From: Caenorhabditis elegans | Lineage: Eukaryota > Nematoda > Chromadorea > Rhabditida > Rhabditidae | DNA: 64,000 bases | NCBI RefSeq assembly: GCF_000002985.6 | Contig: NC_003281.10 | Coordinates: forward strand, 5,518,001-5,582,000 | Direction: 5' to 3' | Part shown: positions 1 through 64,000 of the stretch, piece by piece | Layout: each line of letters begins with the position of its first letter | Numbering within the stretch: the stretch's first letter is position 1 | Made by a program: the position numbers and the translations under genes | The notes under the pieces: model-generated | The model's input: only the letters and a program-made list of their open reading frames with translations | What the model was told of the DNA's origin: nothing | Database searches by the model: none

Positions 1-50
1 AGTCATACATTTAAGAGCACAATTTGTGACTGAATGGAATAGACCATTTA

Positions 51-165
51 CCGTATTTCTTCTATTAATATGGCTGCAATACTATTTTTCGATGGTCTTC
101 CCGCTTGCAATACTATTAGGGAGTGCAAGTCTAATAGGGAGGCCATATTAATAGAAGATATACGG
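51..165. repeat. Foldback (inverted-repeat) element
   Basis: The 24-base arms at 51-74 and 142-165 are inverted copies that differ at about one position; they carry the core CTATTAATATGGC. The spacer also holds near-inverted CTATTAGGGA / CTAATAGGGA words. The same core class recurs at 20532-20664. This looks like a small non-autonomous foldback repeat of the kind common in Caenorhabditis. No coding capacity is seen. Confidence 0.7.
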
Positions 166-171
166 CATATG

Positions 172-639
172 CAAAATTAGTAGATTTTCCAAACTTTGAA
201 AATTAATATCTGGCTTCAAATTAACTTTTTCAGAAATTCCCGTAGCCATTTTGTTGCAAATTTAATGCTCTTTCAGAATTAAAAAAACCGCGTTCCAAAA
301 ACGTTCATAACCGCCGAATTCAAGCAGAAAAAGTGAATTTTCAGTCATACCTTTTAGAGCACAATTTGAGATTGGCTTGTTAATTTTCAAAGTTTGGAAA
401 ATCTACTAGTTTTGCATATAAATTGTCTATTCCATTCAATCTCAAAATGTGCTCTAAAAGGTATGACTGAAAATGCACATTTTCTGCTTGAATTCGGCGG
501 GTATGAAAGATTTTGGAATATCGTTTTTAAATTCTGAAAGAACACAAAATTTGCAACATAATGGCTATGGAAATTTTTGAAAAAGTTAGTTTGAAGCCAG
601 ATATTAATTTTCAAAGTTTTGAAAATCCACTAATTTTGT
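172..639. repeat. Large imperfect palindrome, about 470 bp
   Basis: The left arm from 172 (GCAAAATTAGTAGATTTTCC) is matched in inverse by the right arm ending at 639. Inner blocks such as TTTTAGAGCACAATTTGAGA near 352-371 pair with the block at 440-460. Arms are roughly 200 bases with scattered mismatches and a short centre near 400-415. A further inverted copy of part of the right arm lies at 2-45, so elements are nested. The minus-strand open frame at 387-614 follows from the repeat and is not a gene. A short hairpin (TTGGCAGAAAA / TTTTCTGCCAA, 642-688) abuts it. Confidence 0.75.
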
Positions 640-3600
640 ATTGGCAGAAAAAAAGAAAATTATAAAATTAATCTAATTTTCTGCCAACTAACGGAATAGA
701 AAACCGTTTCATTTTCCTGCAAATAATAATATTCAGAGAAGAGGATATTGGCAACGTCCCGCTGAGTTATTGTACTTTCTTGCGCACATACACCCCTTTC
801 CACTGGCTTCTCCATCTCGGTTTGTCTCTTTGGCAATGCCTGAACTTATTGAAGATTTTGAAAATATTTTTCAATTTCGTTTCTTATACCTAGTTTATCA
901 GAAAATTGCCACGTGGTCCAACCTCCCATTTATTCCTAATTTTCAACCGAAACGGATCAGAATTTCAATGAAATAGTTTTCAAAGTGTACTTTCGAGATC
1001 ATCGTCCTCGACATGAATTAGTCGGCGTCTTCCTTTTCTTCTTCTTCACATTTTTCCTCTTACTCATCCTCAAAACTTCTTCAAATCTGACCTTGTGTTT
1101 TTAGGCGCGCACCCAGTCGTCATCCAGCTACTTACTCTCTAGAGATCCTCATTTTGCTTTTCAATATAACCCGACCTACAGCCACCACTCAACCTATTTT
1201 AGCAAATTTTCGTTTGGTTTCGGAGAGTGAGAGTGCTAGTTTTAGTTGAACAATTTTCAGAATTGTATTATCATTCCACTTTAATGGACTTCAAAGGATG
1301 ACAAAGTTGTCTAACTTACCGATTCTAGGCCACCTCGAAAACCGACAAAATTTTAATTCCTGGCCTTATTTTCTGATTCTCGGTCACCGCTTCACAACAT
1401 GGATTTTCAAACGTCAGGATATTTTTCAAATATTTTACGAACTAAACTCTTCCAGTTGAATTTTTGAATGCCAGGTCACATTGTGAAGATTCGACGTTCT
1501 GAATTAGTTTTAGAAGACCACTTCGAACTCTTTATCAATTTGGCGACTGACTGCAAAAACTTTAATGGTCTAGGCCATGTCTCCAAATTCCATGGAATGA
1601 TATTTTCAATGACCCAGTTTATTAAGTATAACTATCAGACTCTTTCGATGTACCATGTCCTTTTCTGAAAAGCTTTTCGTTTTGCTACATGGCCGCGGAA
1701 AAGGAAAACTCGTTCACCAATTCATGGTCACCTCCACTACTTCCCGAACACTTTGATTATTGATAAAGCCACAAAAAACCATTTTGTCACTTTTTGCGCC
1801 GTCCAAAACACTTTCCCATCAAATTACCTTTTCCTCCTCCACCTCCTCCGATGCTTCTCCCAGGCTTTTCCTCGAAGCATATTGCAACACACTGTTTCGC
1901 AATTAGTTCGGTCATTGATTGAGTCACTCATTCTTTCTCTCTCAGTCACTCATTATTCTAATTCACGCTACCGTCACCGCCACAGTCTGGGGCGTTGTCA
2001 TGTTCACATGCGTCCTAGCGGCATCCCCTCCAAGTGCCTTCCTGCCAACTGGTCGATGTCTAATCCTCTCTAAAGTCTGTAATCTTGACGTGTGAGTCGA
2101 TTAGCTTCTTCTCTACTGTTTTCCGACGGTTTCACTGTTCTTCGGCAAAACCGTCCGTGCGCGTTTTTGTTTTTTTCTGGTATTGTTTGTTTCTTTAGGA
2201 ATAGTTTCTAAATTTGCTCTACAAAACTAGGGTGTCGTCGTTTCCCTATATTTGCCACGTGGCCGACATTTTGGAAAACTCTTCCGTGGCGCAAAAAATA
2301 AATCCTGCTAGAATTTGTTTTACTAACAGTAAGATGTTAGAAACGAAGTCCATTTTTTGAGACGCTATAAAATTTAAGACATGTTCAGCATTTTAGGATC
2401 AAAATATAAACATAAAACCCAGCTCTGAAATTCTATGTAATTATAAGACTTTTTCATTTTTTTTGGAGAACTAGCTGACTGACTGTTATTGTGGGAGTTT
2501 TATGAAAATCTAGACCATGTTACAACTACTCAGGGAGGATGTTTTGGGGAAACCTCTGCCTCGTTAGCATTATCAACGGTAGAGTTTTATGAAAATCTAG
2601 GCAACGTGACAATTGTGTCACAGCTCCCCGATCTCCATATTATCAATGTAACATAATTGCAACTTCTAGGTGGCGCCACCCCTTCCAACAGAGCGTGTTT
2701 GCAACACAAAAAGCTGTTCGCATTTGCTTACTTCCGCTTGAAATCTCACCGAAATGTTGCTGTGATATTCGGCAGACATCTGGAAAAAAGTCGAAATTCT
2801 TCACAGCGGCGGCAAAACTACAGTAACCTATGATTATACAGAGAGACATCCCCCTACTACGGCACGTTTACTTTCCGCGTTACAGCATCACGTACCTGTT
2901 GGATGAAGATGGAGGGAAAGAAAAAGAAAATCAAAATCAAACGTATGGGAAACGCCTTTCGCCTTCTCGTTCGACATTCGTTGTACTTTTCAGTATTGGT
3001 TTTAGCTTCTTTGATGAATATATAGTTGGGAAATACTGGAATTCGTTAACTGTAACATTTAAACTCTAAATTTACATTGTAGGGTGTTTTGCCTCCCCTT
3101 TCATTGTGTGACCTAGATTTTCTAAACTCTTCCACACTAAAAACTTAGTTCTAAAATTTTTAATTTCTTTGCAACTTTTGCTATTTGAAATATACCTCCA
3201 GTTTCTCATTTTTGTGTATTTCTGAAAATTCCTATCGATATTTCAGAAAAATGAGATGTGCATTTTCAAAACTTTTATTTCTCTCGGTCAAAAACCGAAC
3301 TTGGTAATCTTTTAAGGATTGACATAATTTTGCAAGAATTTGAACTTTCTTTTTGTGAACCGAGGATAATTAAATTATTTTTGGATTTTATGTAGAAGGG
3401 AGTAGAACAAATATTTTAAATTTGTTTTTGTTCGAATTATTATAAAAGTATCAAACCCGAGATGTTTTCAAACGTTTTAGACGAATTTACTGATTTTCCG
3501 TGTGCCAGTCGTTCATTTTTTTTTTAAATTATAAGAACGGGTTTTTAGGTTTGTTAAAAACTTTTTAAATTAAGAATGCTGACCTCCAAACATTTTCCAA

Positions 3601-4622
3601 CCTAAACTTGGATAAGTTACCTCAAGTAGTCTCTCAATTTCCGTTCTCCTACTCCTTCCACCAATTCTTTTCATTTTTTTTCCTCTCAATTTGCTGCTGT
3701 TCAATTCGTTTTTGAGGGTCAGTAGTGGTTGTGTCGCAAATTTCGAATAATGGGATGGTTAGGTAGGTGGTGTACGTTTCCATAAATAATGGTATAAGTA
3801 TGTACACATGGCATGACCTTCTCGAAATGCTTCTCCACGTCTTCGTCTTTGCATTCCGAATTATAATTGCGTGGCTTCGGACAGTGGTTGCAGGGGTCGG
3901 CGACCTGCTCGCTCATTCCGAAAGTTTCGCTTGTTTCGTCATAAGTGACATATTTCCAAGTGGTAGAAGAAGCAGTCGGATGAGTGGCCGTGTCGTATTG
4001 ATTTTTTTGGATTCGGATATTTTGTTGCATTATTTTGTGATTCACTTAAATTATTTGGTTTCTCAAATAATTTCCTATGGTTGATACCACGGTAGGCCGT
4101 CTTGATAATCATGGTGCATCGATCAAGATTTTGAATTTCTAAAATTTGATTACAATTTAAGACATATTCATGTTTGAATAGTTTTGAATAGGTCCCAAGA
4201 GCAATTTCCGACAGTTGTTGAACTTTCCAAGATCTTCCCCTCAAACTCCCTAGGCTTCCAAGCAGCTTAGTCATAAGTGTTAGCCCTTCTTCTCGTCCTC
4301 CATATTCCATTGATGACCGTTTTCCCTCATTATGGTTTCAATGTCCTCATGTCTCTCTCTCTCTCTTTCTACCAATCCGTTCACTCACTTCATTGTTTTC
4401 CATCACATTCAATTCAAATCGGTTCTTGTGTGTGTATGTATGTATCTCAAGAACACTTATATGTGATTCATATCACATCCAGATTCTCGCATTCCATCCC
4501 CGGTTTGGAAGTTACTTTTGAATCTTGTGGTGGTGGTGGAACGATCTTATCCAAACGTTTTTTATTGCTTTTTGATGTTCTATCTTGACCGAATTTTGCT
4601 CATGATGTTTGTCAAATTCGGG

Positions 4623-4696
4623 TTTCCAGCGGCCGACATCTACCGGGGTTTCTGTACTTATTGGTAGTACAATCCGTAAAATGTCGGCCGCGGAAA
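4623..4696. repeat. Short foldback with GGCCGACAT arms
   Basis: The arm TTTCCAGCGGCCGACAT (4623-4639) is inverted at 4681-4696 with one base missing, around a spacer of about 41 bases. The element is a short hairpin-forming repeat. Related ATGTCGGC words occur elsewhere in the window, for example near 62210-62270, which suggests a dispersed family. Confidence 0.6.
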
Positions 4697-6350
4697 ATCA
4701 CGTAGACGTTAGAAAAGAAAACAAGACACGTAACATCTACCTGTTGTAGTTCAGACATACATATTTTGGTAGACAACATTTTTGAGCAAGTTATCGACTT
4801 TCTGCCCCGCTTTCACAAAGAAAGTACCGGTTTGAAGCAGATGACATCTGTCCGGTTTTGTCATTTCATGTTAGAAAACATTGAGGATCTTCAACCCGGT
4901 AGGTGTCGGTCGCCATACTGATTCTTCTTGTAAACTTTCTGGCGCAAGTTTCTTAGTCTCTTTCGCACCTATAGAGCGTAAATTTCAACACTCTTCCATT
5001 TCTAACATTCCTGAAACGCGTCTCATCCATCCGCCTCTTCTTTCGCGATTGCACACATATCCTTTCCATATCTGCAATTTTCATCTTTCGCTCACTTGTC
5101 GTCATAACAATTGACCGCCCATCATCATCATCATCCTTCTTTTCGCCTATATTCCCGTTTTGCCACGTTCAATGTAATCTGAGCTGTTCTTCTTTATACC
5201 ATCCTATAAGAAAAGCTTTTCATGCAATGAAATGTGCCGAAAGTCTCAAGTGTTATTTTGTTTATTCAATTATTTATCCGTTTTCGTGCATTTTCCCTTC
5301 TGTGACATACTTTCGACAGAAAGTGAGATCTTGTGTTTTGACAGTTAAATAATTTTTTGTTGACTATGAGAATGAATCACAGTTTGAAGTTTACCTCATT
5401 TTCTTGGAATCTCTGATTGTGTTTCGTTTTTCTAGAGGGGCTACTAAACTTTGAACTGTATGAGTCAGGAACCTTGAGCAATATCAAAAATTTTTCAACT
5501 GCAGTAATGCTGCATATTTTGTGATAAATAATTTGCCTAATTAAAATTTTTGAATTTTTTCTCTGGAATAGCATAACTGTTTCAAGTCAACAAGAGCACT
5601 TTTGGATTTCTGTTGATTGCTAATCTTTGAGCGATGATATCTTCAAAACTGTGAGCGATATTAAAGAGATGTCATATAACAAGATGTATTTCAATTAGCT
5701 AACAATTTTTAGATCACAATGTTTCCTAAAAATACATGAGCGTTTGAACAACATACCTGAAGAATTGCACTTCATGCTGTAATTGTTTTATTACTAGTTT
5801 TCCTAATGATACTGTTTCATGATATAAATTAGGACATATTACCTCAAAATCCCTTCGTTATTTTTTCCTCACAAATTCCTTGTTTTCCACTGTCAAACCG
5901 TTTTTCTTCTCTCCAGTTCCCAAATAGTATTAACCTGTCGGTTTGACTCCCTAATTGCCTCCATTTGTCTTCTGACATCAACTTTCGTTTTACCTTCTTC
6001 TCCCACCCGTCTCACTTCTTTTACCAGCTCTTTTTTTTCGTTATCCTTTTTTATCAGCTTTATCACACAGATCCGCCGCCGCCATGATTTCTTATCACTT
6101 TCTCCCTCTAATGGGGTTCCTTTCATTTGATAAGATACGTTTACTAATGAGACATTTTTTCTTTGTTGAATCATCCGCTTTTAGGTAGATAGAACCACTG
6201 TGCTTAGTTTGATGGCCGGAGCTGCGGCGCAATCGGTAAAAAAGGGGACATGTATATTCAAAACAGGATTAGACTCCATATGTCCTTTTTCTGAAAATTC
6301 TGAAATACTTAATCTCCGGATTCCCGGACATATCATCCTTACCGGGTCCG

Positions 6351-6441
6351 CCATGGATAGAGGTGGCAATAGGTCGAAATGAGTCGTCCCACTTTTGGGC
6401 GAGCCTACAGTTGCGGATCGACCCTCCACCTCTATCCATGG
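6351..6441. repeat. Perfect 16-bp inverted repeat
   Basis: The sequence CCATGGATAGAGGTGG at 6351-6366 is exactly inverted at 6426-6441, with a 59-base spacer. Neither arm extends further. It could form a hairpin or bind a dimeric protein. No gene lies close by. Confidence 0.65.
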
Positions 6442-6629
6442 ATCTGTAAATTTTTGAAGCGGCTAGTATGACAGTGGTATGTTGAATTAGACACCGTATT
6501 GCGACTCCAAATGACCATTTTTCTTGAAAATCTGTTATGATATGATTGCCATACTATTGTCTGAGCCCCATGTTTTCAGACGCTGTCAAACGCCAATATA
6601 TGATTGGTAGCATTTTTACGTGATGTGGT

Positions 6630-6700
6630 CTTAAGCTTGTAGCAGAGTTGGTAAAGACGAGTAACCAATTACGGCATCCAGGTTCGAGTCATCATACATT
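6630..6700 (+). pseudogene. tRNA-like relic (A box and B box present)
   Basis: An A-box-like TAGCAGAGTTGG pattern at about 6640-6651 is followed about 40 bases later by GGTTCGAGTC at 6681-6690, which matches the RNA polymerase III B box. That spacing suits a tRNA. The arms do not pair well: the T stem would oppose CCAGG with CATCA, and the D stem is poor. No intact cloverleaf is visible. I read it as a decayed tRNA gene or tRNA-derived repeat; chance resemblance is possible. Confidence 0.35.
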
Positions 6701-9700
6701 AGTAGATCTTGTGTAGCGTATTTGGGTTACTCATAATGCCATCAGTTTCCTAGAAAAGCCATTCTCCCACTAAAATCTTCATCATAACCCGTCCACTTTG
6801 CGTCCACACTGCCAAACACCGACTACTATAGATGCCTCTAAATGGTAATCTTGTATACAATGAGGTGTTTTGTCATGTTATGTTGTGGTTTTTCGTTGTC
6901 ATTCAAACAACATTTAGCTTTCTCCGTCATTACAATATCGTGTTATTCGTCTTCTTTTTCTTCTTTGCTACTTCATTATCCATCCGCCGCCTTTTAGCAT
7001 CTTCATCATTGTTATGTTGTGTTTGTGTGTCCCCTCATGTGTACCTGATCATTTTTAATCTGAAAACTATTATATACTTTTGATTTCAACAAATAGGATA
7101 TACCGCTGAAATAAGGAGGGGTCATCTGTAGAAGGTGTTCGAGTCGGACACCAGTGTGTATATTGGGAGCAACCAGTATTGGCACCAAGGTTTCTATTTA
7201 TTATAATAACTTTCTTATTTTTTAAAAAGTCCACAAAATTTAAATTTCCTGAATTAGTTTTATTTTGCACAAATTGTCTAGAAAGCCTTTTAGCCGCCTA
7301 GAAGTGCAGAAGTTCTTCCACGTTTTCAAGAAGGTATGGCACTCCTCGTCCACGACCTTACAGCGCCGTCTTAGTTACTTCAACTCGTTGTTACGGTATC
7401 CTCTTTCAATTATCCCCGGCGATCGGGAGTACATACTAGACGTTGTCTGTCGTCTCTTCGTTTAGCGCCTTCTTTGAAACAAAAGACATCCCTCCCTTCC
7501 GAACCTCTCATACTTTTCAAGAAGGTCGTCCAATTTGAGTGCAAACACTGGTACAGACAGCCGACTGGGACCAGGTGTCTTACAAAATGCTGCTCAGTAA
7601 TTTGGGTTTTTTAGCCTTCGGGAAAGTGTTCATTTTTCAACTGACAAAATATAGAAAAATAAATTTTGAATATACTTTCTAGATGCCAAAAATTCATTTT
7701 CGGTCAGAAGCTTGATCTATGGTCGGCGACCCTTTTTTGGGGGTCAATGGGTCATAACTAGTTACCTTCTTGAATTATGTGTATCCAAGGCCAATTTTTG
7801 TGTAGCAACTTAGCAAAAACTCCACAAATTTCAAACCTTGACTAGAACTTTGGCGACCACATCCAAGGCGACGATCTTACGGTCTAGGAAGAAATTTTCA
7901 GGACTATGGAGTTAACGACGTGAAGATTCGCCAGAAGTAGGACATGATGACGTCACAGAAGGCTAGGCCGTGATCTACTACGTCAAACATGGCCTAGACT
8001 TTCCCCAGCCACGTGTAAATATATCCCTTCATCTGTATACAATAACAAACATGCGGAACCAATATCCCCTCCTCTACGTCGCCGCAGTGGTACCTGACCG
8101 ACCATGCTTGCTCACACGCATAGGATCAATAAGTGCCTGTACGGGGTAAGAGGGAGTATTGCATGGTGAGGACCCTCGAATACCCTTCAAATGACCTTCA
8201 ACATACCTTTGGAGACAGGCTCTTTGTCTCTGTCTCCGCTCTCCAACTGTTATCCCCCTTTCCCCACCTATTCAGGTAACGTGGGATACCCATTTGAAAT
8301 TTAGTGACGGTGCACATATGGTATATGCACAATATATTGGAATTTCCAATTTTCCTCTCTTTTTAATAATTTAAATGGTTTTTGTGAAGTTTTGGTCTTA
8401 TTGAAGATTTTTATGTTCAATTCCAGAAAACACTTTAGCCTGAATTTGTGTATTTTGAAAAATTGGAAATGCCGAATTTTTGTTTCGCGGAGAAAAAATT
8501 CAGTTTTGTGTGTATTTTCCAAAATTTTGGTCTTTTTCTGGAAATTTAGGATTTTGTTGACTTTTTTTTAAAGATTTACTAAACATTTTTTAATTTGCTT
8601 TATTTAAGTTGGTACTACATAAAATTAAGTAGTTCCAACTTTTTTGACCAATTTTAATTTTAATTTTAAATTTTTAAAATTCCGTAAATTTCAAATTTTG
8701 GCAAGAAATTTAAGTTTTTATTTAGTTTCCTTTTTTTATAATTAAACCTGTTACCCCTTTTTCAAAAATTCGTCGAAAAAAATCGAAATTTTCGTAAAAT
8801 TTGAAATATCTTCGATAATAATTTCCTGCTGAAAAAAGTGAAAAATGTATTGTAAGAGTCAAGGTTTCCAAAAAAATTATTTTCGAAACTTTAAAAATCT
8901 TTTTTTTTTCTCTCTTCAAAGGACAATCTTACTAAAATTTATTGAAAAAACAGCCAAAAAATATGGTTTTTTTTTTAACTTAAACAATTTTCTTCGGCTA
9001 GTTTTTTTTAATATTTCAACTTCGATCTAAATAATATGTAACCACGAAACCTTCTTAACTATATTATTTCCTGACGACTCTCTTCCTTATTCCGGTTTCA
9101 GCAAATGCTTCTCCTCCTGCTTTTTCCTCCCCGGAAACTTCCTCCCAGCTTTCTCTTTTTTCCAGTGTTTCCCTTTCTTTTTCCCTTTCCCCTCAAAAAC
9201 AGTTTTTTTGTTTATCCACTACAACTGGTAAGTTATCCTAATTATCCTTTCCGTTGGATATCAGTTTTTGCCATCTTTTCTCGGGAAATTTCAAACATTT
9301 TCAACATACCGTTATCGGATTTCTGCGAAAGCTTTGTCCCCTTCTTGCTATCCATATTTCAACACCCTTTTGCCTATTTCCGATTTAATTTTTATTAAAA
9401 TTGTTAACCATTTTTTTCCAAATTTTTTAGTTAGCTCAAATAACAATTTTATAATTTTTTTCCTTATAATTTTTTTAATTAAATGTTTTTTTCAAGTAAC
9501 GCATTTTTTACGGCTTCTTGTGGTTGGAGCCCTATATCTCAATTTACATGGTAGTTACTAAAAAGTTGTGAACCAAAAAAAATTTTGCTAATTTTGTGTT
9601 TAACATTTTGTTATTCGGTAACTTTTTTAGATTCTGCATTCTCAGAAATATAAAGGCTTCAAGTATCTTCCTCCCTCACTTTTCTATTTATCCCTAAATT

Positions 9701-9755
9701 TCCAATATTTTAAACTTTCCATATCTCATAACTCTCAAATTTCCAGCAAAACCAG

Positions 9756-12700
9756 ATGCGCAATAGGCATGCCCTTCTCGGGGCACTGCCACCGATCTTC
9801 CTGCTGCTCCTTCCCTTAATATCATGCATGAAGTTCGACCCAGAAAGGATAGCTGCAAGACTTCGAATCGATGAAAAATGGGATCAACTTGATGCATTTC
9901 AATCCATAAAATCAAGAAGAGGACGGCAGATTCAACCAAAGGAAATTAGTATTCAAGTGAGTCACAACAGTGACATTGAATGTTTTTTTTTTGGGCCGTT
10001 CTTGTTTGTTTAACGGGAAGGTCACTTTTTTGAAATTTTTTTGTATATCTCAGTGTCCTGACCGTCAATGAGTGTATATTGACACCCAAATCGAAAAAGA
10101 GGGGGCTTCTATTTGTACAGATGCGGTCCGAGGCTTTCATTTCCGTAAAACACCTGCCGTTTTAGATACGGGTAACCGGAAGAACATGACATTTGGATTA
10201 GGCAAGGATTGATTTGCTAATTGGGGATTGGTAGTTGTCGGCAAAAATTGTTTGGAGTTCTCTAAGTAAAGGGGAATATTGTAGTCTGAATTTTGACTTT
10301 TGAGGGGGTATATCTCTGCTGGTAGGATAGTTATCATAATGTTGTCAACTAACAAAATGTAGCATAGATTAAAATAAATATTTTTAAAGATATGCCAATT
10401 TTGGATTTCAAAGATGAAACCAGTTAAATTTTATCATTTCAGGTTACTGCTCCATTATTCTCAAGTCGTCTTTTCGATTACGGTACCACCGCCGGAGATG
10501 AAGAGCTCCCACAGGCTCTTGATGTTGGAAAGAAGTTAGATCTAGTACACCCGATTTCCTTCTTTGGATCTGACTACAAAACTATTTATGTAAGTAAATT
10601 TCTTATTTTACTGATTTTGTAAACTGAAATTTCAGATTCTCTCAAACGGGGCCGTGGGCTTTGAGGCGAGTTCCAGGTCCTATAAATCTGGAATTCTACC
10701 GAGCTCTACGAGGTTTTTAGCGCCATTCTGGAATAGGAATGATCTACGAAATGGTGGAAAAGTCTATTACCGAGAGGTGACAAGTAAGTTAGTACATTAA
10801 TTTCGAATGAAATATCTTTTATTTGTAGAGGGAAGAGTGTTGGAGCGGGGTCAATCTGAAATTCGGTACCAATATGATAAAAATGTAAAAGTGAAGTCAG
10901 CACTTATTATTACTTGGGACAAAATGCAGCCATTGAACACTGCGGCGCTTCCAGAAGAGGTATATTTATGAAATTATTTCTCAAAAAAACAGGAAAGGCT
11001 ACACTAAAATTTGGTGAAAATATGCATTTTAACTTTTTTTTTGTTAGAATTGTTTAGTTGGCTATTTATTTTTGTTGTCTACAGAGTCGTGTTAGAATGT
11101 AAAATTAGATCTATTGATTGAAAATTATAACTCAATAAGTTCATGAACGTTTTGTCAAATGTATATGTCTGGAAAATTAGGCTGAATTGAAAATATTTTC
11201 AAGTTGCGAAAATGTAGATTTTGATATGAGAATTTAGTTTCAAGTTAGTAATTTTTAGCTAAAACTTATTTTTACAAACATATGCCACTGAAGCTAACTT
11301 TGAGCTGTTATATCTTCAAAATTGATTTATTTAGCAGAATCTTGACAACTAGAAAAATGAAGATCATAATCAGTTTTGTAAACTGTGTTAGATGGCCTTT
11401 TAGACCTAACTTTTCAATATTTTTTTAGGGTTTTCAATGAATTTTGAAATATCTTCCCAATTTCATCTATTTCCAGAACACAAATACATTCCAAGCAGCA
11501 ATTTTCATTACTGCAAACGGAACATTTGCCAACTTCATATACAGTAATATCGGATGGACACAAGGCGCCGAGGTTCGTACTTCCCAGAAACCAGAACTTT
11601 AGGAATTTATCTAGAAAGTTATAATTAAGATTTTTAAGTCGATAAGTAATAAGTGTAGAAAATATATAAAGAAAAGAGGGGGAATAAATCGAGATTAGGG
11701 CAGATGTAATCAGATTTTGCAATTGTCCCCGATTTTCCTTTTCCACCCTAACCTGAATCCAAAGCGAAACGCGCCGCCGGATGCGCGCAAAATAATGATG
11801 ATTTATAGATGGGAACACTGGTTGTTGGAATGTTTTAATATTTTGGAAAATGAGGAACTTTAAGAAATTACTCCAACGTTTTAGCTACAAAAAAAATACA
11901 GTATAATTCAGCGGGTTTTTAAAAGTCAACTAAAGAGCCCACATGCTTTTTTATTTTCTGATGGTGCATTGATTAAGCCTAATATGTATCTAAAAAATTT
12001 ACAACTTTGAATTTGCTCAAAAATCGACCAAATGGCTCAGTGGGTTAATTTCAGGCTGGATTCAACGCTGGCGATGCTACAAATCACTTCAAGCTCCCAA
12101 CCTCAGGCACCCCGAATATTATGTACTTGGAAGAATACGGTAATACCGGAATCCCTGGAGAATGGATGTTTGAGCTCTCCGAGCTCAGAGTGATCAGCTG
12201 CAAATCTGGAATCAAGGGTGACACATGTGATCAGGGTAAGGCTCTTTTCGAAGTAAATTGTTTAATTTCTGAATTTCTTGAGAATTCCTCTATTTTTTTC
12301 TATTTTCAGAATGCTCAAATGGTGAATGGGGTCCAGACTGTGCTTACTGCTGTCATTGCTCCGAGGGAACTTGTCACCCGATTTCCGGAGATTGTCAACG
12401 TGGATGTGCTACGTGTTGGGACGGTGTCGCATGTCAAACGAGACAGGAAAAGTGTGCAACAAAGACGCAATGTGCCTCGAATGCTCTTTCCTTTAATGAT
12501 TATGATAGATGCGGAGAGCCCATTCAACGGTGTCAATGTCTCAATGGATACAAGGGAGATGGTTATAATAATTGTGAAGGTGAGGAGGAAACTGTCTGTA
12601 ATTCTGTTGTTTTTTTTTAATCAAATAATTGAAAGAAATAATCCAAGAATAATAATCACAATTTTCTCTACTTTCGCTAGCCTTTCGACAAATTCTGGCA

Positions 12701-15700
12701 AACTTTCTATAAACGTTCTTCTAACTTTTAAATTTTAATCTAACATTTTCTAGATGTCGACGAATGCAAGACCAATTCAACAATCTGTCACAAGAACGCA
12801 ATCTGTACTAACACCCCTGGAAGATATTTCTGTATGTGTAAAGAAGGATTCAGTGGTGATGGACAAAATGATTGCTCTCAATCATTCCTTTTCCAATATG
12901 ATACCCATCATCAACTTCCTAGAAAGAAAAACTCGAAAATGGAATGGAATCTCAAAAAACCATTAAAGATTTTTGGAGAAACCACAGAGAAATTGACAGT
13001 TACCTCAACAGGACTTATTGCTATAAATGAAGTTAATAGAGATAATGGTCGACTGGAAGATATGCAACTTGTTGGAATTGCTCCATTCTTTGGACCAATT
13101 GATTTATCAAGAAATGGGGCTGTTAGTGTAGAAGAAGTTGATGACGTGGAAGTACTCCGAAGGGTGACAAGGACTATTGGAGAGAATTATAATGATCCAA
13201 CATTTGTGGCGAAGAGTGCTTTGGTGGTCACTTTTTCAAATGTTACTGATGGAAGACAGACGGTTGGTTTTTGTTTTAAAAATAGTTTAAATTATATTTT
13301 ATACTGATCTGAATCTCAGGGTTCAAGCACCAATCAGAGCAAATATCTTTCTTATACTTTTAAATTGACACCCACAGCATTTTGAGCTGAAAAATCTTGT
13401 TTCCAAAAAGTTTTTTTCTTATCCTATTTTTTAAAACAATTTTTCATTAAAAAAAAAGTGGGACCAAAACTTTTCCGACAATTGTCAAACACAATAAAAA
13501 ATTGGATCACTTTCCAGGCCAGATATTTTGAGAACACTTTTTGTTCGAAAAAGTACTCCCAGCAAAAATTAAAATCTCTAATTTTCTAACTTTTAGAAAG
13601 GAAACACATTCCAAGCCCTTCTAATCGATGGTTCTAACTCCAAAAACGAGAAAATGACATTTGTGGAGCTAATGTACCGTGATCTCCCGTGGGCGAGTGG
13701 TGCCGAAGCTGGAATTCTCTCATCTGATGCTTCTTCTTCAATTCTTCTTCCAGCATCTGGAACTGAAGCAATATCTCAATTGTCGAAAAACAGTAATATC
13801 AAGCAACCTGGCACATGGCTCTACCGTATCGATAAGGCTCAACTGATGCCTTGTGCTCAACCAATTCAAGTGCCACCTTACTGCGATAGGTTGTTGAGTA
13901 CAGCTCCCCGACTCCCTTCGAAACTTCTGGAAGAGAAAAAGGAAGGTCTTACTCTTCCATCTCCAGGAGCATTCCTTGTAGATCAACCATCCGAGACAAT
14001 CGTTCCAACTCTCGTAAGAGGTGGAGGTACAGTAACCCGTGGCAGAAATGTGCTCACTGTCACCACTTCCCCTATCGGAAACCAGCAACGACAACAAACT
14101 ACAAAAGCCGTGACAAGACCCCGACCAAACTTTTCGAGTACCCCACATCGACCGATAGTTTCTCTGTCTGATGAGGATTTTGAACTGGGACCCGACGCGT
14201 TTGAGGTCACATTCCCGCCGTTTGTCACCGTGCAACCGGAGTTGTTCCGTCCGAATCAAAGGAATGGAGTACAGAAGTCTACCCAGAGGCCTCTGCCTGA
14301 TTTCTCAATTAGAACGGTAAGAAATTTTAATCATTTTGTAGAATTAGATTTAGATTTCTTTTGAAACCTATGCAAAACGGAATTGAAGACCAGGCTATAT
14401 TTTGTTTTGACAAAATGGTTCGGTGAGATTGCTGAAATAATTTAAGGATCCCACTTCCACCTTTATTCAATTGTTTTCCTAGTTTCATGTACCTTCCAAA
14501 ATCCAAATTTTCAGCCACTCAAGGAAGAGGCCACCACATCGGTGCCACGTGAAAAAACGAGCTCTGCAGCTCCAGCACATTCTCCAATTGAAGAAATGTC
14601 TGAAAACGAGGAATCTCCATTTGAAGCTGGATCTTTCGATGGAGAAGCTGTCAAGTTCAACGAAGAGTTGGAGGCTATTGATAAGGCGGTAAGTGTTGAA
14701 GTGATCCATTCAAAAAAAAAACAAAAAAACTCAAAATTTTCCAGCTCCAAACCACTAAGAAGCAGCGCCCAGAGCTTTCTGTAACACCACAGCCAGAGGA
14801 TCTCAGTGGAGATGCTCGCGTTATAGAAACCACTGAAGAAGATGAAGAAGAAGCTGAGATTTCCACAGAAACAACTACTGAAATGAGTTCTACAACCACA
14901 ACTACAAAGGCCCATACAACTACAACCACAATGATGATTCCAACAGAAGCTCCACCATCAATTTTCGTTTTTACTACAACTCAAAAGCCACGTGCCCAGA
15001 GTACAACTCAAAAGAGAATAATAGTTCAACAGCCATCAATTGTAGTGAATTCTCAGCCACCAAAACAGAGGAATGATAATCAGCCAACTGTTAATGTGGG
15101 ACACGCAGAGGAGCAATCACCAAGTGAGTTTTGTTTGAAAATTTATATTTCGGGGAACGAAGAAGAGATTTTAAAAATGTCAGATAATATAATGGGTAAA
15201 TTTAAATTAAAATCAAACTACCAACAAAAAGTGAAACAACCAATAAAAAGTTAGGTTTATATATTTTTAGACCAATTCAAAATTTGATTAATGCATGGTG
15301 TCATTTGGTGTAATTTCTAGAAAAATTTGAATTTTTCGAATTTCTTTTCCTACTTTTTTTTGAATGCCTTTCTAAATTTTTTTATCGAAATTTCTAAATT
15401 TGATATCAAACTTTAAACTTAAAATTTCGAATTGAAGTAGTTTTCTCATATGTATGGTTGTTTTTTCCAAAACAATTTTAAATTTATTAATTCTAAGTCT
15501 CCAAAAAAAATTTACATTTCCAGGACTAGCAATTCTGCTGCCAGTAATGATAATTCTCGCATGGCTTGTAATTCTCGTGTGCATCGGAGCAGTTGTATGC
15601 TGTAAACGACGAAATTCTCGAGAATCTTCACAACTCCGAGCAATGTACGGAGCCGCGTACGGGGTACGGCCGACGGCATACGAGTCAAAACGAAAAGAAT

Positions 15701-16892
15701 CCACGTATGAAGATCATTTGGAAAGAGCCGCTCGGTTAAGTGGACAACCAGCTCTTTCTGGACAACAGGTACGCTTTTTTTTTTTGAAAGATTGTTTTCT
15801 TTAAACATTGTTTTTGCGGTGTAACTAACTTGGAATAACTCTATATTTGTGGTGCAGTGTCTCTAATACTTTTTAGGCGGGAAAAGTATCTCTCTACGGA
15901 AGTTACTGGAATCTTGAACCACTATCAAATCATTCACCGGCACGGCTATCAACACAGGAACGTCAATCGCCACCGAGTTTTGTTAACAACGGGTATACTA
16001 ATCAGACAACGGTGTGTTTTTAATATTTTAAATAATTCATATTAATGAAAAATCTTTTAAAAATTTTTTGGCCAAAATATTGTAAGAAATAAATGTTTTC
16101 CTTTTCAACATTTCTTTAAAAAATTTTTTTTTTGAATAATCATCAGAATTAACTCTGCTCTTTGAACACATTTTGCGGCAACATTTAATTTAAAATTTGA
16201 TACGGAATATTTTTGGGAGCGAAACTTAAATTTAATATTATAATCTTGAAAATTATCGAAATTATTTTCGAAAAGTCTGCAATTTTTCGCGCAAATCTGA
16301 TTTTCTATTTAAATTGAATTTAAATAAATGTATTACGGGAACACTTGATCCTGGAAATGGGTATTGCGCAGCATAAAATATCTCGTAGCGAAAACTACAG
16401 TAATCATTCAAAAGACTACTGTAGTGCTGGTCCAATTTTGCATTTTTCTTTCTCATTTATTGATGAAACATTCAAAAAAGCATCGGACAAAAAACCACGA
16501 AAACTTACAGGAAAATTAAATTTCGCTGTCGCAATTCAAAAGATTCATTTCGAAAATCGAGCCCGTAAATCGAAATCCGTGTTACAGTAGTCATTTTTAA
16601 GAATTACTGTAGGTTTCGTTACGGGATATTTTGCGCGTCAGATACATTGCGCAATACGCATTCTCAGAATTTAATGTTCTCGTAATATTTTCGTTTCAAA
16701 AATGTTTCCTACAGTTGCGAGTCAATTTTGATGCACATATAGTGTGTGGTTCACCGAACCCCTAAAAATTCAAATTTCCCAGTTTTTTCCGGGAAAAGGG
16801 AAAAAATATCTCCCAAAATGAAAACTAAACTATAAGTCTGAAAATATCTGTAACATTTTTTGCAGCGGTACACATACGCAGGGCACTATTAA
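9756..16892 (+). CDS. dex-1: DEX-1-like nidogen/EGF transmembrane protein
   Basis: Sixteen coding exons: 9756-9956, 10443-10589, 10636-10783, 10829-10959, 11477-11572, 12055-12235, 12310-12579, 12754-13262, 13597-14316, 14515-14688, 14745-15123, 15524-15768, 15877-16011, 16866-16892 are seen (14 listed, all in frame), giving about 1120 residues. A signal peptide (residues 1-24) precedes a NIDO domain (about 100-240), a Cys-rich EGF region (about 300-390), a calcium-binding EGF starting DVDEC (about 392), a second NIDO-like region (about 440-650), a Thr/Pro-rich stalk, one membrane span (about 986-1008, ending in VVCCKRR) and a 110-residue tail. Known DEX-1 anchors sensory dendrite tips during retrograde extension and acts in epithelia with ZP proteins. 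The start ATG follows TTTCCAG at 9746, a possible trans-splice or intron acceptor. An alternative last exon is possible at 17192. The exon count I can support is 14. Confidence 0.88.
16332..16686. repeat. Foldback element with 90-100 bp arms
   Basis: The left arm (16332-16424) and right arm (about 16582-16686) are imperfect inverted copies sharing GGTATTGCGCA, AAAATATC..CGTA and ACTACAGTAAT / TACTGTAG words. It sits in the last intron of dex-1. The sequence type (GCGCAAAATAT, CTACAGTA) is a very common dispersed repeat class in C. elegans. The open frame inside at 16345-16590 is a by-product. Confidence 0.75.
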
Positions 16893-18202
16893 TCAACGAT
16901 TATCACCTACTATCATCACGACGTGTGTGCCTCTTAACTCATGTTTTTTTGTACTTCTTATATACTATCACTAATAATTTGTCGCAATTTTGAATTTTTG
17001 GATGGCTGCATGGCCTAGAAAAAGCTAGGCCACGTACCAATGACCTAGAAAATACCTAGGCCACCTCCTTAAAAAATTCAAAATTGCCTCGAAATTTCCT
17101 CATTGTTGTTGTGACATTCACATCTGCTCATTTTCACCGTTTTCTTTGCGTGTTACATTTTTCCGTCTAATTTTCTTTCAATTTCCTTCAGAAAACAACA
17201 TCCGAATCAACTTTAATCGAGTGCGTCAGATTATGATTTCTTCGGGAAAATAATTTTTTTCTAATAATTAATTTTTCGCCTAGATATTGCCCCATTATTT
17301 CTTTCAATTTCCTTCCAACTTTTCATGTATTATTTTTTCTTTTTTTCTGCCTAAACCTGTAATTTTTCTGATTGTTCGCCTACTGACGGGATACACACAT
17401 TTATTTTATGTGAGCATTCATACCATGTATATCGATTTTTACAACAAAAAAAATCGCTTCAAATTTAATTTTTTGCGAAAATAAAGCATTTTTCAAAAAT
17501 TCGAAGAGTATTTACTTTTCCTGATCTTTTTTGTTTTCAGAAGTTTCAACTTTGAGTAGGAATTTGATTTTTTTCGGAATAAATTTTGAGATCGTACTTC
17601 CCAAAAACTTTTTTGTTGTAAAATCACTTGTTTCTTTTCAAAAAAAAAAAAGAAAATTTCGAAATGCGAAAACTTCATAGAATTTGTAAAAAATCCTTTT
17701 AAACCTTATAAAACATGCATCCAAAAACAAATGGAAAGAATGAAAATCACCAGTCAATATGAGGGGAAAGTGGGGTTCAGGGGGCAATGGGAGTGGCGGA
17801 AATGCAGTGACATGGATGAAACAATTGGGGAAAAAATACCTGAATTAGATATGAGGTCGTTGGTTGGGGGTTTAAGAGCATCGGTTGGGGCTATAAATTA
17901 TGATCAAAATTGGGAATAAATCTATAAATTTTACAAATCAACAACAGAAAATCGGGGGTCAATTTTGAGAAACAAATTTTTTGTAATTAAATATTTTCGG
18001 TGAAACACCAGAAAACTTCTAGCAAAGACTTCCAAAAAAAGATTTCTCAATACAACATGGTTTCTTTAACAAAGGGGGCTGAAAAATTGTTTTTAAAATC
18101 TATGAAACAGTGAGGCCCTCCGAAAAGGGAATCTTGCACCGTGCCAGATTTTGATGCCCGAAAGAGTAGGGGGTGGAGGGTCTAAATAAATAAACAAATC
18201 TT
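16893..18202. other. Convergent 3' ends of dex-1 and the minus-strand coiled-coil gene
   Basis: The stretch holds a possible alternative dex-1 terminal exon (17192-17236), CTAGGCCA words repeated in both orientations at about 17005-17065, and an AATAAA at 17480-17485 that could serve dex-1. I see no further gene. The 17731-17919 open frame has no splice partners or homology that I recognise. Confidence 0.45.
17480..17485 (+). terminator. AATAAA, possible dex-1 poly(A) signal
   Basis: A canonical AATAAA lies about 590 bases after the main dex-1 stop and about 245 bases after the alternative stop at 17236. Use by dex-1 is inferred from position. Confidence 0.35.
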
Positions 18203-21200
18203 CTAGAATTGATCATCTGGCGGAGAATCGTCTCTGTAGATCGTCGAGAACAGGTGCTTCAAATTTCTGTTGACGTTCGCTAATAGATTAGTATTTCTGT
18301 CGTACACCAAGCCCGAAATTGAAGCTGAAAATAAAAATTTAAAGTTTACATTGTGATTTTTCTAGAATTTTCGAAGCTATTCTAAAATTTTAAATAATAA
18401 TACTTCTTTTAAAATTAAATATATTTTTAAAAAATTTCAAAAACACAAATTTTGAATTAAAAAAAAACGATTTTCCAACAAACTTTTTCCGATCAAGATA
18501 AAATTTAAAGAAAAAAACGTACGGAAGTCTTTGAAATGAGTGACAAGCTGATCGTGAAGAATGGTCCATTGCCGTTTATCGTAATCGGTCAACTTGCACA
18601 CATCGAGCGCTTGCTCCAAACTGAATTTTCGCTCTTTCTGGACAAGTCCAATGTATTTTCGATGACGAGCTTCCATATCTTTCACGTCTTGCGGTGAGAG
18701 AACATCAAATGCATTCTTTTTCAACTGAAAATTCGAATATTTTTATACTACAATTTTGTTCCCACTTTTATTAAAGTATTTTCCTTATGTCAACAGAGAT
18801 GTCAACAACAGGCAATTTTGATTAAAAACAGAAGGAAACTAATTTCTTTAAAAAATTTCTAAATGTATCCCAACACATGATACTCTACCTGATAATGAAG
18901 CGAGGCGAGCATCGGCGTAAAGCACCATTCGTTGAAAATTTCGTGATATTCAGTTGGCGGGAGCATATCCTCGTACGGTTTACATACATCATGCATGTAA
19001 TCAGCGTATGCAGCATCACGTGTATGCGAATAAAGAGTGTATCCATGGGAGTACCAATCATTTTCATACGGTTCGACACGTGTTCCCGGGTAATCTTCGA
19101 ATCCGCCTTCGAAATCCTTGAATTCTTCTTTGAATGAGAACGCGTCGAGACGTGCATCACGGACAAGCTCACGCAAATGTGTTTTGATGTGATTTTCTGA
19201 AAACATTTTTATTGGAAATTTATTATTTTTTGAGGTGGAAAAATTGTAATCGAAGAAACCGTATGCAGTTTTTTTTTTCATTCTTTATCGGGGTTTCTTT
19301 TTCCACGACAATTGGAAGGTCTTCAAGTCAAAACTCACGATATTGGGCTCGATCCTTTCGTTTTCTATACTCATCAGTATATCTTCCAAAAGCATCTAAT
19401 TCGTTGCGTTCTTTCTCATACTGTGAATTTAAACTGTCGACGGCTCGTTGTTTCTGCACTTCAAACGAGTCATTCGAAGTGTCATAATGGGGTTTAAAGC
19501 CCGCACGATTCGAGAATCTTCCAGGTTTCGTCGAATAGTCAGCCCAGTCTCCGTCGCTATCCGCGTACGCGTCCTCAAACTTTTTCGTTGCCGAATCTTC
19601 TTCTTTTGTCGTCGTCAACAAGTATCGGGACGCGTATTTTCCAGAAAATGATTTACAAGAAGTGAGAGCTTCCACGTGACGTTGTGCCTCGGGCTTTCCA
19701 TTTTTGCTTGATTTCAAGAAGACTAAAGGCCAGTACAATCCATCGGAGAAATAGAAGGGATAGACAATACCACTTTTGAGACGATTCAGATTGATAGCTT
19801 GATAGTCAATTTCGTCGGTTTCTGCAAGAAAAAAATCATCAATTTGAGGAAAAAACTCAACAGTAAAGTTTATTGACTCCGTAGGCGAAACTCACTCGGT
19901 GATAGACTAATTGCAAAATTCCGTCTAGTCGGTGCCATTAGTCCTCTAATCTCTCTAACAACCTCATCTATATTAATCGTTTCTGCTGGCCACTGAATTC
20001 CATTCTCATTCACTGTTGCGGCAACGACTGTTCGTGTCGCATTATTCGAATTACGAACTACAAGAGCTGGGACCGCCTGCTTAACCTTCGGAGGCAACTT
20101 CAAGGGAATTCTGTTTCTTGTGATATACGTGTCTTCCTGTGGGATAACTATTGGCTTGGAACGGGGAATTGATACAACTTCATCTCGTTCAATATCTCGC
20201 TGAGCTGCGTCTGACGGCCATTCAAATACGCGGTAGAACTTATCTGGAAAGAAATGCTTTGCAAAAAATGTGAAATTAATAAATTTTGATACCTTTTCTT
20301 TTCTCCCAATTTTCGGGTATTTTGCACTTGACAGCGTTCCATTTGATCATTTCGAATGCTCTGCTGAAAATAGGAACATTTTTAAAACGGTGTTTCGAAT
20401 CATATGGGCTTGGGCTGCAAGTTTGCTCACATTTGAAAATAAAAGGATTTCACGCATATCGTGTAATCCCCGAGAAAAAGTGTGAATTTATCTTTCACAA
20501 ATTTTCCTGTAGAGTACACAAGTGTGTAAATTACCGTATATTCTCTATTAGTATTGCACACAAAGACACCTTCGAAATTTAGTAATGCAGTTTTTAATCA
20601 AATTACGCCGGAAAGGTGTTCGGAAATTAGTATCGCATGCAATACTAATAGAGAATATAAGGTAAGCATTATCAGATTTTTCGGCTTCCCCTAAATCCAG
20701 AAAACGATGCTTTAAATTTCTTTTAATCAATTAAAACACTCACGCATCAGACGGCGGCACAATTTCCACCAGACTCGGACTTTTGAGAGCATTCTCAACA
20801 TCTTTCGTTCCGGCGAGTCTTGCTATGTTCAGTCTCATCTGTTCCAATTCTTCCGCGTCGCGCTTCTCCTTCTCCTGTTTGGCTCGACACTGATCTTCGA
20901 GCAATTGCTTCCGTTTCTTCTCCTCAGCGATGCGTTGAAGCTCATCACGTTTTCTAGCTTCGTCCTCTATTTGACGATTCATCTCCGCTTGTCGTCTCGT
21001 CGATTCTTCCAGCGCGGCGGTCATCTGTCTTCTCAGCTCCTCCTGAGCTCGTTTTTTGTGCTCCTCGCGTTCTTGTTCACGCTTTCTGAGTGCTTCTCGT
21101 CTGAACTCAAGCTCCTTCTGATGTCTTTCCTTTTCAATTCTCAAATTGTGTTCTCTTTCCTCTGCTTCCGAATCTGGAGAACTCGGTCGTTCCTTCTCCA

Positions 21201-23111
21201 TCACAATCTTTTTGGGAACTAGTTCTGGAGATCGTGGACGTTTCTTTTCCATCTCAACCTTCTTTAAAACTACATTCTCAGTGGTCGGCCGTGGCTTCTC
21301 CTTCTCAATTTTTCTCGGAATAATTATAACCGAATCGTCGCTTTCACTCTCTCTCATTTTTCGTTTCACAGGCTCCTTGGGCGTCTCCGGCGGACGAATT
21401 GAACGAATAATGAGCCTTGGGAATAGTCGATGAGGAAGCTTCGGTGCACTCAAGAAATCATTGCACAGATTGAGCCTTTTCGTCAGATTTGCGTACTTCT
21501 TGCTCTCCACGCTGCCCGGTCGCGTGGCATAGTCGAAATCATTCATCAGATCGTGGTAGCGTTCGATCAGAATTTGCTTTCTCCTGGAAGAACTTGATCG
21601 AAATAAAATTGTGTTTTTGTTAAATATTTTTAAAAAGAATATAACAGGAAAACTTTTAAATATAAAGCTAAAAATCGGAGAAACGTTTTTGGGTATTTTA
21701 CAAAATTTCAAGCGGATTCTGAACAACTTCCAAACCACACTTCTCACAAATTCAGAAATAAATTAGAGTTTTTGGTCAAATTTCTTGCAATTTTTCGACA
21801 TAACGTACTCTGCCACCGGTTTATGCGATTTTGTGAGCGTATGCGGGACCAGCGAGAAGTGTCCAAATATGTCAGTGACTCCTTTTGCAATTCTCTGCTT
21901 TACCACTTCCGCGCCTGGAAGCAAATTAAGTAAAATTCGAAACAATTTTCAGTCCACAAACTGTATCTGGGCATTCTCAAGTTAACAGTTTCCCCCTTGG
22001 CAATTCGCTTCGGTACATTGGCAATTCTCGCCAAATCCCAATGGTCCATTCGCATGTCCAGTAGCCTGCTTTTCATATCAAAATCAGAAAGTTCCTGCTC
22101 TGACCACACAATCGGTTTTCGAGGAGCATGAAGCATCTCAAATGTTGAAATTTGACCAATTGGTTCCTCCTCCTCCTCCTCGTCTTCTGATGATGAGAGG
22201 GTACATGATTCGAGATCATCTCTGAAAATATTAGAATAAAGATATTTAAAAAAAAACTGCAAACCACAAAAATGTTCCATTTTATTTTTTTAAACATAAC
22301 TTTGAAGAAAATCTTCGTTTAAACTAGTTTTTGCTTTATAAAATGATGAATCTGAAAACAATCAGGATTCCTTTTTACCTATAACACAGTCACTTAGATT
22401 TTTAATCTAATTTCCACATTTTTCTCCAATTAAACTCAATATTCACCTGAAAACATTAGCGATGTCTATATCTGGAATTCTGGAGCATCCCGGCTGCGAG
22501 TCCACACATAATCTGGACATAAACACGTCATCGATCACCACAGGCTCCGTGGAAAATCGTTTCTCGTGAGCCAAAACATTTGAAATTCTCTCATCTTCTT
22601 GCTCCAACAGCCGCGCTTTCAGTGATTTCTCCGGCGGTAGCTCGTCTGAAAATTGCTATCGATTGAAGAATTCCGAATGTAAAAAACTCACGAGTCATCG
22701 CTGGAAACGGCTCCTTATCACTGTTCCGAAATAAATCGGCAAGCGATGGATCGATTTTGGCCTGAAATGAGTTAAATAACATCAAAGATATTACATTTTC
22801 TGTTTTAAAAGGGGCAATCTTCGTAATTTTGCACTAGAAATGCCTAGATTTTTTTAAATTTTGTTTTTTACAAAGTTTTATATCTCGACAGAAACTGTAA
22901 TAAATAATTCATTTTTTTAGCGTTCGTACACATTTTAAAAGAACGGAAGAAATGCTGTAGATTTTTTTTCGAAAATCGACGACATTTAAGGGAGACGCAC
23001 TTTTGCGGGCGGGTCCCGCCGAGAGATGTGCAAAGCAATGGGTATCAGCGCCTTTGAGATTACTGTAGAAGAAAAAATAAATTCAAAAAACCATACCTTT
23101 TTCCTGGGCAT
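18203..23111 (-). CDS. Large coiled-coil protein of unknown function, probably nuclear
   Basis: Twelve exons keep one frame: 23097-23111, 22692-22761, 22447-22645, 21962-22221, 21809-21914, 20744-21583, 20293-20363, 19896-20243, 19339-19821, 18889-19196, 18523-18724, 18203-18324, giving 1007 residues. It starts MPRKKAKIDPS, a basic N terminus. An acidic run (SSSEDEEEEEE) lies near residue 105. Around residues 299-350 come a SUMO-interaction-like DDSVIIIP and three imperfect repeats ending in M/K-E-K-x-RP-(x)-SP. Residues 357-480 form a long charged Glu/Arg/Lys/Gln coiled coil. The C-terminal half has no motif I know. The five-codon first exon is placed by its good donor and phase. I do not recognise the family; nuclear location is inferred from charge, SIM-like motif and basic stretches. 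Confidence 0.8.
20532..20664. repeat. Foldback element in an intron
   Basis: The arms TACCGTATATTCTCTATTAG (from 20532) and its inverse ending at 20664 flank a spacer with further inverted words. It lies in the intron 20364-20743 of the coiled-coil gene and belongs to the same class as the element at 51-165 (CCGTAT..TCTATTA..). It has no coding capacity. Confidence 0.7.
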
Positions 23112-23190
23112 TGCCCCAGAACCATTTGATTTAAGCCTACAAAACTGTACTTTATTAGCAAAAAGCACTAACAGTTGCTAAAATAAACGG

Positions 23191-23486
23191 ATGAAAAGAA
23201 GAAGAATACGGTTGGTAGATGAAGAGTATTCAAATAAGGAAGGGAAATTTATTTTTAGAAAGCTTAGACAACTTCCGGCGTGGATACGAAATGAGAAAAT
23301 CATCGAATGGGTAAAAAAAAATTTTCTCGAAAATCGGCTCGTCAAAACTAACAACCGAGGATGCCGAATTCAGCGAGTTTTCCCTGTTTCCAGGACTCAG
23401 AGCAGATGTCATGTGTGACGTTCCCTACATTTCCAAAACAATTTTACCGCAATCTCGAAAGGTCAAACGGCGAAGGAATTTTTTGA
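23191..23486 (+). CDS. Candidate 70-residue basic protein (weak)
   Basis: Exon 23191-23310 starts MKRRRIRLVDEEYSNKEG and ends at a TGG|GTAAAA donor. Exon 23394-23486 follows a CTGTTTCCAG acceptor and ends in TGA, both in phase 0. An AATAAA occurs near 23520. The start lies only 79 bases from the start of the minus-strand coiled-coil gene, so the two would share a promoter. The product would be a 70-residue charged polypeptide of no recognised family. Unspliced, the first frame runs 75 codons. Chance is a real possibility. Confidence 0.3.
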
Positions 23487-24209
23487 ATAATGTGGCAGAA
23501 GGTAATAAGGTGTTTATAAAAATAAAGGTTAAAAGAAAACTACCGGTAAGTGAAAACGATTTAAGTGTATTTTAAAAGAAGAACCTCGTGCCAAAATAGT
23601 GTACGATAAATGATTTTAAATTACGAAGTGAAAAATAAATCCAGTTTTTGGCAATTACGAATTTGAATTTCCCCGAATTAACGGTTTATTGTTAGATTTC
23701 CCTCCGGTTGTCACTGGCAATTACGAGAAAGTTATATTTAGACACTCAATTATACACAATTGAAGGAAATCCGCAGAAGAAAATAACAAAAAAGTGGAAA
23801 TCTTGATGGAGAAAAGCAATAAAAATGAATTCAAGTGCTGTTTTTTGTCGATAAAGCTTTCAGAAATGTTTTTTTGCAAAACTTCAAGTGAAAGAAACAA
23901 CAAAAATGCATTAAAACTATGAAAAACAGGTTAACGACAACATCAGAAACATGGAAAACACTGTCCAAAATCGAAACACTCTGCTTTCGCGCCAAAACCG
24001 TTTGATCTCCCCGCTAATTCTTTCGAAAAACAAATTTTTTCACACAATAAATTAGACAAGCAGATATATTGCTACAAAAGAAATAGCAAACATTGTGTTA
24101 CAGATAGGGGTCATACGTAGGCATGGTTCAACAGACGTATTTTGAGGCGAAAGGAGAGAGAGAAAATTAGTGTACAAGTTGAAGAGACGGAGACGTCAAA
24201 GGAAGCAAC
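23487..24209. other. Intergenic, nothing supported
   Basis: AT-rich DNA with only short open frames. No exon chain, RNA gene or clear repeat is seen. Confidence 0.4.
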
Positions 24210-24853
24210 ATGGGGCAACTAGACAGAGGAGGAGGACACCCAGCTGTAAACCAAGGGGGAGATTGTTGCGAATATTCACAAGGTGAGAAGAGTGTCTTCA
24301 TGCCGTCGAAAAAAGTGTTATTTGAGAAATATCGGAGGTGTTACTTGTCTCAAGACCACAAAAAAGATGAATGAAAAACGATTTTTCATGTCTCAAATTT
24401 GAGATAGTTCTGCTGCCACTAAATTTTTATATATTGGGAAGATCAAGACTGGAATACACAAACAAAGATTATAATTCTAACGTTAAGTGGTGAAAACAAC
24501 GCCGAAGGTTAGCGTGGCATGCACACAGTGACCTTAACTTTTTCTATAGAAAAATCTTGATGTTTCCTGAAATTCAATCAATCTGGAAGCGTATGTTTCT
24601 TAAACTCAAAAAGGATGACATAGAATACATTAAAATTATCCTTCTCACAGTTCTTCAATCGACGTTTCTACATTTTTCCATTAACAGGTAATTTTAGAAC
24701 TAAAAGATCTGATTTTAAAGATAATCATCTGTCGGTCTTTCACTTCCAGATAACCGGTTGGCAGAATTTCGCTGTGAGAAAGCGAGAAAAATTGTGAAAA
24801 TGCTGAAAAGATGCAACTTTCGGAGCAAAAGACGAAATTACAATTACGACTAA
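24210..24853 (+). CDS. Candidate 58-residue Cys-containing basic protein
   Basis: Exon 24210-24282 begins MGQLDRGGGHPAVNQGG, contains CCEYSQ and ends at a good AAG|GTGAGAAG donor with one base over. Exon 24750-24853 follows CACTTCCAG and resumes with two bases, reading DNRLAEFRCEKARKIV, then a Lys/Arg-rich end and TAA. Phases fit exactly across a 467-base intron. The product has four cysteines and a strongly basic C-terminal half. MGQ at the start would permit N-myristoylation in principle, but the context is not a strict match. I recognise no family. The exon-like composition in otherwise AT-rich DNA is the main support. Confidence 0.42.
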
Positions 24854-26303
24854 ATCCCAGTTTTAATCAACATTAATCAGCCTATGGTCTCTCCCCATCG
24901 ATCATACAATTATCACCCTATTAATCGTTATTGTCCGCCGTTCAGCACCACATTATTCATGTTTTCTCTGTTTATTTAGATCGATTGTTTGCTAGCGATA
25001 AGGACAACAATGAATGTTTTTATGGAACACCGACGGTCTTCCACCCGTATTATCGCGTTTTCAGTTGTTTTTTTATGATTTTTGGGGTATTTTTAATTTA
25101 CTTCCATTAATTTATTCACTCACCTCATAAACCATCAGCAAGCCGCTTCTTTATTATTCTTATTAGTCGAATTGTGCCTAAAAATTATAAAAATGAGGGA
25201 AAAATGATGACTAACTGTACCGTACCACTTCTAGGCGCGTACAGCTTTGAGAGCATTGGGTCTCGCCACGATCCGAACGTTTTACGGTAGAAACTGCTGA
25301 TTTTTACTATTTTTTGAAAGAATTTTATAGATGAAACCTATTAAACTCAGGAAATAACGAGGAAACTGGTATTTCCCAGTAAAAATTAAAAAAAAAAAAA
25401 ACAAAGTTCACCAACTAAAACACATTATATTTCGTAGATTGCACTTCCTGGTCACATTTTTCAATGTGAAATGTCTGTTTCTGATAAGAAAAATGGTTTT
25501 TTCCATCCACATTCCGCCTTTCTTTACTATTAAAACCAACATTATTTTCAAAGTTGTGATGTCTGTTCCTTTCCTTTGTTTCTTTCTCAAAATATGCACT
25601 TGTTACAAAAAATTGAAGAAATTGTATGAAAGTTTACATTTACACTTTGTTTTAAAAAAAAGTTCCGTATTTATCTAGATATTATTTATTGCAAGTTGGA
25701 TTTGTAGAATTTCTATACGATCAAGCAAAAAAAACCAAATTAAATTTCTAGACCTGAAACTTTTCGCGAGAAACAATTATTTGCCTTTCAACGGTTACTG
25801 TACTTTTCGTATAGCAAAAATGTTATCAAAAGAGAACTCGAAACAAATTTAACTATTTTTGAATATTTTAAAATAAAAAAATTTTCGTTGGGTTTTGAAA
25901 ACTATTTTTAAAAAGCCAAAAAAAACTAGCTGGGCTAGTTGAAATTGGAAAAATAAAAATACAGTACCCCTGGCTTAAAGGCGCATGGTCTTTCAGCAAT
26001 TGTGGTGAGAGTACCGAAGTGTTGTTTTTCAAAGTTCTATTTATAGGATTTTTTTGAAAGGGAACCGTGAAAAATTCGGCGCTTCCAAAAAACCCTACAA
26101 ACTGTCACTATAAACTTTTCGGGCGCTAGACCGGAAGTGAATTTTTATCTCGAAAAGTAATTTTTCTGCCGAGATTATGCAAAATAGGTGTATCTCTGTC
26201 TATGCATTTCAAATACACCAATGTTGCGTCCAATATGTGGGCGAGGCCTGAAACTTCGACAACTTCTACATATCCCTCAACCAAAATAATAAGTTTTTGC
26301 AGA
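24854..26303. other. Intergenic region with dispersed repeat words
   Basis: No gene is supported. Near 25965-25990 lies CAGTACCCCTGG followed by CTTAAAGGCGCATGG, a class of dispersed Caenorhabditis repeat also seen near 34950-34970 (TTTAAAGGCGCA). The right part is presumably upstream DNA of the kinase-like gene. Confidence 0.4.
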
Positions 26304-28226
26304 ATGTCCGAAATCGCAGAAGTTGTGCCAAAAATCATTGAAGCCATCTTTTCCAGCGTCCAAGAGCCTTTCAAAACTGTAAGACCCTCTCGTGCTGAAA
26401 GTATTTTTTTATTATTTTTGAAAATCTTCAGTTCAACATAACCATAAAACCTCTGGAAAATTCGAGAAGTTTCTGGTCAGAGTGCTATCAAATTCTAGTG
26501 ACTCCAAACTCGGAAGCACACGCGGACAAGGTGGTCTCCCCGATTTTTGTGAAGGTATTGTGAGCTGTATAACTCTGCGAGCAAGAGAGATAGCAAAAAA
26601 TTTTCAACTAACAAAATATTTTATGGAAAATTTTCTAAATTTTTTAAGTTGACAAGGTTTTGAAATCTCAAATGCTAGGCGAAAGGTTTTACTCCAAAAA
26701 CTCAAGTTCTAGATCCCACGAATCTCGGCTATCAACGCTGCCTGTGACCCAGATAATGCAGATGAGAATATGGAAATTCTGCGAACTCTCACTGCGGTAA
26801 TTTTGTATTTTGTTTTTGTTTTGACGCTATCAATTTTCAGCAAGAAGTGACGTTTTACTCTGACTTCTCGGGAATTCAGTTCTCCGGTTTCCCAATTCCC
26901 CGTTCCTATTACGGCGAGAATTTGGGAAACGAGAAAATGGCAGGTCTGGCGTGTGAGGATTATTCTGGAAAAGTGTATTCGATTGATTTTGTTCCCGGGT
27001 TTGATGAGTCTCAAGTTCTTCAACTTTTGGAGGCTCTTGCTCATTTTCATGCGAAAATTATTGAGATAAGTGATGAGATTCCATGGAAGAATTATGAAAA
27101 TGTGCTTTATGATGCGGCCTATATCAGGATGTTGGTGAGTTTTGAGCGGTAGGGAGGCAGGCACGAGATATTCAAATAGGCCTGAAAATGTGCCTGTCTG
27201 CCAGTGAAGCCCTAGGTATAGTAAGAAATAAAAAAAAAAGAGTATATTGCAATCGATTGCAATCTGGGCACATCTTTTCAAATTTCGAATTTAAAATTGG
27301 GCACATCTCTTTGATGGCCGCGAAAATTGGTGGCCGAATATTTTTGGAACTTATTGGAAATTGACTTTTCACAACAACCCGTAAATATGGTGTATGGTGT
27401 TTTGCTTACCTGAAAACCAGAGCGGCTCTTTCTCACGCTTCAGAATCAAAATTCCAGCACAACGACACCCTTGATTTTGAAAAGTTATGCCCGGCGGAGC
27501 TCTCCGGAAGAATTCAAGAAGTTAAGCATGCTTTTGATGAAGATGGAGTTAGAAATTCCGAAAAGAAAAACGAAAAACTTGGAATGCCATTGGTGATATG
27601 TCATAATGATTTGAACGCGTCAAATGTTCTATGGAATAATGAAACTGGAAAGGTAGAGTTGTCCAAGAGGACTACGTGTCATAGAATATAAAATTACTCC
27701 TAATAATAAAATTGAATAATTTCAGATCCAGGCATTTATCGATTTCCAGCACGTGTCAAAGGGTCCCGTCTCCTTTGATATTATTCGTATTTTGTGCCTT
27801 GGATTGTCAGTGGAAAATCGAAGAGCAAATACTCAAAGGTATCTTTTTCTAAGTCTAAACATTTTCAATAACCGAAAGAAGTAAAAATTGAAATGGCCCG
27901 CTTTTTGGCCGAGATTTGAAAATCGGGTTCGGAGATATAAAACACATTTCAAAACAAAGAGTCAGTTTCCATTTTCCAGATACCTGAACCACTACTATAC
28001 GACCTTCAAATCTCATTTTTCCACGGCTCCCTTCACTTTCTCCCAACTCGAAGAATCCTATCGAACTCACTTCAATTTTGTGAATGCCACGTCACTATTC
28101 AGTCTGTCGTATTACTACAAAATGTATAAGGATGAGAGTTTGGATTTGAAAAGTGGAGCTGACGAAAGGGAACACAAAGCTCAGGAGATTTTGAGACGGA
28201 CTATCGGAATTTTGGATGATATGTAA
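26304..28226 (+). CDS. CHK kinase-like (aminoglycoside/choline-kinase fold) protein
   Basis: Seven exons: 26304-26378, 26432-26554, 26713-26796, 26841-27134, 27458-27652, 27726-27838, 27980-28226; 376 residues. The start follows TTTTTTGCAG. The catalytic loop reads CHNDLNASNVLW (H-x-D-x4-N) near residue 245 and the metal-binding segment reads AFIDFQHV near residue 262, as in the nematode CHK family of phosphotransferases related to choline kinases. Substrate is unknown. The glycine loop region is weak, as is usual for this family. Length fits the family. I recall this family member as D1044.1; that name is from memory. An AATAAA follows at 28271. Confidence 0.85.
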
Positions 28227-28270
28227 TAGAAGAATATTTTTTAAAGATTTTTATATTATACATTAAAACA

Positions 28271-28276
28271 AATAAA
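28271..28276 (+). terminator. AATAAA poly(A) signal of the CHK-like gene
   Basis: A canonical AATAAA lies 45 bases after the stop codon. Confidence 0.7.
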
Positions 28277-28533
28277 CTACTACTAATATTTGGAATTTTT
28301 TAAATTTTGATGATGAACAAAGTTGCTTAAAACATTATTTCAAATATGACAACACATTTTAAATTCTTTACGAAACAAAAATAATCCTAGTAAATCTTCG
28401 GTAATACATTAAAAACATCAAAGGTTTCGTAAATCAATGTTAAACAAATTGCGAAATATCGTCCGACTTGCAGTCAAACACTAGAGTATACATATACATA
28501 ATACCCTTCCGTAACCCGGTTTTTAGCCTCAAG

Positions 28534-28614
28534 AGATTACTCATCAGATCGACACATGTTTTCTTTTTTCACTTCAACATGCTGCGTCTCTTGTCAATTT
28601 GATCTGAGTAATCT
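28534..28614. repeat. Inverted repeat / potential hairpin
   Basis: AGATTACTC-ATC-AGATC at 28534-28550 is inverted as GATCTGAGTAATCT at 28601-28614. A further GACA / TGTC pair lies inside with bulges. The structure would be an imperfect hairpin of about 81 bases. Confidence 0.5.
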
Positions 28615-29131
28615 ATGGGAGATCAGCAAGAACAATTTGCTATTTGCTAGAAATTGATAACACTTTTTGAAATATTTGAAAGGTAGTTTCTATGCTAGAT
28701 TTTTCTATGTTAATCTGAATTTTAACATTTTTCAATTGATTTTATGCAGTACCTGAAAGTGGTCAAAATTTTGGAGCCATCGAACGACGCTTCAATATTC
28801 CGCCATGCTACAAAACTCAAGATTCCTTACAAGCGTCTTTGGGCGGAGCTTGAGCACGGGTGTCATTGGAGCTTCAAACTTCTTGGCTTCCAATTCCAAA
28901 TGAATCATTCTTTCAACACATCACCTCCTTCTCAATAATTCCTTATCACTACTCTTTTTCCAACTGCTTACACGTTTTTATCGGTTATTTCTCTATTCCC
29001 CTTTCTCTCTCAGTTACTCCGGGTGTCTGTTCTCCACAGTTTTTGCAACAACTTGCGTGGTTTGACCATTGATTTTTTTTGCCTCTTGTTACTTTATTCT
29101 TGATTTAAGACAGGAACCGGGTTTATGGAAA

Positions 29132-32100
29132 ATGCCCAACGACTTGCCGTTGCTGCCTCCGAAGAATCAGCACAAACACTTGGATAAAACTATGATCTCA
29201 CTGCCGTCGGATTTCAGGTAAGGAATAAAAGTTGAGGATGTTATGTTAATCCGTACATTCGAATTGGAATGTATCTGCAAATTCGTTCTTGAAGAACATT
29301 AGTAGGTTAGCTTCAAGCGGGATTATGACATGTCGACGTTTTAGGCCCGAGAAAGAAGCGGAGTTCTTGCACTCTCCCCTCCCCCACACTCTCTAACCAA
29401 CCCATTTTTACAGTGTAATAACTTTCATCAAGATTTAGCCAATAGCTGATTGATTGTGCTGATTGTGCTTTTTTTAATTGATATAACATTTAGAAATGAG
29501 GAACATTTAGAAACATGAACAGTTTATTCAAAAATATTAGGCTTACAACACTCTACACTTATCTCATTACAACATTCTTTTATTATCATATTGACATCCA
29601 TAGACTGAAATTCCAAGTTTTAGAAATCAGAAACCTTGGAAACAAAACTTACCATTTTGCTAGGTAATTTAGCTGACACAGCTGGAACCGCCAACAATTC
29701 AGTCATGAAAATAATCAGTGATAGAAACAATAATGCAAAACTAGCATACATGTCAACTATGAATATTAAGTTTAAAATTGTTATGTAGTACCTAATCACA
29801 CGTGGACTAGCAACAATTGATAAAACATTGTTATATATTATAGGTACCAAGCGTTAAATCTTACACTATGGGCTATTGTCGTAAAAAATAAAATAAAATA
29901 ATACAAATCACGTTACCTGAAATTTTTTAAATTCTCAATTTTTTCGCAATTCGCCATTTTAATTGTTTAAAAAGATATGAGAGGAGGAGAGTTAAGACAC
30001 TCAGCTTCTCTGTACTCTCCCGTGCCTCCATACGTCTAAAACTTACAATTTTCATACGAATTAGTTTCTTACAATTAGTAGATTCGGAGACGAATTAGTT
30101 ACATTCGTATTAGTTTTACTCATTGTGTTTTAGGTTTTAAACAATCTATCATAGTCAATTTTTATATTACAGGCATTTGGCTCATGTCGGTCCAATGGGA
30201 TCATCGGAAATTGAAAATCTTCGGACGAGCGATAATGTGATTGATACGGTTAATGAAAGGTTTGTGATCTACAAGCATTACTTGAATTCAATGTGGATGA
30301 ATAAAGAATTCAGCAGCTACTACATAAGACCCTCCTCGTCGAATAGTACACTCCGATCGCAGAGAAAAGAAAAAGATGTAGGGAACTATTTAATTACTTT
30401 TCTCCAAAAAAGTTCAACTTTTCAGAGAGTTGGACTAGATGATGCTTTCCCATCAGCTTCAAAAAGTGAAGAAGAGGTTGAAGTTGTCAGAGGTTACGAG
30501 AATCAACCAACATCCCACCAATACATAAATATTGCTCCACCACGTCCGAGCAAGAAAAATTATAAGGCTCCAGCTCCCCCTACTCCTCCTCCACAGTGAG
30601 TATTTGTATGACATTTTCTAACAACACAGTTTTTGAATTAGTTTTTTACCTCAATTCCAAGAAGTACTTCCTTTAGAATTAAGTTTCTTACTGGCGCTTT
30701 CAAATTTGACAACTGAATCAAAAGTTGGTTGAGAATTAAACTTTCAGGAACAGCAAGCCGAATTTGATCTTCAACGCCCAAGACGACGAGGAGGAAACAT
30801 CAGAAATCTCAGAGCAACCTGTAGTTTTTCGGTATTTCTTGATTGGACCCTGAAGTTTAAAAATTTTTCAATTTTCAGGTCAATCTCCCACACTTCGAAT
30901 ATCTCAACACACATAGCTCCACCTCCAAAAATCCAAACCGCCGACCGAATCGTTGCACCGAAGCCTAACTCTCTGGTGATCGAAAGACCGGGTGATCTTG
31001 GTGGTGCTTTTAGTTTCGGTCTCGATGATTGCATTCCAATTGTTAAAAGTACACCACCTCTCAATACACTTTCTCCGTTGCATCGGCCTTTGGCAATCCC
31101 GAAGAATCAGGAGGAGACACCGATATTGAGTCCGGCGAGTCCGCCGGATGACTCGAATTATATGTCAACTATTCGGAGCACATCCGTTCAAGGGAGAAAG
31201 ATCTTGGATGAGCTTGACGATTGGTTGGATGACCTGGATGATCTCGATAGGGATCAATTATCCACAATCAGTACTGACGAATCGGGTTATCCGACGCTTG
31301 CACTAGAAAAAGATCGGGCTTTTATGAAGCATTTGGTGGAGAAGTATGAGTTGGGGGTAGCTCCAGAGACAATTAGACTTCGGAAGAAAAAAGGACCGGC
31401 TCCAAAAGCTCCAAGCCTCCCTCCAGACCTCTCCTCTCCAACATTCCAAGCTCCAGGATTTATTCCTGCGTTCTCCGCTCGGCCTGTGAGTATGCCTCCC
31501 AACCGACCACCTCCCTCATATGAAGCTCCAAGCTTTGATGCTCCCGAAGCTCCTGGTACAGTATTAATCAATGGAAGAGCCTTGACAAAGCAAAATGCGC
31601 TAGACCTCCGCTCAAGTGACGAAAGTGGAGTACCTCCTGCAATTGCCAGGTTCTTATATGATAAGAGGATCAAGTCAGCAACAATGCCAATGTCCATCGG
31701 AAGAATGACGTCTTCATCTGGGAACACGGATGTTTCCACTACCTCGTCAAGATCAAATGCAGATACTGTGTCAAGTATTCTGTCGACGGTTGGGGAGGAT
31801 GATGATGTGGAAGTTCTGAAAAGGGATCGGGAAGTTGAAGAAGAGTTTGTACCGCCCGTGCCAAAGCCGAGGAGCAGAAAGACGGTAAGCTTTCTTGTGT
31901 GATCCACAAGATCAGTTATGTAGGTGCAACATTAAGAGAGGAATTACGGAATTAAAGTATTACTTTCAACTTTTGAATCATATTTCTGACCATTTGATGA
32001 GTCACCATAAAATAGATATTTGTGAATCTGAATGAGAGGGGGGGGGGGCAAAAGTTTCAAGAACGGGTGCTCCTGAACCTAAACGATATTTGCTCCAATT

Positions 32101-33113
32101 ACTTGGATCTAGTCGTACTCACGATTTTCACAGTTATTCTCACATTTTCGAAAGCAAATCAGTTCCGCTACCCTTTGACCTGATTCTATAATTTATTCTC
32201 TCCCCTCTAGAACAAATATAAATCTATTTAAATGAAACCGATACAAACATCAAAAAGTCAACAATCACCAATGTTCTTCTTCATTTGTTTTTCTTCGCAG
32301 GTCTCAACGGAACCGTTAAAAGAAGAAGAAGAAGAAAATGTCGAAGAGGAGATAAAGGGCGAAAACGTGATTGGGGAGGAGTTTCAAGTGGTGGGAGATA
32401 CAAAAATAAATGATGAACAAGAAGATCGGGTGGAAGCGACAAAAGACAAGGTAACTAGTAGTGATAAAAGATCAATCGCCAAGATAAGCTTATTGGAATT
32501 TGAAATAGTTTGCTAATTACCCCTAGTTTCCAATTTTTCCGAGAAAGTACTTTTGTTGATTGGAACTGCCATTCATAGGATCACAAGGTGATCGAAAACA
32601 AAAAGAAGCAGCTGACTACTTGCGAATTTCCAGTAGAAATAGATTTAGAGAAGCAAGAAATTCGAGAAATTCTTTAGACAAAATTTTTCTTTGGAATGGT
32701 GGGTCATGGGTCCGCACGTACCCAAGTTTCTCTCTGAGACTGAGCAAAATGTATAAGTGGGCTCTCAATACAATTTTCTGTCATAGGTACGTGCAGACAT
32801 TTTTAAGCAAACGATCGATCAAACCAAGTAATGAGCAAAAATAGTGCTAATAGGTTAAGATTTCCTACGAGGCAGGTTGCATACCCTAGCAGATATTTCT
32901 AAATAGATTTTGTACCAAATATCATTAACTGGGGAGCCTTCAGTAGTTGTCCTATTTCCTGGCACTTGTTAATTTTCAAAAAATTATTCAAATTCCCACT
33001 ATTTTCAGATTAATGACGCTTTCATCATGCTTCCACCACCTTCAGCAGCCGCAATGATCCCATCAGATTCAGAATCCGAAGACGACGATAATTTCATTAT
33101 TACTCGATTTTAA
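29132..33113 (+). CDS. CRIB-domain, proline-rich Cdc42/Rac effector
   Basis: Seven exons: 29132-29217, 30173-30377, 30426-30595, 30748-30831, 30879-31884, 32301-32450, 33009-33113; 601 residues. It starts MPNDLPLLPPK. ISLPSDFRHLAHVG (about residues 22-35) fits the CRIB consensus I-S-x-P-x(2-4)-F-x-H-x2-H-V-G that binds GTP-loaded Cdc42/Rac. No kinase domain follows; instead there are proline-rich stretches (KAPAPPTPPPQ, residues about 145-155; others at 330-400) suited to SH3 partners, an Asp-rich DDWLDDLDDLDRD segment, and an acidic end. It is therefore probably an adaptor. An out-of-frame ATG at 29125 precedes the chosen start. The 48-base third intron-size gap (30378-30425) is in frame and stop-free, so it could be retained. 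The first intron holds another gene on the minus strand. Confidence 0.82.
29524..29751 (-). CDS. Nested small secreted peptide with two Cys-Cys pairs
   Basis: Exon 29653-29751 encodes 33 residues beginning MYASFALLFLSLIIF, a good signal peptide with a likely cut after AVPAVSA. It ends at ATG|GTAAGTTTTG. A typical 48-base intron (29605-29652, ending GGAATTTCAG) leads to exon 29524-29604, in phase 0, containing IIKECCNEISVECCKPN and TAA. The precursor has 59 residues and the mature peptide about 32, with four cysteines as two vicinal pairs. AATAAA overlaps the stop codon. TTCATAG just before TTGACATG could be a trans-splice or intron acceptor. The gene lies wholly inside the first intron of the CRIB gene on the opposite strand. 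A secreted signalling or defence-type peptide is inferred; I recognise no family. Confidence 0.72.
32038..32048 (+). repeat. Run of 11 G
   Basis: An uninterrupted G11 tract preceded by GAGA lies in the intron 31885-32300 of the CRIB gene. Long G runs are rare and mutable in C. elegans; this one is shorter than the tracts classically lost without the DOG-1 helicase. Confidence 0.9.
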
Positions 33114-33196
33114 ATTATTTGTTTTACTTAAATTCTTAACTAAACTCTAGTCAATTGTCTCTCTACATTCCAGTGCCAAACCACCATTCCATTAAA

Positions 33197-33215
33197 AATA
33201 AATTTCTCAAATAAA
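33197..33215 (+). terminator. Two AATAAA signals of the CRIB gene
   Basis: AATAAA occurs at 33197-33202 and 33210-33215, about 85-100 bases after the stop. They face the 3' end of the convergent minus-strand gene, whose signal is at 33247-33252. Confidence 0.7.
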
Positions 33216-33246
33216 ACCGATTCGATTTGCGAAAAAAGCAATATAT

Positions 33247-33252
33247 TTTATT
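33247..33252 (-). terminator. AATAAA poly(A) signal of the small helical-protein gene
   Basis: TTTATT on the plus strand reads AATAAA on the minus strand, about 70 bases beyond the stop at 33322. Confidence 0.55.
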
Positions 33253-33321
33253 TTCATTTCTTCACAGCACAAAAAATAACAATTTGGAAGGTATGTACAG
33301 AATCCGTTTCGATCAAACGCG

Positions 33322-34115
33322 TCAATGGGAGGTTTCAAGCAACTTTTTCAGATGCTCCTCGGCGGCTTCCAGATCATCACGGAGATAACGGAGTTTTGCA
33401 GGGGTCACAAATTCCTCGTTGTATACGTTTTTCTGGAAAAGTAAAAGGGTTTAAAGGGTGGAATGGGATAATCTTTTGTGGCCTACACTATCTTTTTTAA
33501 GTTGTTAACTGATCTACAATCTCGAAAATTCCCCGTAAAACTGCAATTTTTGAGTAATATGTTCAGTTACAGCCTTTTGGAAACTCAAAATCCTAGTGCT
33601 TTGTCATTTGAATTTTGCATTTTGTCCAGCGTACAGAATAGTTTTTGCTAAGTAGTCGAGAAATTTTATAATTTGACGTTTCAGAGAAATTGAAAACTAT
33701 TTTTTTCCGAAAACGGGCTTAACTATTGCAATTTTTTAAATTTGAGGTTGTGGAATAAAGTACTGTTTCCATCGCAACATAATTTGCGCGTAAAACATGG
33801 TGCATCGGGTCCGTGAATTGAAAAAGGAAAATTTTGTTTTTTCAAAAAATGTCGATGCACCATGTTCAATTCATAATTCAACTATGTATTTAAGGGTGCT
33901 AATGGACAATCTAATTTCAAATTTTCTTCAAAATGATTCACAGAAATTAAAGAAAACCTTACCAAAGCCATTTCACTGCGAATTACTTGATACCGAGCCA
34001 ATTCCAAGTCACACTCGAACTTTGTCTGATCATCGCAATTTGGCGCGTCGTGGATTCTAATGAGATCATACTCTTGACGGCCGATTTTGGCAAGACGGGC
34101 GGCTTCGTCGCACAT
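33322..34115 (-). CDS. Small helical protein, 87 residues, family unknown
   Basis: Exon 33963-34115 encodes MCDEAARLAKIGRQEYD onward and ends at TTG|GTAAGG. Exon 33322-33432 continues in phase 0 and ends ETSH then TGA. The start ATG lies 15 bases after a CATATTTCAG acceptor, which fits SL trans-splicing with a short leader. The product is acidic, rich in Leu, Ala, Glu and Arg, and probably forms two or three helices (about 5-22, 38-58, 64-85). It has no signal peptide or membrane span. It resembles a subunit-type or chaperone-like helical protein only in general shape; I cannot name it. The frame remains open upstream to the acceptor, so an additional 5' exon is possible. Confidence 0.62.
33668..33696 (+). 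repeat. 29-bp direct repeat, copy 1
   Basis: ATAATTTGACGTTTCAGAGA and nine further bases here are identical to 34225-34253. This copy lies in the single intron of the small helical-protein gene; the other lies upstream of its first exon. Confidence 0.85.
33796..33864. repeat. Hairpin with CATGGTGCATCG arms
   Basis: CATGGTGCATCG at 33796-33807 is exactly inverted at 33853-33864. The same word occurs near 4107 and, with changes, near 11962, suggesting a dispersed repeat family. Confidence 0.65.
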
Positions 34116-35568
34116 TTTGTAATTATTAGCTGAAATATGAAATTGGAATAAAATCTAAAATTTTGTTATGCAAATCGGTTAATAGAAGGAGAGATGAGAG
34201 CGGTGGAGAGAATACGATGAATAGATAATTTGACGTTTCAGAGAAATTGAAAAGTGACCCGGACTAGATCGGAGATAAAATCTTCGAGTTGCGTACGGAT
34301 GGACCTGTCTCCGGAGACGGGGGAAAACTGACAAAGGTATTCGAAAAAAGGTAGGAAGGACCCCCAAAAGAGGCGGGGTTTAGATACACTTTAAACTGTA
34401 AAACAACAATATAAGATAGTGAGAGAAAGAGAGGCTGAGAGGAAGACGGTAGAGACGCAGAGAACCACGAGGTGATCGAGATAAACAGATGGAGAGAAGA
34501 TCAATCAACGTACTTTGTGTGCTTTTTGATTTGATGTCTCGGTTTTTTTCTGTGTGGGAATCATGTTGATTAGAGATTATTTACAGAGATATGTAAAATT
34601 GATAATTTTGAACAAAACGTGGAAAAAATGAAATTTTTGAATTAGAATTATGAATTTCTGAATCTGTGTTTGATTCTTCTAGAATTTCAGTTTTAAGTTT
34701 ATGCAAAAGTTTAATACACAATTAGATTAATTATAATATTATACGTCGGCTAATTTTTGTAACATCTGATGCAATTGCGCTCTATTAGACGGAATTATTT
34801 TTCGGGGATTTTATAATAAGTAAAAACACAGTCCGAGTAGAAAGCTTTGTTTTATTTTAGTTAGTTTTAAACCAGTAAATTAAAAAAAAATAGACGTGCG
34901 TCTTCATTGGGTTACTGTAACTTTCTGAAAATCTTTTGATAACTACCGTAACTCTTTAAAGGCGCAAGTCTCTTTTCATTATTTTAACTAAAATTCAAAG
35001 CTAAAAATCGGTTTTTTTATAAACGGATTAATTGACAGATTAAAATATTCCTAATGAACGCAAGAAAATAACAGCCACGTGGGTTCTGAAAAATTGCAAA
35101 CCAAGCAATTTTTGATTCCAAGGTAAACAAATTGTCAGCGAACTCTCTCTCTTTCTTTCAATAACCTCGTGACGAGTCTTCCAAACTACAGGTAAATAAT
35201 CGAGATGGCTATCTAAATTATACGGTTTTCTTTCTTCTTTGTTGGAATTTAATTTCAAATTTTTTAGGTTCAGGGTCACACGTGTGCCTACAGGAAAACT
35301 GTAATGTAGTCTATCTGACAGGTGTCCATCCCAATCAATCATTAAATGAATGCTCTCCGAGCCGTTCACTCCTTATCTTATCTCGATCACATGGCTCTCT
35401 GTGACGTCACATGTTGTTTTCCCAATTCGGTTTTCAGCCGATTCATTCCATAATTACTTTGCACCTGAACGAGAAACGAACAAAGAATAAAAATTAAAAC
35501 TTCTTCAATTAAAAAGTTGGTTGAACAAGGAGAAGAATGACAAAACAGACAGAAAAAAGGAATTATCA
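34116..35568. other. Spacer between the helical-protein gene and the ALKBH4 gene
   Basis: It includes copy 2 of the 29-bp repeat (34225-34253), a perfect palindrome GTCTCCGGAGAC near 34309, a TTTAAAGGCGCA repeat word near 34957, and a perfect CRE-type TGACGTCA at 35402-35409. A 109-codon minus-strand frame (35040-35369) lacks splice or regulatory support and is left out. Confidence 0.4.
34225..34253 (+). repeat. 29-bp direct repeat, copy 2
   Basis: Identical to 33668-33696. The two copies flank the first coding exon (33963-34115) of the minus-strand helical-protein gene and are 557 bases apart. Confidence 0.85.
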
Positions 35569-36916
35569 TCACACGGAAGTTTTCGAAAGTGGTACTCGAA
35601 TGTTGCCCAGGCGAATTAGCTCGGCACCGTATTTCTCATACAATTCCCCTCCCTCAGCGAAATCTTTGGCCGCCTCTCGCATCGTCAACGCTATTCTTCG
35701 TCCACGGATGTGGTGAGCGAGAACTCCGTGCTTCCAATCATATCTACATTCATCGGCCATACAGAGAAGAGAACGATGAGGCATATGGACGTAGCATAAG
35801 AACGATTTATTATCGTTGGATAGAGTCATCACGGATCCATTGATTAGGTTGATGCTGAAAAATTGATTGGATTCTTCAAAGTTCTTTAAATTTTGGAAAT
35901 TAAAAAAAAATGAAATGGGGACAAACAGTATTTAAATTTATTATTCTCGAGGCAAGGCATTTTTTTGAACACAGTTTTTGAGAAAAATCAAATACTCTGA
36001 AGTTTTCAGATCTTAAAAAAAATTTTTTTTTTTGTAGATTACTGTCAATGGGAATTTCGTTTTAAAATATTCGCGTTTTTTTTGCAAAAATAAAAATTTT
36101 TTGTCGAATTTCTGCCGAAAATAATATTAATTAAACAGTACTTTTTTAAAAAGGAATTCATACCTTATCAATCGATTTCCCCAAATCCACATATCATCCT
36201 GATGCATCTCAATGGCACTTTTCTTCACTTCCTCATACTCCAAATTGCACATTTCGAATGGCTGATAATTTCCGAGTTTCTTCACGTCGTATTCACTCAT
36301 CTTATTGAGCAACATGTCTGCGTACTCTGGCATTCCGACAAATGTGTCCGTTTTTACCTTTTTATGCTTGAAATTCACTTTCGGTCCGTAGTCCTGAACT
36401 TTTAAAATTATGTTTTTTTTATTAAATGATTTTCTTACTTGCTTTCTTCGACCACTTTGTGACTGTGCCCATTCAACTGTGTCTATCATATTGAGAATTT
36501 TAGATTCTTCAGATTCTGACAGAAAATTGTGAATGAGAGTGAGCCCGTCAATTTCGATGGAGCCGTCTGTAGATACGGATTGGCACGAGGTGGATTCTAG
36601 AAATTTCATTTTTAGTTGAAAACTCATTATATGTAATAAAAACCATCAATGATATCCTCCAATGAAGACTGAGAGTTCAGATTTGTCGTTGGAATTGCGA
36701 TTTGACGAATGTGATCGTAAATGAAGACCTGAAATTTGGAATTTTGTATTCGGTTCAATTGTTTTTTTTTAAAGATTATTTAAAATGAAATATGCATACT
36801 TTGTAGTTAACATGCTTATCCTCCACCACGCGAAGCTTTTTCACACGTTCCGTTGTCTCACAAAGTGCACAAAATCGAGCTCCCTTGCAGCCACACGCTT
36901 GTTCTGCGGAACCCAT
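35569..36916 (-). CDS. ALKBH4-like Fe(II)/2-oxoglutarate dioxygenase
   Basis: Five exons: 36800-36916, 36644-36728, 36439-36596, 36164-36393, 35569-35854; 291 residues against about 300 in human ALKBH4. The N terminus has the family's CGCKGARFCALC cysteine cluster (residues 8-19). The double-stranded beta-helix carries the metal ligands HQD in IEMHQDDMW (about residue 185) and a distal His in AHHIRGRR, followed by RRIALTMRE with the Arg that binds 2-oxoglutarate. Human ALKBH4 has been linked to actin and DNA adenine demethylation; the substrate in worms is not shown by sequence. The start is 21 bases after an AATTCCAG acceptor and keeps the family N terminus. It diverges from hach-1 across 537 bases. 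I recall it as F09F7.7. Confidence 0.88.
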
Positions 36917-37453
36917 GTCGAGAAGTGTTGTTTTCTGGAATTTCGTAATATTTCTAAACATTTTCAGAGTGAAAGGATAATAAAAATGAATTGAACATTT
37001 ATTTTTTAAAATTACCACATGAAAAATGATACAACTTCTTTAATTTTCCAACAAAAAATCTTAAAAATATAAAAAAAAATTGTCTACTGAAAAAATCTCT
37101 GCCTGCCAAACTGTGCGCGGGGCACTTGCGCAAAAAGCGCGCGCACATTGCGTTTCACTCATTAAGCACCGCCCATTTAGTTTTTTCTTTCGGCGGAAAA
37201 CCCTAATTTGATCAATTTTAATTATTTTTACAAGTTATTCATCGATTCTTTAACGGAATTTGCGTGAAAATGAAAGTTAAATTATTGATTGATTAGTCTA
37301 TTCCTCAAATTTCCCTATTTTCTTGTTTTGTGCTCAAAGTGCAAGCTTCTTTTTGTGATCAGTGATGTTTTCCCTTTATAACCTCGCGGAACAAGACCAC
37401 TTTTCTCGTTTTCGTAAACTATTCTTCATTTTATTAAGCCAATTTTCAGAGAC
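36917..37453. promoter_or_regulatory. Shared divergent promoter region (ALKBH4-like and hach-1)
   Basis: The 537 bases between two divergent starts include a GC-rich block with GCGCGGGGCACTTGCGC near 37117 and AGCGCGCGCAC near 37136, and a CGGCGG word at 37190. The AT-rich surroundings make this block stand out. A two-way promoter is inferred from layout; start sites cannot be placed. Confidence 0.5.
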
Positions 37454-38990
37454 ATGGCTGCCACTGTCCGAAACTTGCCCGCACTCTTCCGCGGACTTCA
37501 TTCGAAGGTTTCATTTTTCACAAATTTTGACTAACATTTTATTTTTCTATCAAATTTTCTGTTCTAAACTCAGAAATTTCCAGGAAGTCTGCCAGAAGAT
37601 GTCGTTCTCCGTGAGCGCCGCCGCCAAGTCGGAAATCCTTGTCGACACACACGGATCGAAGAAGGTGGTTACATTGAATAGGCCTAAAGCGCTAAACGCG
37701 TTGAACCTCGAAATGGTACGAGAGTTTTATCCCAAACTTCAAGCCTGGAATTCATCTTCCGATGTGGATCTTGTCATTTTGAAAGGATCCGGTGATAAGG
37801 CGTTCTGTGCTGGAGGAGATGTTCTTGCCGTTGTGCGATCTTTCAAAGATTCGGAGAGTGGAAAAGAGTGCACAATGCACAAGGATTTCTTCCGCGAGGA
37901 GTACATTTTAAATCATTTAATTGGAACTTTGAATAAGCAATACGTTTGTCTGATTGATGGAATTGTGATGGGAGGAGTAAGTTATCTGCAACTATTTTCT
38001 TTTCAATTTTTTAAAAAACTTGTTTCAGGGTTGTGGTCTTTCTGTAAATGGACGTTTCCGAGTTGCCACTGAGAAAACAATGCTAGCAATGCCAGAAACC
38101 GCACTTGGACTCTTCCCAGACGTCGGTGGATCCTATTTCCTTTCAAGGCTCAAGGGAAACCTCGGAATGTACTTGGCACTCACTGGATATCGTCTTCTAG
38201 GTGCTGACGCTTTCCATGCTGGTCTTGCCACTCATTTTGTGGAGTCTTCGGAACTTGCGAAATTGGAAAAGGAACTTGTGAATATTAAGGATGTGACAGA
38301 GAACTCTGTCGATGAAGTCATCAGATCGTTCGAGCCAAAGAAGATTCCAGAATTCAGTCTGTCCAAGAATTTGGCTCAAATTAGAGATTCCTTCAAAGCA
38401 AAGTAAGATATTTTGTCACCAAGATCACGTGTATTTGAGTTGGAACAAATTAAAAAGTAGCATTTCATCGAATTGATTTATTATTGTTTCTCAGATAATA
38501 TTAGTTTTAAGCAAAAACTAGGAAAGGGCCAGTTTTGAGGATTCGATAGCACACAAAAAATTACATTTGCCTAAGATATATAAAATAATTGATTTTTCAG
38601 AAGCGTCGAAGAAATCCTCGCAAGCCTCGAAAAAGACGGATCCGACTGGGCAAAGAAGCAAGCAGCCACTCTAGGAAAAATGAGCCCAACTTCCCTGAAA
38701 GTAACTCACCGACAAATCACCGAAGGAAGCAAGATGAGCTATGCAAAGATCTTCACAATGGAGTATCGTCTCACTCAACGATTCCTCGCCGATAAGGATT
38801 TCCATGAAGGGTGCCGAGCCAGTGAGCAGAGATTTTGTAGGGTTTCATTGAAAATTTGACTCATTTTTCAGTTCTCGTTGACAAGGATCGCAAGCCAAAG
38901 TGGAATCCAGCGACGTTGGCTGATGTGAAGGATTCTGTCGTCGATAACTATTTCTCGCCATTGCCAAATAATTCTGATTTAAAATTGTAG
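37454..38990 (+). CDS. hach-1: 3-hydroxyisobutyryl-CoA hydrolase, mitochondrial
   Basis: Five exons: 37454-37507, 37584-37976, 38029-38402, 38601-38821, 38872-38990; 386 residues, the usual length of the family. It removes CoA from 3-hydroxyisobutyryl-CoA in valine breakdown, in the mitochondrial matrix. The Arg/Ala/Leu-rich start MAATVRNLPALFRGLHSK fits a targeting peptide. The crotonase fold shows AFCAGGDVLAVV (about residue 112) and GGGCGLSV (about 149) for the oxyanion hole, and MPETALGLFPDVGGSY (about 175) with the catalytic Glu and Asp of the hydrolase branch. The start follows TTTTCAG with four bases of leader. rpc-2 begins 374 bases downstream on the same strand, and no AATAAA is seen between, so an operon is likely. 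Identified with C. elegans F09F7.4 from memory. Confidence 0.92.
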
Positions 38991-39364
38991 AGGCCAGAAT
39001 TAGCGGAAAATTGAATTTTTAATGGAAAGCTAAAAAATCAGGGAAACCCATAATTTTTATCGGATTTCCTCGTTTTCCTATCTTTTCACCCAAAATGTTG
39101 ATTTTCCCCCATAATTTTTACCATTTTAATAGGAACCCCTTATGTATTTATTTTTAGAAAAATGTCTAGCTATAATTTAATTTTTCCGGGTGTACAAATA
39201 ATTTCCGTGCCTTTTTCAGCTATTCGCCGTATGAATATAAAGTTTTTTTTTGTTTTTGAATTTTATTTCCAGATTTCTATTGCAAACTGTTATTTTCTGT
39301 TTTTGTACCTCTTTTTCAAATAATTTTTATTCTAGAATTTCAGATTTTCAATACCAATTTTCAG
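38991..39364 (+). other. Intercistronic region hach-1 / rpc-2
   Basis: It is 374 bases, AT-rich, without a clear AATAAA. T-rich tracts precede an acceptor TTTTCAG directly before the rpc-2 ATG, as expected for SL2 trans-splicing. The spacing is longer than the usual 100 bases or so of C. elegans operons. Confidence 0.45.
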
Positions 39365-42300
39365 ATGACAATTGGCCAAGTGAACGGCCGCGCTCGCATA
39401 AAATCCGAGTGCGGCAAGGATCAGAAATGCATGCCACTCGAGGACAAATGGCTTCTCGTTCCCGCGTTTTTGAAAGTTCGAGGACTCGTCAAACAGCATC
39501 TCGTCAGTTTCGATCATTTCGTGCAGGAGGAGATCCGAAGTATCATGCTCTCCAATCAGAAGATCACTTCCGATGCAAATCCAAACTTTTATCTCAAATA
39601 TTTGGATATTCGAATCGGAAAACCCAGCAGTGAGGAGGGTCTCAACATGACTCACGATAAGATTACCCCTCAAGAATGTCGACTACGAGATATGACCTAC
39701 TCGGCGCCAATTTCAGTGGATATTGAGTACACACGTGGTAATCAAAGAGTATTCAAGAAGGATCTGATCATTGGTCGAATGCCGATTATGCTTCGTTCGA
39801 GTAAATGTATTCTCAGAGATCTTGCCGAAGAAGAGCTTGCAAGAGTTCAAGAATGCCCATATGATCCAGGAGGTTATTTTGTGGTCAAAGGAAGTGAAAA
39901 GGTTATCCTGATTCAAGAACAACTCTCCAAAAATCGTATTATGGTTGGAAGAAATTCAAGTAAAGAACTGCAGTGTGAAGTACTTTCGTCGACGTCCGAG
40001 AGGAAAAGTAAGACATATGTGACTATGAAGAAGGGTAAATATTCTGTTCGCCACAATCAGCTCACCGATGATGTACCAGTTTCCATCATTTTCAAGGTAA
40101 ATTTTGAGAATTTTGATGACAACTGAAAAAAAAAATGTTCGGCATTCATTCCTAAATATTTTATTTAAAAAAAAAAACATCCAATACAAAAACATTCTCC
40201 GAAAAATATTTTTCCAAATTTTGATGCAAAAAATATTCTCAAAAAATGTTTTAGAATAAAAAATAATGAAGCTTTCTTTCTTTCTGATTGTGAGAAACTG
40301 AACATTTTACGATATTTTCAATCGAAATTCCTCAAAAACATTTATTATCGAATCTGGAGTTTTTCAGATTTTTTTTTCCAAAATTCGAGTTCGCTTTTTT
40401 TAATTCAAGAAAATTATTACAAAAAATAGGGAAAATTTTAAAAAAAGTGTAGCATTATGTTAAAACAAAAACTAAAAACCGCTTCCTTTTCAAAGTTTCA
40501 ATTTTCCAGGCGATGGGAGTCGAATCAGATTTTGACATTGTGAGTACAATCGGTCACGAGGAGAAGTACGTTTCAGCATTTGCTCAAACTCTCGAAGAAT
40601 CCATAAATGCCGGAGTTTATACCCAACAGCAGGCACTCGCATATGTTACCTCAAAAGTCAAGGCTCGTAAATTCACACCATTCGGATCACTTCCAGGAAC
40701 TTCAGTGAGCGTCTTGACTCCACCGAAAGAACACGAAGCAGTCGATTTTCTGTCCAATTCAATGATCACACATATTGCTTGCCCAGATGGAAATTTCAAA
40801 ATGAAGGCGATTTATTTGGGATTAATGACAAGACGACTGATTCAAACGGAACTCGGAGAAAATGGGCTTGATGATCGGGATTTCTACGGAAATAAACGTT
40901 TGGAGCTCGCTGGATCATTGCTTTCGTTGCTGTTTGAGGATGTATTCAAAAGATTCAACTCTGAACTGAAAAGAATTGCAGACAATGCGTTGATGAAGAC
41001 AATGGCTGCACCATTGGATATTGTGAAGCATATGAGACAAGATATGATTACGAATACTATAGTGAATGCTATGTCGACAGGAAATTGGATTATCAAAAGA
41101 TTCCGAATGGAACGACTTGGTGTTACACAAGTACTAAGTAGATTGTCATATATCTCAGCACTTGGTATGATGACAAGAATCAACTCGACTTTTGAGAAAA
41201 CTCGAAAAGTCTCTGGTCCTCGATCCCTTCAACCATCTCAATGGGGAATGCTTTGTCCGAGTGATACTCCTGAAGGTGAAGCTTGTGGTCTTGTGAAGAA
41301 TCTCGCTTTGATTAGTCACATTACAACTGATTCCGATGAGAAACCCGTTCTCAGATTGTTACTCAATTCGGGAGTCGAGGATTTACATAATGTGCATTTC
41401 TCGCATGTCAATAAGCCGTGAGTTTTTACAAATTAAAATTTTAAGTGTGAAATCTTGAAAAATAAAAGTTTTGAGAATGCTAGTTTTGAAAAAATCGCAT
41501 ATTTTAATCAATTTTTATAAATTTCTAAAATAAATTATCAATTTCATAAAAATTAGATTTCAAATCGAGTTAAGGTTTGACAATTTTTGAAAATTACTAG
41601 ATCCATTTTTTTGTGTTTTTTCCTAAAAAAAAGGTTATTTTTATCGAAAATTTTCAGTGAAAACACGTTGATCTTCTTAAACGGAGTGCTCATTGGAACA
41701 GCTGTGGATCCAGAAAGAGTGGTGAAAGCCGTCAGAGATTTGAGAAGGTTTCAACAAAAAAATGTTGCCAAAAAATTCATCGAATTTCAATTTCAGAAGT
41801 GGACTCCTGTCAGAATTTGTTTCAGTATCCCGTTCTCTAACCAATCGTTCTGTTTTCATTTCATCAGACGGTGGCCGCCTGTGTCGACCATATATTATTG
41901 TCAAAAACGGAACTCCAATGCTCACACAGGCTCACGTGCAGGAACTGAAAGAGGGAAAAATGATTTTTGAGGATTTTGTTGATGACGGAATTGTCGAATA
42001 TTTGGATGTAAATGAGATGAACGATGCGTTGATTGCCGTTTATGGGAGAGAAATTGGCCCAGAAACTACACATTTGGAGGTACGTTTTTGAACTTTGTGA
42101 ATCTAAAAATGAAAAAAATTAAATCGAAAACTGGTTGTTCTTTCCTGTAAAGAAAATTCAAAAAATTTGGTAAAATTTGTCTGAAACTTAAAACTATGTG
42201 AAAAAAGTTTAAATTCTCATTTTTTTAAATATAAAAAATTGAAAATCAAATTATTTAGAGCTCTAAAATTCTATAATTCAAGGAAATTCCAACATTTAAA

Positions 42301-45300
42301 GATTTTTATCCTTAGTTTAAAATAAAATTTGCACTTTTCAGTGTCTGAGCTATTAATAATCTTTCAAAATTTCCAGATTGAGCCATTTACTCTTCTTGGA
42401 GTGTGTGCTGGTCTTATTCCATATCCACATCATAATCAATCTCCACGTAATACTTATCAATGTGCTATGGGTAAACAAGCAATGGGAACAATTGCCTATA
42501 ATCAACAGAAAAGAATTGATTCAATTATGTATCTTTTATGTTATCCACAGAGACCACTCGTTAAGTCAAAGGTTCGTTAAAATTGAAATATTTTAAAATT
42601 TATGAAAAAAATTTGATTAAAAAATGCATGTTTCATTTATTGAACTAATGTTTGTGGAGAGATATCGTTAATAATCCTGAAAATAAAAATAAATCAATTT
42701 CCTGAATTCCGAAAAATAAAAAAATCAAATCGGAAGTATCCGCTATATCTTTCTAATCAATTATTCTATTCAGAAATTTTTAATTTGTTTTTCTTTTAGA
42801 AAATTATCAATTGTTCAAACTTTTTACATCACAATTTTCCAGACAATCGAACTGACAAACTTTGAAAAACTGCCGGCCGGCGCGAATGGAATCATCGCAG
42901 TGATGTCATACAGTGGTTACGATATCGAAGATGCTCTTGTGCTCAATAAAGCTTCACTGGATCGTGGTTATGGTCGTTGTCTGGTCTACAAACATGTGAA
43001 GGGAACCGCCAAAAAATATCCGAATCAGACATTCGATCGTCTTCTAGGACCAGCATTGGATCCGAACACGAGAAAACCAATTTTCAAGCACAAAAATCTC
43101 GATCAAGAGGGTATTGTATTCGCCGGAGCACGTATTATGCCGAAACAGACGATTATCAATAAGCACATGCCAGTTGTCAGTGGAGAAAGTGGTCCTGGAG
43201 CGTCGGCTTCTGCCAATACAAGTATGTTGAAATGAGCATGACGAATTTGTATAAGGAAAATAAAAACGGAATGTACAGTTTCGAGAAGACATCTATTTTT
43301 TTAAAAGTTTTACGAAAAAAAACACGAAAAATATAAAAAAAAAAGAATAATAAACAATTCCCAGACCAACCTCGTAAAAATGAAAGCGAGTTTTCAACAG
43401 AAACCCTGTTTTAAAACTTTTTCCAAAAAATCTGAAGTATTTATAGCATTTTTTAATTTTTACCAATTAAACAAATGTTTTAAAAAAAAACTCAAAGAAA
43501 CTGTCTCCGTTCTTTTTTGCGAATATAAATTTTCTAACTTTTTTACGTTCACAATTAAATAAAACTTGACATTTATTCCGTTCAAATATTCAATTAATTT
43601 AATTTAAAACGAAAATTTAAATATAAAACTCTGAAAAAGTAAAAAAAAAAACGTTCACTAACAATTCTTTAAATTTTCAGTCGGAATCGCTGGACGCCAA
43701 GTTGACTACAAAGACGTCTCGATCACGTATAAAACTCCAACTCCATCATATGCGGAACGAGTTCTTCTTACCTATAATGAAGATGAAGCTCATTTATTCA
43801 AAGTTCTTCTTCGACAAACCCGTCGGCCAGAACTTGGAGATAAATTCTCATCTCGACACGGACAAAAAGGAGTATGCGGATTGATTGCTCAACAGGAAGA
43901 TATGCCATTTAATGATCTTGGAATGGTGCCAGATATGATTATGAATCCTCATGGATATCCATCTCGAATGACTGTCGGAAAATTAATGGAATTGTTATCT
44001 GGAAAAGCTGGAGTAGTGAATGGAACATATCATTATGGAACAGCATTTGGTGGAGATCAGGTTAAAGATGTCTGTGAAGAATTGGCTGCTTGTGGTTATA
44101 ATTATATGGGAAAAGATATGCTGACAAGTGGAATTACTGGACAACCATTATCTGCTTATATCTACTTTGGACCAATCTATTATCAGAAGCTCAAGCATAT
44201 GGTTTTGGATAAGATGCACGCCCGTGCCAGAGGACCGAGGTGTGGAGAGATTTTGAATTTAGATAATGTCTTGTCTGGAAATTCTGAATTTTGGAAAGAA
44301 TTTTCAATTAAATATTTAAAAATTAAGTTTAGCAACAAAATCTGAAAAAGAAAAATTTTTAGAACAGTTAACTCTGCATTTTCCAACTTTCCTTTAAAAC
44401 TTTTGATGTAAAACAATGAGGAATTGCAACATTTTTTTAATTAGAAAATTTGGTATCAATCAAAATTCACTTATTTTTATCATGGTTAAAATTTCGAAAA
44501 AAGCCAAATTGAAAAAGTTCTGAAAAAGGAATTGACAAAATGCTCGAAGCTTAGGAAATTAGGGGAAAAAAGAATCAATTTTTCATAGTGGAAATACATT
44601 TTTTTCAAATCCAATTCGCGGAAATGTTATGCATATTTTGGAACAAAAAAAACCATTTTAATTTTTCTCACATTTTTTAAATTAAAAAAAAAACTTTTTT
44701 TAAAAATTTTTTTCAATTTATTCTCAGAGTTTCTTTTAAAAATCTATAAATTTTCAGAGCCGCATTGACTCGCCAGCCAACAGAAGGAAGATCACGAGAA
44801 GGAGGTCTACGTCTTGGAGAAATGGAACGTGATTGTCTCATTGCCTATGGAGCATCGATGCTGCTTATTGAGCGTTTGATGGTGTCATCAGATGAGTTTA
44901 AGGTAAATTCCCTTACCGAGTTTTTTTTAAAAGTTTGCTACTTTTGTGTGTGTGCGCGCAATTTTTGCTCATCATTACACTAGCCGTAACACTCTCAAGT
45001 GGTTCTTTTTTGCGAAAATGAGGAGCGAAACTGTTGCGGGAGAGACTGGGAGAAGCCTTGCGTGGGTTGACTTTGCGGGTCGACTTTTCTTGGAAACTGG
45101 GTTGACGTTTTTTGGAAAGGTTCTTGAAAATTTTTGATTTACCGCAGAGAAAATTATGGATTTTGTTTGATCATGAGAGAATACATTTCCCGACTTTTAT
45201 CTGAAAATATCGAAAAAAAAGGTCGGAAACCGATTATTAATTTTTTTTTGAACTCCCACTTTTTTATAAGAACAGAGAAATCGATTTTAAAAAAAGCATT

Positions 45301-46679
45301 TTCCCTAAAAACTTTTTAAAAAAAGCAAAACTTTCTATTTTAATGGCTCTGAATCTCTGTTGCTCGGAAGTTAAAAAAAATCAAATTTTCGGTGCTATTC
45401 GAGCAAGATCCATTCCCAAATAAAAAAAATCTCTCACAATTCAGCGATATTTCGGAGTTTTTGAGAACATTTTTTACTAAAACCGCCTTTTCTTAGTACA
45501 GTCGTACCGAAAATAATATTTTCTGCACCTGTCCCAGGTGGCAAACAAGAATCAGAGATCTAAAGACTTGGAAGTGAACCTCACATTAAGATCCCTCCAG
45601 GAAACCTTCGGAGCTCTCGTCTTGATTCGCTTCTTCCTTCCTACTTTTCGTTTTTTTTTGCCCACAAAATAGTCATCGAAGAAGAAGAAGAAAAGATGAG
45701 ATTTTTGCCCCGATGCGAGATGCCTGGTGAATAGTGTGATCTTCGTGGAGAGATGTCTCGCTGATCTCTCCTTGATTGCCATTTCACTATATCTTCCACC
45801 CCGAAGTCTGTGGACTCCACTGATCTCCGCATCTCTCGTCATTGAGTAAAAGCATTGGCAGAAGAGAGAACAGAAGAAGGAGGAATAAGAAGGAAGAGAT
45901 ATCTCCACAGTGGGTGCCTGTGCTTTTTCTTCCCGTCGGCTGTGCTCCTAGGAGTGGAATGCCGAGAAAATGTGCGATTGAAGTGGCACGCGGGGAGGAT
46001 AGAGAAAGAAAATAAAGATATTGAAAGGGAGAATAGAGAAACATACGTTTACAACGAATTAATCGAGTTCGGCAGCCAACACGGGAAAAATGAACTTGTG
46101 AAGATGTGTTAAAACACAAAGATCTTATTAATTATTGAAGAGGGAGGAAATAAAATAAATTAACATTTCGAGCATTGGGGTACTGTAGACCTATTCCGTA
46201 AACAGAGAAACAAAATGGTTTAGCAGAATTCGCGGACTGAGGCGAGAGGCAGGCGGAGGTTGCCTTAAGGTCAGGCAGGCAAGCGTTTTAATGCAAAAGT
46301 AATGGATACTTGTTGAGCCTTATAATAATGTGTCGATATTAAAAAACACAAGTATGGATTTTTAACATAAAAAAGTTAAAAGACGCATGCTTAAATATTT
46401 TATAGGATAATTTGGTACTCCTTAAAACTCAGTTTGTATAAAAAAACGATTCGATGAGAGTATAATAGATTTCCAATGTAACTTAATAAATTTCTTGTTT
46501 TCCAGGTCGACGTGTGCACTGGATGCGGAGTAATCGGCTCGAAGGGTTGGTGCCAAAAGTGTCGTTCGAGCAAGTCAATGGCGAACATTAAGATTCCGTA
46601 TGCGTGTAAGCTGCTCTTCCAGGAACTTCAATCCATGAACATTGTCCCGAGGCTGGACTTGGCCAGATACACCGAATAA
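39365..46679 (+). CDS. rpc-2: RNA polymerase III second-largest subunit (RPC2)
   Basis: Nine exons: 39365-40096, 40510-41417, 41658-41747, 41797-42079, 42377-42571, 42843-43221, 43681-44239, 44758-44902, 46506-46679; 1154 residues, normal for RPC2. It forms half of the Pol III active centre that makes tRNA, 5S and U6 RNA in the nucleus. Visible blocks are the protrusion and lobe, [17 protein letters not shown] in the fork, [15 protein letters not shown] and the hybrid-binding [31 protein letters not shown], and the C-terminal zinc site CTGCG..WCQKC. The ATG is right at a TTTTCAG acceptor, so mRNAs are probably trans-spliced directly onto the start codon's leader. Several introns are rich in phased A/T runs; the last (1.6 kb) is the longest. 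Identified with F09F7.3 from memory. Confidence 0.96.
44903..46505. other. 1.6-kb last intron of rpc-2
   Basis: The left 600 bases are AT-rich; 45540-46110 is clearly richer in G and C with overlapping open frames on both strands (118 and 110 codons on the minus strand, 85 on the plus). A short hairpin GGAGAGAT..ATCTCTCC lies at about 45748-45772. Near 46240-46285 are GGCAGGCGGAGG and GGTCAGGCAGGC words of a dispersed repeat. I cannot support a gene or RNA here. Confidence 0.4.
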
Positions 46680-47131
46680 CCTTGTTTTGTAATTGTTGTT
46701 GTTGTTGTTATGCTTCTTCTTTCCCCTTCCCAAATCATTTTTTAATCTATTTTTTACTTGTTCCCCGAAATTTGAACATTTTTTGTTGTTTTTTTTGTCA
46801 TACATTCATTCTTAAACTTATCATGAAAATTTTCTAGAAAATACTTGTTGAAACAGTACGCCGCGCTTTCTCGCTCTCACATCCCACATCTCGCCACTCT
46901 ATCTCTTGAGCATTACATCCCTCTCTCTATCTCTCGGGCTCCCGAGGGGTGAAATAGTGTACTCGCGCGGGAGTGCGGGAGCTCAATATCCGCCCCAATC
47001 CGCCCCCATCCTCTACGAAGAGTCACACACAGTTTACACTTGGGTTGCCACTGCTCTGTCGCCTTCACTCAGTTTCCACACTCAGTCCCCCCTGCTCTGC
47101 CGCCGCTGCAACACTCACACATCATCACATA
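46680..47131 (+). promoter_or_regulatory. rpc-2 3' end and mlc-3 promoter region
   Basis: After the rpc-2 stop comes T- and GTT-rich DNA (46690-46800). From about 46860 to the mlc-3 ATG the DNA turns CT-rich (CTCTCTCTATCTCTCGGG near 46921) and GC-richer, a pattern often seen at strongly expressed worm genes. No AATAAA for rpc-2 was found. A separate mlc-3 promoter is inferred. Confidence 0.4.
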
Positions 47132-48958
47132 ATGGCTCCACCATCCCAAGGTGAGTAATTTTTTAAGCAATGTCCCCAGCTCTTAGGGATACCTTATAAG
47201 GTTTTAGGACTTCTAAAACATTTTATTTTTAGTTTTTTTTTAATGTTTCAAAAATATATCCAATTCCCCAAATATATCCCTACAATCCCAAACATTTTTT
47301 CAAACTTGAAATCGTTCTAGACGTGCTCAAGGAGATCTTCAACCTCTACGATGAGGAGCTTGACGGCAAGATCGACGGAACCCAAGTCGGAGATGTCGCC
47401 CGCGCCGCCGGACTTAAGCCAACTCAGGCTATGGTGACAAAGGCCGCCGGACAGGAGTTCAAGCGTAAGGGAGAGAAGAGACTTACATTCGAGGAGTGGC
47501 TCCCGATGTACGAGCAACTCGCCAAGGAGAAGGTACGGTATTTTAAACATCTTGCCTGTGCCTTTAACCTTTAGCTGAGAGTTTTTTGAGATTTAGGGAT
47601 CTAGGGGCCTCGCGCCAAACCTTTAACTCCCGCACCGAGTGATAATCAAACAAAGAAGATGAAGCTTGAGATTTGTTTTATTTCAAGGTCTAAGTAAATA
47701 TTGGATCTCAGAGGTTAACCCCATACAGTACCCCTAGCCGAAAACTTTTAAATCACAACTAAGGGTCTGAAAAATCTGAACATCCTCTTCCACCGGCACA
47801 TGCCAGCCGATCCCTAGAACTTTAGAGAGATAGGCGGCGGCGGCTCCCGTGAAGCATGTGTGGGAGAGGAGCACATAGGACTCTCGAGAATCTCTCTTGG
47901 CACACACAAACACACACATAGGCACAGTGTAACAATAGAGAGCATCATCATTCTGCGTCTACTGGGTCCTTGTTGTAGATATTTGTATGGATAGGAAGTA
48001 GTAAGGAATAGGCAAGGGATCTTGAGTAAGGATCCCCATATACGGGTAAAAGAATGGAGTGAGTATATATGAAGCTTCTAGGAGCTATTGAGTTTTGGAA
48101 AGAGCTGCCAGCTCAGACTATTTAGTGGAGGTTTAAGGTAAAAAATCCTGTAGATCTTTGATTGAATTCAACTAGGGCATTCTCTGGACCCACAACCGTC
48201 AGTATTTTGAAAGCTTTAAGGCAACCAGTTTCTTAGAAAAGATTCAAAACAGCACATGGAGATCTTGAAGAGCCAATAGAAACCTACGAACTGAGCTCAG
48301 AAGACTGGACAACTCATAAAGTTTGAAATAGCAAGTTTGGCCAGATATTTTGGGAAACACATTTCGCTTTCGTTATTAAATAGTCTGCGAAGTTTACCTG
48401 AGCACATATCTACTCAAATTTGACAATCTGAAAGTCAGTGTCTAACGAATTTTGGATAGAATCCTAAGCGAAAATCAGAGAGTTCTCTGGAGCTTCGGGA
48501 TGGAATTAGCTGATGTTCGAGGTTACTGTCACCTGAATAGGGAATGATTTATGTTTACTGGAGTTAGATGCCTACCTTAGGGTCCGCATGTAGAGCAGAT
48601 CATCATTCATTTAACATTGAGATTATAAACTGAGAAAATTGTTCTTTCCAATATAAATTTCCAATTTCTTCAGGAGCAAGGAACCTACGCTGACTTCTAC
48701 GAGGGACTCAAGGTGTTCGACAAGGAGGAGACTGGAAAGATCTTGGCCGCTGAGCTCAGACACATCCTCTTGGCTCTCGGTGAGAGACTTTCCGCCGATG
48801 AGGCCGATGAGCTCCTCAAGGGAGTCGAAGACGGAGAAGGCATGGTCAAGTACGAGGGTAAGCCGATTTTTTTTCTTCTCGGAAATTTTTTTTAATTGAA
48901 ATTTATTTCAGATTTCATCAAGAAGGTTTTGGCCGGACCATTCCCAGACCAGGACTAA
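47132..48958 (+). CDS. mlc-3: Myosin essential light chain
   Basis: Four exons: 47132-47150, 47321-47532, 48674-48857, 48912-48958; 153 residues, the normal length. It begins [17 protein letters not shown] and ends AGPFPDQD. The calmodulin fold has four EF-hand-like units; the first loop ([10 protein letters not shown], about residue 17) and third ([11 protein letters not shown], about 90) keep the shape but lack several calcium ligands, as is normal for essential light chains, which bind the myosin lever arm without needing calcium. It acts in muscle thick filaments and probably other myosin II. GC-rich codon choice differs sharply from its neighbours and indicates high expression. The 1141-base second intron (47533-48673) is unusually long for so small a gene and may hold muscle enhancers. 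Identified with F09F7.2 from memory. Confidence 0.95.
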
Positions 48959-50313
48959 ATTTTTGGATCTGAATCTGTGCTACACCCATTATAATGTTTA
49001 AATTTTGAAAAAAAAAACACCATCTTCTCTTACCCAAATTTTTTGCTCCCCTTTCCCTTCTCTGCCTTCTTTCTCCCCGTTCCAAATAACGATGTTTTAC
49101 TTTTTTGTCTATAAACCCATCGTCTAGTCGCTCGTTTTCTTCTACGCTATACACGTAAGAGATTCCACTCGCGTGCGCGCATTCCGTTTTCTGATCCAGA
49201 AAACGTTTTGCACTTTAAAAATCAGCGCGCGGTTTTCTCTTCTTTTTCTCCAACACATTCAAGCCTGTTTCTATGATCAAGAAATTTTCTTTCTTTCTTC
49301 ATTTTACACTTTTTTATTCAGAAATTCATTCGTTTCTTATATTCGTTCTCCTTTTTGGATTATAATAAAAAACCTTTTGAATAATTATGAAATGGAAATT
49401 TTGGTATAGTACATGTAGTAAGTTGAAAGGCTGCTAGAAATATCAGCTTTTGAGTCGATGACCTGATAAAAACAAACTGCCAGTTTGATTTTTATCAATT
49501 GATTTATTTTCCGTCTACTGTGCAAGAACGGTAGCTTCCAAAAAATAAGAAATTGCCAAATTATTTAAACAATTTTTCGTATATATTGTTAGCTGACAAC
49601 TATTTTTTATTGTATCACCACCTAAATATAGTTTTTCAAAAAATATCACTCAATCCTAAAAATTGGTGAAAAGAAACAATTTCACCTTAAAAGCTTTCAA
49701 ATTGAAGTTAGAGTAGCGAAACTGTCCACTTAAATATACTAAAGACCCAAAATATTGATTTTTGTAATGAAATGAAACTCTTGGAATTCTGTCCAAAATT
49801 TTTTATGACGGTTAAAAATTTTAAGAAGAAGGGCTAAAAATAGCTTAAATATCAAATTTTGCCAACTTTTTCGTATAGAAGCTGCCAGAGTTTCAAAAAT
49901 ATTATCATCAAAGAGTAAAATTATTTATTTTTGAATGTTCTGCTTGTTTACTGAATAGTTGCTAAGAAGTTAATGCCATTAGTGTAGAAAACTAGTAAAG
50001 CCTACTCAAACTTGAAAATCATCATTTACTCTTCCCCCTACAAAAAATTTCAAAATCAAAGTTTCAAACTAGTTGATCAAGAAAATTAAAGAAAATATAA
50101 TACTTTTAGAAGCTGAAAACAGTTTTGCAAAAAATTGCATTTCTAGTTCAAAAACTGAGAGCTATTGAATTTTTGTTAGGTATTCCAAAAATGAAACAAA
50201 CACCATTAATTTGCAATGATACAATTTTATTAATTTTTTTGAAAAAAGCAGTTTCAGATCGATTGATTTGCAAGATTTACATAAAAACGTTCGTAATTTC
50301 GATTTCCGACAAT
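48959..50313. other. mlc-3 3' region and spacer
   Basis: An AATAAA at 49374-49379 probably ends mlc-3, giving a 3' untranslated region of about 430 bases. A purine/pyrimidine-alternating GCGTGCGCGC lies near 49173. From 49450 to 50225 the DNA is AT-rich with no supportable gene. A minus-strand AATAAA for the next gene lies at 50226-50231. Confidence 0.5.
49374..49379 (+). terminator. AATAAA, probable mlc-3 poly(A) signal
   Basis: The first canonical AATAAA after the mlc-3 stop, about 416 bases downstream, at the end of a T-rich stretch. Confidence 0.55.
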
Positions 50314-50749
50314 TCAAGCGGTGGTTGGCTTCTGATTGTTAAGAAGAGCAGATGGACGAGCAAATGCACGTGGAGCAGCATCATCCTTATTCTTGTTTGA
50401 TCCCCAAGCCCAGACTGATGGATAGGCTGCAGCGGCTACGTATGGAGAATAAACTGATGGGTAGGCGTAGGCAGATGGAACATAGGCGGCCGAGTAGGAT
50501 GGGACAACGTATTGTTGATGGGATCCGACGATCATGGCGCAGAGAAGGACGGCGACGAAGCTGGAATTTGAATTTTAGGCCTGATTTTAGTTGAAGCCTA
50601 TTTCTAGGTATTCTGCTTAAGGTTTACATCAATCTTACGTCTAAACCTAAAATAAGCTTCTTGAGCATTAACCTAAGTCTAAGACTCAGCCTATGCCTTA
50701 GCCTTTCTAAGCCTAACTTAAAAAAGATGACTTACCACTTGGCGAACAT
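50314..50749 (-). CDS. Small secreted Tyr/Ala/Pro-rich protein
   Basis: Exon 50736-50749 (14 bases) encodes MFAK and part of Cys, ending TG|GTAAGT. Exon 50314-50560 follows AATTCCAG and runs to TGA; the whole is 86 residues. Residues 1-19 (MFAKCFVAVLLCAMIVGSH) form a signal peptide. The mature chain has repeated Y/A/P/S motifs (YVVPSY, YVPSAYAYP, YSPYVAAAAYP) and a polar end rich in Asn, Lys and Arg. Such composition suits an extracellular or cuticle-associated structural protein or a peptide precursor, but dibasic cleavage sites that would define neuropeptides are absent. AATAAA lies 83 bases after the stop. It stands alone, about 1.36 kb from mlc-3 and convergent with it. Confidence 0.75.
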
Positions 50750-53700
50750 ATTGAATTGAAGTGACTTGAAATGTCAGTATTGAACTTTCCGATATTCTAC
50801 GTTTTATACTCTACCAAACCTTTACAAAAACTTGTACATAACCAGTTATTTTCATTATTTCTTTATGGAAATCTTCTTGCACAAAGAGCTTCTATATTTA
50901 CTCAAGTAGTTGACACATGCGGGAAGTCTTTGGCGGGAGAAACTTCTAAAAAAAGTACGCAAACGTTTTGTTACTAATATATACAAATAATGTAATAAAC
51001 TAGTTATTGGATGATTTATGGTGTCATAAAGTAGAAAAGGGCCAATTTTTGGGTGTACCACTGGAAGATCTTTGAAAACCAAAGTAAAAAATTTTTAAAA
51101 AAGTTCGATCTCCCAGAAACAGTTTACACAATAATTTTTGAAAATTCATAGTGAACGAGTATTGAATTAAAAAAAAACTACTTCATTCGAATTTTTCTTC
51201 AAAGTTATTAATCCAAAAACTAAAAAACTAGAATGTTGGTCTGGAACCTGAAAATATTTCAAAAATGTGTTTTTTTTTCAAATATCGCGACCAATAATGT
51301 TCCAATCTTCAGAATCCTTTAAAAATTTTTTAATAAAATTTTAATTTAAAATTGTTTAATTTTGCTCCCAATTTTTCAAGATAAAAGTTAGGACTCTGTA
51401 CGTCAATTAAAATAATTTGCTCTAAAACGTTACAGAAATTTCAGAAATTGCATCTCCTCAAAAATTATTTTTTTTGGCATAATCAAAGTTTTGAGAAAAA
51501 ATGCAACGCTTTCTTTCACAAATCCCCTTCGTTTATTTTCATCTTTTCCAATTGCCCAAAAACAAGAAAAAACGAGATTCCCGTGGATTCTAAGAAGGAA
51601 CATGATTTTATAAACAAATGAATGGATGTTGGCTGCCTTGAGCATTTATAGCATTCAATGCTTAATGTGGGAACTATTTAAGTACTTCCACAGTTGTGAG
51701 ACCAAAACAAAAGATTTAATGTTATTTATGGAAATGATTGTGTTCAGTTGGGTAATTTTACCCTCTCAATCAGAAATAATTATAGTTATTTTTGATTAAA
51801 ATAAATTCCCATTTTCTGCGATTCCAATTAAAAATATAAAACACTTATTTTATTATAAAACACTTGTTTTAGAAATTAGAAGACGTTGAAATAAAAAAAA
51901 ATAATACTCCGGTAATATTTTTGCCGTACCAAAGTGATATTCATAAAAATTACAATAACCGATCTAAAAAAAATTTCCAAAGAATTATTCGATTCATTCA
52001 CAGAACTTTTATTTGTCAATATCAATTCAGAACCCTTCCATCTCACGTCTTGACTTACCAAGTCAACCCATATTATTATTGGTTGCCGCCAAAGTGTGCT
52101 TGCAACTTTTAGAGTCAGGTGACCAGATCATGGTCATTGACTTGCTCCGTGAGCTTAATGTTACAAAAAGCTCAAAAAACTTGACAGGAAGGTTTCACAG
52201 AACGGGTAGGTTCATATTTTGACAGAGCGGCAAAATTTACAAAATTTCTTTATTTATTGAAATGTTTAAGAACGCTAGCAAATTTTCAGAGAACATAAAA
52301 TCAAAGATTTATATTTTTAAAACCGTTCGGTTGTTGTCTTTCACTTAAAAGTTAAGTGTTGTGTATTGAGCGACTGTTGTGTATTGAGCGAGTGACAAGG
52401 AGAGAAGAAGTTTATTACAAGAGAGTGTAAGAAGTAATGAATTATAAAGAGAGGTCGCTTACGCGATAAGTTCATGATGACCCAAAGGTCACGTCTGTAT
52501 AAAGTTCAGGTTTACGTTCCGTCCACAACATTAAGATTTAAGCATAAAATATTTTTGGCACCAGACACGTTCAAAAATTTCCGATCGCAAAAATTTCAAA
52601 AGTGGAAGTGTGGAAACTTTTCGACAATCTGCAATACTTAAAACAACTATACTGAAGAAACAATTTTCTTTGGTAAATTTCCGAGCATTGCCGAGCTGCA
52701 AGGTTTAGACAATACGCCAGCAACTTGCGATTTCAATATTTTTTGGCAACCTAAAATTTCCGCAACCGTAGAAATCGATAAAGTTAACAAGATCCTGTGA
52801 ACGTTTTGAAATTTCATTTTTTTTCCGCAAACCTCACAAATTCTAATTTCAGAAAAGTGAACTTGCAACTTTGCCCTTTTTAACTATCATCTACTCTCGT
52901 GTCAATCTTCCCCATTTTCATCGTTTTTCCCATGATATTTGTAATAATCTAGGTCAGGAGCAATGTTTCTGTCAGGTGACAAGATCATGTAGGATATCAA
53001 TCACTGCTGCTCCTCACTGTTCACGAACCGCCGTGCTCGGCGAGTCCCCATGGGACACGGGGAAGAGGACGAGGGGACATTGCTGGAAAAACATGTCACT
53101 AACAGAGATTTCAAGCCAAGTAATAGTCACACAAAAAAATGGGACATAAACACCCATTCTTTTGGCATGTAGGCAGTGGGCTTCTATAATCCCTGCTCGT
53201 CTTCCTTTTCTTAGGACGTAGTAACCATATTTTAATCCAACCAATTTTTCATTTTCACATACAAGAGAGAAAAGTAATCCCACTCGTCCGATTGAAAGTC
53301 TATATTTCATTTTTCGAATTTTTCAATAACATCTTGTTTGGTTTCTGGAAATTCCAGTTGCTCAATGCTTGTGGCAACATATTTCAAAAGTTTGCTCAAT
53401 TTTGAGTTGACCTAATTTATTTTGTAAACTTTGTTTCTCATTGTGCCCATTCGTTAGAAGTTTGAGTCCGTTTTGCTGTAATTTTTTTGGTAATTTTTGG
53501 TAATTGGTAATTGTTGACCAAAATTTTTACAGACTGTATATGTTCCAGAAAGGTACAAAAAACCAATTTTGTTGTCTACATAACCACCTACGCCTGCTTT
53601 CTCAAAAAGAACATATGTTCTCTATTAGTTCTGAACCCCATCTGTAGGTTACCGTGATTTTTCTTTTCATTGTCTTCACTTGAACCTCTGAATACGTGCA

Positions 53701-55993
53701 TTTTCTGTGAAAAATGAGCAAAAAAGAATGCTCAATCTTTCATTTATTTACCATGAATCACTTCATTATTTTTTTGATATTCTCACATTATTCTCCTTTT
53801 CTCTCATTTTTCTTCCGTTTTTCACCCATTATTCAGACATTCCAAAGGACCCTCTTAAGTTGTTTGGAACACAACAAGCTTGTCAATTTGTTCCGGCTTC
53901 ATCCTCATCTTTTCTCGTTTTTTATAACAGTAATTTGGTGAGAGCACAATGGAATGTGTGCTCTTTTCTCTTTCGGGAACTCATTTATACTTCGTTGTAA
54001 AAACATTTGAACTTTTGTGTCGTTTTTATTCCGTCTAAAAGCTTTTCGTCAACTTTCATGTGTGGCAGGTGTGTTTACGAGCACATGCCACGTGACGACT
54101 CCGCCCATTTTGAGCCGGTAGGACATTTTTTGATTGCTGGAAATTTTTTGGGTTCTGGGTTTGTCGGACTTCATAATTTCGTTTTTTTTTAGTATTTCCC
54201 TTTTCAACTGAGTTTTTCCTATTTTTGTGAAATCCTCATCGTTTCTTTTTATTTGCTTTAAATAGGTTTTATGAATTAATTTATGAATTTTTTATATTTC
54301 CAAATGAAAGCATCAATTTTCAAATTAAAAGGAAAAAAATTCTAAAAATTAAGGTTTTTATTTATTTATTTCTAGATTTAACCAGATTTACTTTTGTTTC
54401 ATACTATATTTTTTCAAAATCCATTAAAAAAAGAATGCTCCTTTGAAAGTTTGAAAATTTTTCAATAAACGTTCGCTAGATTTTAATTTTAAAGATTGGC
54501 ATCGAAAATTTCGAATTTAAATAAATTCAGTAATTGGGAAAAAGGAAACATTTTCGAATTTTCTTGACCTTTTCAGATTTTTAAAAAATGTTTTGCCCAA
54601 ACGAAAAATATTTTTACAATTTTTGTTTAACCAAATTTCTGTTGAAAACTAGAGAAAAACGATTTTTTTGAAATTTTCTGGAATTATTTTGGAAACTTCC
54701 AAAAAAAAACAATCTATAACTATCCAAAACTCGTGTGGTTTTTTTTAAATTTTAATCCAAAGATATGGAAAAATCATTAAATATCCGTACAAATCTGGAA
54801 AAAAATTCCGAAGAAACTTTTGAACGAAAAATTTCCGAAATACATATTCATTTTCCAAAACTTGCACAACATTTTCATAATCACTCTCTTCCCAAAAGTG
54901 CACGTGGTATGCAAAAGGACCACCACAGGAATGAAAGAGTCCCCCCTCATTTCCTTCACTACCTCCTGCTCCACCCCCTCCTGCCAGTCATCATTTTCTT
55001 GCTTTTCCTCTAAGCTTCTTTGCTAATTTCAAAGGAAGGGAGCTCCCGTCTATTGCTCCCGTGCTCTTTTTCTCTTTTTGCCTCAACAAAAACTCAAGGC
55101 TTCATCTCAATTTTCAGTTGTAACAAATCTCTCTGTCTCTCTCGTTGAGCATCAGCCACCCGCCGCAGTTTTTCAAAATAACCTATATTATTATCATATT
55201 TTTTCGAAAGTTGTTTGGCGCCTTTGAATATGATACTTTGTTTGAATTTTACGTTTTTTTTTAAAGAATAAGAGTTTCAACAAATCTTTTAAATTTTCTA
55301 AAACATCTTTCATATCAAACTTTTTTGAAAAATTATTAAGAAATTATCAATTGACTGTGAGATTAGATGAAAAATTCAAATTTTCGTAAAGTAACTGATA
55401 TTTATCATAGGAAACTTTTTTTCGAGCCCAAAATGTTTAGTTCGTTCATAAGTTAAGCACAAATGAGTTCACCTAATATTCAATTTTTTTGTTCATTTTC
55501 ATTAATTTACATTTTTTGAGCTGTAATTTTGAAATCACATTTTTTTTCTTAAAAAAATGTAGCTCTTCAATTTTTTTTTGAAACGGCATTTGATTTTCCA
55601 CACATTTTTGAAATAAAAATTTTCCAGGAAAAAACTTTTTTGGTTAGTTTTATAGTATTTTTCGTAATTATAATTATTCGAGCCGTACTGTGAGAACTGT
55701 GAGAACTTTGATATCTGAAGGGAAAATAATAACATTTCTTCTTAAATTTGATCATCATTGAAAATTTTGAATTATTCTCCAGTTAAAAAAATAGGTGTCC
55801 CGTTTTTTGTTTACTTATTTTCTTCTTTTTCTGAGTATAAAAGCAAAATAAATATTTAAATAATCTTTAGATGTCTTTCTTTTTTTTTTAAATACTTTCG
55901 ACCAAAAATTATAGACCATTACCCTCCCCTTTCTCTCATTTTTTACCTCTATTCCCCCGCAATAGAATATTTTCAATTAAATTTAATTTGCAG
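50750..55993. other. Gene-poor region of 5.2 kb
   Basis: No exon chain is supported on either strand. Contents are a probable solo LTR (52357-52530), related words TCAGGTGACCAGATCATG near 52117 and TCAGGTGACAAGATCATG near 52974, an imperfect hairpin around 54060-54092 (GTGGCAGGTGT / GCACATGCCAC), and long A/T-run tracts at 54200-54760 and 55200-55900. The right end is presumably promoter DNA of the MOLO-1-like gene. Confidence 0.45.
52357..52530. mobile_element. Probable solo LTR of a retrotransposon
   Basis: The element starts TGTTGTG and ends CACAACA, so it has the TG..CA ends and short inverted termini of an LTR. It is flanked on both sides by TTAAG (52352-52356 and 52531-52535), a five-base target duplication. 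The first 18 bases (TGTTGTGTATTGAGCGAC) are repeated in tandem at 52375-52392. A TATAAA lies near 52498. At 174 bases it is short for an LTR, and no internal retroelement DNA flanks it, so a solo LTR or a small inverted-repeat element are the two readings. Confidence 0.55.
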
Positions 55994-58900
55994 ATGGTGG
56001 GTAATGTTCTATTACTGCTCATCTACCACATAACTCTTGCCACGTCATCACAATGGACATCCTCTCAATTTCCGGATCTTCGGGGACCTACGGTGAATCA
56101 GTGCGTAGCAGTTTTGCCACGAAATAAGCAACAACTTTATGTCTGTGATCCGGATCATATGCTGAATAATACACAAGGTTCGGTTTAAATTTATTGGAAA
56201 AGTTTGGAAAATAATTTAGTTTAGAAAACTCAATTGAAAGTTTTACCGAAAGTCGGCTCATTTCTTTTTAAAAAATTATTTACTTTTGTCAGTTTTCAAT
56301 TGAAATTTAGCAAAGTTGGTCAAGTGTGTATACATTTTAATGGAAGTTAATTTTTTTTTAGATTCTGCCGAAAACTCAATAAAGTTCAACAAAACTTACT
56401 AAAAGAATTTGGAAATTTTAACTTTCTACAAAGAGTTGGCAATTTCAAAAATAACTATTTTCAACTTTCTGTCACGCTTCCAAATTTATATTAGAACTTT
56501 TCAAATTCAAGACGAGTTTTGCCAACTTTTTATTAAGTCTTGCATATTTAGAATTTTGTTTTTAGATTTCAAGTGAGAACAAAAAATTATATCACTACTT
56601 TGGCAATTTTTGAAAAGTAGGTAATTTTCATAACGCATTCAAAATTGTTCTTTTATCAATTTCCTTGCTTCGGTGACAATTCTCAATTTTATACCAAATT
56701 TCTAATAAAAGTCTGTTACAACTTGTCCAATCTGTCATAAAACAGACAACTAAATAACCCATAAGAACAATCACTTCTTCTTCATTTTCTTGTCAAAAAT
56801 TCCAATTGCATAGTAATAAAAAGAGACTGAAGAACAGAAAGAACATGTGGCACTTGAGGAGTGTACTCTCTCCTCAGCACAAAAAGAGCAATTTGCAGCG
56901 ATGCAATTGAACATTCAGCTGCAAGAATTGGCAGTCGGGACGCCGTGTCACTGTCAGAGAAGGTCACAATGCACAACAGGGATCGAGGGTAAGAATTCTG
57001 GAAACTTTTGACAAACTTGGTTCAAACTTTCGATAGACTGCTTCAAAACGTTTGAAAACAACTTTTTCCGAGCTTTTGACACAGTTTTGTGAAAAATCGA
57101 AAAGCTGACACCCTTGACATGTATGCTCCGCCTGATTCTTGGCTCCATTCATTCCAGTTTTGAGCAAAATTGTGGTGTTCTTCATTTCTAGTATACAACT
57201 TTTTTCAAGAAAACTTGAAACTGAATTTCAATTAAATTTGTTTCCAGGAAGTGGCGGAAAGGAGGGCCTACACGGCTTCATTGTCTCAATCGCAATTGTC
57301 AAGAACCTCTATATGCATATGCACTCGCCAAGTGACACGTGAGTTATTCTGAGTAACAACAACATTTCTCCAAATAAACCAATGGCTCAGAGAGCATTTC
57401 CCTATTTTCCCGTATTTCCAGGTAGGTCACCAGATCCTTTTGTTGTCTTTATTTTTAATGCTCGAGTGGAGAGACAACTGTCTAGTAGGAAGAATAAAGT
57501 TCAAAGGAAGGGAAACACAAAAACACAAAAGTTCAATGTTATGATCTGTCAGTATTCGAACCTGAAAATATGTTGTTCAAGTTCCGGTAGAAAAAGGAAA
57601 AATAAAAATTGCGTACTTCTAAGTGCATCACGATAGTTTTCCTTCGGTCATGTTCTGGACATATTAATCGTTATAAAAAAATTTCAAAAACAATAGCATC
57701 CGATATTTTTCGGGATTACTTTTTCTTCTAAGGCTCTGTGAATTTGGAGAAAAAAATCTGTATTTTCTGAAATTGCATCTGTAAGGCAATTCCATGGGTT
57801 TTCAGTAGAATATTCAAACTTATAAACTTTCAGACAACTTACTGAAAGAGCTGAAGCTTTCTGCCGAGCACTTGAAGGACGCTGGGCACTCGGAGACTGT
57901 GGAAACTCGGTTATTGTGTTTGTATGGCAGCATTATAAAAAGGTATGTACCTATTCTCTTTCAATAATCGTTAAAAAGATATGCACGTTTGAAATCTTGG
58001 CGCTAGAGCTATTCAAATTTGTCTTTTATCCAGCTCAATCTAAAATTTTCAGATGGTAATATGGCCGGCTCGACTTGCAGAGAAATACATAACTGCAGAG
58101 GAAAGGAAGGCTATTCTAACAAAAGTTAATGATTATGCACAGACTGATGATTGGTTTCCGGCACTTTCTACAATTATTAGTAGGTTTTTTAATTTTAAGT
58201 TAACAGTTTATAAAATAGGGTTACAGAAGAAATATCAAACGAGCTGAATGGGGATCCAGAGCCGAGATTCGACACTGGCACCTTATCACTTTTGTTATCA
58301 GTTGGCTTAGCAGTTGGGCTTACGGTATTTATTACATGTAAGTCAGGGTTTAGTTAGAAACTTGCCTGGGGTCAAATATGTCATCTACTCCTAGTCTAAA
58401 ACTGTTTTTTGTGCAAAAAACTTGTAGAATTTCACGATTATCATTTTCGAATATGATAATAGCATTTTTGTATCAATGACCTGAAACTTTTAATTTCAGG
58501 CTGTGTGTGCGCATTCCGATGTTGCGGAAACGTAAAAACACGAGAGCGACGGAAGAGTGTCGAACGAGCAATGGACAATCTACGGAACAGCGTGATCCGT
58601 CGAGGCAGTCAGTTTCGCAGGTTTGATTGTCAGTGCATTCCCATGATGTGTGTGCACATTATGCCCCTGTGTGTCACGCTTTAACATGGAGAATATACTC
58701 ACAATCATGAACTAAAATATTAAGCCTTGTGCCTTCCTGCCTACCTACCGCTTATTCTGTGACTTTTGATCTGAAATCTGGTATTTGGAATTTTTTTTTA
58801 ATTCCAATCAAAGGTGTCGCCAAAACAATTTATTTTTTTAAATATATTTACAGAGATAATCGAGAAATCAGAAAATAGAAAATCACACTAGACACCGGTG

Positions 58901-59097
58901 TAGGCACGAGGCAGGCGTAGGTGGAAGATTAACTAGGCATATTTTCCTACAAGAAAGACTTAGCACGGAAATCCAAAAATTTGATAAACACACTTTTCAT
59001 CTCAAGATATCAATTCAACTTCAGATCCATAAGCCGATCGCCACGTATTATCAATGATGAGAAAGATGTGTTTTTTGGCGATGCGACACGTGTCTAA
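55994..59097 (+). CDS. MOLO-1-like type I membrane protein (TPM-fold ectodomain)
   Basis: Eight exons: 55994-56177, 56899-56988, 57248-57338, 57834-57942, 58053-58179, 58227-58337, 58500-58620, 59025-59097; 301 residues. Residues 1-19 form a signal peptide. The ectodomain has YVCDPDHMLNNTQ, a Cys pair in TPCHCQRRSQC and GFIVSIAIVKNLY, the pattern of the nematode MOLO1/TPM-phosphatase-like family, whose founder MOLO-1 is an auxiliary subunit of the levamisole-sensitive acetylcholine receptor. A membrane span (LSLLLSVGLAVGLTVFITC, about residues 224-242) is followed by Cys residues and a basic tail ending GDATRV. The exon 2 acceptor CAATTTGCAG was chosen over upstream options that hit stop codons. 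If the exon 7 donor is not used, an alternative tail ends at 58683. Receptor association is inferred from family only. Confidence 0.72.
58730..58930. repeat. GGCAGG-type dispersed repeat pair in an intron
   Basis: CCTTCCTGCCTACCTACCG near 58735 and GGCACGAGGCAGGCGTAGG near 58905 are related in inverted orientation within the last intron of the MOLO-1-like gene. Similar words occur at 27153-27203 (a small foldback, GGCAGGCAC..GTGCCTGTCTGCC) and 46240-46285, so this is a dispersed family. Confidence 0.45.
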
Positions 59098-59662
59098 TAT
59101 GAAATCACGGGTTTTTACCATTCACCTTCGAACTTCTTGTTGTTTTGCTCAATTTCGTGTGCAGGGACTGTTTCGAATTCGGAACATTTTTAGAAATTTT
59201 GTTTTTTCTTGTTCTTCGTTCTCTCTCTCCTTTTTCACTTATTTTCGTTCATTCCCAGTTTTTTGTTTCTGCATAAAGATTTGTATTTGGAAGTTAAAAA
59301 TCATACCCATAAAAATGAACAGGTGGCACTGAAGGAGTACTGTACACCAGGTATTGTAGGCCTTGTAGGATTGTAGGATATTGTAAAATTCTGGTTCACT
59401 CAAAGATCAAAAATGTGCTCATCGCGACAAAAGCGCAAAGTTTCTATAACATCGAAAATTGTTTTTTTGTATCATCGCAAAGGTATTGTTACTAACAAAA
59501 AAAACTTGAATGAAATATATACATTTATTCGGAAATTTCACAAGAAAAAAATTTCATTTAGAGACCAGAAAAAGGATGCACTGCACAAGACTCTTGATAT
59601 CACTGTTCAGGATGCACTGTAAATAGTCGAAATCAAAATTTGATCTAAAACTAAATAAATAC

Positions 59663-60289
59663 CTCGGCTTTCATATGCTTTAATTCTTCATTGATTTCTG
59701 TCCAGGCCCAAACAAGAATGAGCGCATAGCAAAGCTGTCAAGCTCTTCTGGACGGATCTGAAAAAATGAGTGAAATTTATTTTAAACCTTACAAATTTTT
59801 TGGAGAGATCATTATTTTCACTCTTTTATCGAAAAATTACTATGGCATGCCAAAGTCCGGGGACCCGTTTTTTCACTTCCCTTGTTAATGCGATAATTAC
59901 ACACCTGATTCTTGATCTCAATCAATTGTTTTCAGCGTATCATTGAAAGCGTTTGAATCGATAGCTTTGAGCATAGTTTCCAGATTTATCAACAGATTAG
60001 GAACGCTTAATCCTTCATTTTGTTGCATCGACTCACACGATTCCTTGACTTTTGGCACTCTAGAATTAAGTTAGAAGGCATTATATATAGTTAAAAGACA
60101 AATTTACCCTGTTGCCTCCGATGTTCCCTTTTTTATTAGACGCCCACCACAGTTATCCACATCACATTTTCTTTTATTCCCGACTCTTTCAGATGTGTTT
60201 GCTGTACCCAGACTCAAATTACCATCCTTCGAACAAAAATATGAAATCTTCTTATTTTTGTCGAGTTGGACAACAGCGATGTTTGTCAT
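59663..60289 (-). pseudogene. Decayed gene, or small gene with a fossil 3' part
   Basis: Exon 60108-60289 starts MTNIAVVQLDKNKK and ends at a GG|GTAAAT donor. A 48-base intron leads to 59918-60059, which stops at TGA (59918-59920) after LKTID, for 107 residues. A one-base slip there would continue to EIKNQ and a CAG|GTGTGT donor. The next acceptor TTTTTTCAG at 59758 opens IRPEELDS in matching phase, and a second slip would give YALILVWAWTEINEELKHMK before a GAG|GTATTT donor. So coding-like DNA continues past two breaks. The gene either ends early at 59918 or is a pseudogene. The helix pattern recalls C1D/Sas10-type proteins, too weakly to assign. It lies 311 bases downstream of the RNF14-like gene on the same strand. 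Confidence 0.45.
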
Positions 60290-60343
60290 TCCGAAAATTA
60301 ATACCAATATTTTTAAAAATTAAATTTGAATTGTACTCATCAT

Positions 60344-60391
60344 CATGTTCTTTTCTCCATACCGTTTATACATTTCTTCTTTTCTAGCTTC
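60344..60391 (-). repeat. 48-bp duplicate of an RNF14-like exon segment
   Basis: This segment matches 60918-60965, inside the large exon of the RNF14-like gene, at 45 of 48 positions and in the same orientation. The parent reads KEEMYKRYGEKNM; the copy reads the same here and then diverges. It is a short duplicated fragment without a function that can be seen. Confidence 0.8.
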
Positions 60392-60599
60392 CTTTTTTTA
60401 AAATGAAACCTCGAAACTTTCCTTCAATCATTCATTTTGTGAAATTGTTAATTGCGAATAGGAAAATTATAACTTATTATTTACAAAAAATTCGAATTAT
60501 CATTGCGATACATTATGTATAATATAACAAAACATATTCAAACGAAAAATAATAACAACTAAAGATATGAATTACTTAAAACCGTGATGAGACCCATTT

Positions 60600-63068
60600 T
60601 TATTCCCAGTCAAACTCATCCACTTCTTCATCTACCCAAGTACCTTGAAATAAACGTCCGTTGCAAGATCCCTGAAATGCAATTATGTTTAAGAAGTTTT
60701 ACTAATACTAATATTTTAGTACCTTCTCCGAGTAATGACTGTATGGATCCACATTATTCAGAGTTTTAGAGCACAACCAACAGAACGAGGCATTACATTT
60801 TGTACAATGCATCTTATTGCATCCTTCGTCCTTCTCAATGTACACTAAACATTTCGGACACTGCTTGCTGTTCTCCTCCAGCCATCCACGATTAAGGAAT
60901 CGTTCCTCCAGAGCCTTCATGTTCTTCTCTCCATACCGTTTATACATTTCTTCTTTTCCTGCTTCATCTGCTTCATTCCATTCTTTCATTATTCTCTCCT
61001 CGTCTTCTTTTCTAAATTTACACCTTGAGACTCCATGGAACGTTCCTTTGCACAAATTGCAGAAAGAATAATTGCAATAGGAGCATTCAACAAGGTTGCG
61101 TTGGCTGAAAAAATGTTTTTGTGAACTTATCATACGCTCAAAAAAATCAAGTCTTTGAGAGTCATTGTGAGCAGAATTATGGGCACCCAAAGATTTTATA
61201 CGAGAAATCCAGCGGGCTCAACAAATTTCAACACTCAAATTTCAAACCGACAATCACAGAGCTCCAGACACAAAGTTCAAGAAAAATTCACGAGTTCTGA
61301 TAGTCTAATAGCAACACAACACATTTTTCTAAATTTTACCTGTCAGTTAGATAAGCCACCATTTGGCAATTTTCATTTGGACATTCCATTGAATCATCCA
61401 TTTCTCGAATTGCTTTTTCTAGCATATGAGCTTCATACCTTTAAAAATTAATCAAATACTTGTCAATCTCCTAGGAATCTTACTTTGCAAACAGCTCCTC
61501 TCCTAGAGCCTCTTGCACCATACCCTGTTGGGCTTCATTTTCACATCCTTCTGCTAGACATGACATTGGTTTCGACTGAAAAATCCAATAAAAATATATC
61601 AGCTAAGAAAATTCAAACTAACCACAAACCCCTTGGCAATAGAAATATAATAGTTGAAAGTGCAGGATTTGCAGAAAACATGAGAACATGGCTGGAACTT
61701 TATGCAGTGCTGTCCCATTTGGGATTCGAAGCATACCTGGAAATTTTGATGAAAAATTAGAAAAAAAATACAAACGTTACTTGGCAATCGTAGAGGGTAT
61801 TAACAAACTGTTCTTCAACAGCTTCCTCTTCTTTCTGTAGTATTTTCATTTTCAGAGATTCGATAGTCTCTCCTTGTCTGTTCAGTGCACATGCCTCGTT
61901 CAAATTTATAATTTTCGGAGTGTTCTGGGCCATCTGAAATTTGATAGTTGAAAAAGACGCCAGCTGCTTGAATCAAAGAACGTAGCAGTCGACATTCCGC
62001 AGAATTAAAAAAGTTAAATTCTGCATGAGATATCTAGATTTAAATTCGCTCAAAGGCATACCCGTGAGATGTCGGTCTTCTAATCAACATCCTACTTCTA
62101 ATGAATATGTAATTTCTACTATCTGTGTAGACCGTTACATCTCAGAACGCTTTGCAGACGACATATCGCGGGTAGCCCATCTATGTCATTCAATAACGAA
62201 CCAGCAAAATGTCGGCTGCAGTTAAATTTAGCAGAGGACACCTTACGTGTCTGAGATGTCGGCTCATAATGGTGCTTTTTATTTGATTCTCGCTACTCAC
62301 CAAATCAATTATTGTCTGGTAGCACATAAAAAGCACCTCCATCATCTGGTTTTCCTCGCAAATCTTTGCCAACTCGGTTTCACAAGATGTCATTTGTTCC
62401 TGATTCATCCAATAACTTTCCAGTTCAAGTTTTGGTGATGATACGGTGGGATAATCATTTGGAAGATGGAATTTTAGTCGAATTGGAGGAAGAATGTCAA
62501 GAGGAAGATGAAATTGATCGCCGGAGTCAGATGTTCCTTCAATTGTGACTGTTGGATCGTATAAGTTGTCAAATCCGACCTGAAATTGCACTTGACTATT
62601 CTAAAACTCATTTAAAAAAACCAACTAACCAACTTTCAACCGTAACTTAGTGACTCTTCTAAAAAATACTTTACTCCATATATGGCCATATTAGTTTATC
62701 TCGTACAGGAAAATAGTCAACCGTGGCCAAAATTTCGGGCTAATGATTATGGAGGCTATTGAAATTTTCTATACTTTGTTACCTTAAATATTTTTGATAA
62801 CTTACATAATTACGTAGAAAGTGTAGCTAAAATATAGTAAGGGTAGTTTCAGATAAATAATTTTTTGTTGTTATTTAGTGGACATTAAATTACTTTTTTA
62901 AAAGTTAAAATACCCCAGCTTCTCTCAAAAAACCAAAATCTTTACCTCAATAATTCCCTGGATTTCAGCATTCTTATCACTCCAATCACTGGATTTCGCC
63001 AGTTTCTTCTCTCTTAGAACACTTTCCAATGCTTCCAATTCATATATTTGCAGGTCACGATCAGTCAT
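60600..63068 (-). CDS. RNF14-like RWD + RBR E3 ubiquitin ligase
   Basis: Eight exons: 62946-63068, 62301-62579, 61781-61933, 61623-61736, 61484-61575, 61340-61438, 60723-61104, 60600-60671; 437 residues against 474 in human RNF14. An RWD domain (about 1-130, opening YELEALESVL) binds partners. RING1 is in CFESQMGQHCIKFQPCSHVF (about 187). The in-between-RING zinc residues fall around CSYCNYSFCNLC. RING2 reads CPKCLVYIEKDEGCNKMHC with the catalytic Cys expected at CTKCNASFCWLC. The acidic end VDEEVDEFDWE resembles RNF14. RBR ligases load ubiquitin onto their own Cys before transfer; human RNF14 acts in ribosome-stalling and crosslink responses. AATAAA overlaps the stop codon. Two introns of about 366 bases are longer than the rest. 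Confidence 0.9.
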
Positions 63069-64000
63069 TTTTTATCGATTTTTAGACAAGAGACGCAGAG
63101 ATTCAATAGACGGAGTTTAGGTAATTTAGAAATGAATGTTCAGGAATTTATAGAAAATATTTTACATTATTAGTCAAAAATGTTCAAACAATATATGAGG
63201 AAAGTTTGCGGAACAAAAATCAAAATTAATTACTAAAATATTGCGAAATATTGCAAAATTGTAATGAGTAAAATTGCGCAATGTGATAGATAACCTGTTG
63301 TGGAAACGATGAGAAATACAATTTGAAACTTTAAATTTAGAGTATTATCAGTGAGAAATTGTTCAACTTAAATTGTGTTTTTCTCTACGTGATGTGTACT
63401 TTAATTGCGTTTCAATTGTTTGTATTTAAACAATCGAAGAGTTCAAATTTGCAGCAATGCTTGAAATTGCCCCCAAAAGTTCAATTTTTCAATTTGCCAA
63501 ACCTTTCACTAAAATTTTTGAAAAATGTATCTATCCATGTACCTTATTCTTCAGGAATTGATAAAATCTATCGATTCATAAAAAACTAAAGCTATTCCAA
63601 CAGAATAGAAAAACACAATGTTCAAAAATGAAAGAATATTAAAATCATGTGAAAAGGGAAAACTTCCAGAAAGTCGACTCTTCTCGTTTACTGCGTTTTG
63701 TGAATATCTGAAAACTTTGTACGGATTTGTTACCATTTCTTCAATAGGCCGTGTATCATTCTGTCAATTTTTGGTGGATAGGTAAAATGTAACAGCCAAT
63801 TTGATTTCTGAAAAGTTTTCGAAACATTTTTAAATATATTTAAAACATTTATTTAGGTCATACAAGTCCCGATATTCGAATATGAAACTACATCCAATCA
63901 CTGAAGTGCACCATTGTCCAGCCTTTCCATTTGTTCTGCAAATTAAAATTTATCTACAAATCTATTCTGGTGATTGCGGCTGGATAAAATTTTAGTCCAA
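63069..64000. other. Upstream DNA of the RNF14-like gene; right window edge
   Basis: No gene is supported. On the minus strand, an acceptor-like TTAATTTGCAG near 63937-63947 is followed by a short open stretch (GKAGQWCTSVIGCSFIFEY and more) to a stop near 63839, which could be the last exon of a gene starting beyond the window. This cannot be decided from what is visible. Confidence 0.3.

Follow-up and report, generated by a model that had tools for sequence, protein, structure and literature searches.

The stretch of DNA analysed here, a window of 64,000 nucleotides, comes from chromosome III of C. elegans and corresponds to the F09F7 region. This assignment follows from the protein families of its open reading frames, from gene names in the literature and from an exact primer match. 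In Pfam searches of the window's open reading frames, matches were found to ECH_2 at 38 kb and to RNA polymerase Rpb2 domains at 40-41 kb; an EF-hand (47 kb) and a 2OG-Fe(II) oxygenase (36 kb) both matched below the cut-off. In the available text of the respective papers, F09F7.4 is a chromosome III gene for a hydroxyisobutyryl-CoA hydrolase (PMC5844317), F09F7.7 is NMAD-1 (PMC10815869, PMC10465613) and F09F7.8 is nspb-12 (PMC3597506). The published nspb-12 primers match exactly within the window.

A gene starting at 29132 on the plus strand gave a Pfam PBD/CRIB match of 21.5 bits, with a cut-off of 21.3. Its first coding piece (29132..29217, plus strand), read from the sequence and from Pfam, begins with MPNDLPLLPP and extends into the CRIB motif, of which it encodes the first half. 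Position and synteny, the motif and a paper whose accessible part describes F09F7.5 as a CRIB protein with no homologue in human or fly (PMC8847673) make F09F7.5 the most likely identity of this gene. The intron that follows (29218..30172, plus strand; 955 bp) has a donor of 8.1 bits and an acceptor of 10.6 bits and interrupts the CRIB motif after ISLPSDF (ISLPSDF / R / HLAHVG). When the intron was used as a query (29219-30172, common words skipped) against the worm's own genome of 100,286,401 bases in 7 contigs, it matched one genomic place, itself, and is therefore not a recognisable repeat. No relative of the host exon was found in collections of genome and viral contigs that are free of nematodes, a result without bearing on conservation. 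Its AT-rich middle is flanked by two islands of higher G+C content (29300-29400 and 29990-30050), which bear pyrimidine- or purine-rich runs (ctctcccctcccccacactctct; gagaggaggagag).

A candidate peptide gene on the opposite strand of the intron

Within this first intron, a sequence-only reading had proposed a complete secreted-peptide gene in antisense orientation. The proposed anatomy was recovered. The candidate (29751-29524, minus strand) lies inside the intron of the CRIB gene on the opposite strand, and two exons in phase, an intron of 48 bases, two Cys-Cys pairs and an AATAAA at the stop codon were read directly on the minus strand. Exon 1 (29653..29751, minus strand) comprises 99 nt or 33 codons and ends in phase 0. 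It carries the ATG, a hydrophobic signal-peptide-like stretch and the start of the mature peptide, and its translation is MYASFALLFLSLIIFMTELLAVPAVSAKLPSKM. The intron (29605..29652, minus strand; GTAAGTTT...TTTCAG) has the ends GTAAGTTTTG...GGAATTTCAG, and if it is retained, the frame runs into a TAA. The donor scores 9.2 bits, which equals or exceeds the donors of all 53 introns of the training set, and it is the best near the end of exon 1 (the next has 4.5 bits). The acceptor scores 6.9 bits, at the 23rd percentile of the same 53 introns, and is the best one less than 300 nt from the donor. Exon 2 (29524..29604, minus strand) contains 26 codons with the pattern CC-x6-CC, followed by the stop codon (SMDVNMIIKECCNEISVECCKPNIFE + TAA). 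The polyadenylation-signal-like AATAAA (29523..29528, minus strand) has the stop codon inside it, so a 3′ UTR using this signal would be very short. An AATAAA by the stop was also present in about 10% of simulated models with a signal peptide (82/822).

The leader passes our own hydrophobicity rule for signal peptides, which is not SignalP, with a core of 11 residues and a mean Kyte-Doolittle value of 3.05. Judged by eye, the leader could be cleaved after A21, A24 or A27. Cleavage after A27 gives a mature peptide of 32 residues, which agrees with the size proposed earlier, from a precursor of 59 residues; the net charge of the mature peptide is about -1. With a signal peptide predicted by this rule and a short precursor, the candidate has the traits of a small secreted-peptide gene.

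Its antisense position is ordinary in C. elegans. The available text of one survey counts 567 opposite-nested protein-coding pairs in WS290, about 5% of protein-coding genes (PMC12274878), and another reports, in the part accessible, that gene overlaps in the worm fall about 12-fold short of expectation and that nested ones are favoured (PMC2330155). The location in an opposite-strand intron still lowers the weight for a gene, because much of the non-coding DNA lies in such positions, as against a few per cent of the genes.

A strong 3′ splice-site-like sequence, TTAAAAAATTTCAG (29917..29930, minus strand; 12.1 bits), is found 165 nt upstream of the candidate's ATG and is possibly a trans-splice or 5′-UTR acceptor. 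Per kb of strand, the real window has 0.13 acceptors of this strength and simulated sequence has 0.064; at these rates, 0.03-0.06 would be expected in the 420 nt upstream of the candidate. The sequence GTAACG follows immediately, and the site is donor-like as well. Between this acceptor and the ATG, an upstream ORF of ten codons (29796..29828, minus strand; MFYQLLLVHV) would weaken translation of the candidate if it were part of a 5′ UTR. A rival acceptor at 29274, 378 nt downstream of the candidate's donor, scores 7.2 bits vs 6.9 bits and leads to a different second exon that lacks the Cys pairs.

The good donor and the upstream acceptor, the rival acceptor, the upstream ORF and a poor codon usage (see below) would all fit a real antisense or nested transcript that is non-coding or has another product, such as exon 1 joined to another acceptor, in which case the peptide drawn here is not made. 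We regard this as quite improbable, since the 48-nt intron has the size typical of the worm and links two open stretches that are in phase, whereas the alternative needs an intron of 378 nt and overlaps an exon of the host. Moreover, Rfam gave no family at gathering score for 28900-30400; one sub-threshold match, to U1_yeast on the other strand, reached 17.5 bits vs the 80 needed.

Chance expectation and codon usage

How often such a layout arises by chance was estimated with a fifth-order Markov model. For its training we used 389,544 non-coding positions in 264 kb of DNA, namely the window together with 20 chromosome III stretches of 10 kb each. Models were counted if they had two exons, an intron of 40-70 nt and 40-100 residues. 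At loose splice scores, 720 Mb of simulated strand yielded 53,408 models, 822 of which had a signal peptide. At least two mature cysteines were present in 255 of these and at least four in 23 (two of the 23 being splice variants of one place); AATAAA was added in three of the 23. When both splice scores had to reach those of the candidate, 293 simulated models were obtained, four with a signal peptide. Using the candidate's summed splice score instead, we found 17,219 models in 864 Mb of simulated strand; 259 had a signal peptide, 64 of these at least two cysteines and five at least four mature cysteines, and none of the five carried AATAAA. For a signal peptide with at least four mature cysteines, the chance rate per genome is 1.16 at the summed score (0.00074 per window) and 6.4 at loose scores.

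The same scan of both strands of the real 264 kb gave 107 models at loose scores, the candidate being the one with a signal peptide. At the summed score, two of 61 real models had a signal peptide, the candidate and one in the stretch L015, and at least four mature cysteines were present in the candidate only. The layout of the candidate probably exceeds chance. The filters were picked after the candidate had been seen, and the genome-wide figure of about one is therefore the fairer one. As a control, we scanned ten loci that contain known exons of the insulin family, several of them from the same gene neighbourhoods. Signal-peptide models that had four or more cysteines were recovered at one of the ten loci with loose scores and at none with the summed score. 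The test is therefore strict on real genes too, few real peptide genes would pass it, and the low chance rate is a limited argument for a gene. The limits of the scans are also shown by nspb-12, which they missed because its first exon is 14 nt long.

As to the protein-coding status of the candidate, the layout speaks for it and codon usage against it. A synonymous score per codon was derived from a table of 39 long ORFs (10,540 codons). The candidate scored -0.097 per codon. Coding pieces of 59 codons had a mean of 0.053 (sd 0.068), and three of 137 (2.2%) were as low as the candidate; simulated models had a mean of -0.023 (sd 0.060), and 10.9% of 1215 were as low or lower. The resulting likelihood ratio of about 6 favours non-coding. 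Under a second codon table the candidate was equalled or exceeded by 58% of 2608 simulated models, and under a third measure by 89% of 593; by all three schemes it lies inside or below the non-coding range. Exon 2 (-0.164) is worse than exon 1 (-0.045), and ATA accounts for three of the six Ile codons. Ten insulin-peptide stretches (-0.059 to 0.136) and nspb-12 (0.149) all scored above the candidate.

These results give considerable weight, somewhat short of an even chance, to the view that the candidate is a reading frame that arose by chance in the AT-rich DNA of the intron, with lucky splice sites and a hydrophobic start and with neither transcript nor peptide. In addition to codons in the non-coding range, this view accounts for the absence of relatives in the worm's own genome, Pfam and PDB, and a reader going through the whole genome would find the one or so such models (about six at the looser score) that chance provides. 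The rate of 0.0007 per window argues against it, as does that of 0.00001 to 0.0001 per intron when scaled to introns of the host's size, and with AATAAA the layout becomes rarer still (three cases in 720 Mb with loose scores, none in 864 Mb with the candidate's own).

Relatives and known peptide systems

Pfam returned no family for the candidate at E values up to 10, and no match was found in the PDB. A search of the worm's own genome with the 59-residue protein found no paralogue beyond one chance-level match, and exon 2 alone (26 residues) matched itself only. The chance-level match (C2:9330660-9330785; E 0.016, 36% identity) was rejected as a paralogue because its surroundings look like an intron of an unrelated gene between coding stretches.

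The insulin-like peptides of C. elegans (PF03488) resemble the candidate in being small and secreted and in carrying paired cysteines. Exon 2 is loosely A-chain-like (K-x-CC-x-E ... CC-x-P) and scored 6.0 bits with a profile of nine insulin A chains, a value that 117 of 3000 cysteine-keeping shuffles also reached. This likeness would be explained if the candidate were an insulin-like peptide gene, decayed or derived, that has kept a shortened A chain, but we consider such an origin very improbable. The likeness stands at about the 4% level of the shuffles and was looked for after it had been seen. In addition, the candidate has no B chain, and CC-x6-CC replaces the spacing of the A chains aligned here (CC-x3..5-C-x7..8-C), with the third A-chain cysteine absent. 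A match to the insulin profile was lacking among the Pfam results at E up to 10 as well. FLP and NLP neuropeptide precursors contain repeated peptides flanked by dibasic cleavage sites; the precursor of the candidate has no dibasic pair and does not belong to this group.

A relaxed scan gave no other strong small secreted two-exon model, and we therefore considered whether the candidate could be nspb-12 (F09F7.8). This was ruled out, as the published primers place nspb-12, a two-exon gene for a small secreted protein of 86 residues, near 50.3 kb (50314-50749, minus strand). A TATA-like box (gtataaaac) is seen upstream of nspb-12. According to the accessible parts of two papers, nspb-12 is a small secreted-peptide gene (PMC3597506, PMC9629831), and the window thus holds one such gene and, with the candidate, one such model. 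Unlike the candidate, nspb-12 has no CC pairs, shows good coding codon usage and encodes 86 residues. The own-genome search with the candidate gave no match at nspb-12, which argues against membership in nematode-specific peptide group B (NSPB). For F09F7.6, another gene of the region, the available text of PMC2895663 lists no signal peptide.

By inspection, the short mature peptide of the candidate has two Cys-Cys pairs in a CC-CC framework. In the parts of the literature at hand, this 'framework V' pattern is described for cone-snail T-superfamily peptides (PMC4278219, PMC7216822), whose precursors, like that of the candidate, are short, have a signal peptide and bear two Cys-Cys pairs towards the C-terminal end. 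The CC-CC pattern occurs in unrelated peptides and the likeness is one of cysteine pattern; nothing suggests kinship with cone-snail peptides or a venom function.

Possible expression and origin

Taking these data together, we see about an even chance that the candidate is a single-copy, possibly young, nested secreted-peptide gene. The layout supports a gene; the codon usage, the absent relatives, the strict filters and the position in an opposite-strand intron weaken the case, and the weights given to the readings are judgements. Of the earlier claims, the description as a complete gene holds for the anatomy and is called into question by the non-coding-like codons and the lack of a paralogue or family match. 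The layout was said to be unlikely by chance, which applies to a single window; about 1.2 such models are expected per genome, and in codon usage the candidate does not stand out from chance. The statement that the peptide has no named family agrees with the Pfam, PDB and own-genome searches.

If the candidate is such a gene, its transcription would start on the minus strand within 29752-30172, and the transcript would perhaps be trans-spliced at 29917. Splicing would remove the 48-nt intron, and the signal peptide would direct the 59-residue precursor into the secretory pathway. After a cut near A27, the mature peptide of about 32 residues may form two disulfides from its two Cys-Cys pairs, and it would be secreted and act extracellularly. 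The codon usage and the absence of relatives suggest weak expression or a recent origin.

The sequence-only reading had also raised coupled expression with the host, which has a precedent in the nested pair ceh-10/polq-1. There, according to the available text, the host transcript in neurons has an internal start and is devoid of the helicase domain (PMC12274878). As with the candidate, a short gene lies in an opposite-strand host intron; both genes of that pair are known and expressed (PMC12274878), whereas the nested gene here is a candidate read from the sequence. By analogy, a host transcript begun inside the intron would be without the first half of CRIB and would drop half of the GTPase-binding motif, because the intron interrupts it. 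It is conceivable, if unlikely, that a peptide gene was newly born in this Rho-effector intron and that its promoter also fires in the direction of the host, yielding a half-CRIB host protein, so that peptide expression tunes a GTPase effector. As part of this joint and unlikely scenario, intron DNA would have acquired a poly(A) signal, a sequence for a signal peptide and an intron that is efficiently spliced, while its codons are still non-coding-like.

If the candidate is untranscribed, it shows that chance can be expected to produce about one textbook-looking two-exon peptide gene in each worm genome. If it is transcribed, the best-studied worm genome would contain a further small, perhaps lineage-specific secreted peptide whose codons are still non-coding-like, and the candidate would be a test case for the birth of peptide genes in introns.
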